This document shows positions 1 to 64,000 of a stretch of 64,000 nt of DNA, in pieces (positions within the stretch are counted from its first letter, which is position 1; every line of letters begins with the position of its first letter). The stretch is from contig NZ_KE386588.1 of assembly GCF_000427805.1 (NCBI RefSeq), positions 177,881-241,880 of the forward strand, read 5' to 3'. A model generated the notes under the pieces. The model was not told the origin of the DNA, did no database searches, and saw only the letters and a program-made list of their open reading frames with translations. Both the position numbers and the translations under genes were made by a program. The stretch comes from Budvicia aquatica DSM 5075 = ATCC 35567 (lineage in GTDB: Bacteria; Pseudomonadota; Gammaproteobacteria; Enterobacterales; Enterobacteriaceae).

Positions 1-1409
1 ACATTTTTATCAACAAACCCTTTTAGCTCATCAAGAGTTAATACTCGCTCAGCGATATCCATGACATCTGCGCGGTAAACATCTTTACCCCGATAAAATA
101 AATCCATGGCTTGCAGATAATCGCCACGATTAAGGGCCAGAATTCCCTGTTCTCCGGCAACCCGACAGCCGGGTAGTAAATTACTCTGGGGAATCATCTC
201 GCGATCTTCAGCGGATTCGCCCCAAAATTCATCGGATGGAAATCCTTCGGCTGCTTTAGCATAAGCCGCAGTTGCCGTTTTTTCATCGCCATTACGTAAT
301 GCCATTTTTGCCCGCAGCCACCAGCTCAGCGCGCTGTCACCGGAGTTTTTCAGCAGTGCCGCCGCCATATCATAGTCACCGGAACGATATGCCAGCGCAG
401 CCAGACGATCGCTCCCCTTAAATCCGGTCGTTGCCGATGAGTTAATTAAGGCCAGCATTTTAGCGACAATTTTGGGCTTCTCACTTTCACGCTCATAGCC
501 AAGCCAGTTCCAGTTATTGGTAAACAGCTGGATTGTCATCAGCTGTTGCACCAGTGGATCTTTAATAGCCTCTACTACCAGCCGTTCATTTTGTGGATTC
601 ATCAAGGTGCTGGAAATATAACGCAATGACCGGCTCCCGGTGTTATCCCCCTGCGCCGCCTGCTGCGCGTAAAGGTGAGTCGCAGTAACCATATCACCTA
701 ACCAGATATGGATTCGCGCCTGCTGACCAAGGCTGCTGAGCGACAATAACGTTTCATCAGCTTCGCCATTTTTAACCCGGTCTATCACATTCTGAAATGC
801 CACCAATGCAAGTTTGAGCTGGGCGTCATCAGGTCGAGGCGGTATCGAACGGCCGGTTTCATCTTCCGTTTCACTGGAGTAATCCCCCATCAAAGCCCGG
901 CCTAAAGAGTATTGAGCGTCCAGCCCATAAAGCTGCCGCTCACTTTCCGGTAGGGCCAGCACCTGAGAGAAATAATCAACTGCCTTTGGGTCCATCAGCT
1001 TAAAAGCCACCGCACCGAGCGTATATAGCCGTTGCTCCGGATCTAATCCTGCACTCAACGCCTCAGCCTGTTCAATGCTATGGCTAGCCCGCATCTGGTC
1101 GATAATATCTGATTGGCGAAGCTGTTCAGCGCTCATGCGAGATCTGAACTCTTCCATCGATATGGCCTTTACCTCTTTCCAGCGCGGAAGTTTATTATCA
1201 ATATCGACCAGCTTGCCGGCTTCAAACGAGAAATTGCCCTCAGGCATATACAACAGCGTACTATTACGATCGACCAGCAGGCGGTTAATAAAATCCGGGC
1301 CACAGGCGTTCACAGGAACGGATACCGCCAGCGATGTTGCCATCAGCAGGCTTAAACACGATAGCGATTTGCGGGGAAATTTTATCGTGAGTCGTTCAGG
1401 GATTAACAT
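1..1409 (-). CDS. Exported helical-repeat protein of unknown function, partial
   Basis: The reading frame is open from the ATG at 1409 to the left edge, about 470 codons, so the C-terminus is missing. The start is preceded by AAGGAGA and overlaps the end of the upstream gene by 14 bases. Residues 1-35 look like a signal peptide with a basic N-region and a hydrophobic core; it ends in VNAC, a weak lipobox, followed by GPDF. The rest is rich in short paired helices of tetratricopeptide style, for example the Ala-rich pairs around residues 330-400. No catalytic motif is visible. It is co-transcribed with the DUF3142 gene, so the two probably act together in the envelope. Function unknown. Confidence 0.75.
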   Translation of the reverse strand, partial: MLIPERLTIKFPRKSLSCLSLLMATSLAVSVPVNACGPDFINRLLVDRNSTLLYMPEGNFSFEAGKLVDIDNKLPRWKEVKAISMEEFRSRMSAEQLRQSDIIDQMRASHSIEQAEALSAGLDPEQRLYTLGAVAFKLMDPKAVDYFSQVLALPESERQLYGLDAQYSLGRALMGDYSSETEDETGRSIPPRPDDAQLKLALVAFQNVIDRVKNGEADETLLSLSSLGQQARIHIWLGDMVTATHLYAQQAAQGDNTGSRSLRYISSTLMNPQNERLVVEAIKDPLVQQLMTIQLFTNNWNWLGYERESEKPKIVAKMLALINSSATTGFKGSDRLAALAYRSGDYDMAAALLKNSGDSALSWWLRAKMALRNGDEKTATAAYAKAAEGFPSDEFWGESAEDREMIPQSNLLPGCRVAGEQGILALNRGDYLQAMDLFYRGKDVYRADVMDIAERVLTLDELKGFVDKN

Positions 1410-2655
1410 GAATATCTCCTTGAATAAGGGAAGTGCAGCGGGCCCATCCCAGAGCCTGACTTTGGCCTGCCCGTAATTGCTGAGAATGCATACGGACAAA
1501 GCTCAACCGTTGGCCATTTGAATTTATTTGATTACCAGAGTTTACCTGATAGTGACCAACCCCATCGGCAATCTGGCACTTACCCTCAGGTAAGACTATT
1601 TCTTCCGGCAGAACGCCGTCGATCTGGCCGGTATTACGTAATATCAGGTTATATAATGAATTGTTCTGACCGGCCTCGGCAGGTTGGGCCTGCACTTCTA
1701 CCGTCCATTCAGAAACCAGAGGTTGCTGAAGAATAACCGCTTTCAGCGTCGACATTGACCATGCCCGCCGATCGTTCTCTAACGGCAGGCGAAACCAAAT
1801 CAAACCATTCAAATTAGGCAAATGCCGCTGCCGAAGCTGAGATAAAAAAGCAGCCATAGCCTGAGGTTCAACCGATAACTCTTGCATCTGACCGGCAACA
1901 CGCACCGACGTTTCACTCTCAACTATGGGTTTTTGGTCTTGATACCCTGCCAGCCCCATACCATAGGCGGGTAAGGCAACAAAGAAGGGTTTGGGAGCCA
2001 ACTGGCTATAACGCGCTATCCAGCCTGATGCCAGTTTTGCATCAAACAGCCCTTGCTGTGGTGAAAGAACCGCATGTACCTGTAGTACAGAGGTATCTGT
2101 CTGCTGTAACAGTGCGGGCAAATCGGGGGATTCGATCCATGACGGCAGCACAGTAAGGCTCAACTGCTGCTCTGCCGGTAGCTTCATGCGCAGCTGCTTT
2201 AGAAACTGTTGATAAATGGCCAGCTTTGAACTGGCTGAGTCGTAGTCAATCTCAATACCGGCAACGGTTAATCCAGCCTGCTGCCATTGGTGTAGCTGAT
2301 TAAACAGATTTTCATACACTAACGATGAGTCGATAGACGGTAGCTGGCCATCAATACGAACCACCAGCCAGACCGGTCGCCCATCCTGTTGCAACAGTCT
2401 AGTATCGACGGCGATCTTACGGATTCCTTCACCATGATTGAGCTGTACAGCCAGAATACGCAGGCCGGAAAATAGCTCGTGACTCTGTTGAAGAGCCTCA
2501 CGGTGCTGAGGCGTCCACACTCTCTGCCAAATATAGGCTTGATGCTGCCATGAAGTCACATTGACCGACGGTTGAGGATTTTGATCTTTAACGTGACCAA
2601 GAAGCATGCCGAAAAGAAATGCCATCACCCCAAGAATAACAAATACACGATTCAT
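1396..2655 (-). CDS. DUF3142 domain-containing exported protein
   Basis: This 419-residue protein begins with a hydrophobic segment (about residues 3-18) that is a signal peptide or membrane anchor. The body has alternating strand and helix pattern with GIEIDYD near residue 135 and a following strand SLTVLPSW, which fits the TIM-barrel-like DUF3142 family. A longer frame runs back to 2757, but its extra 34 codons lie inside an intergenic repeat, so the ATG at 2655 is preferred. The C-terminal 100 residues look like a beta domain. The stop overlaps the start of the next gene, indicating translational coupling. The acidic pair in the barrel hints at a glycosidase-like enzyme, but this is inference. 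Confidence 0.7.
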   Translation of the reverse strand: MNRVFVILGVMAFLFGMLLGHVKDQNPQPSVNVTSWQHQAYIWQRVWTPQHREALQQSHELFSGLRILAVQLNHGEGIRKIAVDTRLLQQDGRPVWLVVRIDGQLPSIDSSLVYENLFNQLHQWQQAGLTVAGIEIDYDSASSKLAIYQQFLKQLRMKLPAEQQLSLTVLPSWIESPDLPALLQQTDTSVLQVHAVLSPQQGLFDAKLASGWIARYSQLAPKPFFVALPAYGMGLAGYQDQKPIVESETSVRVAGQMQELSVEPQAMAAFLSQLRQRHLPNLNGLIWFRLPLENDRRAWSMSTLKAVILQQPLVSEWTVEVQAQPAEAGQNNSLYNLILRNTGQIDGVLPEEIVLPEGKCQIADGVGHYQVNSGNQINSNGQRLSFVRMHSQQLRAGQSQALGWARCTSLIQGDIHVNP

Positions 2656-2698
2656 ATCAGCCAGCTCAATCCTCGCAAAATGAATGCCATACAGACTG

Positions 2699-2824
2699 TA
2701 TACCCAAAATAATTCGAGTTGCCTGTAGGCGACAAGCCCAAGAGTCGCCAGAAACATAGCTGACTATGTGACTGGTGCGAGTGGGCACAGTCAACACCCA
2801 AGCAACTTGAAGTATGACAGGTAT
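2699..2824. repeat. Intergenic palindromic repeat, full-length copy
   Basis: About 126 bases with imperfect inverted ends: TATACCCAAAATAATTCGAG at the left and, read on the other strand, TATACCTGTCATACTTCAAG at the right. The centre is a small palindrome (CATAG at 2755, CTATG at 2764). It resembles the TATACCC-ended palindromic repeat known from Yersinia, Serratia and Photorhabdus genomes. Shorter relatives lie at 53156 and 55605. Confidence 0.7.
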
Positions 2825-3359
2825 ATAAGATACATCACCCCAATAGGCCAATCCATATGAATAAATCACACGGGATTAATAAGGCTAATAGGCGCAATGC
2901 TTTAGAGCATTTACGGAGTGATGGACATATCAAATATAAAAATATAGCCTTAACAACGGAGAAATATAGAATCCAGCCTGTGAGGAAAAAAGGAACAGAT
3001 TAAATATAACAGTACAATTCATAATGATAATATGCCCGTTGAGGCAAAGAATATAAAAAACAAAAAAATATATAAAAATCAATATGCTAATAAAAGTTAG
3101 CTGACTGGCGACCATTCATTCAATATTATTTAAAAATCAAAGGGTAATTCTCAAATTAAAATCACCAATACTCGGGCTTTGACTCCTGTCACATATATTT
3201 TTAGCGAAAATCATTATTTTCATCAACTATATTGAACAACCATAAATGTGTCTTAAAAATAAAGAGCATAACGACCATTTAACCAACAGTACTTAATTTA
3301 ACCAAGCGCGAAAAATTAATCATACTCCAATAAAATAGCCTCCTTATAAGGAAAACTCT
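2825..3359. other. AT-rich intergenic region
   Basis: No convincing gene is seen here. The stretch is strongly AT-rich and must hold the promoters of the diverging DUF3142 and MFS genes. TAAGGA at 3347-3352 is the ribosome binding site of the MFS gene. No operator palindrome stands out. Confidence 0.5.
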
Positions 3360-4589
3360 ATGAATAATGACAATAAAAACCCTCTGATTCCCTATTGGAT
3401 AAAGATGGTGACCATCTTTTTCCTCGGGTGGGTGGCTATTTATGCTGGCCGGACGGTGCTTAATCCAATCATGCCAATGATTCAGACCGAATTTGGCTTA
3501 TCAAAAACAGAGCTGGGTATGATCAGTAGCCTGTTCTTTCTTGCCTATACCACGCTACAAATCCCGGCAGGCATTTTAGGCGATAAAATTGGCCGTAAAA
3601 AAATCATGGTGCAGGGCTTCTTCCTGTTTGCTATTTTTATTGCCTCGATCAGTATTTCATCGTCGTTTATTCTGTTTATCATTCTGTGGATGTTAACCGG
3701 TGCTTCTCAAGGCGCCTACTACGGCCCACAATATGCACTTTCTTCTGAAGCCATTCCTAAAAAATGGATTACGTTAGGCAGCGCAATTATCGGTAGCGGA
3801 ATGTCATTTGGTATTGCTCTGGGTTATAACCTGTCGAGCACCATGGTTCAGACCTATAACACCTCATGGAAAATGCCGTTCCTGGCCATCGCCATCCCAA
3901 TCTTTATTATCGCCATGATGATGCTGATCTTTATTAAAGAAAAAGCACCGGCTACTGATGAAGCAGCAAGCAAAGCGGCAGCAGCACCCGCCGAGAAGTT
4001 CAGCTTCTGGGATCTGTTTAAAAACCGCAATCTGGTTTTAGCCTACATTACCATTTTCTGTTCTATCTACGGGTTCTTCGTAATTATCACTTGGCTGCCT
4101 TACTACCTGCAGCAAGAACGCGGAATGGATATTGTTCACGCGGCCGGAATTGCCTCTATCGTACCTTGGATTTCTGTTATCGGTACACTGCTGTGCAGCT
4201 ACGCTTCTGACAAGATGGGCAGAAGAAAGCCGGTTGTTCTGTTTATGATGCCTTTATCATTAGTCGCTATCTTCGGTATTGTTTACTCAACGACTGAAGT
4301 TATGCTTATCGTGGTATTAATCCTGTATGGTTTTATCGGCAAAATCAGCCTGAATCCGGTATTGGTGGCACTGGTCGCAGATAATGCGCCTAAAGCATCA
4401 CTGAGTACGGCATTCGGCCTGTATAACTTCTTTGGTATGGCCTCATCGATTGTGGCACCGATCATGACCGGATTCTTAGCGGATAAAACAGGTAGCCTGA
4501 ATACCGGCTTCTACTGTGCAGCGGTGATTACCGTTATCGGTATTGTCGCAATGCTGTTTGTTACAGAGAAACCGAAGCAGCTAGCCTGA
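3360..4589 (+). CDS. MFS transporter
   Basis: A 409-residue integral membrane protein with about twelve hydrophobic segments in two halves, joined by an Ala/Lys-rich cytoplasmic loop (about residues 198-215). Motif A of the major facilitator superfamily is seen as GDKIGRKK at residues 74-81 and again as SDKMGRRKP in the second half. The pattern resembles anion:cation symporter or sugar-phosphate/organic acid carriers, but the substrate cannot be read. The gene stands alone: no enzyme gene is next to it on the same strand, and a strong terminator follows. TAAGGA precedes the ATG by seven bases. Confidence 0.85.
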   Translation: MNNDNKNPLIPYWIKMVTIFFLGWVAIYAGRTVLNPIMPMIQTEFGLSKTELGMISSLFFLAYTTLQIPAGILGDKIGRKKIMVQGFFLFAIFIASISISSSFILFIILWMLTGASQGAYYGPQYALSSEAIPKKWITLGSAIIGSGMSFGIALGYNLSSTMVQTYNTSWKMPFLAIAIPIFIIAMMMLIFIKEKAPATDEAASKAAAAPAEKFSFWDLFKNRNLVLAYITIFCSIYGFFVIITWLPYYLQQERGMDIVHAAGIASIVPWISVIGTLLCSYASDKMGRRKPVVLFMMPLSLVAIFGIVYSTTEVMLIVVLILYGFIGKISLNPVLVALVADNAPKASLSTAFGLYNFFGMASSIVAPIMTGFLADKTGSLNTGFYCAAVITVIGIVAMLFVTEKPKQLA

Positions 4590-4603
4590 TAGATTTCTCA
4601 TCA

Positions 4604-4657
4604 CCGTTTGGCACCAGACATTTCTACATAAGGTGCCAAACGGCCATGGTTGTTTTT
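4604..4657 (+). terminator. Rho-independent terminator of the MFS gene
   Basis: CCGTTTGGCACC (4604-4615) pairs perfectly with GGTGCCAAACGG (4632-4643). A T-rich stretch follows at 4649-4658. Confidence 0.85.
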
Positions 4658-4745
4658 CCTATCAAAAGTCATTTCTAAGCACTAAATAAAGCTGCCAGAC
4701 CGATAATCACCCCTTCTTCACTAAGTCCGGTTACCCATTTCCTTA

Positions 4746-4790
4746 TTGACAATTATTTTTTCTCGCCCAAAATGAACGAACGTTCGTTTT
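4746..4790 (+). promoter_or_regulatory. TetR promoter with palindromic operator
   Basis: TTGACA at 4746-4751 and a weak -10 (CAAAAT, 4768-4773) at 16-base spacing. The 14-base perfect palindrome AACGAACGTTCGTT occupies 4775-4788, overlapping the downstream edge of the -10. Such palindromes are typical operators of TetR regulators. Its place, 18 bases before the tetR ATG, suggests autorepression that also covers the coupled downstream gene. Confidence 0.7.
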
Positions 4791-4805
4791 TTGCTGGGGT
4801 ATTAT

Positions 4806-5396
4806 ATGAGTCAAGGAAAAGGGACGCAGGGCAGGCGCCGTGAATTAATCGTGCTATCAGCGCTTCACTGTTTTACCCGACACGGCTTTCACCAAACCAG
4901 CATGCGGCACATTGCCACTGAGGCAAAGGTCAGTTTAGGTAACCTCTATAATTACTTTACCGGTAAAGGGGAGATCATTAAGGAAATTGCCGGATTAGAG
5001 AGCCAAGAACAAAGCGTATTAATTTCTACCTTGGAACAACAACAACCTTTAGCGGCAATTCAGAAATTTGCGGCAATCTATCTGGAGCAGTTAAGCCAGC
5101 CAGACAGAATAAAACTGACGGTTGAAATTATCGCAGAGTGTACTCGGGATCCTGAAATTGCCCTGATTTTTGCTGACAATCAGCGGACTATTACCTCAGC
5201 GTTAACCACAACTATCACCCGGGGTATTCAATCCGGGGATATCCGTCAAGATATTCAATCAGAAATATTAGCCGAACTAATAATCGATGGAATAGAAGGT
5301 TTCGCTATGAGGAAATCACTGTTTAGCGATACTTCAACCACAGGCCATGGGTTGATTCAGTTGCTACTCACCTTGCTGAAAAATACTGAAAAATAA
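4806..5396 (+). CDS. TetR/AcrR family transcriptional regulator
   Basis: A 196-residue protein. The N-terminal DNA-binding domain (about residues 10-60) has the canonical TetR pattern, with the turn-helix run SLGNLYNYFTGKGEI. The C-terminal ligand domain is helical and does not reveal a ligand. A TTG start 15 bases upstream would remain in frame, but ATG at 4806 is preceded by GGGGT and is preferred. The operator palindrome directly upstream implies autoregulation. The stop is two bases before the next ATG, so the regulator and the membrane protein form a coupled operon. Confidence 0.88.
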   Translation: MSQGKGTQGRRRELIVLSALHCFTRHGFHQTSMRHIATEAKVSLGNLYNYFTGKGEIIKEIAGLESQEQSVLISTLEQQQPLAAIQKFAAIYLEQLSQPDRIKLTVEIIAECTRDPEIALIFADNQRTITSALTTTITRGIQSGDIRQDIQSEILAELIIDGIEGFAMRKSLFSDTSTTGHGLIQLLLTLLKNTEK

Positions 5397-5398
5397 TC

Positions 5399-6457
5399 AT
5401 GACCCGTAATAAACAAAAGCGCATTTATGGATTAGACCTCGCCCGTTGTATCGCGCTGCTAGGCATGGTATTGGTCAATTTTCGTCTGGCTATGGTAGAA
5501 AGCAGCGATCGCACATCAGGCTGGCTGTTTAGCATAATAACCGCACTGGAAGGGAAGGCATCGGCTCTGTTTGTTATACTAGCCGGCATTGGCTTGGGAA
5601 TATCGACAACAGATATCGACTGGTCAGCAGCACAAAAAAAGATATTTCCACGCGCCATTCTTTTATTCCTCATTGGCATGCTAAACGTAGCAATATTCCC
5701 GGCCGATATAATCCACTATTATGCCGCGTATTTTTTATTAGGCGCATTATGCCTAAAGCTGCCTTCCCCCCTACTCTTGCTGTTAATACCCCTACTCTCT
5801 CTCACGTCGGTATTTTTAATTGATACATTCAACTTTAATACTGGCTGGAATTGGCAAACGTTAACCTATAGCGACTTTTGGACGTTTCACGGATTTATGC
5901 GTAATCTGTGGTTTAATGGCTTTCACCCGGTACTGCCGTGGCTCGCTTTTCTGATATTCGGCATTTATCTCAGCCGGTTATCACTCAATACAAAACGGGT
6001 TCAGCGCTGTTTGTTATATATTGGTTTGTCCGCGGGGCTATTATCAGTACTGCTATCATCTCAGCTTACTCCATACCTAAATAACCATTCATTAGGCTGG
6101 ATATTTGCGACCTCCCCCGTTCCACCGACACCATTCTATTTAATAGCCGCCGGTGGTTTTGCCACAGCCACGATTGGTTTGTGCCTTCTTCTCTACCAAA
6201 ACTTCCCTCATGTAAGAGCCATTAACTGGTTAATTCCCGCCGGGCGCCAGACATTAACCTTATATATTTTTCATATTATTTTAGCTATGGGCACCCTTGA
6301 ATATCTCGGGTGGCTATACGGACAATCGCTATCGAGAGCCGTATTGACTGCGTTAATTTATTTTTTCAGCGCAGTGGTATTCGCGAATATCTGGGCGAAA
6401 TACTTTCGCTACGGTTTATTAGAAAGTGTGCTGGCAGGCGTATCTAAACGTATCTAG
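5399..6457 (+). CDS. DUF418/YeiB-type multi-spanning membrane protein
   Basis: A 352-residue protein with eight to ten hydrophobic segments. The N-terminus GLDLARCIALLGMVLVN matches the GxDxxRGxAxLGM start of DUF418 and related acyltransferase-like proteins, and the C-terminus with FRYGLLE matches the usual FRYGPLEW ending. Family members are inner-membrane proteins of poorly known function; an acyl transfer role is often suggested. Translational coupling to the TetR gene suggests it is the regulated effector, perhaps for lipid modification or tolerance to a compound. The middle is shorter than in E. coli YeiB. Confidence 0.75.
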   Translation: MTRNKQKRIYGLDLARCIALLGMVLVNFRLAMVESSDRTSGWLFSIITALEGKASALFVILAGIGLGISTTDIDWSAAQKKIFPRAILLFLIGMLNVAIFPADIIHYYAAYFLLGALCLKLPSPLLLLLIPLLSLTSVFLIDTFNFNTGWNWQTLTYSDFWTFHGFMRNLWFNGFHPVLPWLAFLIFGIYLSRLSLNTKRVQRCLLYIGLSAGLLSVLLSSQLTPYLNNHSLGWIFATSPVPPTPFYLIAAGGFATATIGLCLLLYQNFPHVRAINWLIPAGRQTLTLYIFHIILAMGTLEYLGWLYGQSLSRAVLTALIYFFSAVVFANIWAKYFRYGLLESVLAGVSKRI

Positions 6458-6531
6458 TCCAGCTTAATCTTTCGAGTAACGTGAAGCCTATCCTCTAAGC
6501 CCCTACAGCGACTTAACCTATGGTGAATATA

Positions 6532-7662
6532 TTAATTTCGCTTGTTTTGTAGCAGTTGCTTGGCATCCTGCCGTTCTGCATATTGAGCCAGACGGCTGAA
6601 GTCTTTAGCCGTGTAGTAACTTTTAGGCACCGGTAAATTTTCCATCAGTTTACCGGGCCTCATTTGTAATTCAGCAATATCCGCCAGCCTGACGTCAGCA
6701 AACCGGGTTGGCAGTGCCAGACTAGCTGCTGGCATATTCTCACCCGGTACCATCATCGGCTTACGCGCATTTCCGGTTTCATAGTCACGTAATAACAGCA
6801 GAAACTTTTGCGGTAAATAGCGCTTGCTGTCCCACCACGTACCATCGACATAGTCAAACTGCAGGCGAGTCTCAGTCTGGTTTACTGCCCCCAACTGATG
6901 CAGTACCTGTGGTAATGCTGCCATCATCGAAAGGTTGTATTGATCCAATGAAGTTGCCCGCCCGCTTAATATCAGCGTGGCACTTAATTTTGCGCCAATC
7001 ATATTGGAGTAGAGGTCCTCTGGAGAAAATGCCGATACCTGTTCTGAAAAACCAAATACGGATTGATAACCATACCACTGGGCTATTTCATGCCACACTG
7101 CCATTTGATAGGCTAATCGGGCAGCCAAGAAAGTGGCTAAAATATAGCGCTGCTGCTCTGATTTTGGCGGAGTAAAAGCCCTGAACTGTATACGCCTAGA
7201 GGCTAACTCTGTCCCCAACTCCAACTGCCACTCCTCACCTAATCGAGGCCAGATTTGGCTAAACAGAAATAGCGTATTATCAGCCGTATCTCTGATATGG
7301 GCGATATCAATAAACCCGGCGCGCCGTGTATACAGCAAACCCAGATTTTCACTGCTCATTCCCATCAGATTAGTAATTCCGCTCAGTTCGCTATTGTTAT
7401 AAACGTGTGCGCCAAGCTGATCGGCATCAATCACATTTTCAGCATGATAAAAAGGAACCGGAACACCTAACAATTCAGCCTTGAGATCATAGCCAAAAGC
7501 ACAGCACGGTCGCAGCCCGTCGGGTTGAGATAATGGGGCGGGAATCGGCCATATATGGGAGATTTTATCGGGAATCTCGGCGCTCAGATCGGATATTTGG
7601 GCCTGTTGGTCACCTTGGCAGCCGGTAAGTAGTAGTACGATTAATATGCCAAGACCACGCAT
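6532..7662 (-). CDS. DUF4056 lipoprotein
   Basis: A 376-residue precursor. Residues 1-14 form a short lipoprotein signal ending in LLTGC, so the mature protein is lipidated on Cys15. The motif LRPCCAFG near residue 51 is characteristic of DUF4056. HEIAQWYGY in the middle carries an HE pair that could bind metal, but no HExxH is present. The protein lies convergent with the DUF418 gene and has no operon partner. Function unknown; cell-envelope location is well supported. Confidence 0.75.
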   Translation of the reverse strand: MRGLGILIVLLLTGCQGDQQAQISDLSAEIPDKISHIWPIPAPLSQPDGLRPCCAFGYDLKAELLGVPVPFYHAENVIDADQLGAHVYNNSELSGITNLMGMSSENLGLLYTRRAGFIDIAHIRDTADNTLFLFSQIWPRLGEEWQLELGTELASRRIQFRAFTPPKSEQQRYILATFLAARLAYQMAVWHEIAQWYGYQSVFGFSEQVSAFSPEDLYSNMIGAKLSATLILSGRATSLDQYNLSMMAALPQVLHQLGAVNQTETRLQFDYVDGTWWDSKRYLPQKFLLLLRDYETGNARKPMMVPGENMPAASLALPTRFADVRLADIAELQMRPGKLMENLPVPKSYYTAKDFSRLAQYAERQDAKQLLQNKRN

Positions 7663-7904
7663 AGAGAAGTGCCTTTTTAGAAAACAGCAGCGGTAGATAT
7701 TATCATTTCATCAAGTCAAAAACGGATACCTACCCATAAGGAATACTCAGAGCATAGCGCATATCTGGCGTAATGCATGAGCCAAGTGATTGATTAGATG
7801 GGTTCAGCATAATAGAAAGTCAGGAGAGGTTTAAACGTTAGAATTCCACTCTCTCCTCATCGAGAAAAAATCAGCCGTAGGCGTACAACATTATGCTGAC
7901 TTAA

Positions 7905-8075
7905 TTGTTTTTAATCGCACGGTTACTACCTTCGATAGACGCCTTGGGCAATAAAACCAGCGCATGGCTTGGAAAAATTGTAGGTAAAGCATATGCAGGT
8001 TCATTAAAAATGTCAGGTGCTGTCGCTGCCGGAGTAGTAACCAGATTGCTTTGTGGATACTTCGGTCTAGGTTAA
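7905..8075 (+). CDS. Possible small glycine-rich hydrophobic peptide or gene remnant
   Basis: An open frame of 56 codons beginning with TTG. The C-terminal 40 residues contain a Gly/Ala-rich hydrophobic run (SGAVAAGVVTRLLCGYFGLG) and end just before a hairpin at 8096. No good ribosome binding site is seen, and an in-frame stop lies directly upstream, so it may be the tail of a decayed gene. The composition resembles small bacteriocins or membrane peptides. Low certainty. Confidence 0.25.
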   Translation: MFLIARLLPSIDALGNKTSAWLGKIVGKAYAGSLKMSGAVAAGVVTRLLCGYFGLG

Positions 8076-8095
8076 ATGCTATCGCTTAAATATCT

Positions 8096-8120
8096 AGTGC
8101 GCCTACAGAACAGGCGCACT
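8096..8120. terminator. Hairpin terminator after the toxin-antitoxin operon
   Basis: AGTGCGCCT (8096-8104) pairs with AGGCGCACT (8112-8120), loop of seven. It can end transcription of the antitoxin gene (stop at 8127) and of anything read from the left. T-tracts are weak on both sides. Confidence 0.6.
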
Positions 8121-8126
8121 CATTGT

Positions 8127-8423
8127 TTATGCAACTTTAATTTGATTAATGATAAAGGGGTTAGCCTGCAATAAGATAAGTAGTTTACGCGCGGCCCCCG
8201 TAGGCTGGCGACGCTTAGTTTCCCAGCTTTTCACAAGATCATAACTGACGCCAACAGCGACGGCAAAATCCTGCTGTTTTAACCCGGTTGCCTCGCGTAT
8301 CGCCTTAACGTCAATCTCGCTAAAAGTATGAACATGCTCCGGCTTCGGCGTCTGTTCGCCCTTTTCAATTCTTACCATCTCTTCTGCACTAGCCAGCAGA
8401 TCGGCAAATAGTTCGTCTTTCAT
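8127..8423 (-). CDS. HigA/NadS-type antitoxin, XRE helix-turn-helix
   Basis: A 98-residue protein. The N-terminal third (MKDELFADLLASAEEMVRIE) is typical of NadS/HigA antitoxins paired with RelE-like toxins. A Cro/C1-type helix-turn-helix follows at about residues 40-80 (KQQDFAVAVGVSYDLVKSWE). A longer frame using TTG at 8471 is less likely than ATG at 8423. It should neutralise the toxin encoded just upstream and repress the operon through the paired palindromes at 8832-8875. Toxin-first order is usual for higBA. Confidence 0.85.
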   Translation of the reverse strand: MKDELFADLLASAEEMVRIEKGEQTPKPEHVHTFSEIDVKAIREATGLKQQDFAVAVGVSYDLVKSWETKRRQPTGAARKLLILLQANPFIINQIKVA

Positions 8424-8471
8424 ACTCTTTCTCAGCCCTCTGGCCTGGGAGTTACTCCCAAGATAACGCAA

Positions 8472-8789
8472 CTAATTCAGTATATCCGACAGTTGCCTCA
8501 ATAATTTTTTCTGTTCCTCAGTCAAATTATCCTGCTCATTCTTTGGATATACCAAAGCAAGGTAGATACGTCCATTACTTGTTACATTATAGTATATAAC
8601 CCGCACACCACCGCGCTTACCCATACCCGAACGGCTCCAGCGTACTTTGCGAAATCCACCGGTACCTGCGATGGTGTCACCGATGTCAGGATCATTAATC
8701 AGCGTTTCCTGAAATTCCCGGTATTCATCATCAGGTAATAATTCCCGCCGCCGTTTACTGAAACCTTGCAGTTCAATAAAAGTGAACAT
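8472..8789 (-). CDS. RelE/HigB-type toxin
   Basis: A 105-residue protein of the RelE/ParE superfamily, HigB2-like branch. Visible family features are the basic core FRKVRWSRSGMGKRGGVRVIYY, written here in parts: FRKVRW then KRGGVRVIYY, and the strand IYLALVYPKNE. Family members are mRNA interferases that cleave at the ribosome. Two ATG codons are adjacent; the second, at 8789, has better spacing from GGGAG. The antitoxin start lies 48 bases downstream of the stop. No inactivating change is seen. Confidence 0.87.
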   Translation of the reverse strand: MFTFIELQGFSKRRRELLPDDEYREFQETLINDPDIGDTIAGTGGFRKVRWSRSGMGKRGGVRVIYYNVTSNGRIYLALVYPKNEQDNLTEEQKKLLRQLSDILN

Positions 8790-8831
8790 CATACTCCCTG
8801 ATTAATTATTGTCCTTACACAGTAGAATAAA

Positions 8832-8875
8832 TGTACTCCGTACATATTTCAAGTCACTTACATGTACGGAGTACA
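8832..8875 (-). promoter_or_regulatory. Twin palindromic operators of the toxin-antitoxin operon
   Basis: TGTACTCCGTACA (8832-8844) and TGTACGGAGTACA (8863-8875) are each 5-3-5 palindromes and are also reverse complements of each other. Their centres are 31 bases apart, close to three helical turns. They sit 43 bases upstream of the toxin ATG, where the HigA-type antitoxin would bind. Confidence 0.75.
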
Positions 8876-8941
8876 CTATTTATTACCTTAACTTGTAACC
8901 CTGTCGTCTACAAGTCAATTCCCTTCCCTCTTTCCCCGCTG

Positions 8942-9179
8942 ATGGATGAACAAGTACACCAGCTCCCCTATCCGGACGGTACGGTGGTGGAGTACGATCC
9001 TCGCTCCGGTGTATTAAAAGCCACCGGTATCAAAACCGCATTTTGTGAACCTGAATCGCCGCCGCTGGCGCACCACGCGCTTTTATCTTGTCACAATACT
9101 CACGTAAGAGAGGGCATTATCTCTGACAGCAGCTTGCGTCCCCATACCGGCGTGATGTCTCTGTCGATAGTGCTTTGCT
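8942..9179 (+). pseudogene. Fragment of phage baseplate assembly protein V
   Basis: Translation from 8942 gives PDGTVVEYDPRSGVLKATG followed by IKTAF, the C-terminal signature of P2-type gpV baseplate spike proteins. Recognisable similarity covers only about 8942-9043. The frame continues into sequence with no gpV character, and the N-terminal domain is missing. A phage tail gene remnant, fused by deletion to the ankyrin fragment at 9180. Confidence 0.6.
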
Positions 9180-9371
9180 TCATGCCCCTTGTGCAACTAA
9201 CCAGCGGGTCAATTCATCAGGTATCTGAAACAGGCTTAAAGCCGTCCGTTTACCGGAACCACCTCGGGCATCCAGTTCACAGGTATCATAAACCGCTTTC
9301 AAGGCGGCAATATCAGCGGCTTCTATTAAGTCGTTGATATTCTTTGGTAGCATCTTTTTCTTCTTGGCCAT
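9180..9371 (-). pseudogene. Truncated ankyrin-type protein
   Basis: The frame begins MAKKKKMLPKNINDLIEAAD and reads on to CELDARGG and DELTRWLVAQGA, then stops at the junction with the phage fragment. This matches the first repeat of small ankyrin-repeat proteins often found beside phage or secretion-system genes; normal members are several repeats longer. The missing 3' part lies where the gpV scar begins, so both were probably cut by one deletion. Confidence 0.55.
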
Positions 9372-9487
9372 TGTATAAATTTCCTCTAACAACCATAGAT
9401 TGGAAACCGAAGTATTAAGCTTATTGACCTAATCTTTAGCATAAAAATGCGACAAGTAACGCTATCTTCTGGAAAATGCCTGTTTAA

Positions 9488-9979
9488 TCACGTTTGAAAT
9501 ATAAGGAATACGCTACTTTTTGAAATTGAGTACCCTATATAGGTTATGGCATAACAGCCGGTTCCAACGGCCAGTCCGCCTAAAGGAACAAACCAAGCAG
9601 ATACATTCGCGGAATGGTTTACAACCAGCGCGACGATAGAACCTAGAGTAACCAGCAGAGATAGCAACATCGCCACAGTCACGAAGGCGACGACAAAGGT
9701 GCTCATTTCAAAATTACCGTTCAAAACGATCTTATTATCAATGGATTCAAAACGACCGGTAAAATTTAAGCTAAATGAATTCCTAACGTTAGGAGTCACT
9801 TTTTTAAGTACTACATTATTTTCAGAGACCTGCCCCACAACGCTGGTTTCTGCCGGAATTTGCAATAGTCGGCGTTGGGTGATGCCATTATTCAATCGTT
9901 CTAATGAAGTCGATAGGTCAAAACGACTGTCAAAACTGATAGGAATAGGGGTATAGATAAAACTCAAAAATTTAAACAT
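9488..9979 (-). CDS. Small membrane protein of unknown function
   Basis: A 163-residue protein with a polar N-terminal half (residues 1-90) and two or three hydrophobic segments after it, one near residues 95-117 and one near 128-152. No family is recognised. Its first 50 codons are repeated, in decayed form, at 13499-13647, where the copy lies directly behind the SWIM zinc-finger gene. The intact copy likewise lies behind a decayed SWIM gene end. This suggests it was originally the last gene of the 901-residue/SWIM operon. Confidence 0.6.
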   Translation of the reverse strand: MFKFLSFIYTPIPISFDSRFDLSTSLERLNNGITQRRLLQIPAETSVVGQVSENNVVLKKVTPNVRNSFSLNFTGRFESIDNKIVLNGNFEMSTFVVAFVTVAMLLSLLVTLGSIVALVVNHSANVSAWFVPLGGLAVGTGCYAITYIGYSISKSSVFLIFQT

Positions 9980-10402
9980 ATAAGCATCCTTTGCTTAAAA
10001 TTCTATAGGCATCAATGGGATTAGTACTGGTGCTAGCTATCGATTAGGACACGATGGTGCTATTTTTTAACGTAACACAATCAAACCATGACCATTTTCT
10101 TCACCGCCAATACGTGTTTACAAGGCCCCCTAGCCCCCTGATGCTTACCATACCACTCACAGGTACAACGCTGATTATTACCATCAAATATCACTGTGTG
10201 CAAAACGCGACTACCTTCAACTCTGGCTCTCCCGTCCTAAGATATTCTAAATAATTTCAACTTTATTACCAACAATCAGCTTGTTCACACCTTTAGGCGT
10301 GGATTTAGCACCATAATACGGCTGATTTTGAAGAGGAACCATTGATAGAAAAAACTTTATCGTTCAGACTAAAGCCAAATAGCCCCATCGCAGATAATTA
10401 CG
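9831..10402. repeat. Direct repeat, copy A (left of the amidohydrolase cassette)
   Basis: About 570 bases that align with 13499-14070 in the same orientation, by eye around four-fifths identical with small indels. It contains the 5' part of the small membrane protein gene and the 3' end of a SWIM gene. Confidence 0.8.
10081..10402 (-). pseudogene. Decayed 3' end of a SWIM zinc-finger gene
   Basis: The last codons, including the Cys-X-Cys and CKH residues of the SWIM motif, remain nearly identical to 13747-13860. Upstream, small deletions (around 10205-10235 and 10285-10310) destroy the frame, and homology stops near 10402. This is a second, broken copy of the gene at 13747-15090. Confidence 0.75.
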
Positions 10403-10795
10403 CTCAATACCTGGGAGCAATATAAATTAAATCATATTTATATATCATCGATATATAAGTCAAACACAAAGTTACTTATGTTACTGTCTCATAATAATAC
10501 TAATAAGCAGTAAGGGTAAAAATAACATGACTGATAGATGATTTATTACCAAAGAAATAAAACCATGGTTAAATATTTTTTATTTCATTACTAATGCATA
10601 TTAATTAGCTAATTTTGCCGACAACATCACATTAATAAAAAATCATAACCTGCTTGTAAGATTTAGTAATACGCCAACTCATCATAAATTTGTTAAAACA
10701 CCTCAAGCATCTCCAATTATTTATTAGATGGCAGCATTTAATATAAATAAGCCATTCATCTGCATTGATATTAAAATAATATAAGGGAGTATTAT
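10403..10795. other. AT-rich leader region of the amidohydrolase operon
   Basis: Very AT-rich, with no open frame of note. It must contain the promoter of the amidohydrolase/symporter operon. AAGGGAG lies just before the ATG at 10796. No clear operator palindrome was found. Confidence 0.5.
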
Positions 10796-11986
10796 ATGTC
10801 TAATTTTATTACCATTATCAATCAATCTGTAAAACAGATATATCCTCAGGTAGTTCAATGGCGTAGGCATCTTCATCAATATCCCGAATTATCCGGTCAA
10901 GAGTTTAAAACTGCTAATTTTATCTACCAGATTTTAACCGAGCTAAATTGTTTTGAGTTACAACGCCCCACAGAAACGTCCGTTATTGCTATTTTAAAAA
11001 GCCATAGGCCGGGCAAAACCATTGCATTAAGAGCCGATATTGATGCCTTGCCGGTTAAGGAAGAGAGTGATAGTCAATTTAAATCTCAACATCCTGGCAT
11101 TATGCATGCGTGTGCCCATGACGGCCACACCGCAGCCCTGTTAGGTATTGCCTGTATTCTGGCTCAGTATCAACATCTAATAACAGGGACAATTAAGCTA
11201 ATATTTCAACACGAAGAAGAAATTGGTACCGGAGCGCTTGAACTAATTGAACATGGCATTTTGGAGGGTTTGGATTACCTGTTTGGCGCTCATATTTGGT
11301 CACCGCTAGAGCTTGGGAAAATTGGTATTTGTTATGGTCCAATGATGGCCGCAGGTGATTTTTTTACCATTACCATCACGGGAAAAAGTGGCCATGCAGC
11401 AATCCCACAAGAAGCCATTGATCCCGTCATTATCGGAGCTGAATTAGTCTTAGCTCTACAAACTATTATCTCTCGTAAAATTAATCCGATTCGTACAGGA
11501 TTAATCTCCGTCACCCGCTTTTTATCCGATTCTGCCTATAACGTCATCCCAGAAAAAGTCACTCTCGGCGGTACTCTACGCTCTTTAGATATGGAGACCA
11601 TGAATCAAATCTATGACGAAATTGAAAAATTAAGTATTCAAATAGCCCATATGCATAGTGCAACTGCAACAGTGTGCTTTGAGCAGCGCCATAACTCAGC
11701 CCCTCTTTATAATAATCCTGAGGCCACGAAACTGGTCGAAGAGGCACTCACTGAGGGGATGGGTGCCAAACATTGTCAATACACCGATCCAACGCTAGCT
11801 GGTGAAGATTTTTCTCAATATACCAAACAGGGTATACCCGCCTGTTTTCTATTTATTGGTACCCGCTCGCCGGGTGCCGATTACCCCCATCATCACGCTA
11901 AATTCAATATCAATGAGGAGTCAATGCAATATTCGATGAAAGCGTTTCTTAATATTATAAGAAAAATCATGATAGAGGAGAAATAA
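10796..11986 (+). CDS. M20D family amidohydrolase (N-acyl-amino-acid or hippurate hydrolase type)
   Basis: A 396-residue metallopeptidase-fold enzyme. Family metal ligands are seen: HACAHDGHTA (Cys106, His108), the glutamates of FQHEEE (about 140-141), His166 in AHIWSP, and a His in HHHAKF near the C-terminus. The dimerisation domain lies at about residues 185-300 (GKSGHAAIP start). The Cys ligand marks subfamily M20D, which removes acyl groups from amino acids or conjugates. It is cytoplasmic; no signal peptide is seen. The symporter gene follows after 54 bases, so the likely job is import and hydrolysis of a conjugate. The exact substrate is not readable. Confidence 0.88.
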   Translation: MSNFITIINQSVKQIYPQVVQWRRHLHQYPELSGQEFKTANFIYQILTELNCFELQRPTETSVIAILKSHRPGKTIALRADIDALPVKEESDSQFKSQHPGIMHACAHDGHTAALLGIACILAQYQHLITGTIKLIFQHEEEIGTGALELIEHGILEGLDYLFGAHIWSPLELGKIGICYGPMMAAGDFFTITITGKSGHAAIPQEAIDPVIIGAELVLALQTIISRKINPIRTGLISVTRFLSDSAYNVIPEKVTLGGTLRSLDMETMNQIYDEIEKLSIQIAHMHSATATVCFEQRHNSAPLYNNPEATKLVEEALTEGMGAKHCQYTDPTLAGEDFSQYTKQGIPACFLFIGTRSPGADYPHHHAKFNINEESMQYSMKAFLNIIRKIMIEEK

Positions 11987-12040
11987 GCTTTCTAAAGTAA
12001 AACTAAAAATAATAATTTGTTGATATAGGAGATTTTATCA

Positions 12041-13396
12041 ATGACAGCTAAAGATCAGAAAATCCCTTTATTTGAAAAAATCAGTTATGGATTAGGCGAT
12101 ACCGCCTGTAATTTAGTCTATATTGTGGTAACGACCTATTTAACCTATTACTTCACTGATGTATATGGTATTAGCCTTGGGGCTGTCGGTATATTAATGC
12201 TAGCAGTCCGCTTTTTAGATATGATTGATAGCCCTATTCTTGGTATGTTAATTGATAAAACAAATACCCGCTGGGGAAAATCACGTCCATGGATATTATG
12301 GTTTTGTATTCCCTTTGCTGCCGCTTGCGTTATGTTATTCTGGGGGCCCGATCTAAGCCCGTCAGGAAAAATGATTTATGCCTTCACGGCCTATATTTTA
12401 GTCAGCGTATTGTATTCGGCAGTCAATAACCCTTTATCAACTATTTTACCCAGCTTAACCAATGACCAACAGGAAAGAACCGTCGCCAATACGTTTAGGA
12501 TGTTAGGTGGCCAATTTGGTGGGCTTGTTGTCAATTTAACCCTTTTACCTTTAGTTGCTTTCTTTGGCGCTGGGGATATGCAAAAAGGCTTCTTTGCCAC
12601 AATTTGTTTATATGCCATTGTCGCCGTTGCGCTATTACTTATTACTTTTTTTAATACCAAAGAGCGTGTTCATACTGATTCAAGCCAAAAATCACTGCCA
12701 CTAAAAGAGGGGATAAAAGCGATTAAAGGCAATACCCCTTGGTTTATGGCGCTGCTATTAACAATTTTCTGTTATATCTGTTATACCCAACGCTCTACTG
12801 CGGCTATTTACTATGTGACTTACTATATCGGTCAACCTGAGCTTGTCCCGATTGTAAATTCATTAGCTATGTGCAGCATCTTAGGTTTATTTATGGTGCC
12901 ATTTTTAACCAAGCGATTTGATAAGCGCTGGGTTATTTTAGTTGGCTTTAGCGTATTTGCTCTGGGTCAGCTGATCATCTACCTTGGCGATAAAAATATT
13001 GCACTGATCTATTTTGGTACCGTATTCGGCGCAATAGGCAAAGGGTTTACCTCCGGTTTATTATTCGTTCTTATCGCTGATACCGTTGATTTTGGTGAAT
13101 GGAAATCAGGTATCCGAGCCCAAGGGCTATTGGTATCGACGGCCGCAGGAATTGGTATAAAACTTGGAGCAGGCCTTGGTGGAGCTATACCTATGTGGGT
13201 TATGGCGGCCGGCGGTTACGTCGCGAATCAGCCTCAGACTGAGGCTTCAATGGATGCCATTATTGCCAGCTATATCTGGATCCCTATCGCCTTTGCTCTA
13301 GTCTGCGTTTTGATTCTATTTTTCTTTAAATATGAAAAACCCTTTAATGAAATCATTGACGACCTGAATAAACGCCATAAATTAAGCAATAACTGA
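12041..13396 (+). CDS. GPH-family (MelB-like) cation symporter
   Basis: A 451-residue transporter with about twelve membrane segments. The N-terminus EKISYGLGDTACN and the acidic motif RFLDMIDSPILGMLIDKT are hallmarks of glycoside-pentoside-hexuronide:cation symporters, where the aspartates bind Na+ or H+. A good ribosome binding site (AGGAG) lies at 12027. It forms an operon with the M20 enzyme and ends at a terminator. GPH carriers usually import glycosides; together with an amidohydrolase the substrate may be an acylated or amide-linked sugar or amino acid conjugate (inference). Confidence 0.87.
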   Translation: MTAKDQKIPLFEKISYGLGDTACNLVYIVVTTYLTYYFTDVYGISLGAVGILMLAVRFLDMIDSPILGMLIDKTNTRWGKSRPWILWFCIPFAAACVMLFWGPDLSPSGKMIYAFTAYILVSVLYSAVNNPLSTILPSLTNDQQERTVANTFRMLGGQFGGLVVNLTLLPLVAFFGAGDMQKGFFATICLYAIVAVALLLITFFNTKERVHTDSSQKSLPLKEGIKAIKGNTPWFMALLLTIFCYICYTQRSTAAIYYVTYYIGQPELVPIVNSLAMCSILGLFMVPFLTKRFDKRWVILVGFSVFALGQLIIYLGDKNIALIYFGTVFGAIGKGFTSGLLFVLIADTVDFGEWKSGIRAQGLLVSTAAGIGIKLGAGLGGAIPMWVMAAGGYVANQPQTEASMDAIIASYIWIPIAFALVCVLILFFFKYEKPFNEIIDDLNKRHKLSNN

Positions 13397-13446
13397 GCAC
13401 TGTAATATACGGTTATACTAAATAGATATGTTTAATTCACACACAA

Positions 13447-13479
13447 AACCCAGTTAATCAATTGATTAAGCTGGGTTTT
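13447..13479 (+). terminator. Terminator of the amidohydrolase/symporter operon
   Basis: AACCCAG-TTAATCAA (13447-13461) pairs with TTGATTAA-G-CTGGGTT (13462-13477), with a single bulged G, followed by TTTT. Confidence 0.8.
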
Positions 13480-13498
13480 ACTAGCTTATTCAGAAGCA

Positions 13499-13647
13499 TG
13501 CCCCACCACACCGGTTTCTACCGGTATTTGGAATAGTCTCTTTTGGCTGATGTTATTATTCGATCGTTCTAATCAAGTCGGTAGATCAAAATGGCTGTCA
13601 AAACTCATTGGAATTGGGGTATAGATAAAAATCAAAGAATTGAACAT
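13499..13647 (-). pseudogene. Broken 5' fragment of the small membrane protein gene
   Basis: The frame starts MFNSLIFIYTPIPMSFDSHF, clearly related to the start of the protein at 9979. Codon 25 is TGA where the intact gene has TCA, and homology ends at 13499. It lies 100 bases behind the SWIM gene stop. Confidence 0.75.
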
Positions 13648-14070
13648 AAAGCATCCTTTGCTTAAAACTCTATTGGCCTAAGTTGAATCAGTACTGGTAG
13701 TCGCCTCAATTAGGAGAAAATAGCGATATTTATTAATCTAGCATAATCAAACCATGACTATTTTCTTCACCGCCAATACGTGTTTACAAGGCCCCCTAGC
13801 CCCCTGATGCTTACCATACCACTCACAGGTACAACGCTGATTATTACCATCAAATATCACTGTGTGAAAAATACCACTACCTTCAACCCGGGCTTCTATC
13901 CGTCCTAAAGTATTCTGAATAATTTCAACTTTATTACCAGCAATCAGTTTTTCCGCACCTTTTAAACGCGGATTTAACTGCATGATACGACTGATTTTGA
14001 AGGGGAGCTGTCGATAGAAAAAAACATTATCATTCAGATCAAAGCCTAATAGTCCCATAGCCGCTAATTG
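13499..14070. repeat. Direct repeat, copy B (right of the amidohydrolase cassette)
   Basis: Partner of 9831-10402, same orientation. It contains the membrane protein fragment and the intact 3' end of the SWIM gene. Between the two copies lie about 3.1 kb with the M20 and GPH genes. Confidence 0.8.
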
Positions 14071-15090
14071 CGCAGATACATTCTCTGTTTTACTTAAATA
14101 GAGACTTTCTTTAATAGTAAAAAGTGAAGGATCAAAAGTCTGATTGGCATAGGCATTCTGTTCAAAAATATCCATCCACCCTTGAGAAACGTTATCAATA
14201 AGCGCATCTAACGTCGCACCTTCTCCTGAGAAACCTCGCCAAGGATCTCTGGACAATGACAGGCTAAATCTCAGGCTACCAAAACTGAATTGCCAGGTCG
14301 TCGCCTGCATCTCTGAATGGGCAAAAACTTGTAGCTGTTTTATAAATGGTAATAATGGCTCCAGCAATCTCAATCGATGTAGCCCCCCCAGACAAATCGC
14401 CCCTTCTGATTTCATCGGTGAAAAAAGTGGCGTATTGCCTTTAATAACTAAAAAATAATCCGTTTTTACTTGCCCTTTTGGCATTGACCTAAACAGCTGT
14501 TGGGTTTGAATTTTATTGAACGTATGACTTATTTCTGATTGCGATAGATAGATTTGTACCGAACTTAGGCCTTTAATCCACTTAACCGGCAGAGGTACTT
14601 TTCGCTCAACGACAGTCTTACCTTCAACGTCCAGCCCCACCTCTTTCTGCCCAATAGAAAGCATCACGTTTTCATTGTTCTGAATGCTGCTTAACGCCGT
14701 TAGCATCGGCTGATTAAAATCAACGTTCGTTGTCCCGTTAGCCAAAAACTCACCGTCTAGTGCATCAGCTAATAGGTCAACCCGGGCATAAACTCCGGCG
14801 CAATGGGAAAAGCCCTCAAACCGTACACAGCTATTGCCAGCGGTAACAATAGGATCTTTTAACAGCGCCAATTGGAAAGGTGAAAGATTAAAACTTGATT
14901 TAACAACGTTTGATAAAGCGACCAAACATCGCGCCATCGTAAACGGTTCTTTCACTCTGCCCAGAAAAAAACAGGGCACATCGGTACTTTTCTGAATCTC
15001 ACTGTATTGAGATAAAAAAAGCGCTTCTGAGCCATTATCTTTAAGCAAGGCTGATGGTGCTAAATAGTTATAGGTTAATAGATCATCCAT
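13747..15090 (-). CDS. SWIM zinc-finger protein
   Basis: A 447-residue protein whose C-terminus carries the SWIM motif: Cys420-Thr-Cys422, then Cys435-Lys-His437. SWIM domains bind zinc and contact DNA or protein partners. The first 400 residues show no recognised domain and alternate strands and helices. The gene starts one base after the stop of the 901-residue gene, so both are translated together. E. coli YehQ is a SWIM protein in a cluster with large uncharacterised partners, a loosely similar arrangement. A broken second copy of its 3' end lies at 10081-10402. Confidence 0.8.
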   Translation of the reverse strand: MDDLLTYNYLAPSALLKDNGSEALFLSQYSEIQKSTDVPCFFLGRVKEPFTMARCLVALSNVVKSSFNLSPFQLALLKDPIVTAGNSCVRFEGFSHCAGVYARVDLLADALDGEFLANGTTNVDFNQPMLTALSSIQNNENVMLSIGQKEVGLDVEGKTVVERKVPLPVKWIKGLSSVQIYLSQSEISHTFNKIQTQQLFRSMPKGQVKTDYFLVIKGNTPLFSPMKSEGAICLGGLHRLRLLEPLLPFIKQLQVFAHSEMQATTWQFSFGSLRFSLSLSRDPWRGFSGEGATLDALIDNVSQGWMDIFEQNAYANQTFDPSLFTIKESLYLSKTENVSAQLAAMGLLGFDLNDNVFFYRQLPFKISRIMQLNPRLKGAEKLIAGNKVEIIQNTLGRIEARVEGSGIFHTVIFDGNNQRCTCEWYGKHQGARGPCKHVLAVKKIVMV

Positions 15091-15091
15091 C

Positions 15092-17797
15092 TTATTGAAT
15101 TCTCGCCTTTAAATCATCATGAAGCATGACTAGCTTTTTATAATTGGCAATATTAGTCTCTGACAGGTGAGATAATATATTAGAGACTATCACCTCCAAC
15201 GCTTTATTTTGGTCGGGATTCACTCCAACCAGCGTTTGAGACGCTAAGTCAGTAAAGCGTTTTAACGGCGCCCACTCTTCTTTTTCCAACGTTCCGATAA
15301 TATCGCCAATTAACTGATTGTTGACGGGTGAATATTGGCCTAATTTATCAATCCAAATTTCACCGGCTAGCGTTCGTATTGTTTTATCACCGTGCAACAT
15401 ACTTAATGCAATCAGCAGATACGACGTATCAGTTAACGGAAAAGGCAATTGATAAATTGTTTGCAACACCTCTGAAATCGCTTTGACTTCTTTTATATCA
15501 GAGCATTCAAACTTTGAGGATATAAACCGCCTCAGAATAATATCGGGAACATAAGGACAGCTAAAAATACGCCGTCTATTATCTGCAGACCACTCGAAAG
15601 AACTATAACTGTAGCTCGCACACATATATTGGTAAAACAGAGGACTATCTACCTTAAGTGAATAATCGGCAATATCAATACGTAGCTTTTTGGTAAAAAT
15701 ATCCTTACTTTCATTATTCAAAATACTCACATTCTGTTTTCTGCAATTTATCTGCCAAGGCAATATTTGAGTCATAAGCTCAATAGGGATATTGTTAGTT
15801 TCTAATAGAGAACAACCCATATTAAAGGCCGTTTCATCAGGGCTATAGCTATAGCGAGTAATGACAGCGGCTAATTTCCAGTCCTTATTGGCAGCCTTAT
15901 CAAGGCAACCTGCATCACCTGAAAGTAAATAACTCAGTAATAACGGAGCATCGCCCTTAAGAGTTTTCAATACCGGCTTCAGCTTATCGAGATCTGCATC
16001 CAATGCACAGCGCTGTAGCGCTAGCTGTAAATCAAAGCTGCTGGGTTCAACGTTTTGTTGTTGATAAAGATATAGTCTTTCCGCTAAGACCATGGGATCA
16101 ATAAAGCACGGTAAATGAGTTGGCGTTGATAACAGTGGTAACCTTGAGTTATTACTCAGTTGTTCTAACACGTATGAAAATATATCCATATATGGGATAT
16201 ATTTTTCCATCTTCGACGTTTTCCAGTTCTCGGGGCTGAAAGTAATATGCTTATATTTATCGGCTAATTTTTGCAGATTTCTCGTTTGCTCCGGGTAACG
16301 CTCGATCAAGCGACGCCCGTATTCTAAGAAGAAAGCGGCTGATATTCGGTCTAAAAATCCAATGGTTGAATTCCATATATCAATTGTTTTGTAAGCCTGT
16401 AAGAAAGCGGGTTCCAGCTGTTGAACCGTATCTTCGTTAATCTGTCCGGAAAATTGTAAAAGATAGGTGGGCAACTGATCAAAATGATAGGGTTCTGCGT
16501 TAAAAAATACCTGACCTAAAAGAAAAACAAAATCATCCCAGGTGCTAATTTCAGGAATACGGTTATCTTCCCTAATCAGTTCGATTCTTATCCGTTCTTT
16601 TTCTTTATAGACAGAGGATTCAGCAACTACTGCCGGTATCTCAAGAAAGTCTTTTAATAAAAGGCGGGTATCCATCAAAAGATTATCAATATAATCACAG
16701 ATATTCGCTATAAGGTTCTGGTCCGCAGGGTTTGCATATTTAACAATAAGCTTGGCCGCTTTCGTTTGCAAAGATTGGTCTTTACTCAAGAATGTATTAG
16801 GTAGCAGTACCGCAATATCATCAGCCAACTCAGGAGATCGCTTTGCTAAACTATCGGCTATCATCAAGGTGTTATTTACAATACCTTTGGTTTCATAAGA
16901 TAACAATAACGGCATGTACGCAATAAACTCACCGGCACTAAATTTTGGCTGAGCGTTTATTTTTTTAATCATACTCAGCGCAACGTTTATCGGTTTGCTT
17001 TGTGGACAGTGAAACACAGAAAATAGCTCATTCTGCAAATGGATACATTCTTCAACAGTTGGCTCAAGAGCAACAAACAAATCGGCATACCAATTGGTCT
17101 GATTTTTATCAAAATTGCGGTTTACGGACAGCAGACATTCCTTCAGCACCTGCATCCGATTTATTAGTTTATTATTAATAATTTTCTTAAAAATATATAT
17201 CCACTTTCGGTCATCCGCATCTATAGGCTTATTCTCTTTTGGCGACCAATAGTCCGACCATGAAATAGTATTAGGATATTGGAAAATAAACCAGATATGC
17301 TTATCTAAAATAAAAGGATATTTTTCCAGACAACTCACATCCAATACCATTTTTTGGGCGATTAATTCAGGAACAACGTCTAACAAATAACCTTTAGCTA
17401 TCCAATCAGCCAAGCTTTCATATTGAATAGGTATATATTCCTGATTAGATAACTCATTAACATATTGATTAAACCATTCCGGTTGATACCACGATAAAAT
17501 ATTATCAATCTGCTTATCGGCAGGCAATAAATGAGGCTTTATTAACTTACGATCAGCTTTTCCGTAGCATACAAACATCGCAATGCTTAACATATTGAGC
17601 TGTTCTCTTGTGCCAGCATATCCCCAAATTCTTCTGCTCAATTCACGGGTAGTGTATAAACGCTTTATATCTTGTTTAATCGAAGGTATTAGCGCTCTTC
17701 TGTCCTCAGCATTCAACTTCTTAAAAAAGGAAACCAGCTGTTCCCCATTACCCAACTCAATAATTTCAGAGTATTTTTTCTTATGATCCAATTCCAT
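15092..17797 (-). CDS. Large helical-repeat protein, DUF6493-like
   Basis: A 901-residue, probably cytoplasmic protein without signal peptide or membrane segments. The centre (about residues 280-370) contains HEAT-like pairs, for example SLQTKAAKLIVKYANPADQN, of the kind seen in DUF6493 proteins, which also occur next to SWIM zinc-finger genes. I assign that family by pattern memory only. No catalytic motif is visible. Base composition is AT-rich compared with guaA next door. Operon: this gene, then the SWIM gene, and ancestrally the small membrane protein. Function unknown. Confidence 0.65.
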   Translation of the reverse strand: MELDHKKKYSEIIELGNGEQLVSFFKKLNAEDRRALIPSIKQDIKRLYTTRELSRRIWGYAGTREQLNMLSIAMFVCYGKADRKLIKPHLLPADKQIDNILSWYQPEWFNQYVNELSNQEYIPIQYESLADWIAKGYLLDVVPELIAQKMVLDVSCLEKYPFILDKHIWFIFQYPNTISWSDYWSPKENKPIDADDRKWIYIFKKIINNKLINRMQVLKECLLSVNRNFDKNQTNWYADLFVALEPTVEECIHLQNELFSVFHCPQSKPINVALSMIKKINAQPKFSAGEFIAYMPLLLSYETKGIVNNTLMIADSLAKRSPELADDIAVLLPNTFLSKDQSLQTKAAKLIVKYANPADQNLIANICDYIDNLLMDTRLLLKDFLEIPAVVAESSVYKEKERIRIELIREDNRIPEISTWDDFVFLLGQVFFNAEPYHFDQLPTYLLQFSGQINEDTVQQLEPAFLQAYKTIDIWNSTIGFLDRISAAFFLEYGRRLIERYPEQTRNLQKLADKYKHITFSPENWKTSKMEKYIPYMDIFSYVLEQLSNNSRLPLLSTPTHLPCFIDPMVLAERLYLYQQQNVEPSSFDLQLALQRCALDADLDKLKPVLKTLKGDAPLLLSYLLSGDAGCLDKAANKDWKLAAVITRYSYSPDETAFNMGCSLLETNNIPIELMTQILPWQINCRKQNVSILNNESKDIFTKKLRIDIADYSLKVDSPLFYQYMCASYSYSSFEWSADNRRRIFSCPYVPDIILRRFISSKFECSDIKEVKAISEVLQTIYQLPFPLTDTSYLLIALSMLHGDKTIRTLAGEIWIDKLGQYSPVNNQLIGDIIGTLEKEEWAPLKRFTDLASQTLVGVNPDQNKALEVIVSNILSHLSETNIANYKKLVMLHDDLKARIQ

Positions 17798-18012
17798 TTG
17801 ATATTTACCTTAATTACTGACTTTATTTGCTAATATTAATAATTATCTATTTTACACAATTAACCATGCGTTGTGGTTGTGCCACATCACGCTATAGCAA
17901 GCCTTGTATGTAGCGCGTTACTGAATTCAGGCATGTCCTCTTCGGTTATCCATCAATGGCTACTTTTCGTTGTCTGCCCTTTCCCTCACGAAACCATCGC
18001 ACCTTGTTAATT

Positions 18013-18345
18013 TCACTTAATTGTCTGAAAACTCTCATCCCACAATTTCAGCCTCTTAACGCCAGCGATAAGCTTTTCGAATTCTTCCTCAGACATATCA
18101 GCCACCTCAAAGATCAACACATGAAACCATGGATTAGCATGGCTGCTGTCAATGTCGATCCGACAACCACGTTCAATATCTTCGATGCCACAAATTTCAC
18201 CCAGGGTATATACCAGTTCATCACCGGCATCATCGAAATTACCATGGCCGTATATGCTTTCGATTTGGGACAGAGGGATATAGATTGTGCGCCAATGCTG
18301 TGTGCCGAGTTGCGACAAATATTTGCTCTTAGAAGCTTTTATCAT
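18013..18345 (-). CDS. Hypothetical acidic protein
   Basis: A 110-residue soluble protein with many acidic residues and few lysines in its second half. No family is recognised. The reading frame is intact and starts with ATG after a weak GGCGAG. It lies on the same strand as the 901-residue gene, 215 bases upstream, and is separated from guaA by the guaA terminator. Size and acidity are like many immunity or antitoxin proteins, but there is no direct evidence. Confidence 0.55.
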   Translation of the reverse strand: MIKASKSKYLSQLGTQHWRTIYIPLSQIESIYGHGNFDDAGDELVYTLGEICGIEDIERGCRIDIDSSHANPWFHVLIFEVADMSEEEFEKLIAGVKRLKLWDESFQTIK

Positions 18346-18372
18346 TCAGATAACTCGCCAATGATGTGACAC

Positions 18373-18410
18373 AAATAAAAAAACCCAGATAATCCATCGA
18401 TTAATCTGGG
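18373..18410 (-). terminator. Terminator of guaA
   Basis: CCCAGAT (18384-18390) pairs with ATCTGGG (18404-18410), with further A/T pairs inside. On the minus strand the stem is followed by a run of seven T. Confidence 0.85.
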
Positions 18411-18446
18411 CATGATATCAACTAGCCTTTTATGGGAACTAGGGTC

Positions 18447-20024
18447 TTATTCCCACTCAATCGTCGCCGGTGGTTTACCGCTAATATCATAAACCACACG
18501 AGAAATACCGTTCACTTCGTTAATGATCCGGTTAGAAACACGGCCTAAGAAGTCATACGGTAAATGAGCCCAATGCGCGGTCATAAAGTCGATAGTCTCG
18601 ACTGCGCGCAGTGAAACAACCCAGTCATACTTACGGCCATCGCCCATTACGCCAACGGAACGCACCGGCAAGAATACGGTGAACGCCTGACTGACTTTAT
18701 TATACAGATCGGCTTTATGCAGCTCTTCAATAAAGATCGCATCAGCACGGCGCAGTAAGTCGCAATACTCTTTCTTCACTTCACCCAGAACGCGAACCCC
18801 TAAACCCGGGCCCGGGAACGGATGGCGATACAGCATGTCGTACGGCAGGCCTAGCTCCAGACCAATCTTACGCACTTCGTCTTTAAACAGCTCTTTTAAT
18901 GGCTCAACCAGGCCCATCTTCATTTCAGCCGGTAAGCCACCAACGTTATGGTGAGATTTAATCACATGAGCTTTACCGGTTGCAGAAGCAGCAGACTCGA
19001 TAACATCAGGATAAATCGTGCCCTGAGCCAGCCACTTAACGTTAGTCTGCTTAGTTGCCTGCTCATCAAAGACTTCAACAAAAACCCGACCGATAGTTTT
19101 ACGCTTAGCTTCAGGCTCATCAATGCCGGCTAAAGCACTCAGAAAGCGCTGTTCAGCTTCAACATGAATAATGTTCAGACCAAAGCGATCGCCGAACATC
19201 TCCATCACTTGGTTTGCTTCATTCAGGCGCAGTAGGCCATTATCAACAAACACGCAGGTCAGGCGGTTACCGATAGCACGGTGTAATAGCATGGCGGTAA
19301 CCGAAGAGTCGACACCACCAGACAAACCAAGAATGACCTGATCTTCACCCACCTGCTCGCGAATGCGCTCAATAGCATCATCAATAATCGTAGCCGGGGT
19401 CCAAAGGGCTTCACATCCGCAGATATCAAGCACAAAGCGCTTTAACAGGTTTAACCCCTGATGGGTATGGGTAACTTCCGGGTGGAACTGTATGCCATAG
19501 AAGTGTTTGTCTTCGTTGGCCATAATGGCAAACGGACAGGTATCGGTGCGGGCAATGGTTTTAAAACCGGCCGGAATAGCCGTCACTTTATCACCATGAC
19601 TCATCCAGACGTCAAGCTGAGGTTTGCCTTCAGCAGATAGCGCGTCCTGAATATCACGGACAAACTCGCTTTGTTCAACGATATCAACTTTAGCATAGCC
19701 AAACTCACGCTCAGTTGACCCCTGAACCTGACCGCCAAGCTGTACGGCCATGGTTTGCATACCATAGCAAATACCTAATACAGGAATGCCGGCATTGAAT
19801 ACATATTCCGGTGCGCGCGGGCTTCCGGCTTCAGTGGTGCTTTCAGGGCTACCGGAAAGAATAATACCGGTTGGTTGGAATTCACGAATTTGAGCTTCGC
19901 TCACGTCCCATGCCCATAGTTCACAATAAACACCGATTTCACGTACTCGGCGGGCAATTAATTGGGTGTATTGAGAACCAAAATCCAGAATTAGGATACG
20001 ATGCTTATGGATGTTTTTTGACAT
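18447..20024 (-). CDS. guaA: GMP synthase (glutamine-hydrolysing)
   Basis: 525 residues, the E. coli length when started at [16 protein letters not shown] (ATG at 20024); a longer in-frame start at 20063 adds 13 residues with no homologue. It converts XMP, glutamine and ATP to GMP. The N-terminal class I amidotransferase domain has GICYGMQ with the nucleophilic Cys86 and the HPEVTHT His. The ATP-pyrophosphatase domain has the P-loop LSGGVDSSV (about residues 235-243). The C-terminal dimerisation domain ends PPATIEWE. It follows guaB with 165 bases between, in the usual guaBA operon order. The 3' end of guaA is a known integration site for genomic islands. Confidence 0.98.
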
Positions 20025-20110
20025 GAATAGCTTTCCAAAAACTGTAGTGGGGGATCTGAGCACAGACCCGACTGGGAATTTTTCGGTATTATAACTGCGT
20101 TGGCAAAGAT

Positions 20111-20144
20111 TACGAGAGCTGAATCTGTTACTCAGACTCTCGTA
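20111..20144 (-). other. Hairpin between guaB and guaA
   Basis: TACGAGAGCTGA (20111-20122) can pair with TCAG-A-CTCTCGTA (20132-20144), with one bulge. No T-tract follows on the minus strand, so it looks like an mRNA-stabilising or processing hairpin rather than a terminator. Confidence 0.5.
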
Positions 20145-20189
20145 TCTTATCGATATTGCAAATATGGCTGATTTCAGAGGCTATCTGAA

Positions 20190-21653
20190 TTAGCCCATAC
20201 GGTAATTCGGTGATTCTTTAGTAATGGTCACATCGTGCACGTGGCTTTCCTGAATACCGGCACCGGTAATACGAACAAACTCAGCCTTGGTACGCAGATC
20301 GTCGATGGTCGGACAGCCGGTCAAGCCCATACATGAACGTAATCCGCCCATTTGCTGATGAATAATAACCTTCAGCAGGCCCTTATAAGCCACACGGCCT
20401 TCAATACCTTCAGGAACTAATTTATCTGCCGCGTTATCAGTCTGGAAATAACGGTCTGACGAACCTTTGGACATTGCACCTAAAGACCCCATTCCGCGGT
20501 ATGACTTAAATGAACGACCTTGATACAGCTCAATTTCACCCGGAGATTCTTCAGTACCGGCTAACATTGAACCAACCATAACGCAGGAGGCACCGGCAGC
20601 GATGGCTTTAGCGATATCACCGGAAAAACGGATACCACCGTCGGCAATGACCGGAATACCTAAATGGCCTACAGCATCAACCGCATCAGCGATTGCCGTA
20701 ATTTGCGGTACGCCTACGCCGGTAACAATACGGGTAGTACAGATAGAACCCGGGCCGATACCAACTTTAACCGCATTCACACCGGCTTCAACTAACGCCA
20801 GAGCGCCGGCAGAGGTGGCGACGTTACCACCAATAATTTGCAGGTCAGGATAGGCGGCGCGAGTTTCACGAATACGCTGTAAAACGCCTTCGGAGTGACC
20901 GTGAGAAGAGTCAATCAGTAACACATCAACACCAGCTTCAACCAGCGCAGCAACGCGCTCTTCATTGCCGCCACCGGCACCGACAGCAGCACCAACGCGC
21001 AAACGACCGTGTTCATCCTTACAGGCATTCGGTTTGCGTTCTGCTTTTTGAAAGTCTTTAACCGTGATCATGCCGCACAGATGGAACTGATCATCAATAA
21101 CCAGCGCTTTCTCTACGCGTTTTTCATGCATTTTCTGGAATACAACTTCACGGGTTTCACCCTCTTTTACCGTCACCAGATTTGCTTTCTGGGTCATCAG
21201 CGCGCTGACAGGTAAATCAAGATCGGTGACGAAACGTACGTCACGGCCGGTAATAATACCAACCAGCTCGTTATTTTCGCCAACCACCGGATAACCGGCA
21301 AAACCGTTAATCACCGCCAGTTCTTTAACTTCACGAACGGTAGTGTCAGGCGTCACGGTAATAGGATCGGTTACGATGCCGCTTTCATGTCTTTTCACCC
21401 GGCGAACTTCTTCAGCCTGGCGTTCAATCGACATATTTTTGTGGATAAAACCGATTCCACCTTCCTGAGCCAGAGCAATAGCTAAACTGGCCTCAGTTAC
21501 GGTGTCCATCGCTGCTGAAAGCATAGGAATATTTAAACGAATTGTTGAGGTCAACATCGTCGATAATTCAGCAGTATTTGGTAGCACGGACGAGTGGGCA
21601 GGAACTAATAGAACATCATCAAATGTTAGGGCTTCTTTAGCGATACGTAGCAT
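20190..21653 (-). CDS. guaB: IMP dehydrogenase
   Basis: 487 residues, close to the E. coli enzyme. It oxidises IMP to XMP with NAD+, the first committed step to GMP. The barrel is interrupted by two CBS domains (about residues 93-205), as normal. The catalytic loop is [11 protein letters not shown] with Cys about 305, and the flap region [10 protein letters not shown] is intact. First gene of the guaBA operon; a TATAAT lies upstream at 21705-21710. Confidence 0.98.
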
Positions 21654-21704
21654 GGCAATATCTCACCGACAGTGGGTTGGAAACAGATAAAATATTGCAG
21701 TGGC

Positions 21705-21710
21705 ATTATA
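21705..21710 (-). promoter_or_regulatory. Probable guaB -10 element
   Basis: On the minus strand this reads TATAAT, 51 bases before the guaB ATG. The -35 region is poor. The bases after the -10 (GCCACTGC) are fairly GC-rich, as expected for a growth-rate controlled promoter. No PurR box was recognised. Confidence 0.45.
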
Positions 21711-21753
21711 CAGAGCCATGCCCCTTGCCGCCACTCATTTTTAAAAATAATAC

Positions 21754-21781
21754 TTGATTAGCCTGTACACCTATGTAGTAT
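21754..21781 (+). promoter_or_regulatory. Candidate xseA promoter
   Basis: TTGATT (21754-21759) and TAGTAT (21776-21781) with a 16-base spacer, 41 bases upstream of the xseA ATG. Confidence 0.35.
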
Positions 21782-21822
21782 CGAAAGATTAAGTCTTTGT
21801 TTTAGAGTTTGATCTCCGTCAC

Positions 21823-23178
21823 ATGTCACTACCTACATCACCACCAATTTTTACTGTAAGCCGCCTTAATCAGACGGTCCGCCAACTGTTGGAAATGGAA
21901 ATGGGTCAGATATGGCTTTCGGCCGAAATATCAAACTTATCCCAGCCCTCTTCCGGCCACTGGTATTTCACCCTGAAAGATGACCGAGCTCAGGTTCGCT
22001 GCGCTATGTTTCGTACTGCTAACCGAAAAACCACCTTCCAACCTCAAAATGGCCAGCAGGTTTTAGTTCGGGCAACCATAACGCTGTATGAACCACGCGG
22101 TGACTATCAGATTATTGCTGAAAGTATGCAACCGGCCGGAGACGGCCTGCTACAACAGCGCTTTGAGCAGCTAAAACAAAGATTGTCTGATGAAGGGTTA
22201 TTCGACCAGCAGCGCAAGCGCCCTCTCCCTTCTCCGGCGGCCTGTATCGGAGTAATTACATCAAAATCCGGTGCGGCACTACATGACATTTTGCAGATTC
22301 TTCGCCGTCGCGACCCTTCACTGCCGGTCATTATCTATCCGACCGCCGTTCAGGGCACCGATGCCATTATGCAGATAGTCAAAGCCATTGAGCTGGCTAA
22401 TCAACGTAATGAATGCGATGTATTAATCGTTGGCCGAGGCGGAGGGTCGTTAGAAGACCTGTGGTGTTTTAACGAAGAGCTGGTCATCAGAGCCATCTTT
22501 AACAGTAAAATTCCGATAGTCAGCGCCGTCGGCCATGAAACTGATGTGACCATTGCTGACTTTGTTGCCGACCTTCGGGCACCTACGCCGTCGGCCGCGG
22601 CTGAAATGGTCAGCCGTAATCAGGTCGAACTGGTACGCCGCTTACAAACCCAGCAACAGCGTTTAGAAATGGCGATGGACTACTATCTTTCTCGTCAGCA
22701 TCAAATCATTAACCGTTTAGACAGTCGGTTACAGCAGCAACACCCCCAACTACGCCTGTCACGCCAGCAAACTGCACTGTTAAAATTACACAATCGACTG
22801 GAAGATGGCATTCAAACCCAGCTACGGCTAAAGAGTCGCCAATCTGAACGCTTACAACAGCGTTTAATCCAGACTCAGCCACAGGCACGTGTTCATCGTT
22901 ACCAGCAGTTGCTTCAGCAGCGCCAATATCAGCTTCAGCAAGCCTTAGAACGCCAGATGAATGCGGCTAAACAGCGCTTTAGCATTAGCTATTCACAGCT
23001 AGAAGCCGTTAGCCCGTTAGCCACGCTGGCCAGAGGCTATAGCGTCACCAGTGCGCCGGACGGAAGCGCGCTGAAAAAGACCAAACAGGTTAAAGTCGGT
23101 GATGTGTTAAAAACCCGCCTGAGCGACGGATGGGTAGAAAGCAGCGTCAGCAATATCAAAAAATCCGCACAGCTTTAG
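21823..23178 (+). CDS. xseA: Exodeoxyribonuclease VII large subunit
   Basis: 451 residues against 456 in E. coli. It is the catalytic subunit of exonuclease VII, which degrades single-stranded DNA with XseB (not in this window). The N-terminal OB-fold starts [15 protein letters not shown]; the catalytic core contains [16 protein letters not shown] and [11 protein letters not shown] near residues 205-215; the following long coiled coil (about residues 265-385) is rich in Gln, Arg and Leu. The C-terminal [13 protein letters not shown] motif is present. Divergent from guaB, as in E. coli. Confidence 0.97.
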
Positions 23179-23182
23179 TCAT

Positions 23183-23219
23183 ACAAAAAAAGCGAACCGT
23201 TGAATAAAAACGGTTCGCT
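23183..23219 (-). terminator. Terminator of the HSP90/TPR operon, convergent with xseA
   Basis: AGCGAACCGTT (23191-23201) pairs with AACGGTTCGCT (23209-23219). On the minus strand seven T follow; on the plus strand there is no T-tract. Confidence 0.8.
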
Positions 23220-23260
23220 CGATCAACAGAACATTCAACAGAACATATAAGCCAAATAGA

Positions 23261-25576
23261 TTATAAGCCGTAGCGCTCAATCAATCCCCGATGCCGCTCA
23301 ACATCGGGGGCATCTGCTTTCTCTGCCAACGTAAACCAACACCAATCGTGCTGCCAGCTTTCTGTCAGTTCTAGCAGCTTGGCATTGATTTCTGCAGCAG
23401 TTACATTCGCTGGGGCAGCCAGATAAAAATAGATGCCGTTTAGTGGTTCGGCTTCAGGATTCTGTGCATCGGTTAGCTGGTATTCTGTCGAACTTCTGAC
23501 CCGAATTTGCCAGCCAAGCTGCTCAATGGCATCAACAAAATCTTGGTATTGTTCTTCGCTTGGCATAACACCATCAATAAACCAGCTATCACCATAATTC
23601 CCACGTTTTAGAGTGTGTACCACTCGATACACTGCGGTGTACTCTTTACGCTGTTCTTCATCCTCCGGGGGTGTTTCTAACATGCCGGCATCAATCACCA
23701 CCACATCACCGTAGCATTGGCTATTATTCGGCGCGGCCAGTTGCAGTACTTTAGCCGTTACAGGGCCAATAAATTGACCGTAGTATTCAACCTCATCGTC
23801 ACGATCGTCCATGCGTAAACGAACCCAGCCCCAATCTTCATTAATTTCCCCTTCTCCCGGAGTCAATTTAATATCGATTTTTTCGGCCGTTTCACGAACA
23901 AGATCCCACTGTTCTGCCGCGCTGGCGGCGGTCATCAGATCCCAAAGAATATTCCTTGGCTCATCCGTTTGCTCAACCAATTGCTGATAACACTCGATGG
24001 CCTGTTGAAATAGTTTTTGCTGCATTGACACTTCAGCCAGCATCATCCTCGGGCCTCGATATTCAGGAACGACGTCAATCATCTGCTTACATAGCCGTTC
24101 AACTTCCGGCCAATTGGCCTGATGCTGAGCCTGTTTAATTCGGCACCAGAGTGCAACTGCCGGTAAGGTTGGCTGATAGGCATCGGCTAGGCGAACGATT
24201 TCCGACTGGCTCGAAGGATCGGACTTTTCATCCAGTAAAATATCCAGCAGCCGGTAGGCTAGCACTGATTCTACGGACAGATGAGTCTCAACAAATGTCC
24301 AAAGCACTGATTTAGCCTGAGCAACGGCACCACAGGCCACCAAAGCCGATGACGCCATCTCAATCAACTCTTCATCGTCAGGGCGCGCCAAAGTGGCCTG
24401 TAATAACCACTCCGCCTCCTCTTCCGGATTACGCGATTCACCTTCGCCAGCCCGCTGCTCCAACCAAGCTAATAGTTGATCGGCAGCCACCGGTAAAGAT
24501 GAATTATCGTTCGTCTGATCGATAGATAGCTTCAGGCTATCTAATAACAGATCGGCTCCGCGAACCTTATTTAACTTAGGCAAATGCTGATAAGCAACAT
24601 CCAGAGAACGTCGTGCCGTCCAGACTGCACCACGGGCTAGAGCAAGTTTTGCATGCCAAACGGCCAGCGTAATAGTGTGGCGGTGAGCGCCAACCTGACT
24701 AACATGGTCTAACATTTTTTGGATCAGACGGCCTAACTGCCAGTTATTTCTTTCCGATGAGTTATTCAGCAGTAGTTTACTGGCATCCACCCAGTCCATA
24801 TAAAATTCAGGCACCAAGTCTGACCATGCCGGAATCGCCTCCATAGCCTCTTCATCACGACCTAATCCTGCCAAACACCGTGCCTTTAATAAACTACGAA
24901 ACTGGTTATTCTTCTGCCATTGATAGGTCTTAGCCAGCTCATCGGTGCGATCAAATAGTTCCATCGCCTCAGAATAGCGCCCCATATTTAGCAGGGTTTT
25001 GATCTGGAAGTTATGGATAGACAGGCAGTCGTCTGCCGTCGTGGAGGTGATTTTCTCTTCCTGCTGTTGTAAAAATGCCAGCGCATCATCTGGCCGATCG
25101 TCGTCAAGCAGGGCCTCGGCGTATTCACAGGACAGACAGTGAAAACAGTTCCAACTGGCATCAATTCTGGCCAACGTCTCTTCACATACCGCAATTCGTT
25201 CATCAACCCAGCCTGGGCCATCAATATTGGCATAGCAGCCGGATAAATCTTGAGTAACGCATACTGACTGCGGGCACTCCATGGTTTCCGGGCGATGAGC
25301 AAACTCAAATAGCTCAACGGAAGTAGCCAGTGCAGATTCCCCCTCAAGCCGGCTACCTACCCGATTACGTAAATGCCAGTGCCGGACAAACACTTCCAGC
25401 CATGGATTCTTCAGGCTGCGGCTCAGGGCGAGTACTTCTGGAAATAAAGCGTCCGCTTTATCAATATTCAGCTCTGCGACGTCATCGGTAAATCGGTCAA
25501 TAATTCGGGCCGCCTCGCCTTGTCCGGCCTCTTTTAAATCATCTTCTAATTTATTAACCCAGTTCCAAATATCCAT
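23261..25576 (-). CDS. Tetratricopeptide-repeat protein paired with an HSP90-family ATPase
   Basis: A 771-residue acidic protein. Residues about 130-600 are helical repeats of TPR type, for example ALAFLQQQEEKI and MLAEVSMQQKLFQQAIECYQ. The last 160 residues form a different, mixed domain that ends ERHRGLIERYGL. No signal peptide. AAAGGA precedes the ATG. The stop-to-start distance from the HSP90-like gene is 72 bases, so they are likely co-transcribed. In eukaryotes TPR proteins are HSP90 co-chaperones through an MEEVD tail; the partner here lacks that tail, so any contact must differ. Function otherwise unknown. Confidence 0.75.
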   Translation of the reverse strand: MDIWNWVNKLEDDLKEAGQGEAARIIDRFTDDVAELNIDKADALFPEVLALSRSLKNPWLEVFVRHWHLRNRVGSRLEGESALATSVELFEFAHRPETMECPQSVCVTQDLSGCYANIDGPGWVDERIAVCEETLARIDASWNCFHCLSCEYAEALLDDDRPDDALAFLQQQEEKITSTTADDCLSIHNFQIKTLLNMGRYSEAMELFDRTDELAKTYQWQKNNQFRSLLKARCLAGLGRDEEAMEAIPAWSDLVPEFYMDWVDASKLLLNNSSERNNWQLGRLIQKMLDHVSQVGAHRHTITLAVWHAKLALARGAVWTARRSLDVAYQHLPKLNKVRGADLLLDSLKLSIDQTNDNSSLPVAADQLLAWLEQRAGEGESRNPEEEAEWLLQATLARPDDEELIEMASSALVACGAVAQAKSVLWTFVETHLSVESVLAYRLLDILLDEKSDPSSQSEIVRLADAYQPTLPAVALWCRIKQAQHQANWPEVERLCKQMIDVVPEYRGPRMMLAEVSMQQKLFQQAIECYQQLVEQTDEPRNILWDLMTAASAAEQWDLVRETAEKIDIKLTPGEGEINEDWGWVRLRMDDRDDEVEYYGQFIGPVTAKVLQLAAPNNSQCYGDVVVIDAGMLETPPEDEEQRKEYTAVYRVVHTLKRGNYGDSWFIDGVMPSEEQYQDFVDAIEQLGWQIRVRSSTEYQLTDAQNPEAEPLNGIYFYLAAPANVTAAEINAKLLELTESWQHDWCWFTLAEKADAPDVERHRGLIERYGL

Positions 25577-25648
25577 TTGTCATCCTTTATAATTTTTATT
25601 TTATACCCGCACGGCCGGGCACTACGCGATTAGCAAAATAGCGAGTAT

Positions 25649-27529
25649 CTACTCACTCTCACCGTTTTCTGTTACCCGGCCACCCGATCGGGCCAGCATC
25701 TGTGGAATCAGTTGGCTAAAATCAGACAGGGCAGAGTTAAGGGCCATCGCCTGCGTCTGGCTACCGCGGCTCGACATAATCACTTTCAGCGCCTTCAGCA
25801 TACGGGCTGCATCATTCAAGCCAACATGATGAGTACGGAACCCTTCCAGTAATGCATTCACCGCCGGATTGTTAAGATTCACATAAAGCTGCCGGGTATT
25901 GGTGGCGCTGATTTTTGCCGTGAATTGTCGGGCTAAATGCAGGGCGGCGATCGATACTCGCTTATCGGTTTCATCGTCTTCAAGACGCTTCTTCAGCTCT
26001 GCTTCGCGGTCATGAACCACCACCAGCGGCAATTCAACCGGTTCAAAGCGTGAGGTTATAAGCTTCTCTCCGTCACCCAATACCGAAAGTAACCACTCAC
26101 TTTCGTTAATTGGTAAATCATCGAGTTTAAACAGTTGCTTGTTACCGGCATTGGTACCCAACTCAACCAACTGACAGCCTTTTGCCGTCGCCCAGCGCCG
26201 TAAAAATGGCACTACCGCATAGCGATCGCCATAGGCTACCGGTACCCCCAAAGCCTGAAACAGGGTTTCTTCAAATCCTTCTTTGGCATCCAGAATCACA
26301 TGGATAGCCCCTTTGGAACGCAAATCTTGAGCACGCAGATCGCCTTGCGAAGTCGGCACTTTGATAGTATCGATTAACAGGTCAAACAAACGTTCATCGC
26401 ACAATGAGGCGCCGAGCAGGGTTTCATTATGACGAACAATAATACGCCGCCAAACCTCTGGCTGCCTGCGTGAAATCTCTGCCAAACCGGTAATCAGTGA
26501 TTCACTCAGGGCATATTGAACGGCTGAATAGTGGCTATCACGCTGAAGATCTTCACGGCTGGCTGTTGGTGTCAGCTTATTAGATTCAATCACTCCACCA
26601 ATAAATCCGGCCCAGGGCGGTAATAAATCTCGCGCATCATCGTCCAGTAGCATGCCACGCAGAAAAATAGACAGATTGCGATTATCACTGGTACCGTAAG
26701 TCGAGCCATCCTGCACCCAAAGCATACCAATGGCATCGCTTTTTCCATCCGGAACAACAGGTACGGTGCAAATAGGTTCAAAGTTTTGTTCAAACCGGGC
26801 GGCAAACTCAATGCGTAACCGCCGATCCTGAATAGGATGCACAGCAATATCGCCATCCCTGCGCCATGGCGGCATATCCGGATTAACCGGAGTTAAATTT
26901 TGGCCAATAAAGATCGGTTCACGTAATAGAACACAATAACGGCTCAGGATATCGTTCAGCACTTTTTCATTAGCCAGATGGCTAAATTCATCACGTAATA
27001 GCAGCGTAACCTCAGTCCCGATCTCACGGCAGTTCACCGGTTCGGTAGAGTATTTCTCACCGTTCGCTGAGCGATAACGCCAACCTTGCTGCGGGTTTTG
27101 ATAGGATGTGGTGGTTACCATTACCTGTTTTGCCAGCACAAAGGCAGACAAGAAACCCAGCCCGAACATCCCGATCAATCCGGTGTCATTATCTTGCTGA
27201 CGTAATGTACGGGTATAGCCAACCCCGACCGTTGCTAAATAAGCATGAATTTCATCTTCAGTCAGCCCGGCACCATTATCAATAATACGAATCAGGCCAT
27301 TTTTAGCATCGCCAATAACCTGAATGCGCCCGGTATCAGGCTGGCCGGCATGCTCAAGGCGACGACGAATAATGGAGTCATGTGCATTCTGTACCAGCTC
27401 GCGCAAAGCCACCATGGGCGTAGAATAAAGATGTTTACTCAGTACCTGCATTAATCCACTAAGGTCAACGCCGGCAGAGCAAAACTGGGCGGTTACTGAA
27501 GGGTCTTGGGAAAATGAAGAATTATCCAT
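25649..27529 (-). CDS. HSP90-family protein (not HtpG), GHKL ATPase
   Basis: 626 residues. The N-terminal ATP-binding domain has ELVQNAHDS (Glu44, Asn48), IDNGAGLT (Asp84, Gly86) and GMFGLGFLSAF near residue 120, so all GHKL motifs are intact. A middle domain follows with a recognisable catalytic-loop region; the C-terminal part is divergent and ends in polar sequence without MEEVD. It resembles the HSP90-family group annotated separately from HtpG. E. coli has no gene at this position between yfgJ and xseA. Predicted role: an ATP-driven chaperone or scaffold acting with the downstream TPR protein. Confidence 0.85.
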   Translation of the reverse strand: MDNSSFSQDPSVTAQFCSAGVDLSGLMQVLSKHLYSTPMVALRELVQNAHDSIIRRRLEHAGQPDTGRIQVIGDAKNGLIRIIDNGAGLTEDEIHAYLATVGVGYTRTLRQQDNDTGLIGMFGLGFLSAFVLAKQVMVTTTSYQNPQQGWRYRSANGEKYSTEPVNCREIGTEVTLLLRDEFSHLANEKVLNDILSRYCVLLREPIFIGQNLTPVNPDMPPWRRDGDIAVHPIQDRRLRIEFAARFEQNFEPICTVPVVPDGKSDAIGMLWVQDGSTYGTSDNRNLSIFLRGMLLDDDARDLLPPWAGFIGGVIESNKLTPTASREDLQRDSHYSAVQYALSESLITGLAEISRRQPEVWRRIIVRHNETLLGASLCDERLFDLLIDTIKVPTSQGDLRAQDLRSKGAIHVILDAKEGFEETLFQALGVPVAYGDRYAVVPFLRRWATAKGCQLVELGTNAGNKQLFKLDDLPINESEWLLSVLGDGEKLITSRFEPVELPLVVVHDREAELKKRLEDDETDKRVSIAALHLARQFTAKISATNTRQLYVNLNNPAVNALLEGFRTHHVGLNDAARMLKALKVIMSSRGSQTQAMALNSALSDFSQLIPQMLARSGGRVTENGESE

Positions 27530-27627
27530 ATAAGCGTTTTATGATCCTGAATATATTGTAGCGACTAACCATGCCATCGCCGGTAAAACCGTTTGGCCGG
27601 CCTTAAATTCATCATGCTGATAATCAA

Positions 27628-27855
27628 TTATTCTTGTTCAACATAGATAAAGTGAAGCCTTTTCTTTGATACCAGCCCGTGCCCGTGCTGACAAAAGTAA
27701 TCAACTGCACCACAGGCCTGCATTTTTTCTAGTGGCTTGTTGCACTCCGGGCATGGAGCTACTTGTAGATAGCCTTTATCACAGGTTGCACAATGATAAA
27801 TATTACCCTGCTGCCATAACAACGTCTGGTGACATTGTGGACAAAATACGTCCAT
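27628..27855 (-). CDS. yfgJ: Zinc-ribbon protein YfgJ
   Basis: 75 residues with paired CxxC knuckles: Cys5/Cys8, Cys22/Cys25 and Cys35/Cys38. The C-terminal CGAVDYFCQHGHGLVSKKR is nearly the same as in E. coli YfgJ. It is a small zinc-ribbon protein of unknown function. In E. coli it lies between xseA and der; here other genes have entered on both sides. The AEC transporter gene ends 12 bases upstream. Confidence 0.92.
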   Translation of the reverse strand: MDVFCPQCHQTLLWQQGNIYHCATCDKGYLQVAPCPECNKPLEKMQACGAVDYFCQHGHGLVSKKRLHFIYVEQE

Positions 27856-27867
27856 TTGATTCTCCCG

Positions 27868-28827
27868 TCAAAATAGTCCGGCAGCGCGGAAAAACAGCAG
27901 GCCGAAAGCGGTGGTAAAAAATGATCCCAAGGTTGTTAAGGCAATAATATTGGCGGCCAGCGTAGAGTTCCCCCCCATTGCACGGGTCATAATATAACTG
28001 GCAGACGCGGTTGGCGTAGCCGTCAGCAAAAATATTACTCCCAGCGGAACGCCACGAAAACCATACAGCCAGGCACCCAAAAACAGCACGCCGGGAACCA
28101 CTATAATTCGGGCAATACAAGATAAAACCGCCACGTTAGACGCTCTGAACATAGCACGAAAATCAAGGCTGGCACCCGTACACAACAAGGCCAACGGCAG
28201 AGCAATACCTGAGATATATTTACCCGTGTTAACAACAAATTCCGGCATCGATATAGAAAAAAGGGAGAAAGGTAAGCCGAATAAAATACCGATGATCAGG
28301 GGATTAGTAACAATACCGCGCAGCATACTTAAAAAACCGGGGGCCCCGCCTCTGCCGGAAGATAAAGACCGGGTCAAGGTGATAACGGATAAGACATTAA
28401 ACAGAATCACCGTAACAATGATATAAAATGAGGCAATAGCAACGCCTTCACTCCCAAAGGCCATTGCACAATACGCCACGCCTAATATCGCGGCGTTACC
28501 ACGAAAGCCGCCCTGAACAAAAATACCGCGCTCTCTGGGGTCTTTAACCAAAAGCGGTGCAACAAGTTCAAGCATCAGGTATGTAACAATCGTTCCAACT
28601 GCCCCATAAATAATAATAGGTATATGTTGCTGGAGGTCGCCATGGTTGGTAGCAATGCTAAAGAATAGCGTGCAGGGTAAGGCCAGATTAAATACCAGCC
28701 GACTGGCAGAGTCGCAAAAGTTATCATCAATCAGACGGAAACGACGTAGAAAGATGCCCATAAGCAACATCAGTAAATTAGGCACGGTAACGTTAAATGC
28801 AAAGTTCCATGCTTCCCATGACATCAT
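27868..28827 (-). CDS. AEC-family transporter
   Basis: 319 residues with about ten hydrophobic segments in two five-helix halves, starting WEAWNFAFNVTVPNLLMLLM. The pattern, with GGFRGNAAILG in the middle, matches auxin efflux carrier family proteins, which in bacteria move malonate, malate or related solutes. The two ATG codons at 28827 and 28824 cannot be told apart. It appears to be the first gene of a run with yfgJ, the HSP90-like gene and the TPR gene. The substrate is unknown. Confidence 0.85.
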   Translation of the reverse strand: MMSWEAWNFAFNVTVPNLLMLLMGIFLRRFRLIDDNFCDSASRLVFNLALPCTLFFSIATNHGDLQQHIPIIIYGAVGTIVTYLMLELVAPLLVKDPRERGIFVQGGFRGNAAILGVAYCAMAFGSEGVAIASFYIIVTVILFNVLSVITLTRSLSSGRGGAPGFLSMLRGIVTNPLIIGILFGLPFSLFSISMPEFVVNTGKYISGIALPLALLCTGASLDFRAMFRASNVAVLSCIARIIVVPGVLFLGAWLYGFRGVPLGVIFLLTATPTASASYIMTRAMGGNSTLAANIIALTTLGSFFTTAFGLLFFRAAGLF

Positions 28828-29264
28828 TTCCAGTTACACCCGTTTTAGCAAAATAATAAAATGGTTAGTTAGGCAATATTCTGCTTATCTATCAAATAAT
28901 AACAATCTAAACTCTTAGAAAAACGCGGTTGTTAACCACAATTGATTATAATCCCAATTATTATCATTCGAACATAATCAAATCAACGTCATATTACTAT
29001 TTCGTTTCAATGATTATACCAACTGATAATTATTCTGGTAGGCAGAAAGCCGAGTAATGATTAATAATTAAAACACCCTGCACCAATGGGGCCATATTGA
29101 GTATAATATCCACTCAACTGTAGATAATCATGCTTTGTTCTAAATATTCGGGTGAAGTGACTGCATAAACAAGAAGTAGAAGACGAAAAAGGACTGTAAC
29201 TTAATGATAAGGCGCCGACTAAACATAAGAATCCTCTCTCAACTTAGTGAAGGAAGATCCCACC
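28828..29264. other. Divergent promoter region
   Basis: AT-rich gap between the divergent AEC and antiporter genes. No RNA gene or clear operator was recognised. AAGGAAG at 29250-29256 is the ribosome binding site of the antiporter. Confidence 0.5.
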
Positions 29265-31043
29265 ATGAATGATCTTCTTCTGCTATTAGTTATTATTCTC
29301 TTTGTTGCCGCCATTGCCGTTACTCTGTCTAAAAAAGTCGGATTAGGCTCCATTCTTGGTTTACTCATTACCGGTGTGATTATTGGCCCTCATACTCCCG
29401 GCCAGGTTATCCTGAAGGAGCACGTTGGTCAGATACTTCATTTCTCTGAATTTGGTATTGTACTGTTACTCTTTATCATTGGTCTGGAAATGCAGCCCAA
29501 GCGGCTTTGGGCCATGCGTAAAGTGGTATTTGGTCTGGGTTCCTGGCAGATATTACTCAGCGGTGCCGCCATTGGCGGTTATTTCTACCTGTTCAGTAGC
29601 AATGTGAATGCCGCGATTATCATCGGGTTAACCTTAGCACTATCCTCTACCGCGTTTGTTATTCAAATACTTCAGGAACATAACGAATTCTCCAGTGAAC
29701 ACGGCAAAATTGGTTTTGCTATCTTGCTTATGCAGGATCTGGCTATTGTGCCGCTGCTGGCTTTAGTCCCTCTGCTTTCCGATAAGATTGCCGTTTTACC
29801 CGATGACTCACCGATGTGGATGCAGACTATTTCGGTTATCGGGGCGCTTTTATTAGTTATTGCCTTTGGCCGTATCGTGGTGCCGTGGGTATTAAACCGC
29901 ATGGCAAAAAATGGCTATCGTGAAAGTTTTGCCCTGTTTGTGATGTTTGCCGTTATGCTTGCTGCCTACGTAATGGACCACTTTGGGCTATCGATGGCCC
30001 TTGGTGCCTTTATTATGGGCATGATGCTTTCAACGTCTAAATACGGCTTTCAGATTCATGCCAGCGTCGAGTCAGCAAAAAGCCTGTTGATGAGTATCTT
30101 CTTTATTTCGGTGGGCATGTCTATCGATTTTGTCACCTTGGCACAGACTCCGTTCCTGTTTGCCATGCACGTGACCGTTGTGCTGGCAATTAAAATAGCC
30201 GTGCTGTTTATACTATCGTTGCTATTTGGTGCATCAAAAGAAGCCTCAACGAAAATTGCCTTCCTGTTGTGTCAGGGTGGTGAGTTTGGCTTTGTATTAT
30301 TTGGCGTCGCTAAGGCCTTCGGCGTGATCGATGACGCGACATTTATTATGGGTATCGGCGTTATCTCTGTCAGCATGGCCTTTACGCCAAGCCTGTATGC
30401 CTTCGGCTGCAACCTGACGAAAAGAAACGCCAAGTCTGATATTGACCCGACGCTGACTCCGCAAGATATGGCCCACAGTGCCAAAGTGGTGGTAGCTGGT
30501 TATGGTGATACCGGCTATGTTCTGGCTCAAATGCTGCAAGACTCTGCGATTCCGCATATCGTGATTGAAAAGAATCCAGAAGTGGTGAAAAAGGCCCAAA
30601 AAGCAGGAATTCCGGCTTACTTTGGCGATATTACCGATCCTAAACTACTCAATGTGATTGGGGTTGAGCAAGCTCAGATGGTGATTGTTTCTATCGATCA
30701 CAGTGCCAGCGCTCTGCGAGCAGTTTCTACCCTGCGAACGCTTTACCCGATGCTAAAAATATTAGCCCGGGTTTTAGACCTTGAACTGAAAGATAAATTA
30801 ATTGAGGCCGGCGCTAACTGGGTGGTAGTTGAAACCTTAGAAAGTAGCTTACATATTGGTGCCGAAGCGCTGAAAGTCTTGGGGGTTGCAGACGATCAGG
30901 TTTCAGAGCTCGTCGATTCATTACGTAAAGATGAATCGATGTCATCCTCTGCTGAATCTGAAGAGCAAGATGAAACTCAGGATGAAAGTCAGGATGATGT
31001 TCAACAAGATGATTTTACCGACCATAAACCGGCGGTGGCTTAA
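29265..31043 (+). CDS. KefB/KefC-type monovalent cation:proton antiporter (CPA2)
   Basis: 592 residues from ATG 29265, which has AAGGAAG eight bases before it; a GTG 18 bases upstream contains that ribosome binding site and is unlikely. The first 380 residues form a CPA2 membrane domain of about twelve segments. A Rossmann RCK/TrkA-N domain follows (VVVAGYGDTGYVLAQ at about residues 405-420). The tail from about residue 555 is strongly acidic and repetitive (Glu, Asp, Gln, Ser). Likely role: potassium or proton exchange across the inner membrane, with nucleotide control through the RCK domain. No KefF/KefG partner gene is adjacent. Confidence 0.88.
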   Translation: MNDLLLLLVIILFVAAIAVTLSKKVGLGSILGLLITGVIIGPHTPGQVILKEHVGQILHFSEFGIVLLLFIIGLEMQPKRLWAMRKVVFGLGSWQILLSGAAIGGYFYLFSSNVNAAIIIGLTLALSSTAFVIQILQEHNEFSSEHGKIGFAILLMQDLAIVPLLALVPLLSDKIAVLPDDSPMWMQTISVIGALLLVIAFGRIVVPWVLNRMAKNGYRESFALFVMFAVMLAAYVMDHFGLSMALGAFIMGMMLSTSKYGFQIHASVESAKSLLMSIFFISVGMSIDFVTLAQTPFLFAMHVTVVLAIKIAVLFILSLLFGASKEASTKIAFLLCQGGEFGFVLFGVAKAFGVIDDATFIMGIGVISVSMAFTPSLYAFGCNLTKRNAKSDIDPTLTPQDMAHSAKVVVAGYGDTGYVLAQMLQDSAIPHIVIEKNPEVVKKAQKAGIPAYFGDITDPKLLNVIGVEQAQMVIVSIDHSASALRAVSTLRTLYPMLKILARVLDLELKDKLIEAGANWVVVETLESSLHIGAEALKVLGVADDQVSELVDSLRKDESMSSSAESEEQDETQDESQDDVQQDDFTDHKPAVA

Positions 31044-31058
31044 GCTTAGATAGCGAAC

Positions 31059-31091
31059 AAGAAGGGCGCCAATAGGCGCCCTTCTTATTTT
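31059..31091. terminator. Bidirectional terminator between the antiporter gene and der
   Basis: AAGAAGGGCGCC (31059-31070) pairs perfectly with GGCGCCCTTCTT (31075-31086), loop AATA, then ATTTTT on the plus strand. Confidence 0.9.
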
Positions 31092-31107
31092 TAAGTCTAA
31101 GGTAGCC

Positions 31108-32571
31108 CTATTTCCGGCCCTTAATGTGCTGCATCAGACGCTTACGTTTACGCTGCTGGCTTTGGGTCAGTTGATTGCTTCGGCCAGAGAACGGGTTATC
31201 CCCTTCCTTAAACTGAATACGAATCGGTGTTCCCATTACTTCTAATGAACGGCGGAAATAGTTCATCAGATAACGCTTGTAGGAGTCTGGTAAATCTTTT
31301 ACCTGATTACCGTGAATAACCACTATCGGCGGATTATAACCACCGGCATGGGCGTATTTCAGCTTAACCCGACGGCCGCGAACCAGCGGTGGCTGGTGAT
31401 CGTCCTGCGCCATTTGCATGATTCTGGTCAGCATTGACGTGCTTACACGATGAGTTGCACAGCGATAGGCTTCCTGAACTGATTCAAACAGGTTACCGAC
31501 ACCGCTGCCGTGCAGAGCAGAAATAAAGTGCACCCGGGCAAAATCGACAAAGCCCAGACGCAGGTCCAGCGCTTCTTTAACCTGCTCTTTAATTTCCTGG
31601 CTTAGCCCGTCCCATTTATTCACGGCAATTACCAGTGAGCGCCCACTATTCAGAATAAAACCTAACAGAGATAAATCCTGATCGGAAATACCTTCACGGG
31701 CATCGATTACCAGTAGCACTACGTTGGCATCTTCAATCGCCTGTAGCGTTTTAATCACTGAGAACTTCTCAACGGTTTCAGTTACCCGCGCACGCTTACG
31801 TACGCCGGCAGTATCAATAAGTATGTACTCACGTTCATCTCGCTGCATCGGGATATAGATACTATCCCGCGTGGTACCCGGCATGTCATAAACAACAACC
31901 CGGTCTTCCCCTAATATACGGTTGGTCAGCGTTGACTTGCCCACGTTAGGGCGACCGACAATCGCCAGCTTAATCGGTAAATTTTCTAAATAAGAAGTGT
32001 CTTCGACGGCATCTTCATCCGGCAGCTCTTCTTCAGCCTCATCACCCCAAGCATCGTCGGCATCTTCATCGATTTCTTCTTCAATAGCCGGGCCTAATAC
32101 TTGTTCAATCAGCGAGGTCACACCACGTCCGTGAGACGCAGCGATCGGGTGAACCTCACCCAAACCTAATGAATAGAAATCAGCAACCGCGGTATCCGGA
32201 TCCAGACCATCCGTTTTATTAGCGACTAAGAACGTCGCCTTTTCACGCATGCGAAGATGTTGTGCAATACCTTGGTCTGCGGCCATTAACCCGGCACGAG
32301 CATCGACCATAAATAACACAACGTCTGCTTCTTCGATGGCCAGCAAGGACTGCCCGGCCATACGAGTTTCAACGCCATCTTCCGTGCCATCGATACCACC
32401 GGTATCAATAACAATAAATTCATGTCCGGCAGCTTCAGCTCTGCCGTACTTACGATCGCGGGTTAGCCCTGGAAAATCAGCAACCAATGCATCACGAGTA
32501 CGCGTTAAGCGGTTAAATAGCGTGGACTTACCCACGTTCGGACGCCCGACCAGCGCGATAACAGGTATCAT
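31108..32571 (-). CDS. der: Ribosome biogenesis GTPase Der
   Basis: 487 residues. Two GTPase domains in tandem: the first with [14 protein letters not shown] (residues 8-21) and DTGG, the second with [17 protein letters not shown] (about residues 212-228), DTAG and NKWD. A KH-like domain closes the protein (from about residue 370), with a basic tail ending HIKGRK. An acidic linker ([19 protein letters not shown]) joins the two G domains, typical for enterobacteria. It acts in 50S ribosome assembly. Downstream of bamB, as in E. coli. Confidence 0.98.
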
Positions 32572-32649
32572 TGTTGAAGCCTCTTTCTTTTATAACTCTA
32601 TGATTTTATGCTGAATATCGAGTTTTTATAATCAGCTTTATATAAGACG

Positions 32650-32677
32650 AAACGGCCCCTGATGTCAGGAGCCGTTT
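32650..32677 (-). terminator. Hairpin between bamB and der
   Basis: AAACGGC (32650-32656) pairs with GCCGTTT (32671-32677), with CTGA/TCAG pairs inside. T-runs are short, so termination may be partial. Confidence 0.6.
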
Positions 32678-32731
32678 TAAACGAACATAGTTGAAAACTA
32701 AATCATTATGTTCGCCTGATAAACTAAAGCC

Positions 32732-33913
32732 TTAGCGGGTGAAAGAATAAACGTAACCACCGCGAGCCTGAATTACCAGTCTGTCACCCGCTACGATTGG
32801 GGATGATAAGAAACCATCGCCATCAACCTTGTGCTGAGCAACAAAATAACCGCTTGCGCTGTCCATCCAGTGTAAGTAGCCCTCGGCATCACCAACAACG
32901 ACGTAGCCATTAAAAATAACCGGAGCCGTTAATCCGCGGTGTAACAGATCGCTCTGAGTCCACAGAATGGCGCCACCGTTAATATCTAATGCGACTACGC
33001 GATCGTTTTGATCGACCAGATAGATCTTGCCGGAATCAATAAAGAAGTCGTTGACTGACCCCATATCTCTTTTCCATAAAATCTGGCCTGAACGCAGATC
33101 TAACGCGGTAAAACTACCGTTATAACCAATGGCATAAATAACGTTATCTAAAATGATCGGTGTACTATCAACGTCAGATAGGCGATCTATTTCAGTCGCG
33201 CCGCTTGGCTGAGAAATTCTTTGCTGCCAGATTAATTGGCCTTGGTCTAGCAGAACAGCATTCACACGGCCATTATCACCACCAACTACTGCTGCACCAT
33301 GTGCAGTTGCAGGGGCTGATTCACCGCGCAGAGAAAGCAGTGGCATATCTAAGTTAGCCGTCCACTTGATAGAGCCGTCTTCTACATTTAAGCCCTGTAG
33401 CATGCCGTTAGTGGTATGAATTAGCACTAAGCCACCGTCAACAACCGGGCGAGACATTGCTTCACCGGCAACGGTCGTTTTCCACGCGATAGAACCATCA
33501 TCTTTGTTTAACGCATAAACGATCGCATTTTCACTGCCAACGTAGACATGGTTACCCGCTGCGGTTACACCGCCGGATAACATGGCTGATTTCGTTGAAG
33601 AAAAGAAATAGTTTTTATCAACGACGTTGGTTTTCCAGATTTGCTTACCGGTATCTGCATCCATCGCTTTAACCATGCCGTCACGATCTGCCGCATAAAT
33701 ACGGCCATCTTGCCAGCTTGGGCGTAAATGAGAATAATATTCACCGATACCACTACCAACCGAAGTACTCCAAACTTTATTCGGAGAAAATTGGTTATCA
33801 ACTTTCGGCAGCGGAGACATCTTCACTACGTCTTCTTCACCACCAAACAGCGAACAGCCACTCAGCATCGTTACAGAAAGCAATCCTACGCAAAAAATCC
33901 TACGTAATTTCAT
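32732..33913 (-). CDS. bamB: Outer membrane assembly lipoprotein BamB
   Basis: 393 residues against 392 in E. coli. Lipoprotein signal with lipobox LSGC (Cys about 20). The body is an eight-bladed PQQ-like beta-propeller with repeated strands such as GKQIWKTNV, GSIAWKTTV and GQILWKRDM. It is part of the BamABCDE complex that folds outer-membrane proteins. The start lies 10 bases after the yfgM stop, so it belongs to the hisS-yfgM-bamB run. Confidence 0.97.
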   Translation of the reverse strand: MKLRRIFCVGLLSVTMLSGCSLFGGEEDVVKMSPLPKVDNQFSPNKVWSTSVGSGIGEYYSHLRPSWQDGRIYAADRDGMVKAMDADTGKQIWKTNVVDKNYFFSSTKSAMLSGGVTAAGNHVYVGSENAIVYALNKDDGSIAWKTTVAGEAMSRPVVDGGLVLIHTTNGMLQGLNVEDGSIKWTANLDMPLLSLRGESAPATAHGAAVVGGDNGRVNAVLLDQGQLIWQQRISQPSGATEIDRLSDVDSTPIILDNVIYAIGYNGSFTALDLRSGQILWKRDMGSVNDFFIDSGKIYLVDQNDRVVALDINGGAILWTQSDLLHRGLTAPVIFNGYVVVGDAEGYLHWMDSASGYFVAQHKVDGDGFLSSPIVAGDRLVIQARGGYVYSFTR

Positions 33914-33923
33914 TCAAGTCCCC

Positions 33924-34529
33924 TTAAGCGGCCAGATTATTCAGTTTTATACGCAGTAATTCTTTCAGTACCGGTGAAGGATCGGCTTCAGAGGCTTGGC
34001 TATAAGCTTCTCGAGCCCCTTTGATATCACCTTTTTCTGCCAGCACGTCGCCACGAATGGCCTGCGCCTGAGCGAACCAACCACCTTTTTGTACGCTATC
34101 CAGCGTTTTTAGTGCTTCATCATACTGCTTTTCTTGCAGTTGAATGCGCGCTAAACGCAGATTGATCGTTGGCAACAAGTTGTCGTCTTTAGTGTGGCTC
34201 TGGGCCCATAACAACTGCTGTTTCGCTTTAGCAAAATCGCCTTTATCAACAGCTTCCTGAGCCATCTTCATCGCAGCAAAAACACCATAGGTGTTGTCAT
34301 TAGCTTGAATGAAAGCTTCAAGATTAGCCGTGTTATCACTGTGCACAATAGCCTGATCGAAAGACATTGATATAACGGCAGATGTCTGCTGCTCATGAGA
34401 CTGCCAATAGCGCCAGCCAAATAAAGCACCAATACCTAATACAACCCCGACAACCATCGCTTTTCCGTTATCACGGAAAAAGCTGCGCACCGCATCTAGC
34501 TGTTCGTCTTCATTATTATAGATTTCCAC
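33924..34529 (-). CDS. yfgM: YfgM, SecYEG-associated TPR protein
   Basis: 201 residues. A cytoplasmic N-terminal stretch MEIYNNEDEQLDAVRSFFRD precedes one membrane segment (about residues 24-43), then periplasmic TPR-like repeats. Family members associate with the Sec translocon and the chaperone PpiD in the inner membrane. It lies between hisS (15 bases upstream) and bamB, the conserved order. Confidence 0.95.
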   Translation of the reverse strand: MEIYNNEDEQLDAVRSFFRDNGKAMVVGVVLGIGALFGWRYWQSHEQQTSAVISMSFDQAIVHSDNTANLEAFIQANDNTYGVFAAMKMAQEAVDKGDFAKAKQQLLWAQSHTKDDNLLPTINLRLARIQLQEKQYDEALKTLDSVQKGGWFAQAQAIRGDVLAEKGDIKGAREAYSQASEADPSPVLKELLRIKLNNLAA

Positions 34530-34544
34530 GGTGTCCCTCTTAAA

Positions 34545-35834
34545 TTAACCGATCAATGTTGCTAAATACGTGGCTGCTTCAGCTTGAGCCAGCGTCTGTT
34601 GTTCACCATTACGCAAGTCTTTTACTACAACCTGACCCGCAGCAACTTCATTTTCACCCATGACTAATGCGATGTTTGCACCCCACTTATCAGCACGGGA
34701 AAATTGCTTCTTAAAGTTCCCACCGCCGTAATTAGTCATCAAACGTAACTTAGGCAAGGTATCTCGCAGGTTTTCTGCCAGTTGCATTGCTGCTATCTGG
34801 GTTCCTTCACCTGATGAAATCAGGTAAACATCAACGATTTTATCTGCCTGAAAATCTGGATTAACCGCCTGAACTAATAGCACTAAGCGCTCAAGCCCCA
34901 TCGCAAATCCTACGCCTGAAGTAGGATGACCGCCAAGTTGCTCAACCAGCCCATCATAACGACCACCAGCACAAACAGTACCCTGCGCACCTAAGCTGGT
35001 CGTTACCCATTCAAATACAGTCCGGTTATAATAGTCCAAGCCGCGGACTAAACGTGGGTTAATCTTATATCCGATACCCGCACTGTCTAAAAACTTGCAC
35101 AGGCCCGCAAAGTGAGCTTTTGACTCTTCATCCAAATAATCAGGAAGCGTTGGAGCATCGTTAAGTAATATCTGAACATCTGGATTTTTAGAATCAAGTA
35201 CCCGCAACGGATTGGTATACATCCGGCGCTTACAGTCTTCGTCCAGTTTATCTTTATACTGTTCCAGATAGGCGGTTAATGCCTCTTTGTATTTTGCTCT
35301 GGCATCGAGTGAACCGATAGAATTCAGCTCTAAAGTCACATGCTCTGCAATACCCAACTCACGCCACCAGCGTGCAGTCAGCATAATCAGTTCGGCATCA
35401 ATATCCGGTCCCTGTAGACCAAACACTTCGGCACCCATTTGATGAAATTGGCGATACCGGCCTTTCTGCGGGCGCTCATGGCGGAACATGGGTCCTAAGT
35501 ACCAAAGACGTTGTTCTTGATTATAAAGAAGACCACGCTCAATTCCAGCGCGAACGCAACCAGCGGTACCTTCCGGGCGCATCGTGAGTGATGTCACCTC
35601 TTCACCATCGCGTTCACGATCGTTAAAGGTATACATTTCTTTCTCTACAACATCAGTAACTTCACCAATGGCTCGCTTAAATAATGGCGTTTGTTCAAGA
35701 ACTGGCGTACGGATCTCACTATATCCATAAGACTCTACGACACGCTTAATGATTTCTTCTACTCGTTGCCATATTCCCGTATCTTTTGGCAGGTAATCAT
35801 TCATGCCACGTACAGATTGAATTTTCTTTGACAC
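34545..35834 (-). CDS. hisS: Histidyl-tRNA synthetase
   Basis: 429 residues. Class II motifs are present: motif 2 with [16 protein letters not shown] (about residues 113-128), the histidine-binding [15 protein letters not shown], and [13 protein letters not shown]. The C-terminal anticodon-binding domain starts near residue 330. It charges tRNA-His in the cytoplasm. The 143-base gap upstream probably holds its own promoter. Confidence 0.98.
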
Positions 35835-35978
35835 GTCAATTCTCTATATCTTTAAAATTTTGCTGATTATAGGAGCTATACACACTCGACATCAACGTAA
35901 ACAGGCAGTTGTTACACAGTAATACCGCCATAATAAGTCTTTTTTACTCTCAGCGTTCAATATTACTGAGATTTAACA

Positions 35979-37094
35979 TTATTCCTGAGTGATATCGATA
36001 CGCTTCGATTGATCCATCATTGATGCTCGGGCGCGAATTTTAGCCTCTAGCTGATCGATCATTTTATCATTATCAAAACGTTCTCTTTGCCTTTCACCGT
36101 CTTCATAAAAGCCACTCTTATTATGGCCACCGGTGACGCCGATATCAGAAACCAATGCCTCTCCCGGCCCGTTAACAACACAGCCAATAATGGAAACATC
36201 CATTGGAGTAATAATATCTTCAAGACGCTGTTCCAGCGCATTCACAGTGCCAATAACGTCAAACTCTTGGCGGGAACAGGTCGGGCAGGCAATAAAGTTG
36301 ATACCACGGGAACGAATACGTAACGCTTTTAAAATATCAAAGCCAACCTTCACTTCCTCTACCGGATCTGCAGCCAGTGAGATACGTAATGTATCACCGA
36401 TACCTTCTGCCAGCAGCATGCCTAAACCGATAGCCGATTTAACCGAACCACTTCGTGCCCCGCCGGCCTCAGTGATACCCAGATGTAAAGGCTGGATAAT
36501 TTGTTTAGCGAGTAAACGATAAGACTGGACGGCAAGAAACACATCCGAGGCTTTAACGCTCACTTTGAAATTATCAAAATTCAGGCGGTCAAGAATCTCT
36601 ACGTGGCGCAGCGCTGACTCCACTAAAGCTTCCGGCGTAGGTTCACCGTATTTCTCCTGGATATCTTTTTCCAGCGAGCCGCCATTGATACCAATCCGAA
36701 TTGGAATATTTTTATCTCGGGCACATTCAACAACCGCCCGAATACGATCTTCTCGGCCGATATTGCCGGGATTGATACGTAAACAATCCACGCCGTATTC
36801 AGCAACCTGTAACGCAATACGATAGTCAAAATGAATATCGGCGACTAAAGGTACGGAGACACGCTGCTTAATAAGTTTAAATGACTCAGCTGCTTCCATT
36901 GTCGGAACAGAAACCCGCACAATATCAACCCCAACGCGTTGCAGAGCTTCAATCTGCTTAACCGTTGCATCAACATCAGTGGTTTTAGTGTTAGTCATTG
37001 ATTGAACGGCAATAGGCGCGCCATCACCGATAGGTACATTACCGACATAAATACGTTTTGATTGACGACGAACTATCGGCGTTTCGCTATGCAT
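35979..37094 (-). CDS. ispG: 4-hydroxy-3-methylbut-2-enyl diphosphate synthase (flavodoxin)
   Basis: 371 residues. It reduces MEcPP to HMBPP in the MEP isoprenoid pathway. The TIM-barrel domain runs to about residue 250; the iron-sulfur domain has [10 protein letters not shown] (two Cys ligands), then CVVNGPGEA with the third Cys and the Glu. RodZ lies 48 bases upstream, as in E. coli. Confidence 0.98.
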
Positions 37095-37142
37095 TATAAA
37101 AACTCCACAATAACAATCACGGCAGAATAGAGATTGTTCACT

Positions 37143-38063
37143 TTATTCAGCCGCTAACGTCAGGCGAGCAGTCCGATTCGCATTTTTATACTGAGTCAAA
37201 TCTACTTGTTTGCCTTTATACACAATATCAACTCCGGCTGGGGCACCTAGCTTAACGCGGTAAGGTGCCTGCCCGGTCAGTGACATTTTGCCACCTTTGC
37301 GTTGCAGTCCGCTATAGAGATTTTTACCTCTGGCGTCGATAACCTCAACCCAACAGTCCGCCGTGAATGTCATATTAATGTCATTCGAGTCAGTGGCCAT
37401 TACCGCGGTTTCTCTGCCGCTAGAGGCTTCATTCTCTGCAATTTGAGCCGCAACAGCCTGTTCCAGCGTTGGCGTTCCCTGAACGGCATTTGACGATGTG
37501 TTATTGGTAGGTAAAACGTTTTGAGTTGGCGATGTGCCTGGAGCAGGATCGCTACCGGTAGGCTGCCCGGTAGTTTCTGGCTGTTGCTGCTGAGCCGGAA
37601 TAGCAATCTGATTTTGCTCTGAAGCGGATGTCATCTCATTTTGTTGAGCTTTGTGGTTCTCCCACCACCATGCGCCAGTCAGCCCCAGAACCACAAACAG
37701 TATCATCCAGGTGAACATCATTAACCAGCGGTCGAGTTTCTTACGCGGTTTTCCTAGCGTAAATCCTTTAATCCGGTTGGATTCAACAATATTCTTATCA
37801 CCAAGAACGCTGGGTAATAGTGCAATCAGTTCTTCTTCAGGAACCTGAACCAATTTGGCATAAGAACGGATATAACCGCGAATGAACGTCGGAGCTAAGC
37901 CCAAAGGATTCAATCCCTCTTCAAGCTCACGAACCGTAGTAACCTTTAAACGCAGTTGTTCAGCCACGACTTGTTGACTGAGATTTAATGATTCTCTGGC
38001 TTCGCCGAGTCGGCGCCCGATTTCAGCCAGCGGGGTTAGTTCTTTAGGTGCATCAATATTCAT
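37143..38063 (-). CDS. rodZ: Cytoskeletal membrane protein RodZ
   Basis: 306 residues. An N-terminal helix-turn-helix domain (about residues 10-85) that contacts MreB; a single membrane segment RWLMMFTWMILFVVLGL (about residues 112-130); a Gln/Thr/Pro-rich periplasmic linker; and a C-terminal beta domain DUF4115. It keeps rod shape. Its first codons overlap the pilW end by 11 bases, indicating coupling. Confidence 0.96.
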   Translation of the reverse strand: MNIDAPKELTPLAEIGRRLGEARESLNLSQQVVAEQLRLKVTTVRELEEGLNPLGLAPTFIRGYIRSYAKLVQVPEEELIALLPSVLGDKNIVESNRIKGFTLGKPRKKLDRWLMMFTWMILFVVLGLTGAWWWENHKAQQNEMTSASEQNQIAIPAQQQQPETTGQPTGSDPAPGTSPTQNVLPTNNTSSNAVQGTPTLEQAVAAQIAENEASSGRETAVMATDSNDINMTFTADCWVEVIDARGKNLYSGLQRKGGKMSLTGQAPYRVKLGAPAGVDIVYKGKQVDLTQYKNANRTARLTLAAE

Positions 38064-38805
38064 GAGCTAGGAATAATTGGTATTGTTTTGACTGTGAAAA
38101 ATCTTGCGCTAGTAGTTGACCATAACGTTGTACGTCATTTAAACGACTTTCTAACGCAGCAAATTGAATCTGCATCCATAAACTTTCGGCGCTGTCCGGC
38201 AAGGTATCTTGGTAGCTGTTTAACAAAGCCATCGCCTCCGCGCGTTGATCACGCTGATAATATTCAGTTGCTGTTCTTAACAAGCGCGCCCCTTTTTGTG
38301 GATCTTGCTTTAATGCCCGGCTCAGTGTCTCGGTTGCCCGTTCAAACTGCCCGGCCTTTAACAAACAATAGCCTGAATTCTCAAAGCTATCGGCTATTTT
38401 TTCGGAATTTTGTAATTTAACGGCATCATCAAAATAGGCTAAGGCTGATTCATACTGCCCTAAGCTACAGAGAAAGACACCGTAATTATTCATTACGTCG
38501 CCATTATCTGGCGCTAACGCTAAAGCCTGTTGGAAACGGCTCTCGGCAAAATCATTCTCACCGATGCTCTGCTGATATATCGCCATGCCCAACTGTGTTC
38601 GGTAATCTTTTGGCGCATAACTTACGGCACGTTCAAGATTGCTCCGCGCAGCACGCATATCACCATCGCTAAAATAGGCCATGCCTAAAGCAAGACGCGC
38701 CTGAGCAGCCTTACTTTTATCAACCGCGTTGTCACCTGATAAATGGCTATTACAACCCACTAAACTACTGATGACTAACAATACCGGTAGCAATACCTTT
38801 TGCAT
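38053..38805 (-). CDS. pilW: Type IV pilus biogenesis lipoprotein PilW/PilF
   Basis: 250 residues from ATG 38805 (AGGGAAGA precedes it); a TTG-started longer frame adds 12 basic residues. Lipoprotein signal with lipobox LVGC at about residue 18. Six or so TPR units follow, including ALGMAYFSDGDMRAARSNLE. Family members (PilF/PilW) help the PilQ secretin assemble. Present at this place in Yersinia and relatives but missing in E. coli K-12. No other pilus genes are in the window. Confidence 0.88.
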   Translation of the reverse strand: MQKVLLPVLLVISSLVGCNSHLSGDNAVDKSKAAQARLALGMAYFSDGDMRAARSNLERAVSYAPKDYRTQLGMAIYQQSIGENDFAESRFQQALALAPDNGDVMNNYGVFLCSLGQYESALAYFDDAVKLQNSEKIADSFENSGYCLLKAGQFERATETLSRALKQDPQKGARLLRTATEYYQRDQRAEAMALLNSYQDTLPDSAESLWMQIQFAALESRLNDVQRYGQLLAQDFSQSKQYQLFLAHEY

Positions 38806-38906
38806 CAGACTTATCTTCCCTGCCTGTTGACGACGGGCCAAGGCGATACGTTATCAGAAGCGCTCTACGACAAAGAGATAGGCATCTAATTGTTACGCAT
38901 CAGGTT

Positions 38907-40073
38907 TTAGACTTCTTTTATTACAATTGGTTCACCGTTCATTTTCTTTTTTAACGTTCTCTTAGTCCGATCAATAACATCGCCGGCTAACTGGCCACAG
39001 GCGGCATCGATGTCATCACCTCGGGTTTTACGCACAATAACGGTAAAACCATATTCCATAAGTACTTTAGAAAAACGATCAACCCGACTATTAGAGCTAC
39101 GCCCATAAGGGGCTCCGGGGAACGGATTCCATGGAATCAGGTTAATTTTGCAAGGTGTGTCTTTAAGACACTCCGCCAACTCATGTGCATGTTCAGTACC
39201 GTCATTAATATGGTCTAACATCACATACTCAACGGTAACACGCCCCTGATTCGCATTTGATTTACTTAAATAACGGCGAACAGAAGAGAGAAATGTTTCG
39301 ATATTATATTTACGATTGATCGGCACAATATCATCGCGAATCCGGTCATTTGGTGCATGCAATGAAATCGCTAATGCTACATCGATCATATCGCCAAGTT
39401 TATCCAGTGCAGGAACCACACCAGAGGTCGATAAGGTTACCCGACGTTTAGATAAACCAAAGCCGAAGTCATCAAGCATAATTTCCATCGCAGGTACAAC
39501 GTTGGTCAGGTTCAGCAGCGGTTCGCCCATTCCCATCATGACAACGTTAGTAATCGGGCGTTGTCCGGCCAGTCTGGATGGACCGATAATTTTAGCCGCG
39601 CGCCATACCTGACCAATAATCTCTGAAACCCGTAAATTGCGGTTAAAGCCTTGTTGGGCCGTAGAACAAAACTTACATTCCAGAGCACAGCCAACCTGCG
39701 ATGATACACACAGCGTAGCCCGATCTTCTTCCGGAATATAAACGGTTTCAACCTGCTGATCGCCAACGGCAATAGCCCATTTGATGGTACCATCAGCGGA
39801 ACGCTGTTCGGTCACCACTTCCGGTGCACGAATTTCTGCAATTTGCTGAAGCTTTGCCCGCAAGACCTTATTTATATCCGTCATTTGCTCAAAATCATCA
39901 TAGCCAAAGTGATACATCCACTTCATTACCTGATCGGCACGAAATGGCTTTTCACCCAGTGAAGCAAAAAACTCACGCATTGCCTGACGATTAAGATCTA
40001 ATAAATTAATTTTTTCTGATGGATTAGCAATTAAAATGCTGGCTTCAGATTGAGCAGAAACATGTTCGGACAT
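38907..40073 (-). CDS. rlmN: 23S rRNA m2A2503 / tRNA m2A37 methyltransferase
   Basis: 388 residues. A radical SAM enzyme with the cluster motif CALECKFC (CxxxCxxC, about residues 128-135). Other hallmarks are MGMGEPLLN and the methyl-carrier Cys in DIDAACGQL near the C-terminus. It methylates A2503 of 23S rRNA and A37 of some tRNAs. Confidence 0.98.
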
Positions 40074-40371
40074 GGTAATAAAGGCCTCGTTGTTACACTT
40101 TATGGCGCTAGAAAATCTAGAGAATTAAAGGATGATAAAATTATACCTAACAAAAACCGCATTAAACTACGGCACACGGTGCATTGTACTGCTTTTAACA
40201 CTAAGTTTCTATGCAGATAATCAGAGTTAAAAAATATTTATACCGACTCATAATTTAGCAATAATAACTGAGTATTGTCTGGTTAGATGAAGATAAATGT
40301 AACGCTATCTTAATATCACTACGCCTTCGAATTTAATTACTGCCCAGATAAACCGCCTTCAGAGTTTACAA
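40074..40371. other. Region between ndk and rlmN
   Basis: AT-rich gap of about 300 bases with no gene seen. It probably holds the promoter of the rlmN-pilW-rodZ-ispG run. Confidence 0.4.
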
Positions 40372-40403
40372 AAATATCATGGCCCGAAAAGGCCATGATA
40401 TTT
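40372..40403 (-). terminator. Terminator of ndk
   Basis: AAATATCATGGCC (40372-40384) pairs perfectly over 13 bases with GGCCATGATATTT (40391-40403). On the minus strand it is followed by TTG and lies 14 bases after the ndk stop. Confidence 0.85.
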
Positions 40404-40416
40404 ACTGGTATTTAAC

Positions 40417-40848
40417 TTAGCGAATACGTGAATGAACTTCACCTTCACTGAAAAAATAAGCAATTTCGCGCGCCGCTGAAGCCGCTGAATCAGAGCCATG
40501 GACCGCATTTTCAGTCAGGCTGTCAGCATAATCAGCACGCAATGTACCAGCCAATGCATTTGCCGGATTAGTCGCTCCCATCAGGTCACGATAACGCTGA
40601 ACGGCGTTTTCACCTTCAAGTACCTGAACAACAACCGGTCCTGAAGTCATAAAATCCAGCAAACCATTAAAGAAAGGTTTTCCGTCATGCTCGGCATAAA
40701 AGCCGGCAGCCTGCTCACGGGTCAGATGCAACATTTTGGCTCCGACGATAGTAAAACCGGCATTTTCGAAGCGAGCATAGATAGAGCCAATCACATTTTT
40801 AGCAACTGCATTTGGTTTCAGGATAGAAAGAGTACGTTCAGCAGACAT
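40417..40848 (-). CDS. ndk: Nucleoside diphosphate kinase
   Basis: 143 residues from ATG 40848, the E. coli length; GAGGTGA precedes it. A GTG six bases upstream is disregarded. It transfers phosphate from ATP to NDPs through the phospho-histidine in NAVHGSDS (His117). The nucleotide-binding motif [11 protein letters not shown] is at the start. Confidence 0.98.
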
Positions 40849-41129
40849 GTTCACCTCATATGATACATATGTATATGTTTTATCATTTTGTATTTTTTGG
40901 ATAAGGCATTGTAGGAATACGCTATTCGGGGCTGATTATACGAAGAGATATTAACCTTGACCATCTCAGATGTAACATTTTTTTAAAATAAACTCATCTT
41001 ATTACACACTTTTCAGTCCATCGCGCATTTCGATTGATATTTTAAATAGGATATCTATAAAAAGTTCGAGCATGACCGCATAAAAATCGCCTCGAATGCA
41101 CTAGAAGAACTAGGCAATAGCTCTAAAAA

Positions 41130-41831
41130 TTAGCTATTTTTATCTTCCAGAACGTTATTGAGATGGTCACACATCGCCTTTTCTGCGGCTAATGGATCGC
41201 GTTCGGTAATGCTACGGTAAATGTTTTCATGTTCCTGAAGGGTGACTTCACGGGTTTTAAACCTGAGCATCTCCTGACGATAATCTGACATCCATTGAAA
41301 TACCGCTTGTGATACCGCCAAATAAATAGGATTACCTGATATTCGGGCAACCTCTTGGTGAAAAGCCATATCGGCCATAACAAAATCATCGTTTTCAACC
41401 GCATCATGCATGGCTTTAAGCGCGACTTTCAAACGGGTTAAATCAATAGCATTGGCCTTTTCTGCCGCCATTCTGGCTAAACCCGATTCGAAAAATATTC
41501 GCGCCTCTAATAAGTGGTCAATATTTTTACTGGAACTGGAGAGCATATGGCGAGCAGCAACATCAATTTGTTCAATCATTGAATGCATATCGATACGCTC
41601 AATACATGCTCTTTCGCCATGACGGATGGTGATCATTCCCATCCCGGACAGGCGCTGCATAGCTTCACGCACTACAGGTCGCCCGACGCCGAATAGAGTC
41701 ATCAGTTCTCTTTCCGGCGGCATCTGGTCGCCGGGTTGTAAATCCTCTTCCCGAATCATATTCAATAGCTGTTCGAAAACTTCATCAGAGAGTTTTTTAC
41801 GTTGGATTAATCGACTTTTAGTTACGGGCAT
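41130..41831 (-). CDS. GntR-family regulator with FCD domain (NanR/FadR-like)
   Basis: 233 residues. The winged-helix domain spans about residues 10-80 with the GntR signature LQPGDQMPPERELMTLFGV and VVREAMQRL. The FCD ligand domain follows, with the usual metal-binding pattern (LLEARIFFE, FHQEVARISGNP, HENIYRSI). Such regulators respond to sugar acids. It lies directly beyond the catabolic genes at 41967-44992, from which a terminator separates it. It probably controls them, perhaps through TGGTATGATGA motifs upstream of the permease gene. Confidence 0.88.
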   Translation of the reverse strand: MPVTKSRLIQRKKLSDEVFEQLLNMIREEDLQPGDQMPPERELMTLFGVGRPVVREAMQRLSGMGMITIRHGERACIERIDMHSMIEQIDVAARHMLSSSSKNIDHLLEARIFFESGLARMAAEKANAIDLTRLKVALKAMHDAVENDDFVMADMAFHQEVARISGNPIYLAVSQAVFQWMSDYRQEMLRFKTREVTLQEHENIYRSITERDPLAAEKAMCDHLNNVLEDKNS

Positions 41832-41905
41832 CTGAATACCACTCTTTGCGTATCTGATTGAGTATTCAGTATTCTATCGATATAACCAGAGGGTCACAAC
41901 TTGAA

Positions 41906-41944
41906 CAAAAAACCGGACGTCTTTATGCAATATAAAGACGTCCG
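41906..41944 (-). terminator. Terminator of the sugar-acid catabolic operon
   Basis: CGGACGTCTTTAT (41914-41926) pairs with ATAAAGACGTCCG (41932-41944); the minus strand continues GGTTTTTTG. It ends the permease/decarboxylase/oxidoisomerase transcript. Confidence 0.9.
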
Positions 41945-41966
41945 AATAAGGGTGATTTACTAAAAA

Positions 41967-42824
41967 TTAACGACGAACCGCATTAATCTTAAGCATTCTG
42001 GCTAAGACTAAATCGAGCTCTTTTTCATCAAAAATCGTTTTCCAGTCAGGCTTAATAATTTTCTCTTTACCATACTCAATCGCGATCATACAGGCATCAG
42101 AGAACGGATTAGTACTACGGAAGGCAACGGCTAACGCAATCTGAATATGTCCGTACATAATCGCTTTTGCGGCTGCCTCAGGAACCCCGCAGCTTTTAAC
42201 GGTCTCATCTAAAGCCTCTTTCATTAAAGTCCCGACCATGCAAGTCACCGTTTCGACCAACGTCGGCTCCAAATAGGCTAACTGCTTGACGGTAATCCAA
42301 TGAACATCATCCACAGGAGCATACATCTGGCGCACAATATTCTCTAACGCGCTACGTTGCTCAGCCGTTCCCTGCTCAAATGCAGCAACAATGGACTGAA
42401 CCGCAGCCACGCCGCCGAAGGCATCGTCATACTCTGCTTTGGTGTATCGTTCTAAGAACACCGACGGATGACAAGGATGGGCCACGGCATAGAGAATATC
42501 TGCCCGTTGAGCGATCAAATTGGCATAGGATGCCGCAGGATCAAGCGTGAGTAATATCGCACCCGGCTTCATTTTAGGTACGATAACAGAGGATATTTTT
42601 TGCAAAATAATATCTGGCACCGCCAGAATAACGACGTCACTGATAGCAATAGAAGTATCTGCATCCGTCACTTCCCTGCCAGCATCGTTTACCCGCTGTT
42701 GTCCCTGCGGAGCCGTTTCACAATAGAAGACTTGATACTGGCTCTTCTGAAGATTGTCAGAAATTCGCATGCCCATTTTACCGCCGGCACCCAGTAAAGT
42801 GATGGTTTTCAATTCAGTTAACAT
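41967..42824 (-). CDS. Probable D-apionate oxidoisomerase (ApnO-like)
   Basis: 285 residues. An N-terminal Rossmann fold binds NAD(P) through LLGAGGKMGMRISDNL (residues about 10-25), and a helical domain resembling 6-phosphogluconate dehydrogenase follows. This architecture is that of ApnO, which turns D-apionate into 3-oxo-isoapionate. The gene starts one base after the stop of a TIM-barrel gene of OiaC type, which removes CO2 from that product. The combination supports the assignment, but it is made by family pattern and context; other branched sugar-acid dehydrogenases are possible. Confidence 0.65.
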   Translation of the reverse strand: MLTELKTITLLGAGGKMGMRISDNLQKSQYQVFYCETAPQGQQRVNDAGREVTDADTSIAISDVVILAVPDIILQKISSVIVPKMKPGAILLTLDPAASYANLIAQRADILYAVAHPCHPSVFLERYTKAEYDDAFGGVAAVQSIVAAFEQGTAEQRSALENIVRQMYAPVDDVHWITVKQLAYLEPTLVETVTCMVGTLMKEALDETVKSCGVPEAAAKAIMYGHIQIALAVAFRSTNPFSDACMIAIEYGKEKIIKPDWKTIFDEKELDLVLARMLKINAVRR

Positions 42825-42825
42825 G

Positions 42826-43635
42826 TTATTGCTCCTGTTTAAGTCTATTACGGATGTAATTCAGATTATGACGAGTCCATTGATTCTCTAGCCGGCAGGT
42901 TGTAACGGCATTGGTTTGCCACGGCAGCCAGTGTTCAATAATTTGATTAATCCCACGTGGTTCCGGGTTGACCTGCTTGATTAGATAGTCGTAATCCAGC
43001 AAGCCGGTACCCAGCGGACAGCCAACAAGATTGAACCCCACCCACCCCGCCTGACGGGAGAAGAGGAAATCCTTAACGTGAAGATTAGTGACTCGATGCT
43101 TAGTGTTGTTAATTACGTCTTTAGGGTTTTCTAATGCAGCCACACAGTTACCGGGATCGAGACAGACTCCGACATAGGGGGAGTCGATACGGTCTATCAC
43201 CGACACCATGGTCTTGCTGTTCACTTGCTCGTAAGTCTCTAAACTGAGGTGAATACCGCTTGCTTCAAGACGAGGTAACGCCTGACGAATGAAGACTTCA
43301 GCCTCTTTAGCTGTCGGTTGATGCACTGGCGTATTAAACATACTGCGTAATATTCGGACATTGAGTTTGCGGGCAATGTGCAAATAAGGATCTAAGTGTT
43401 CAGCCTTTAATCCTCTGGTGCCCAGCTCTAACTCAATACCTAACGCCTGAGCCTGTTTGCGTAGTTCCAACAACTCGGCATCAGACAGCGTGGTAATTTT
43501 TTCATAGTCGCAAATCTGAAAAAGCTTAACGTCTAACTCAGCGCACTGTTCTAACATTTGAACTAATGTCATCGGCGTAGGAACACGTTCAGAGCCGCGC
43601 CAGAAAAACGAATAAGTACTCAAACCAATAGCCAT
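42826..43635 (-). CDS. Probable 3-oxo-isoapionate decarboxylase (OiaC-like TIM barrel)
   Basis: 269 residues from ATG 43635, preceded by AGGAAAA; a longer frame begins inside the permease gene. The protein belongs to the xylose-isomerase-like TIM barrel (AP endonuclease 2) fold: LSLETYEQ, GVCLDPGNC and HVKDF give the usual Glu, Asp and His metal ligands. In D-apionate catabolism OiaC decarboxylates 3-oxo-isoapionate to L-erythrulose. Coupled on both sides (one-base gaps) to the permease and the ApnO-like gene. A different isomerase or epimerase role cannot be ruled out. Confidence 0.62.
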   Translation of the reverse strand: MAIGLSTYSFFWRGSERVPTPMTLVQMLEQCAELDVKLFQICDYEKITTLSDAELLELRKQAQALGIELELGTRGLKAEHLDPYLHIARKLNVRILRSMFNTPVHQPTAKEAEVFIRQALPRLEASGIHLSLETYEQVNSKTMVSVIDRIDSPYVGVCLDPGNCVAALENPKDVINNTKHRVTNLHVKDFLFSRQAGWVGFNLVGCPLGTGLLDYDYLIKQVNPEPRGINQIIEHWLPWQTNAVTTCRLENQWTRHNLNYIRNRLKQEQ

Positions 43636-43636
43636 A

Positions 43637-44992
43637 TTATTTTTCCTGTAATGACTGAGAAGCGATGGGTATTGAAGGAGCATCAGCGGGTTTTTGATAG
43701 CTTTTCATCATTAGCATCAGCACTGCGGACAGCAGCATAAACCCGCCGACGGCAAACATCGGAACCTCATAGTTGCCGCTAAGGTCGTGCAGAATTCCGG
43801 TAATATAGCCCGCGGAAAACCCCGCAATATTGCCGATGGTATTGATTAGCGCTACTGCCGCCGCTGCGGATGCTCCGGTCAGGAACTGTGTCGGAAGGGT
43901 CCAGAAGTTAGGAAGTGCAGAAAATATGGAGCATGCGGTGATGGTAATAACCACCATAATCGCAAAGGGTGATTCCATAAATAATGCGAGCGGTATACTT
44001 ACTGCACCAGTAATAGCTGGAATATATATATGCCAGCGGCGAATACCTCGTCGCGTTGCATCCCTTGACCAGAGATAAAGAGCTAAAGCTGCAGGTAGAT
44101 AAGGAATAGCGGTAATCAATCCTTTATCAAAGATGTCGAAGGTAACCTGAAACTGCTGCTGGAAACCGGCAATGATTGTCGGCAGGAAGAAACCTAAAGC
44201 ATACAACCCATAAATAAAGCCAAAATAGATCAGGCTTAGCATCCACACACGGCCATTAAACATTACCGTTAATACGCTGGGATGCTGGCTATTTTGCTTG
44301 GTCGCATGTTCCCGTTCCAATTCAGACACCAGCCACTGTTTTTCATCATCATTTAGCCAGCGTGCCTGCTCAGGCTTATCAACCAACCAGAACCAGGCAA
44401 TCAGGCCCACAAGGATCGCTGGAATCGATACCCCGAGGAACATAACCCGCCAACCGGCCAACCCTAAAAAACCATCCTGTCCAATAAGTACAGCCGCTAA
44501 AGGCGCACCAAAAACCACCGTTAAAGGCTGAGCCAGATAGAATAACGATAGAATTTTGCTCCGATAGCTGGCGGGTACCCAAAGGCTAAGATAGAGAATG
44601 GCTCCGGGGAAGAAGCCCGCTTCAGCAATTCCTAACAATATCCGTAGAATATAGAGCTCTTTAATTCCGGATACCCAGGTAAACAGCAGTGAAACAATAC
44701 CCCATGACACCATTATTCGAGCCAGCCACTTACGGGCTCCGAAACGGTGCAATGCTAGGTTACTCGGGACTTCAAGTAGTATGTATCCGATAAAAAATAT
44801 GCCTGATGCCAGTCCGAATTGTGCAATCGTCAACCCAAGATCCTGACTCATCCCATTCGGCCCTGCGAATGAAATTGCCGTACGATCTAAGAAATTGATA
44901 AAAAACATCAAACCAACAAAAGGGACCAACCGCAGAGATATTTTATTAATCGCTGATTTTTCTACGCTGCTCGGTGGAGAATGTTCGCTCAT
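43637..44992 (-). CDS. MFS permease of the anion:cation symporter family
   Basis: 451 residues from ATG 44992, with AAAGGA seven bases before; a GTG at 45007 is less likely. Twelve membrane segments. The start RLVPFVGLMFFINFLDRTAI and the motif GIAEAGFFPGAILYLSLWVP are typical for ACS carriers of hexuronates, tartrate and related sugar acids. First gene of the cassette, so it probably imports the substrate of the two enzymes that follow. Confidence 0.85.
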   Translation of the reverse strand: MSEHSPPSSVEKSAINKISLRLVPFVGLMFFINFLDRTAISFAGPNGMSQDLGLTIAQFGLASGIFFIGYILLEVPSNLALHRFGARKWLARIMVSWGIVSLLFTWVSGIKELYILRILLGIAEAGFFPGAILYLSLWVPASYRSKILSLFYLAQPLTVVFGAPLAAVLIGQDGFLGLAGWRVMFLGVSIPAILVGLIAWFWLVDKPEQARWLNDDEKQWLVSELEREHATKQNSQHPSVLTVMFNGRVWMLSLIYFGFIYGLYALGFFLPTIIAGFQQQFQVTFDIFDKGLITAIPYLPAALALYLWSRDATRRGIRRWHIYIPAITGAVSIPLALFMESPFAIMVVITITACSIFSALPNFWTLPTQFLTGASAAAAVALINTIGNIAGFSAGYITGILHDLSGNYEVPMFAVGGFMLLSAVLMLMMKSYQKPADAPSIPIASQSLQEK

Positions 44993-45007
44993 AATTATTC
45001 CTTTCAC

Positions 45008-45605
45008 ACTATCACTACCTATACTGGCTGCTGAGCCTGCGGTTAAAAAAACAGCCTCAGTGGTATGATGACGTGACTTCTAATTAAGATTAACAATATG
45101 CCTACAAATAAAAAACGTAGGCGGTTCAAATAGCTATCCATTAAGGGTGGCTAGATGCTTTATAATTCCGATGACTATGTATCTATCTCATCAATCTGAT
45201 ACTTATTTTTATAAACGTATTTTTCAAAACTGAACGCCTGGTTTTTTAATTATTGGTCAGCTTGAGTCATTGGTATGATGACATGATGAATAAATACGGT
45301 TATAAAAACGATCGTCGTGATCTTTTGTTCACAACTTAAACATTGGGTGGATTTTAGAAGTATGATGATAACTATCATTATGGATTTGGATGGTCAATCA
45401 GTTACCTGAATTAGAGTATAATATTGCAATCAAGCTCACAAAATATACCGTTGAGATAAATAATATGGTTGATTGGGTTTATTTTGTTAAACTTAATTTA
45501 AACTATGGATAAACGATTCAGCAAATTGATGTGAGTAAAAATCGCGTTCCGGCTGAACATATGAACAATAAATAAATCATATGTTAGTTAGCTATAGCAG
45601 AAATG
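45008..45605. promoter_or_regulatory. Leader region of the catabolic cassette with three repeated motifs
   Basis: About 600 bases with no gene. TGGTATGATGAC occurs at 45061-45072 and 45271-45282, and a related AGTATGATGAT at 45359-45369 within a near-palindrome that ends in ATCAT. These are candidate operators for the GntR/FCD regulator. All three lie upstream of the permease start. Confidence 0.5.
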
Positions 45606-45636
45606 ATAAAAATAACGGCCTGTAGAATACAGGCCG
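45606..45636 (-). terminator. Terminator of pbpC
   Basis: CGGCCTGTA (45616-45624) pairs with TACAGGCCG (45628-45636), loop of three. The minus strand then reads TTATTTTTATC. Confidence 0.85.
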
Positions 45637-45702
45637 AAGGTATAATGCATAGATAGCCCTAATCTGGGCTTATGTCTGTGGTTTACAAATCTAATAACCC
45701 AA

Positions 45703-48054
45703 TCAATCCAGCACAAAGCTTACGCTATTCACCTGACCGCTTTCGTCCAATACGCTGATTTGATATTTTCCCGAAACGGTCAATGTCTGAATGAATGGAT
45801 CTGTTTGCTCTGTTTCGGTGACTGCCTCGCCGTTAATAAACCACCAGCGTTTACCTCTGCCGCCTTGAGTATCAAGGCGAAGATCCAGTGAGAGAGAACC
45901 CGGTATACGTTTTAATATAGCCCCTTCTTTTATGCCCAATATTAACAAGGGCGGGCTAGTGTCATATCCGATTGGCGGGCACGTTTCATCACGTACCGGC
46001 AGGCGCTCGTCTCTACGCTCAGCTAACGGCAGCCAAGTCTCCAGAGGGGTTGGCCATAGAGCAATACGGCGTTTAATTGCCCCGCTGCAATCCGGAGCCA
46101 CGCGTTTTCCTTCAGCGTTTACCCATAGGCTTAACCAGCCGCCAATACCGGTATCTTGCCCCGGGGCAGATAATGTCGGTGGAATGGTACCGTCCAAAAT
46201 CCATGCCTGACGTCGTTGACGACAGTTAGGGTCACCGGCTTCCAAACTCTGTCCCTGAGGCCAACAGATAACTGCCCTGCCGACTGAATCAGGCCGGGGA
46301 TCTCTTGGCCAAAATCTTGCAGTCTGAGCGCTTCGGTTAACCAGTAAATTATTAATCTGATGCAGAATAGGTACTGCTGTCGCGTAGCCAAACTGCCCTG
46401 CAACCGGAGTACCGTCGGGACGACCAACCCAAATACCAATAAGATAACCACCATTCATACCAATGGTCCATGCATCTCTATAGCCATAGCTTGTCCCGGT
46501 TTTCCACGCTAACGGAACAATATCAGAGAGTTGGTTATCAGGAACCGGGCGAGCCTCGCCGGCCAATATCCGCCGTACAATCCATGCAGAACCGGGAGAA
46601 AGTAGAGGGCGTTCAATTAAAGGGTCCTGTGGCCGGTAGCGCAAAGCGGCAACGTTGCCATGGCGAACAAAGGCACTGTAACCACTCACTAACTCATCCA
46701 TTCGCATGCCGGTTCCCCCCAAAATAAGGGAAAGGTTAGGTTCACTATTAAGCGGAAAACGTAAAGTGATGCCGGCATTACGCATATTGCCGGTAAAACG
46801 CTTAGGGCCATAGGCTTCAAGAACCTGTACTACGGGCAGATTCAACGATCTGACTAAAGCGTCTGACGCACTCACCGGGCCGTTAAATCCGGTATCAAAA
46901 TTACCGGGCCGGTAATCACCGAAACGGCGGGGAACATCTTGCAATAATGATTCGGCATGAATCAGGCCGTCATCCAACGCCATTCCATAAGCAAATGGTT
47001 TTAACGTAGAGCCCGGAGAGCGCCACGCGGTGATCATATCAACGTGACCAAAGCGGCTAACGTCATTAAGATCGACGGAACCGATGTAGGCTTTAACCGC
47101 CATGGTGGAATGTTCAACTACCAAAATTCCCATTGAGGTATTTTCAGGCAGCTGACTTTTCCACCCCATCGTCATATCTTCAAGCCGGCGCTGCAACGAG
47201 GCATCAATGGTGGTTTCAATCACATCGGACTTACTTTCAGACAACATACGACGAGCTAACAGAGGAGCCAGCTGTGGCGCTTGACGACCTGCCAACCAGA
47301 CGGTTTCCTCTTTTATCTCTTCAACCTGTTGCTCACTCCATACGCCATATTCGGCCAGGCGTGAGAGCACTTTATCTCTGGCTAACTGGGCTCTTTCTGG
47401 ATAACGATCCGGTCGTAAACGGCTTGGCGCCTGTGGTAACACCGCCAACAAGGCCGACTCAGCCCGGGTTAGCTCTGACGGCGGTTTATCCAGATAGGCC
47501 CAGCTGGCGGCACCGATACCCTGCAAAGTTCCGCCATAGGGTGCCCGATTGATATACAGCGTAAGAATTTGATCTTTGCTGTAATGCCACTCAAGTTGCA
47601 AGGTGCGAAAAACCTGACGCAGCTTGCCGGTAAGCGTCCTGTCATGGGGTTCAATTAAGCGGGCAACCTGCATTGATAGCGTACTTCCGCCGGAAACAAT
47701 GCGTTGATTTGTCAGGTTTTGCCACAGGGCCCGACCGATAGACAGTGGATTAATTCCGGGATGTTCGTAAAACCAGCGATCCTCATAGGTCAGCAAGGCT
47801 TCGATATAATAAGGAGATACCTGATCGAGTGAAACGGAATAGCGCCATACCCCTTCAGCATCGGCAAAGCGCCAAAGCGGAGTGCCATCATCGGCAACCA
47901 CCACTCGCGCTGTTTGTACGTTGGTATCCGGCAAAGGCCATATTTTATCCGCGCCCCACAGCCCGGCAGCGATTATCCCAACCATGAGTATCAATGCGGC
48001 CAGCGATCTACGCAAAAACCGAAGTGTGATTATATTTGAAAATATCCAACGCAA
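45703..48054 (-). CDS. pbpC: Penicillin-binding protein 1C
   Basis: 783 residues against 770 in E. coli. One N-terminal membrane anchor (about residues 15-35). The glycosyltransferase 51 domain contains LTYEDRWFYEHPG with the catalytic Glu. The transpeptidase domain has Ser349 in SPGSTLKPF and the KTG triad from Lys518. A C-terminal BiPBP_C beta domain closes the protein. PBP1C makes glycan strands in the periplasm. It follows yfhM, the conserved pair, with which it is thought to act in repair of damaged cell wall. Confidence 0.97.
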   Translation of the reverse strand: MRWIFSNIITLRFLRRSLAALILMVGIIAAGLWGADKIWPLPDTNVQTARVVVADDGTPLWRFADAEGVWRYSVSLDQVSPYYIEALLTYEDRWFYEHPGINPLSIGRALWQNLTNQRIVSGGSTLSMQVARLIEPHDRTLTGKLRQVFRTLQLEWHYSKDQILTLYINRAPYGGTLQGIGAASWAYLDKPPSELTRAESALLAVLPQAPSRLRPDRYPERAQLARDKVLSRLAEYGVWSEQQVEEIKEETVWLAGRQAPQLAPLLARRMLSESKSDVIETTIDASLQRRLEDMTMGWKSQLPENTSMGILVVEHSTMAVKAYIGSVDLNDVSRFGHVDMITAWRSPGSTLKPFAYGMALDDGLIHAESLLQDVPRRFGDYRPGNFDTGFNGPVSASDALVRSLNLPVVQVLEAYGPKRFTGNMRNAGITLRFPLNSEPNLSLILGGTGMRMDELVSGYSAFVRHGNVAALRYRPQDPLIERPLLSPGSAWIVRRILAGEARPVPDNQLSDIVPLAWKTGTSYGYRDAWTIGMNGGYLIGIWVGRPDGTPVAGQFGYATAVPILHQINNLLVNRSAQTARFWPRDPRPDSVGRAVICWPQGQSLEAGDPNCRQRRQAWILDGTIPPTLSAPGQDTGIGGWLSLWVNAEGKRVAPDCSGAIKRRIALWPTPLETWLPLAERRDERLPVRDETCPPIGYDTSPPLLILGIKEGAILKRIPGSLSLDLRLDTQGGRGKRWWFINGEAVTETEQTDPFIQTLTVSGKYQISVLDESGQVNSVSFVLD

Positions 48055-48122
48055 TTAGGGCTACTCATTGAAATTAGTACCAAATTAAAGAGACGAAATT
48101 TAAACTACGCCATCAACACGAT

Positions 48123-48144
48123 AAGGGCGCCATACGGCGCCCTT
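48123..48144 (-). terminator. Hairpin between yfhM and pbpC
   Basis: AAGGGCGCC (48123-48131) pairs with GGCGCCCTT (48136-48144), loop ATAC. On the minus strand the T-tract is poor, so read-through into pbpC is likely. The same stem core occurs at 31059-31086. Confidence 0.6.
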
Positions 48145-48170
48145 TTATTACACAAGCAGATTAGTCATTT

Positions 48171-51100
48171 CTACTTAACGTCTAAACGGGCCGGCGTCGA
48201 ACCAACAGACCGCCATTCAGGTTTATACATTGATTCCACCTGCGGAGCCGGAATGCTGTAGCTTCCCGGCGTAACCGCCCGCACTAAATACAGCAGCGTT
48301 ACCGGATAGTTACGGCTGCCGTCAACTTTCACAGCGGCAACATAGCGATCGTCACGGTATTCCTGATACTGAATTTCAGCACTCTGCATTTTACTTTGTA
48401 GCGTGGCTAGCTCACCGGCACTGTCACCCAGACTGGCACTGCTATCGCCAAGATTCTGATTTTCCAGTTCAAAACCGGCCGGTAGTAAATCCACAACCAA
48501 GGCATCGTTCACTTGACGATCGGCCCACAGATTTAAGTGAACCACCATCAGTTGGCCACTTTTCACCTGATTCAGCGCAACCGGAGAACCGTCCAGATTA
48601 AGGAAATTGCGCTCAATATGCAGATTATTGCTGACCGGAGTCGGCTGCTTCAATGGATAGCCGGTAATATCAACGCGAGGATAAACCGTCAGACCACCGG
48701 AGTTAGTCAGATTAATACCTTTCGCCAGTTGATTAGCATCATAGAGGAAAGAGACTGGTTTATTGTTTTCTACCTCTTTGCTTTCTACACCTGAAACGTC
48801 AACGCTCCAGTCTGCAGACTGCTTATTCAATAAATTCCGGCCGGCAAGATAAACGGCATTACGTTCTTGAGTAGAAAGATAACGCTCAGAGATAAGATTA
48901 TCTGATAGCCCCATCAATACGCTGCCTTGCTGTTCAGGCAGCAGATTGTACTCGTTTAATAACGACAGTATTAATGCGTTATCCCGTAATTCACTCCCGT
49001 AATCACCCAACCAAACATTACGTTGAGCGCCACCCATGGCTACGCCTTGCTTAATCGCCTGCGTGGCTTTTGGCATATCGCCCATTAGTTGCAGAGCTAC
49101 GCCCAATTGAACTAATGGTAAACCTGACATCGCTTCACCACGACGATCGTAAAGCTGGCGCAATGCCCCCAACGGAGCCTGCTGCTGGCGAGCTAATACC
49201 AGTCCGGCATAGGCCTGAACGGCAAAGCGCGAAGCATCAGCCGTCTTGCTGCTCTCACTATAGCGAGTTTCAATCTGATTACGGTCCTGCAGATAACGTA
49301 GCAGACGCTGATTTGCTTTGTTCAGCGCATCTTCCTGTACGGAATAACCTTGCTCACGGGCACGGATCAGGAAGTCGGTGACATAGGCTGTCAGCCAGTA
49401 CTCTTCATAGCCTTGCTTGTCCCAAAGTGCAAAGCTGCCGTTCCCTTTTTGCATTCCCAGCAAACGCTCAATACCGATATCGATATTTTTGCGACGAACA
49501 TCATCGCTGTCACTTTTAATTCCTAACGCAGCTAACTGAGCCTGATTAGAGTAAAGCGATGGATATAGCCCGCTGGTAGTCTGCTCAAGGCAACCATAAG
49601 GGTAGGCAAACAGCTCACGAATATGCTGTGCCACATTCAATGGCGGCGTGCCGGTTAAGGTCATTTGGCCTTCAATGGTAGAAGTCGCCAGTCCTTGTAA
49701 TGCATCAGGGGGTAATACCCAGTTTTGCCCGGAGCTTAATGTCATGGCATAGCTGTTAGTCTTAGCCGGCGTTGCCGGACGAACGCCTAATGTCCAGTGT
49801 CGTTCAATAACCATGGTTGGCTCATTAGGTAACACTAACCCATTAACCGTCACTTTAATGTCACCCTGACCAAATCCATTTAAGGCTTCAATCGGGATAC
49901 TTAACGTTTTACGCTGTCCTTTGGCTAGCTTCACGTTTTGCGTTGCTGTACCGGTCTGTTTAATCAAACCATTAGTCATAACTTTTACATCTAAGGTCTG
50001 TTCAGCGTCGGTTAGGTTACTCAGATCAAGCGCCAGAATACTGCGGTCACCACCGGCAATAAAGCGCGGCATAGACAGCTCAGCAATCAACGGTGCAGCG
50101 ACAATAATCTTGCTTTCAGCGCTGCCGAACTCTTCATCACTCCAGGCCTGAGCCATTAAGCGAAGCTCACCGTTAAAATCAGGAATAGGCAGTTTAATCT
50201 CGCCTTCACCTTTATCGTTCAGCACGACAGGTAGTGCCTGCTGCGCCACAATTTGGACCACGGTAACCGGTTTCTTACCACCGCGAGACAGCGCATCGTC
50301 TTCACCGTCACCGCCGAAGCTAAGTTTGGCTGTCTTCCCCTGCCCTTCAATCAGTTGACCATAAATATCCATCTGATCGACGCTGTAGCGTTTACGACCA
50401 AAGAAGGCTTCGTAAGGATCCGGCGTAACAAAATTAGTGATATTGAGCACGCCACTGTCTACCGCAGACAGCAGTACATTAATCGATTTCGGCAGCTCAC
50501 CCTCTTTCATTGAGGCTTTCACTTTTACCGTCAATGTTTGATTCGGGCGCATACGTTCAGGCGTACTTAGCGCTAAAAAAATCTTACGATTAATATCAAC
50601 CAACGGAAGATGTAACAGGCCAACTGCACGTTTCGGCGTTGCCTGTAACGTCTTATCTCCCGGGCGTACAACTAAAGCACTAATGTAGAGATCGTGGCGA
50701 TTCCACTCTTCATTGACCGGCACTTCAAAATCAGCGCCGCCTACCGGAACTTCAATCTCTTTCCACCATAGCGGGCCATCGCTAGACTCAAGCATCAGGT
50801 AACCTTTACCGGCTGTCGGAGCCTCAACGTTAACTTTTACTTTCTCTCCCGGTCTGTAGGCCGGTTTATCCAGTTTAAGCTTCACCTGATCCGGTCTTAA
50901 TGCACCGGTGCCATCGGTATTATCCTGCCAGCTATAGCCAGCCCAAAAACGCAGGCTACTGGTTACACCAGTGCTAGGATCTTCAACTTCAAGGCGATAA
51001 GAGCCCCACTCGACCGGATAGTTGACTTTAACAACCTGATCGGCAGCGATACTTTTTGTTTCTTGAGAAACAACCAGATCTTTCTGATCGTATTGGGAAC

Positions 51101-53111
51101 TCCAGCCACCATCAGATGACCACTCCCAGTAGTAATCACGACGTTCACGCACTAAGCGTACGTTCAGTGATTGAGCGGCAAGCTTATTACCGTTAGCGTC
51201 GGCATACACCACATCAAAACCGGCAAGGCTGTCGGAATCGACCATAAACTGAGGCTTATAACTATTGGATTTATAGTCATAGGTCTCTTTTTTAACGAAC
51301 AGAGGACGAATGCCCGGCATGGTTTTTGCCGGCCAAATGGCCTGCTCTGCCCGACGCGTCACAGGACGGCCGCCCGACTCCATCAGACTGGCTTGAATCA
51401 CCACTTTAAGCGGTGACTTCACCTTATCCCAACTGCTTGGTAGGGTGACGCTGGTTAAACCATCTTCATCTAACTTAAGATCAAACTCGTCAAGTGAACG
51501 GAAACCGTCGGTTTCCAGCACTGAACCAAACTCATATCCCGGTAGTTTAGCAACCGCATCTCTGGCCGGTCGCAGGAACATCTGCCCCTGCAGGCGATTG
51601 CCCGATGCGGGTGCGCCATAAAGATAGCGGCCGGTTACATCAAAAGTAATTTCCTGAGTTGGTGAAACCGGCTCGCTTTCAACAGACTTCAGCTCTAATG
51701 CCATACGTTCAGGCATAAAGTCTTCGACTTTAAACTTATAGAAACGCGGTTGTTTATCGCCTAGATTAAAGCGCAGTGACCATTCGCCGGTGGGTGCTCC
51801 GGCCGGAATCTCATATTGGTACTGGTATAAACCTTTATTTGGCTGCCAGACAAAGCTGCGGATCACCTGATTATCAGGTTTAAGAATATCGACTTTGATC
51901 GGCTGATCCGGTAGCCCGGCACCGTCAGAATCACGTAATAAGCCATTAACGATCAGTGTTTCACCCGGACGATAAAGATCTCTTGGGCCAAAGGTAAAGA
52001 ACTGAGTGGCATAACCTTCCGGGCCGGCAATATCAAACTCGGATAAATCCAGCGCTGACTTGGTTAAATCAATCATGCTGGTTTGACCGTCTTTAGTCGC
52101 CAGCATCACTTTTGCTTTAACGTCTTTAACTAACTGCGCATGGCCGTCTGATGAGGTTTTGGCCTGTGCCAGAGAATGACCTTTTTCATCAAACAGCTCA
52201 ATTTTGACGCCTTCAATACCTTGGCCACCTTCCAGCGCCTGAGTAAATACGTCAAGGCGGTCGTGGTAACGGTGAAAGGAAATACCAATGTCACTTAACG
52301 TAAAAATAGTCACCGGATTGCTGTACTGATAGGCGCCTGCTTCCTGCATCACGGCCAAATATACGCCCGGTTGACTTAACTCTTTCACGCCGTTTAGCGG
52401 CAGCAAAATTTGCTCACGCGTATTACGCTGTGGACTTAGATCAAAACGTCCGGTGTAAGCTAAAGTTGCTTTTTTCAGGAATTCATTTGATTCCCAATAG
52501 CTCTTAGCGCCAGTTCCTTCCCATTCGGCCAGAAACGCCGTCAGAGCTTCAGGCTTAATACGGAAAAAGTTAACGTCAACCTTATTCACGTTGAGAGCAA
52601 TCACCGGTAATCCGCTGATCACCTTGCTCGGTAATAAAGAGCCACGGCTGGCAAAGCCAACGGAAGGTTCGATATCACGGGTAGTCAGTTTTTGCTGTAG
52701 TTCTTTGCCCAGTTTAGCGCCGTTAACGCCGGCAAGATTTTTATCAACAGTCAGAATTAGCTTACGGGCGGGCTCCAAATGTCGGAGTCTAAGCTCAGTT
52801 TTACTGTCAGAAAGTTCCCATGCGCCGTCAACCTTTCCGCTGGTTTCGTCAACCAGATGCAGCAAAGAAGCAAACTGTTGGTTCGAGGCTACCGGAATGG
52901 AAAAGGTTACTACCATAGCACTGGCACCGTCTAACTGAACTTCGGAAGCATCCAGTATGGTGAACTCTTTACCGGCATAACGCTCAGCAGATTGTTCGGT
53001 GGTTTTACCAGCGGGTTCCGGGGCAGCATATAGCGGCGCAGAGACCAACCCAAGGCAGGAGGCAAAAAGTAAACTCTTTAGCCACATAAAATCAGAACTT
53101 CCCTGACGCAT
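48171..53111 (-). CDS. yfhM: Alpha-2-macroglobulin-like protein YfhM
   Basis: 1646 residues from ATG 53111 (AGAGAG eight bases upstream); a longer frame to 53219 enters a repeat. E. coli YfhM has 1653 residues and aligns throughout, for example VGFASRGSLLP and FGPRDLYRPGETL. The thioester motif YGCLEQT is intact (Cys about 1174), so it should trap proteases covalently in the periplasm. Odd point: E. coli YfhM is a lipoprotein, but here the signal reads LLFASCLGLVSAPLYAAPEP, with no good lipobox and a better signal peptidase I site after YAA. It may be a soluble periplasmic form. Confidence 0.96.
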   Translation of the reverse strand: MRQGSSDFMWLKSLLFASCLGLVSAPLYAAPEPAGKTTEQSAERYAGKEFTILDASEVQLDGASAMVVTFSIPVASNQQFASLLHLVDETSGKVDGAWELSDSKTELRLRHLEPARKLILTVDKNLAGVNGAKLGKELQQKLTTRDIEPSVGFASRGSLLPSKVISGLPVIALNVNKVDVNFFRIKPEALTAFLAEWEGTGAKSYWESNEFLKKATLAYTGRFDLSPQRNTREQILLPLNGVKELSQPGVYLAVMQEAGAYQYSNPVTIFTLSDIGISFHRYHDRLDVFTQALEGGQGIEGVKIELFDEKGHSLAQAKTSSDGHAQLVKDVKAKVMLATKDGQTSMIDLTKSALDLSEFDIAGPEGYATQFFTFGPRDLYRPGETLIVNGLLRDSDGAGLPDQPIKVDILKPDNQVIRSFVWQPNKGLYQYQYEIPAGAPTGEWSLRFNLGDKQPRFYKFKVEDFMPERMALELKSVESEPVSPTQEITFDVTGRYLYGAPASGNRLQGQMFLRPARDAVAKLPGYEFGSVLETDGFRSLDEFDLKLDEDGLTSVTLPSSWDKVKSPLKVVIQASLMESGGRPVTRRAEQAIWPAKTMPGIRPLFVKKETYDYKSNSYKPQFMVDSDSLAGFDVVYADANGNKLAAQSLNVRLVRERRDYYWEWSSDGGWSSQYDQKDLVVSQETKSIAADQVVKVNYPVEWGSYRLEVEDPSTGVTSSLRFWAGYSWQDNTDGTGALRPDQVKLKLDKPAYRPGEKVKVNVEAPTAGKGYLMLESSDGPLWWKEIEVPVGGADFEVPVNEEWNRHDLYISALVVRPGDKTLQATPKRAVGLLHLPLVDINRKIFLALSTPERMRPNQTLTVKVKASMKEGELPKSINVLLSAVDSGVLNITNFVTPDPYEAFFGRKRYSVDQMDIYGQLIEGQGKTAKLSFGGDGEDDALSRGGKKPVTVVQIVAQQALPVVLNDKGEGEIKLPIPDFNGELRLMAQAWSDEEFGSAESKIIVAAPLIAELSMPRFIAGGDRSILALDLSNLTDAEQTLDVKVMTNGLIKQTGTATQNVKLAKGQRKTLSIPIEALNGFGQGDIKVTVNGLVLPNEPTMVIERHWTLGVRPATPAKTNSYAMTLSSGQNWVLPPDALQGLATSTIEGQMTLTGTPPLNVAQHIRELFAYPYGCLEQTTSGLYPSLYSNQAQLAALGIKSDSDDVRRKNIDIGIERLLGMQKGNGSFALWDKQGYEEYWLTAYVTDFLIRAREQGYSVQEDALNKANQRLLRYLQDRNQIETRYSESSKTADASRFAVQAYAGLVLARQQQAPLGALRQLYDRRGEAMSGLPLVQLGVALQLMGDMPKATQAIKQGVAMGGAQRNVWLGDYGSELRDNALILSLLNEYNLLPEQQGSVLMGLSDNLISERYLSTQERNAVYLAGRNLLNKQSADWSVDVSGVESKEVENNKPVSFLYDANQLAKGINLTNSGGLTVYPRVDITGYPLKQPTPVSNNLHIERNFLNLDGSPVALNQVKSGQLMVVHLNLWADRQVNDALVVDLLPAGFELENQNLGDSSASLGDSAGELATLQSKMQSAEIQYQEYRDDRYVAAVKVDGSRNYPVTLLYLVRAVTPGSYSIPAPQVESMYKPEWRSVGSTPARLDVK

Positions 53112-53155
53112 AAGCGATTCTCTCTGAAAACGATCGGATAAAAATATATGAGTGG

Positions 53156-53226
53156 TATACCCCAAATCATTCGAGACGCTGTGAAGGGCGGCCGACACAG
53201 ATACAATTTGAAGTATCACGGGTATA
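53156..53226. repeat. Intergenic palindromic repeat, short copy
   Basis: 71 bases with ends TATACCCCAAATCATTCGAG and, reversed, TATACCCGTGATACTTCAAA. An internally deleted relative of the repeat at 2699-2824. It lies directly upstream of yfhM. Confidence 0.65.
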
Positions 53227-53301
53227 CAATACTAGCTCGATAACAATATAAATAATACTTAGCCCTTACGCATCTGAAAAGATAAGGATGCACATAAGGA
53301 A

Positions 53302-54165
53302 TTAGCTTTCGCTAAAAGTCAGCACAATCGGTAACGGAGGATTACTCCGGCGCTTTAACCTAGCCCACCATCCTTGAGAATCAGTGTGGCGATAAAATGC
53401 AGGATAGGATTTCATACCGCTGACAATGTGATCCATTCCTTCATTGTTTAATGCAATACAGCTTAATTCAACGTTTACCGGTAAAAGCTTAATTGATAAA
53501 TTTGTAATTTCCTCAATCAATCCGCTCCGTTCGGCATTATCAATACAGTCTAGTAACATTAGCAATGACCAACGCTCGGCCCCCATATTGACCATAGCTA
53601 ATCGACAATCTTTAATCTCTGGCTGGGAAACGCAATATTGATAGAGCGCTTTAGCAAACGTCACCGGCATATCTTGTGGCCTGATATTGTGGCCAGAAAA
53701 TGCTGAGGGATTAGCGTCCATTTCCGGCATCAAAGAAATAGTGATTAGCCGGTTCATTAACGAATGTTCCAGAATAACGAAATTATCCTCATCACCTATC
53801 AGGGCGGTATTAAAACGCTGCTGACGGGCAAATCCTATAATTGTCGAGCCACTCACTTCCAGATATTGTAATTTATCGGGTTGGTGAATTTTAGGTAGCG
53901 ATAAAGGCGGCACCCCTGGTTGATGACCTAAGGTCGCAAACAGAATAGGTAACTCAGTGGAATCCAAATCTTCAAGAATCAGATTAACCATCTCGCTATT
54001 ATTTTCATGGTTGGAAGAATCGCACAACACCCAAAAAAGATGTGGCTCAAAAGCCTCGAGAAAAGCTTCACATTGCTGTAAATAATGGTCGAGATCGCCA
54101 GTGCTAGAAGTATCAGATAACAGGTTTAACTGTTCGAGTAAGGAGTGGTCCATCAATTCATCCAT
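53302..54165 (-). CDS. SseB-like protein, divergent
   Basis: 287 residues, soluble, acidic N-terminus. It lies directly after pepB, where E. coli has sseB (enhanced serine sensitivity). Direct similarity is visible only near the C-terminus, where MKSYPAFYRH resembles the SseB pattern EHIAPFYERR, so the assignment rests on position plus a weak C-terminal match. Two ATG codons (54165 and 54153) are possible. E. coli sseA, normally next, is missing and a palindromic repeat stands in its place. Function unknown. Confidence 0.5.
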   Translation of the reverse strand: MDELMDHSLLEQLNLLSDTSSTGDLDHYLQQCEAFLEAFEPHLFWVLCDSSNHENNSEMVNLILEDLDSTELPILFATLGHQPGVPPLSLPKIHQPDKLQYLEVSGSTIIGFARQQRFNTALIGDEDNFVILEHSLMNRLITISLMPEMDANPSAFSGHNIRPQDMPVTFAKALYQYCVSQPEIKDCRLAMVNMGAERWSLLMLLDCIDNAERSGLIEEITNLSIKLLPVNVELSCIALNNEGMDHIVSGMKSYPAFYRHTDSQGWWARLKRRSNPPLPIVLTFSES

Positions 54166-54203
54166 GAGTGATATTTCTAAAGCACATCATTGTGCTTAAA
54201 TTC

Positions 54204-54227
54204 TGGCCAACCCTAACGGATTGGCCA
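54204..54227 (-). terminator. Hairpin after pepB
   Basis: TGGCCAA (54204-54210) pairs with TTGGCCA (54221-54227), with CC/GG inside. Weak T-tract; likely the end of the pepB transcript. Confidence 0.55.
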
Positions 54228-54255
54228 TCTTAAATCAACGAATAACGCTAAAGTA

Positions 54256-55551
54256 TTACTTAGCTTTTTGTAACAATAGATTAGCTATAGCCCGGACGCC
54301 TAAACCAGTGGCTCCGGCAGCCCATTGCTCAACGGCACCTTTGCGGTAAGTTGCAGAACAATCGATATGTAACCAGCCTTGCTGATAATTCTTCACAAAA
54401 TGGGACAGGAAGCCTGCCGCAGTACTGGCGCCCGCACTGTATGCAGCACCGGCCATATTGTTTAGTTCAGCAAAGTTAGACGGCAACTGACTACGATGGA
54501 ACTCGGCCAAAGGCAGACGCCAGAACGGCTCATTCTCACTGCTCGCACAGCTCAGCAGTTCATCAGACAGTTGGTCGTCAAAGCTTAGTAAAGCGTGATA
54601 ATCATTGCCTAATGCGGTCTTAGCTGCGCCGGTCAGCGTCGCACAATCAATAATCAACTGAGGATTTTGCGCTTCGGCATCAATAAGTCCGTCAGCGAGC
54701 ACCAGACGCCCTTCAGCATCGGTATTCATCACTTCAACCGTTTTACCATTGCGATAACGGATAATATCGCCGAGCTTAAACGCATTACCGCTGACCAGAT
54801 TATCTGCACAGCACAGGAATAGTTTTACTCGCTGATTTAAACCACGACTGATAGCCAGCGCCAGCGCACCGGTAATGGTTGCAGCGCCGCCCATATCAGA
54901 CTTCATTGAGTCCATAAATGCGCTTTGTTTCATGCTATATCCACCGGAATCAAAGGTAATACCTTTGCCGACCAGGCTGGCTAATACTGGCGCATCCGGG
55001 TTACCGGTTGGATTATAATCCAGCGCTAAAAATGCAGGTTCACGCACAGAGCCGCGGCCAACGGTATGAATCCCCATATAGCCCTGTTCACGCAGTGCCT
55101 CACCTTTAATAATACGATAGCTAACTGAATCACAAGACAGGCTGCAAAGCAGATCAATTGAACGCTTAACCAGTTGCTCAGGCCCTAACTCTTCCGCTGA
55201 CATGTTGATGGTGTCACGTACCCAGTCAATAATCCGCAGACGACGTTCTAACTCTTGTTGGTCTTGGGCATCTAACTCAGCCCATTCAACTTTTCGCTCA
55301 CCTTTTGGCCCGCGAAAACCCTGCCAAAAACTCCAGCTTCGCTCTAAATCCCAGCCGTCACCAACAAGCTTAACCTGCTTAATACCTTGTCCATCCAGCT
55401 TACGCCCGGCACGTTGCATCGCACCTAGCTTGCCATTACCACTCAGATGAATAGTCATACCATCATTATTTGCGCTTAACAGCGCTTTTTCACCCCAGAC
55501 AGCACTGGCAGGCTCATGGGAAATCGAAACAGGCATAAATTGATTGGTCAT
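54256..55551 (-). CDS. pepB: Peptidase B, M17 aminopeptidase
   Basis: 431 residues against 427 in E. coli. The M17 signature [14 protein letters not shown] (about residues 277-290) gives the metal ligands and catalytic Arg; the upstream [13 protein letters not shown] holds the Lys and Asp ligands. It removes N-terminal residues from peptides in the cytoplasm with two metal ions. Located after iscX, as in E. coli. Confidence 0.97.
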
Positions 55552-55604
55552 TTTTTATTGCTCCCGATTTTTTATTTTTAATCTTGTGATGGATAGAAAA
55601 TTAA

Positions 55605-55661
55605 TATACCCGAAATAAATCAAGGTGAATGACCGCAGCCAACGCACCCGCGACGGGTATA
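55605..55661. repeat. Intergenic palindromic repeat, internally deleted copy
   Basis: 57 bases with TATACCCG at the left and CGGGTATA at the right. The stretch GCAGCCAACGCAC is an internal part of the full-size family. It sits between pepB and the end of the isc operon. Confidence 0.5.
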
Positions 55662-55689
55662 ATTAGGGCCACCCTAAGGTGACCCTAAT
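55662..55689 (-). terminator. Terminator at the end of the isc operon
   Basis: ATTAGGG-C-CACC (55662-55673) pairs with GGTG-A-CCCTAAT (55678-55689), nine bases after the iscX stop. T-tract short. Confidence 0.65.
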
Positions 55690-55698
55690 CGATATCAT

Positions 55699-55899
55699 TT
55701 ACTCGGCTTCATCCAACCAAACCAGTAAAATAGCTTCTAATACTTTTTCGTTTGAAGCTTCAGGATCGTCATTGAAATCCTCAAGCTCACAGACCCAGCG
55801 GTGTAAGTCAGTAAACCGTACCGTTTTTGGATCTAAATCGGGAAACTGGTCATATAAGGCTTCACCAATTTCACGCGTATTTTGCCATGTTAAATTCAT
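55699..55899 (-). CDS. iscX: IscX (YfhJ)
   Basis: 66 residues from ATG 55899 with GGAG just before, the E. coli length; a longer frame to 55959 is disregarded. The sequence [20 protein letters not shown] matches E. coli IscX. It is a small acidic partner of IscS that tunes iron-sulfur assembly, possibly as an iron sensor. Last gene of the operon. Confidence 0.97.
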
Positions 55900-55955
55900 T
55901 ACTCCGGCCCTCATCAAGTCAGGCGTTACCGATTTAGTAACAACAGATTTAAGGA

Positions 55956-56291
55956 TCAATGCTCGCGTGCGTGATTAACCGTATAGCGAGGCAGCTCTAC
56001 AACTAAATCTTCGTTAGCGACTTTAGCCTGGCAGCTGAGGCGGCTTTCTGGCTCTAACCCCCATGCTTTATCCAGCATGTCATCTTCCAGCTCGCTGCTT
56101 TCATCCAGAGAATCAAAGCCTTCACGCACAACGCAATGGCAAGTGGTACATGCGCAGGACATTTCACACGCGTGCTCAACTTCAATACCGTTACGTAATG
56201 CGGCATCTAATATGGTCTCGCCCTCTTTGGCTTCAACAACGGCACCTTCCGGACACAGGTCCTGATGGGGCAGAAAAACTATCTTAGGCAT
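55956..56291 (-). CDS. fdx: Ferredoxin, [2Fe-2S], ISC type
   Basis: 111 residues. Four Cys ligands are seen in [12 protein letters not shown] (42, 48, 51 in E. coli numbering) and LSCQAK (about 87). It supplies electrons to IscS/IscU. It starts two bases after the hscA stop. Confidence 0.98.
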
Positions 56292-56293
56292 GC

Positions 56294-58144
56294 TTAAACC
56301 TCATCTACAGAATGACCCGCCAAAGCGCGGCGAATGGAAGAGTCCATTCTGCGGGCGGCAAAATCTTGGGTGACTGAATCCAGCGCCTTGATAGACGCCT
56401 CAATAGCGGCAGGGTCATCGCCCTGTGCAATAGCTTCTAACTGAACAATTCCGGCATTAATTTGGCTAAGCTCTGCTTCATTTAGCAGATCTGCATCGCT
56501 GTTAAGAGCAGCAATTAAGCTCTCAAGTACGCGAGCTGCTTCAACTTTTTGCTCAGCTAACATACGGGCATTAATATCCTGCTGCGCATTAGCCATCGAA
56601 TCTTTAATCATGGTAGCAATTTCATCATCGCTTAAACCATAAGATGGTTTGACCTGAATAGATGCCTGAACGTTGGTCGATTTTTCCATCGCGGTCACGC
56701 TGAGTAAACCATCGGCGTCAACCTGATAGGTCACTCGGATATGAGCGCCACCGGCAGGCATCGCAGGTAAACCGCGCAGCGTGAATCGAGCCAGAGAGCG
56801 GCAGTCATCAACCAGTTCACGCTCACCTTGCAAAACGTGCACCATCATGGCCGTTTGACCATCTTTAAACGTCGTAAATTCCTGAGCCCTGGCTGCCGGA
56901 ATCGTGGTATTGCGCGGAATAATTTTTTCAACCAATCCGCCCATAGTCTCAATGCCCAATGACAAAGGAATGACATCGAGCAGTAACATATCAGAATCCG
57001 GCTTATTGCCGACCAGAATATCTGCCTGAATAGCGGCACCGATCGCCACCACTCTATCCGGGTCAATCGAAGTTAACGGCGTGCGGCCAAAAAACTCACC
57101 AACCATCGAACGAACCAGAGGGACTCGAGTCGACCCGCCTACCATCACCACTTGCAAAACTTCATCGGCGGTAACGCCCGCATCTTTTAAGGTCCGGCGG
57201 CACGACATCAGGGTTTTCTTAACTAGCTGAGCAATTAAGCTATCAAACTGTTCACGGGTAACCTCCCCCTGCCAGTCGCCAATCTTAACCTCGGTACTGT
57301 CACTCATGCTCAGCGCAATCTTAGCGGCAATCGCCGTATCTAATAGCTGGCGCTGTACCTGATGATCGCTGTGTTCACCTAATCCGGCTTGCTCACGCAG
57401 CCAGTCAGCCAGTAGATGGTCGAAATCATCGCCACCGAGAGCAGAATCACCGCCGGTCGCCAGCACTTCAAATACGCCACGGCTCAAACGCAAAATAGAA
57501 ATATCAAAAGTACCGCCACCCAGATCGTAAACGGCAATAATACCTTCCTGACCTGAATCCAGACCATAAGCAATAGCCGCAGCAGTCGGTTCATTCAGCA
57601 AACGCAGAATATGCAACCCTGCAAGACGGGCGGCATCTTTAGTACCTTGGCGCTGAGCGTCATCAAAATAGGCAGGCACGGTAATGACTACGCCTTCCAG
57701 CTCGCCCGCTAACGTTTCCTTAGCCCGTTTAGCCAGTGCCGACAGTATTTCAGCCGAAACCTGAACCGGATTAACCACCCCGCTAGCCGTAACGATTGTC
57801 GGTAATCCATTCTCACTTGGCTGCAGTTGATAAGGTAAATTAGGGTAACGTTGAACGATGTCGTTCAGCGAACGGCCCATCATACGTTTGACGGAACTCA
57901 CTGTATTTGAAGGGTCGCGCGCAGCCTGAGCGCGAGCGTCCCAACCAACGTCAATGGCATCCGTCTGATAATGAACCACTGAAGGTAAAAGGTGGCGACC
58001 TTGCTCATCAGGAAGTGTTTCAGCTTGTCCACTACGGACAGTGGCAACCAAAGAATTAGTCGTGCCAAGATCAATACCGGCTGCAAGCCGGCGTTGATGT
58101 GGAGCCGCGGTTAATCCGGGCTCACTTATTTGTAATAAAGCCAT
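56294..58144 (-). CDS. hscA: HSP70-type chaperone HscA
   Basis: 616 residues, as in E. coli. The ATPase domain begins [17 protein letters not shown] and holds [14 protein letters not shown]; the substrate domain starts near residue 390 and binds the LPPVK motif of IscU. It drives release of clusters from IscU with HscB. Located 12 bases after hscB. Confidence 0.98.
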
Positions 58145-58156
58145 GTTCAGTATCCG

Positions 58157-58675
58157 TCAGGAGTCCAGCAGCTTTTCTTCCAGCTGCTCTACTTGCTGTT
58201 GAAGCTTATCCAGAAAGCGTAGTTTACGGACTGTATCCGTCGCTGTCTGCCAATTCTCATCATCTAATTCTTTGACTAGCTGTTCACTGCGCTGGCGAGT
58301 CATTTTTTCTACCCACTGGCTAAAACTAGCCAGTGCAGATTCTGCATCTGATTTACGCTCAATGGCATCTAACTCTTCACGCAATTCCAACTGCTCCATA
58401 AGAAAAGCAGTATCGTGCATGGTTTGTTGTTCATTTCTTACGTCGAAGCCTTTGAGAGACAGCAGATACTCTGCCCGCCGCAGCGGATTTTTTAACGTTT
58501 GGTAAGCGTCATTGATGGTCGCTGCCTGTTGAATCGACTGAAGTCGATCGCTGTCAGAAGCGGTAGCATAACGATCGGGGTGATACTGGCGCTGAAGTTC
58601 TTGATAACGGGCGGAGAGCGATGGGGTATCCACAACAAAATGGATGGGTAAGTTGAATAGAGTGAAATAATCCAT
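58157..58675 (-). CDS. hscB: J-domain co-chaperone HscB
   Basis: 172 residues. J-domain with the HPD triad in QYHPDRYAT (about residues 31-39), then a three-helix IscU-binding domain. It brings IscU to HscA and stimulates ATP hydrolysis. A 122-base gap with hairpins separates it from iscA. Confidence 0.98.
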
Positions 58676-58706
58676 GACATGCTCTGATGATAGTAGTTGG
58701 GCGAAA

Positions 58707-58785
58707 GCTCCTTCACCACCAAGTGAAGTAAAGGAGCAACGGTATAGTCAAAACTTAAAATACGCTGTGTATGCCGTTGGCATAC
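58707..58785 (-). other. Two hairpins between iscA and hscB
   Basis: GCTCCTT (58707-58713) pairs with AAGGAGC (58731-58737), with TTCAC/GTGAA inside; GTATGCC (58769-58775) pairs with GGCATAC (58779-58785). No long T-tract follows, so they may set differential expression of iscRSUA and hscBA rather than stop transcription. Confidence 0.5.
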
Positions 58786-58797
58786 TACGAAAGCAGA

Positions 58798-59121
58798 CTA
58801 GACGTTAAAACTTTCGCCACAACCACATTCACTAGAAATGTTCGGGTTATTAAATTTAAACCCTTCGTTCAGGCCTTCTTTAACAAAATCAAGCTCGGTG
58901 CCGTCCAGATAAACCAGACTTTTTGCATCAACAATTACCTTAACGCCTTTGTCTTCGAATACCGTATCTTCATCGAATAATTCGTCAACAAACTCAAGAA
59001 CGTAAGCCATTCCGGAGCAGCCCGACGTTCTTACCCCAAGGCGAAGGCCGACGCCTTTTCCCCGGTTAGTTAAAAAAGTCTGAACACGCTGCGCTGCGCT
59101 GTCGCTCATGGTAATCGCCAT
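58798..59121 (-). CDS. iscA: A-type iron-sulfur carrier IscA
   Basis: 107 residues from ATG 59121, the E. coli length. The three conserved Cys are in TSGCSGMAY (about 35) and ECGCGES (99, 101). It receives and delivers iron-sulfur clusters. It follows iscU by 24 bases. Confidence 0.98.
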
Positions 59122-59145
59122 AACCAAACCTCAATTTTTTAGTTC

Positions 59146-59532
59146 TTATTTGCTGCTATGCTTATTTTTATAGTCCGCGATAGCTGCCTTAATTGCATCT
59201 TCTGCCAGAATAGAGCAGTGGATTTTAACCGGTGGCAATGCCAGCTCTTCCGCAATTTCAGTATTCTTGATGGCACCAGCCTGATCCAGTGATTTGCCTT
59301 TAACCCACTCGGTTACCAGCGAACTGGAAGCAATTGCTGAACCACAGCCATAAGTTTTGAAACGCGCATCTTCAATAATACCTGCATCGTTAACTTTAAT
59401 CTGCAATTTCATTACGTCACCACAAGCGGGTGCGCCAACCATACCGCTACCAACGGTAGGATCTTCATTATCAAAAGAGCCCACGTTACGTGGATTCTCG
59501 TAGTGCTCTATTACTTTGTCACTGTAAGCCAT
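59146..59532 (-). CDS. iscU: Iron-sulfur scaffold IscU
   Basis: 128 residues. Cluster-binding Cys in PACGDVM (37), TYGCGSA (63) and IHCSIL (106); the HscA recognition motif LPPVK directly precedes the last one. Clusters are built here with sulfur from IscS. Confidence 0.99.
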   Translation of the reverse strand: MAYSDKVIEHYENPRNVGSFDNEDPTVGSGMVGAPACGDVMKLQIKVNDAGIIEDARFKTYGCGSAIASSSLVTEWVKGKSLDQAGAIKNTEIAEELALPPVKIHCSILAEDAIKAAIADYKNKHSSK

Positions 59533-59586
59533 GATATTACTCCTGCTTTTGACCGCGCCACCGATAATGACGCGATATTAAGTCAA

Positions 59587-60801
59587 TTAATGGTGAGACC
59601 ACTCGATGGTGCTGATATCTACACCCTGCTTAAACATATCCCAAAGAGGAGACAAATCACGCAAACGGCCAATTGATCTCTTAACTAAATCAATTGTGTA
59701 GTCAATTTCTTCTTCTGTGGTAAAGCGACCCAAAGAGAAACGGATCGAGCTATGAGCCAATTCATCACTCATTCCCAAAGCGCGTAAAACATAAGACGGC
59801 TCTAAGCTGGCAGAAGTACAGGCTGAACCTGAAGAAACGGCTAAATCTTTCAGTGCCATAATTAAAGATTCACCTTCAACGTAGTTAAAACTAACGTTGA
59901 GGATGTTAGAAACGCCTTGCTCAAGGCAGCCGTTCAAATGAGTCTCTTCAATATCTTTCAGACCGTTCCACAGGCGATCGCGCAACCCACGGATACGGGC
60001 CATATCGGAGTCCATATCTTCTTTAGCAATACGATAAGCTTCGCCCATACCAACAATTTGGTGTACAGGTAGCGTACCTGAACGCATACCACGTTCGTGG
60101 CCGCCACCGTGCATTTGAGCTTCAATTCTGATACGAGGTTTACGGCGAACGTACAGAGCACCGATACCTTTAGGACCATAAATTTTATGTGCAGAGAAAG
60201 ACATTAAATCGACTTTAAGCTGAGACAGATCGATCGGTAATTTACCGACGCTTTGTGTCGCATCAACATGGAAGATAATGCCACGGCTACGGCACATTTC
60301 ACCGATAGTCGCGATATCCTGAACCACACCGATTTCATTATTTACGTGCATGATAGAAACCACCGAGGTGTCTTCACGCATCGCCGCTTCAAGCTCTTTC
60401 AGGTCAATGATGCCATTAGCCTGTGGCGCTAAATAAGTCACTTCATAACCTTCGCGCTCTAACTGGCGACAGGTATCCAGAACCGCTTTATGCTCGGTTT
60501 TGCTGGTAATGATGTGCTTACCTTTCTTCTGATAAAAGTTAGCTGCGCCTTTAATACCTAGGTTATCAGCCTCTGTGGCACCAGAAGTAAAAACAATTTC
60601 ACGCGGATCTGCGCCAACCAAATCAGCAATTTGATTACGGGCAATATCAACAGCCTCTTCAGCCTGCCAGCCAAAACGGTGGGACCGGGAAGCCGGATTG
60701 CCGAAGATGCCATCAAGGGTTAAGTACTGCATCATCTTCTCAGCAACACGCGGATCGACCGGAGTTGTTGCAGAGTAGTCTAGGTAGATAGGTAATTTCA
60801 T
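59587..60801 (-). CDS. iscS: Cysteine desulfurase IscS
   Basis: 404 residues. PLP-dependent class V aminotransferase fold; the PLP lysine is in [12 protein letters not shown] (about 206) and the active-site Cys in [14 protein letters not shown] (about 328). It provides sulfur for clusters and for tRNA thiolation. It follows iscR by 48 bases. Confidence 0.99.
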
Positions 60802-60849
60802 TCTTTGCTCCGTACATTACTTCAAAATAATGCAAATAATCACTGGCGA

Positions 60850-61353
60850 TTAAGCGCGCAGATTGATTTTTTTCGCTTCATCGAATAGACGATGAGAACT
60901 GGTTGCTGAACCTTGAGTATCATTATTTTGACGGTCAGCAACATCGAGTATTTCTTGATTTTTTACCAGCTCAGCCAGAGTAATATCATTGAGGAAGCTA
61001 CTGATCCGCTCGCTGAGATCGTGCCACAACGTATGGGTTAAACAACGGGTGCCGCTTTGGCATCCACCGCGCCCCATACAACGAGTAGCATCTACTGATT
61101 CGTCTACTGCACTAATTACAGAACCTACTGCAATTTCAGCAGGATTTCTTCCCAACAGATAACCACCGCCGGGCCCGCGCACGCTACTGACTAACCCATT
61201 TTTACGCAAACGGGAAAACAATTGCTCAAGATACGACAAAGAAATCCCCTGACGTTCGGAAATATCAGCTAAGGGGACAGGTCCTTCTTGAGAATGTAAA
61301 GCCACGTCCAACATGGCGGTTACTGCATAGCGACCCTTTGAAGTCAGTCTCAT
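60850..61353 (-). CDS. iscR: Iron-sulfur regulator IscR
   Basis: 167 residues (162 in E. coli). Rrf2-family winged helix starting [20 protein letters not shown]. The [2Fe-2S] ligands are the three Cys of [14 protein letters not shown] (about 92, 98, 104) plus a nearby His. The holo-form represses its own operon. Two well-formed binding sites lie upstream at 61395-61444. Confidence 0.98.
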
Positions 61354-61394
61354 TGATAATGCCCATCTGTTAGTGAATATGCAGATAGTTTGGC

Positions 61395-61444
61395 ATTCCC
61401 AACTATTTCAGTCAACTATTTAGTTGACTATTTTAGTCAGGTAT
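61395..61444 (-). promoter_or_regulatory. Two tandem type 1 IscR binding sites
   Basis: On the minus strand one 25-base site spans 61420-61444 with TGACTAAAATAGTCAACTA and a second spans 61395-61419 with TTGACTGAAATAGTTG. By my count they match the E. coli type 1 consensus at 24 and 23 of 25 positions. They touch end to end, 41 bases upstream of the iscR ATG. Confidence 0.85.
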
Positions 61445-61552
61445 TATTTCGATGACTAAAACACGCAACAACAATGGGCTAGAACGACTGAAAACAATGT
61501 GTGGTCGCTATTGTCGCGCGTATTGTAACAATTGAAAAGGCGTTAAAGGGTA

Positions 61553-62326
61553 TTATTTATGCCTATTTCTGTCATCCGGATTATCAATCGCACTCAAAAT
61601 CCCCCGCAGGATATTAATTTCCTGACTTTCGGGCCGAGAACGGTTAATTAAACGGCGAAGTTTATTCATCACCTGTCCCGGATGGGAAGCTCGAATAAAA
61701 CCGATATCAAGCAATACAGTTTCCAGATGCTGATAGAAACGTTCAAGATCCTCCGCTAAGGGATAAACCTCTGCTTCAGTCGGCTGTGGTTCAGCATGAT
61801 TAGCCTGTTGGTCAAGCCACGCCACCCGAATTTCATAAGCTAGAATTTGTACTGCCATTGCTAAGTTTAGCGAACTGTAATCAGGGTTAGCCGGAATAGC
61901 GACGTGATAATGACATTTCTGTAGCTCGTCATTGGTTAAACCGACACGCTCACGGCCAAAGACTAAAGCAACCGGCGCCTGAGCGGCTTCTTGGGTCATT
62001 TTGACTCCACACTCACGCGGTTCCAACATTGGCCATTGTAAGGTTCGCGATCGGGCACTGGTACCTACCACCAAGCGACAGCCAACTAAGGCTTCATCCA
62101 GCGTATCGACAATTGAAGCCTTACCAATAATATCGCTGGCGCCCGCGGCGAGGGCAATAGCCTGAGAGTCCGGCCGGACTAATGGATTAACTAAATATAA
62201 GTTGGTCAGTCCCATGGTTTTCATGGCCCGGGCAGTAGAGCCCATATTGCCGGTATGAGAAGTTTCAACCAAAACAATGCGGATATTGTCTAATCCGGTG
62301 ATTATCTGTGACGTAAGCTCTGACAT
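61553..62326 (-). CDS. trmJ: tRNA Cm32/Um32 methyltransferase
   Basis: 257 residues from ATG 62326; E. coli TrmJ has 246 and begins at the equivalent of [16 protein letters not shown], so the exact start is unsure. SPOUT-class knot motifs are seen in [17 protein letters not shown] and [14 protein letters not shown]. It 2'-O-methylates position 32 of tRNAs. Divergent from suhB, as in E. coli. Confidence 0.96.
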
Positions 62327-62398
62327 AGGAACAAAATTCTGCGCGCTAAAAGTTGTGGAGAAGAATGGTAACACAGCCTATGTATTTTGCCGATCCTC

Positions 62399-62441
62399 TG
62401 GTATACTTTGCGCCGTTTTAAGTTTCTCCTGTTCTTTAACA
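62399..62441 (+). promoter_or_regulatory. suhB promoter and boxA-like leader
   Basis: An extended -10 element TGGTATACT at 62399-62407. In the leader, TGTTCTTTAACA (62430-62441) differs at one base from the rRNA boxA TGCTCTTTAACA. In E. coli a boxA in the suhB leader lets the Nus factor complex, including SuhB, repress suhB expression; the same loop is likely here. Confidence 0.7.
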
Positions 62442-62458
62442 TTTAGTGGAAGATACCC

Positions 62459-63262
62459 ATGCATCCTATGCTGAACATAGCCGTACGCGCTGCGCGCAAG
62501 GCCGGTAACCTGATCGCCAAGTTTTATGAAACACCTGACGCCGTTGAAGCAAGCCAAAAAGGTGACAACGATTTCGTTACTAACGTTGATCGCGAAGCTG
62601 AACATTTAATTATTGAAGTGATTCGCAAAGCTTACCCTCAACACACCATCATCAGCGAGGAACGCGGTGAAATGGCCGGAGAAGATCCGGACGTTCAATG
62701 GATTATCGATCCACTAGATGGCACCACCAATTTCATCAGACGCCTTCCACATTTTTGTGTCTCTATCGCCGTTCGCGTTAAAGGCCGTACCGAAGTTGCC
62801 GTTGTTTATGACCCAATGCGCAATGAACTCTTTACCTCTACCCGCGGTCAGGGTGCTCAACTAAACGGTTACCGCCTGCGCGGTTCAAATGCTAAAGATC
62901 TTTCCGGTACTATTCTTGCTACGGGTTTCCCGTTCAAACTGAAGCAACACTCAGCAACCTATATCAATATTGTGGGTAAATTATTTACTCAATGCGCCGA
63001 CTTCCGTCGCACCGGTTCAGCTGCGTTAGATCTGGCATACGTCGCCTCTTCTCGCGTTGACGGCTTTTTTGAGATTGGTCTGAAACCTTGGGATTTTGCT
63101 GCCGGAGAGTTACTGGTTCGCGAGTCTGGTGGTATTGTGACTGACTTTGTTGGCGGCCATAATTCGTATGTTTCTGGCAACATCGTTGCAGGAAACCCGC
63201 GGGTAGTGAAAGCGCTGCTTTCCACCATGCGTGACGAACTGAGTGATGCACTTAAGCGTTAA
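62459..63262 (+). CDS. suhB: Inositol monophosphatase / Nus factor SuhB
   Basis: 267 residues, as in E. coli. The metal-binding motif WIIDPLDGTTNF (about residues 81-92) and the second signature WDFAAGELLVRESGG (about 214-228) are intact. SuhB hydrolyses inositol phosphates and also joins the rRNA antitermination complex. GGAAG precedes the ATG; a boxA-like element lies in the leader. Confidence 0.98.
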   Translation: MHPMLNIAVRAARKAGNLIAKFYETPDAVEASQKGDNDFVTNVDREAEHLIIEVIRKAYPQHTIISEERGEMAGEDPDVQWIIDPLDGTTNFIRRLPHFCVSIAVRVKGRTEVAVVYDPMRNELFTSTRGQGAQLNGYRLRGSNAKDLSGTILATGFPFKLKQHSATYINIVGKLFTQCADFRRTGSAALDLAYVASSRVDGFFEIGLKPWDFAAGELLVRESGGIVTDFVGGHNSYVSGNIVAGNPRVVKALLSTMRDELSDALKR

Positions 63263-63270
63263 TCATTTTA

Positions 63271-63306
63271 TTATCGGGCAATAAATATAGTGTTATTGCC
63301 CGATAA
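63271..63306. terminator. Terminator between suhB and the glycerophosphodiesterase gene
   Basis: TTATCGGGCAATAA (63271-63284) pairs perfectly with TTATTGCCCGATAA (63293-63306). Symmetrical, so it may serve both convergent genes. Confidence 0.85.
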
Positions 63307-63344
63307 GCCTCTTAATCCTCAAAGGCAAAAGATCGACCAAGCAC

Positions 63345-64000
63345 CTAGCGTGAAAAATTCTGGGCAAAATCAGTAAAAATCCCATCGACTCCCCAGTTAA
63401 ACAGCTCATTAGCCCTATCTTTGGCGTTCACCGTCCAGACATTGACTTTATACCCTCGATCCTTAAACATTTTGACCTGTTCGCGAGTTAATCCATCGTT
63501 TTGCGGATGGATATATTGCGCCCCGGTCCACTCCATAATCACATGCCAGTCATCATTTAAAGTCTGATTTTCAAACAGGCAAGCGATTGGGGCTTCAGGT
63601 CGGATTTTTTTAAATTCGGCTAGAAGAATGGGGTTAAAGCTAGAGATAATATATTCACGTTCAGGAGCAAGCTGTTCTAGCGCCGCGTTCAGCCCATCGA
63701 GTAAATCACGGCTAGCCTGAACGTTAGACTCACAAGATTTGATTTCAATATTGGCATTCAGCTTATAGCGATTCATGACCTCAATCAGTTGATCTAAGGT
63801 CGGTATGGGTTCTTCCAAATAATCGTGACTAAACCAGCTACCGGCATCAATATCAGCGAGGTCTTGTTTATTTATATCAAATAGCAGGCCGGAACGGTTA
63901 GTACAGCGATCCAGCGTTGAGTCATGGGAAACGACAATGGTACCGTCGTGCAGAATATCGATATCACACTCAAACCAACCAACACGGTAATCGGCACAGA
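63345..64000 (-). CDS. Glycerophosphodiester phosphodiesterase, partial
   Basis: The frame is open from the stop at 63345 to the right edge, so the start and the HRG motif are missing. The visible part begins with WFECDIDILHDG and SHDSTLDRCTNRSG, the metal-binding region of the GDPD family, and continues with NANIEIKSCE, FNPILLAEF and the end NWGVDGIFTDFAQNF. It cleaves glycerophosphodiesters to glycerol-3-phosphate and an alcohol, and no signal peptide can be judged. The E. coli cytosolic enzyme is UgpQ, but no ugp transporter gene is next to it here. Confidence 0.88.
   Translation of the reverse strand, partial: CADYRVGWFECDIDILHDGTIVVSHDSTLDRCTNRSGLLFDINKQDLADIDAGSWFSHDYLEEPIPTLDQLIEVMNRYKLNANIEIKSCESNVQASRDLLDGLNAALEQLAPEREYIISSFNPILLAEFKKIRPEAPIACLFENQTLNDDWHVIMEWTGAQYIHPQNDGLTREQVKMFKDRGYKVNVWTVNAKDRANELFNWGVDGIFTDFAQNFSR

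Follow-up and report, generated by a model that had tools for sequence, protein, structure and literature searches.

Two adjacent genes of Budvicia aquatica, here designated D and S, form an operonic pair that sequence comparison shows to be conserved. S is slow to change, and in its predicted structure a PCNA-like clamp is joined to a winged helix and a SWIM zinc finger, while D is a fast-changing, repeatedly duplicated protein that is predicted to form an α-solenoid. New here are the PCNA-like fold in the predicted structure of S, the homology between S and the SWIM component of type XIII retrons, and the conservation of S beside the divergence of D. This provides a predicted structural identity for a widespread ‘unknown’ gene pair, with relatives of S encoded in at least 565 places in species-representative genomes.

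The pair lies in a window of 64 000 nucleotides, this being the whole stretch of DNA that was analyzed, and its features are collected in the table. As an earlier note on this DNA had described, the two large ORFs are separated by a single base and occupy an AT-rich block (GC 0.34–0.43 at 10–18 kb, compared with 0.45–0.50 at 18–28 kb), with a toxin–antitoxin pair nearby. An island at the 3′ end of guaA was considered; the region 18300–18700 has no second copy in the window, except for a 31-base match at 13445. That match sits in a terminator-like hairpin.

Features of the window around the D and S genes (coordinates in the window)
Feature	Position	Strand	Basis
D, 901 aa	15092..17797	-	ORF; Pfam DUF6493 1e-72, DUF7824 1e-54, DUF7825 9e-36; predicted helical solenoid, pLDDT 87.5; ARM/HEAT Z ~12
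S, 447 aa	13747..15090	-	ORF; SWIM; SWIM_XIII 4.5e-55; model pLDDT 79.5
Predicted PCNA-like two-domain clamp, S residues 40-284	14239..14973	-	Foldseek best E 4e-9; VIA-align Z 16.8
RGFSGEG loop, S residues 285-291	14218..14238	-	conserved in 28/28 save one F-to-Y; low pLDDT
Probable winged helix, S residues 303-359	14014..14184	-	predicted H-H-H-strand-strand; assigned by eye
SWIM zinc finger CxC...CxH, S residues 411-442	13765..13860	-	PF04434 20.8 bits, cut-off 19.6
Small membrane gene, 163 aa	9488..9979	-	local passenger, not a conserved member
Broken second copy of S 3′ part	10081..10403 (ends approximate)	-	tblastn 59% identity to residues 342-447; 5 internal stops; 83% DNA repeat
Broken second copy of small membrane gene	13479..13648	-	repeat; internal stops; not counted as a component
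Repeat, first copy	9809..10403		83% identity to second copy, 599 columns
Repeat, second copy	13479..14073		83% identity to first copy, 599 columns
RelE-family gene	8472..8792		Pfam
NadS-family antitoxin gene	8127..8471		NCBIfam

The repeat that was said to flank the unit is real, but the small membrane gene is not the third member of an ancestral operon that the earlier note had read from it. Among 295 genomes from the family to which the window belongs, it occurs in the window's own and no other, and tblastn against the loci L001–L115 gives matches only in the loci of that genome. Being so confined, its product, which has one long hydrophobic stretch at about residues 88–126, is rejected as a component of the system. 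All that can be read from the two copies of the repeat is that the small membrane gene already adjoined S before a duplication in this genome.

How general is the pairing of D and S? In the best 80 by similarity to S, out of at least 565 confirmed loci, D or a piece of D lies beside S in 74, and the remaining six genomes carry D elsewhere. The conserved pairing on which the earlier note had let its proposal stand or fall is thus present. The pair is found in Bacteroidota, Pseudomonadota and Actinomycetota, and adjacent genes with DUF6493 and SWIM zinc finger product names occur in E. coli and on plasmids (seven plasmid records have a match to S, of which three were inspected). Within the window's own family it is rare, being present in 3 of 392 genomes, and its occurrence in enterics is patchy. 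In Chryseobacterium, 40 loci have D and S in a common chromosomal setting. A tree of 37 chosen S proteins does not resolve how the window's S and the enteric proteins branch, both being basal to the Bacteroidota group, and for this reason we claim no direction of transfer between phyla.

D belongs to the family DUF6493, scoring 245 bits against a cut-off of 25. Together the pair draws on Pfam families PF20103, PF25148, PF25149 and PF04434, and RefSeq names its products DUF6493 family protein and SWIM zinc finger family protein. Our literature search found no paper on DUF6493, a family without an attached function. The large HEAT-like protein of the earlier note is upheld in the form of a predicted HEAT/ARM-like solenoid. 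The Z score of its model against solved ARM/HEAT solenoids falls short of 13, which the tool gives as a guide for helical repeats, so closer kinship to any of these is not claimed, and the comparison covers the families listed, such that unlisted ones may still match. Sequence identity is ~65% for S and ~31% for D, and the same asymmetry recurs in two loci that were found through D. There are between one and three copies of D, reflecting duplication and loss (43 chosen proteins were used for the D tree). The recurrent extra gene of related operons is another D paralogue, D1. It is absent from the window, where tblastn with four D1 proteins matched only the D gene itself.

The structure of S was predicted as a single AlphaFold model from 28 sequences. 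All 50 Foldseek matches listed for the clamp region are sliding-clamp entries, and a domain scan of S gave no clamp match at the sequence level. Superposition by VIA-align (rmsd 3.1 over 217 residues), with sequence identities of 6–13% among the matches listed, spans both clamp domains end to end; it is in the predicted model only that S has the sliding-clamp fold. In the alignment of 28 proteins the presumed inner helices of the clamp retain basic residues, and the connector is near-invariant. The SWIM assignment of the earlier note is upheld, with C420, C422, C435 and H437 present in 28 of 28 aligned proteins. Its statement that no nuclease or ATPase motif is visible also stands; Pfam, NCBIfam and PADLOC scans of D and S gave no convincing match, and neither protein shows a catalytic motif. 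If S is truly a clamp, then some bacteria own a two-domain clamp in addition to the replicative one.

Comparison of profiles indicates that S is a distant homologue of the SWIM protein of PADLOC's type XIII retrons, a little-studied type. All 28 S proteins match SWIM_XIII (best 8.1e-64), the window protein scoring 185 bits compared with 687 for a retron member, and hhalign aligns S with the retron protein at E 1.2e-20 over 365 columns. The matched type XIII loci contain RT_XIII and WGR_XIII. This homology links D and S indirectly to defence, and as a distant relative of a retron part S may belong to an antiviral or stress system. For D no such likeness was found, and its homology to WGR_XIII is not supported. 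Against three type XIII WGR proteins its hhalign probability is 0.1, and among 40 D proteins PADLOC matches are few and weak, with WGR_XIII in 4 (best 1.2e-4) and HEAT-ARM_XIII in 2 (best 5e-3), the D of the window being in neither group. The window's genome has 10 RVT_1 matches, with none on the contig of the window. A type XIII retron would also have an msr-msd non-coding RNA. An Rfam scan of 8000–19000 gave no match, although Rfam may hold no type XIII msr-msd model. Retrons have reportedly been classified by Mestre et al. in 2020. Our literature search found no paper on the mechanism of type XIII; ‘retron type XIII’ is listed among PADLOC results in the available part of PMC11953036, and the terms XIII, SWIM and WGR are all absent from that of PMC12548924.

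A PADLOC scan at 1e-10 of 127 of 207 cluster representatives of neighboring genes, which left out most from Chryseobacterium and many short ones, gave 14 families, each in 1 of the 127, several of them generic and with no control set for comparison. Phage cargo was rejected; phage records gave no match to the window proteins at E 1e-3, and viral contigs scanned with patterns from these proteins gave no relative, such scans reaching close relatives only. A MoxR–vWA–SWIM ternary system was likewise rejected, as no paper was found joining the three terms and the annotations of six inspected regions name neither MoxR nor vWA. ‘SWIM’ is absent from the available part of the main text of PMC7159879.

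The explanation that we favour, with confidence a little short of even, is that a conserved, clamp-like core binds nucleic acid under the direction of a variable solenoid, the two making up a conflict or stress system whose antiphage function is hypothetical. On nucleic acid, S would assemble into a ring or a similar platform, with contacts made by the zinc finger, the winged helix and the basic inner helices. D would dock on S and recognize a variable partner, perhaps a protein from a phage or a signal of damage, thereby setting the place or time at which S engages nucleic acid. Replication of an invader might be hampered as a result, or repair or shutdown functions recruited. In favour of this are the pairing and the presence of D in the other six genomes, the clamp fold with its kept basic residues and near-invariant connector, the type XIII homology, the asymmetric divergence of S and D, the duplication and loss of D and the patchy presence in enterics. 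Against it we set the single model from few sequences, the low identity to clamps and lack of a sequence-level match, the failure of D to match type XIII WGR/HEAT proteins, the contig's lack of a reverse transcriptase, and the absence of phage or viral linkage. No defence-island signal was established, and the setting shared in Chryseobacterium is one that a stable housekeeping locus could show.

That stable setting also fits a repair or checkpoint module that responds to RNA or DNA damage rather than to viruses, with S a specialized clamp loosely like the eukaryotic 9-1-1 and D an adaptor. RNA-repair genes adjoin the pair in 3 of 33 loci examined, for a chance estimate of ~0.1 loci: an RlaP pair directly upstream in L055, Hen1–Pnkp upstream in L069 and convergent Pnkp–Hen1 in L061. 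However, this adjacency was noticed post hoc in small numbers, and RlaP (20 of 33 genomes) and Hen1 (8 of 33) mostly lie far from D and S. Pontibacter mangrovi has the RlaP–Hen1 spacing, yet no S and D on the same contig, and housekeeping repair proteins do not typically evolve as fast as D. We think a damage module rather unlikely.

Retrons commonly have one component that is toxic and another that restrains it, and D and S might likewise be a toxin–antitoxin-like or abortive-infection unit. The tight operon with conserved gene stoichiometry is consistent with this, as are the toxin–antitoxin genes beside D and S in the window and, likewise, on two plasmids. We hold it to be distinctly improbable. 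Against it, S and D are apart in Myroides and others, a Hymenobacter plasmid has D without an annotated neighboring S, and the E. albertii type strain has an intact S beside a broken D, although the latter could be a sequencing error and the strain may have other D genes. SWIM fingers can bind proteins, a common fold does not show function and the identity to clamps is very low, but that S serves purely as a protein-binding platform, D–S being a complex scaffold or regulator, is given little weight by us in view of the end-to-end match to both clamp domains (Z 16.8), the retained basic residues and the probable winged helix that comes next.

Returning to the steered clamp-like core, its relation to known systems can be set out at three levels. 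As direct members of the DUF6493 and SWIM zinc finger families, D and S show no difference from them. With the sliding clamps (PCNA, bacterial DnaN and 9-1-1) S shares its predicted two-domain fold, but it adds the winged helix and SWIM finger and matches none at the sequence level, and in the regions inspected it adjoins D and not replication genes. The type XIII retron differs in having an adjacent reverse transcriptase, and its large protein has a WGR domain that D lacks, with no profile match between the two; the RGFSGEG loop is absent from the retron SWIM proteins inspected. Yet its SWIM protein is homologous to S through the finger, the winged helix and the greater part of the clamp region, and in both units this protein is paired with a large helical-repeat protein. 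In type XIII the WGR/HEAT-ARM protein, reverse transcriptase and msDNA would take the controlling role of D. More tentatively still, bacteria may use a dedicated non-replicative PCNA-like clamp with winged helix and SWIM finger as the core of conflict systems in which the solenoid is swapped, DUF6493 paralogues in the one and WGR/HEAT-ARM with reverse transcriptase and msDNA in the other, and this offers a concrete hypothesis for the type XIII retrons.

The two large genes of the window, here called D and S, are a real, conserved and uncharacterised two-gene module. They lie one base apart on the minus strand, D first, in a stretch that is AT-rich relative to its right-hand surroundings, and the pair is located behind guaA. 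The Pfam families DUF6493, DUF7824 and DUF7825 jointly span most of D, while the single Pfam match in S is a SWIM finger near the C-terminal end. The earlier note had proposed a three-gene unit with a small membrane protein (163 aa, 9488-9979, minus strand) as third operon member. The D-S pair stands, but the membrane protein must be dropped from the unit: its gene was found in one of 295 genomes, that of the window itself, and in none of the other loci compared. Downstream of the pair there is a repeat, of which copy A has the intact end of S and a broken membrane gene, and copy B a broken end of S and the intact membrane gene; amidohydrolase-like and GPH-symporter-like genes sit between the two copies. 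The window also contains a toxin-antitoxin-like pair of the RelE and NadS families (8127-8792, minus strand), and a 168-aa open reading frame includes 'YPDGTVVEYDPRSGVLKATGIKTA' (8951-9150, plus strand), which we take to resemble a truncated phage baseplate protein gpV; it would be one of the phage scars of the first reading.

Positions of the gene pair, the repeat and the retron-like loci
Feature	Position	Strand or setting	Description
D	window 15092-17797	-	901-codon ORF
S	window 13747-15090	-	447-codon ORF, one base after D
Repeat pair	window 9809-10403 and 13479-14073	downstream of D-S	599 columns, 83% identity
Type XIII retron-like locus	L109:6624-13598	Pseudomonadota	complete; WGR/HEAT, SWIM, reverse transcriptase
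Type XIII retron-like locus	L110:6378-13433	Pseudomonadota	complete; WGR/HEAT, SWIM, reverse transcriptase
Type XIII retron-like locus	L111:6208-13760	Pseudomonadota	complete; WGR/HEAT, SWIM, reverse transcriptase

How general is the pair? Scanning the alignment of S against species-representative genomes revealed at least 565 places encoding relatives of S. The best 80 were kept, of which 79 bear Bacteroidota names and one that of Escherichia albertii. Full-length D is found no more than 60 bases from S in 71 of these 80, always on the same strand; D precedes S in 44 and follows it in 27. In three further loci D adjoins S but is disrupted (L030), truncated where the contig stops (L083) or at a distance of 167 bases (L080). 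The first of these is the E. albertii type-strain contig (L030:1-3978), where S is intact and the adjacent D is matched in three frames, and is thus broken or misread. By ORF calls D is not directly beside S in the remaining six (three Myroides, a MAG locus L041, L011 and L048). The gene pairing is therefore conserved, with D or a piece of it adjoining S in 74 of the best 80 loci and DUF6493 present in all six genomes whose S has no adjacent D. In the Myroides and related MAG loci (L024, L031, L034 and L041) S is apart from D, which is elsewhere in the genome; in L024 S lies among other genes such as fumarase. Plasmid-borne pairs, S first, occur in Asticcacaulis, Diaphorobacter (with two D) and Streptomyces, the three records opened out of seven plasmid records with an S match. 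DUF6493 is rare in the window's own family, which gene content suggests is Enterobacteriaceae (3 of 392 genomes, the window's included), and DNA similar to S is found in 2 of 5426 E. coli genomes.

Two E. coli and two other enteric genomes have D copies followed by S at the same place, flanked on one side by thiMD (together with yegX in three of these genomes) and on the other by a yegW-like regulator, a site that differs from that of the window pair. Three D genes precede S in E. coli 2017-02-2CC and two in E. coli R32_14_1F, and the recurrent extra gene of related operons is another D. A tree built from 43 D proteins, to be read with caution for its long branches and unusual composition (the enteric G072_D1 is among the flagged rows), joins the first D of three enterics with that of Tannerella and Dysgonomonas (100/100). 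This group is far from the S-adjacent enteric D, which clusters with its S-adjacent counterpart in Dysgonomonas, in an eight-row set (97/91). Bacteroidales and enterics thus share at least two old types of D located ahead of S. Neither the window nor one of the two E. coli has the first type, and in several Chryseobacterium only fragments of the S-distal D remain.

The two proteins diverge at different rates. Averaged over the 1410 locus pairs of the largest bin, identity is 65% for S and 31% for D, and over the 742 pairs of a closer bin 85 and 75%, the contrast being exaggerated because these loci were picked by similarity of S. Enteric loci found through D agree with a slow S and fast D, the window sharing 68% (S) and 45% (D) with G377, and 65 and 42% with G072. 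At greater distance S retains 38% identity with Asticcacaulis and 32% with Streptomyces, where D has 18%. A constant S with a variable, duplicating D would suit a conflict system where the counterpart faced by D keeps changing.

The module merits attention for the predicted clamp fold of S and for its link to retrons. S was modelled with AlphaFold2 from an alignment of 28 window and locus sequences (mean pLDDT 79.5, pTM 0.76). The 50 solved-structure matches listed by Foldseek are sliding-clamp entries (best E 4e-9), and VIA-align places S residues 42-284 on residues 1-245 of Sulfolobus PCNA chain 2ix2_B (Z 16.8, rmsd 3.1 over 217 residues); by S sequence alone there is no clamp match. The clamp-like part is followed by residues 303-359, which read as a winged helix from the secondary structure of the model, and then by the SWIM finger. 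Residues 54, 209 and 239 are basic in all 28 aligned S, and 193 and 241 in 27; acidic residues are few in these helices, E244 excepted, and the basic helices may face the inside of a ring. Nearly invariant in the 28 are E162 to Q179, between the two presumed clamp domains, and an RGFSGEG loop that is kept in the S proteins of Asticcacaulis, Diaphorobacter and Streptomyces. The model of D is nearly all helical (pLDDT 87.5, pTM 0.69). Its best solved-structure matches are ARM/HEAT-type proteins, and since these reach Z about 12 and a Foldseek E no better than 2e-4, D is assigned only as ARM/HEAT-type.

D-S may have an antiphage or other defence role. Homology to a retron component, patchy occurrence in enterics, a spread over three phyla and the fast D would all favor this; absence of phage linkage and a common neighbour in 40 Chryseobacterium loci, as in a stable chromosomal locus, count against it. 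Neither D nor S was found in phage records or viral contigs at the limits used. Scanning the neighbours of 127 of 207 cluster representatives against PADLOC gave 14 families with one neighbour each, including Tmn, PDC-M72A and RT_UG29, and also generic WYL, ankyrin and subtilase. RNA-repair genes occur in the fetched flanks of three of 33 loci (L055, L061 and L069) against roughly 0.1 expected by chance, our own estimate from RlaP in 20 and Hen1 in 8 of 33 genomes for a pattern spotted post hoc. In L055:7955-14251, from a Bacteroidota MAG, RlaP, an RlaP-like gene, S and D run as four same-strand genes, and Hen1-Pnkp adjoins S-D in L069 and L061. In Pontibacter mangrovi the RlaP-Hen1 cluster keeps its spacing on a contig other than the one that carries S-D. 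D and S look less likely to form a strict toxin-antitoxin pair, because S is intact next to a disrupted D in the type strain of E. albertii (a break that may be a sequencing error) and the two genes are apart in Myroides.

Among the closest known systems is the type XIII retron. PADLOC SWIM_XIII matches S (E 4.5e-55) and 28 of 28 relatives; the candidate PDC-S62 matches 26 of 28 S proteins (alignment A4, best 1.6e-5). Of 398 genomes of the window's phylum five were positive for SWIM_XIII: besides that of the window itself, three gave full-length matches and one a marginal match, and one of 14 control genomes (Methanosarcina acetivorans) matched as well. The three genomes with full-length matches have the gene order large protein, SWIM protein, reverse transcriptase. 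Two of these loci were scored (RT_XIII 1e-180 and 2e-178; WGR_XIII 9e-263 and 5e-218), and the single S-type protein scored gave SWIM_XIII 5e-207. In profile comparison S matches their SWIM proteins from residue 78 through to its C-terminus, in 365 aligned columns (99.3% probability, E 1.2e-20). The RGFSGEG loop of S is absent from the retron SWIM proteins inspected. D has no match to the type XIII WGR/HEAT proteins, and none of the ten RVT_1 matches of the genome is on the window's contig; they lie on contigs C2, C26, C48, C62, C71, C93, C96, C107 and C111, one with stops. The window pair, lacking the reverse transcriptase, therefore has one component in common with the type XIII retron, the SWIM protein, and is not to be filed as a retron. 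The three complete retron-like loci provide good material for testing the clamp idea.
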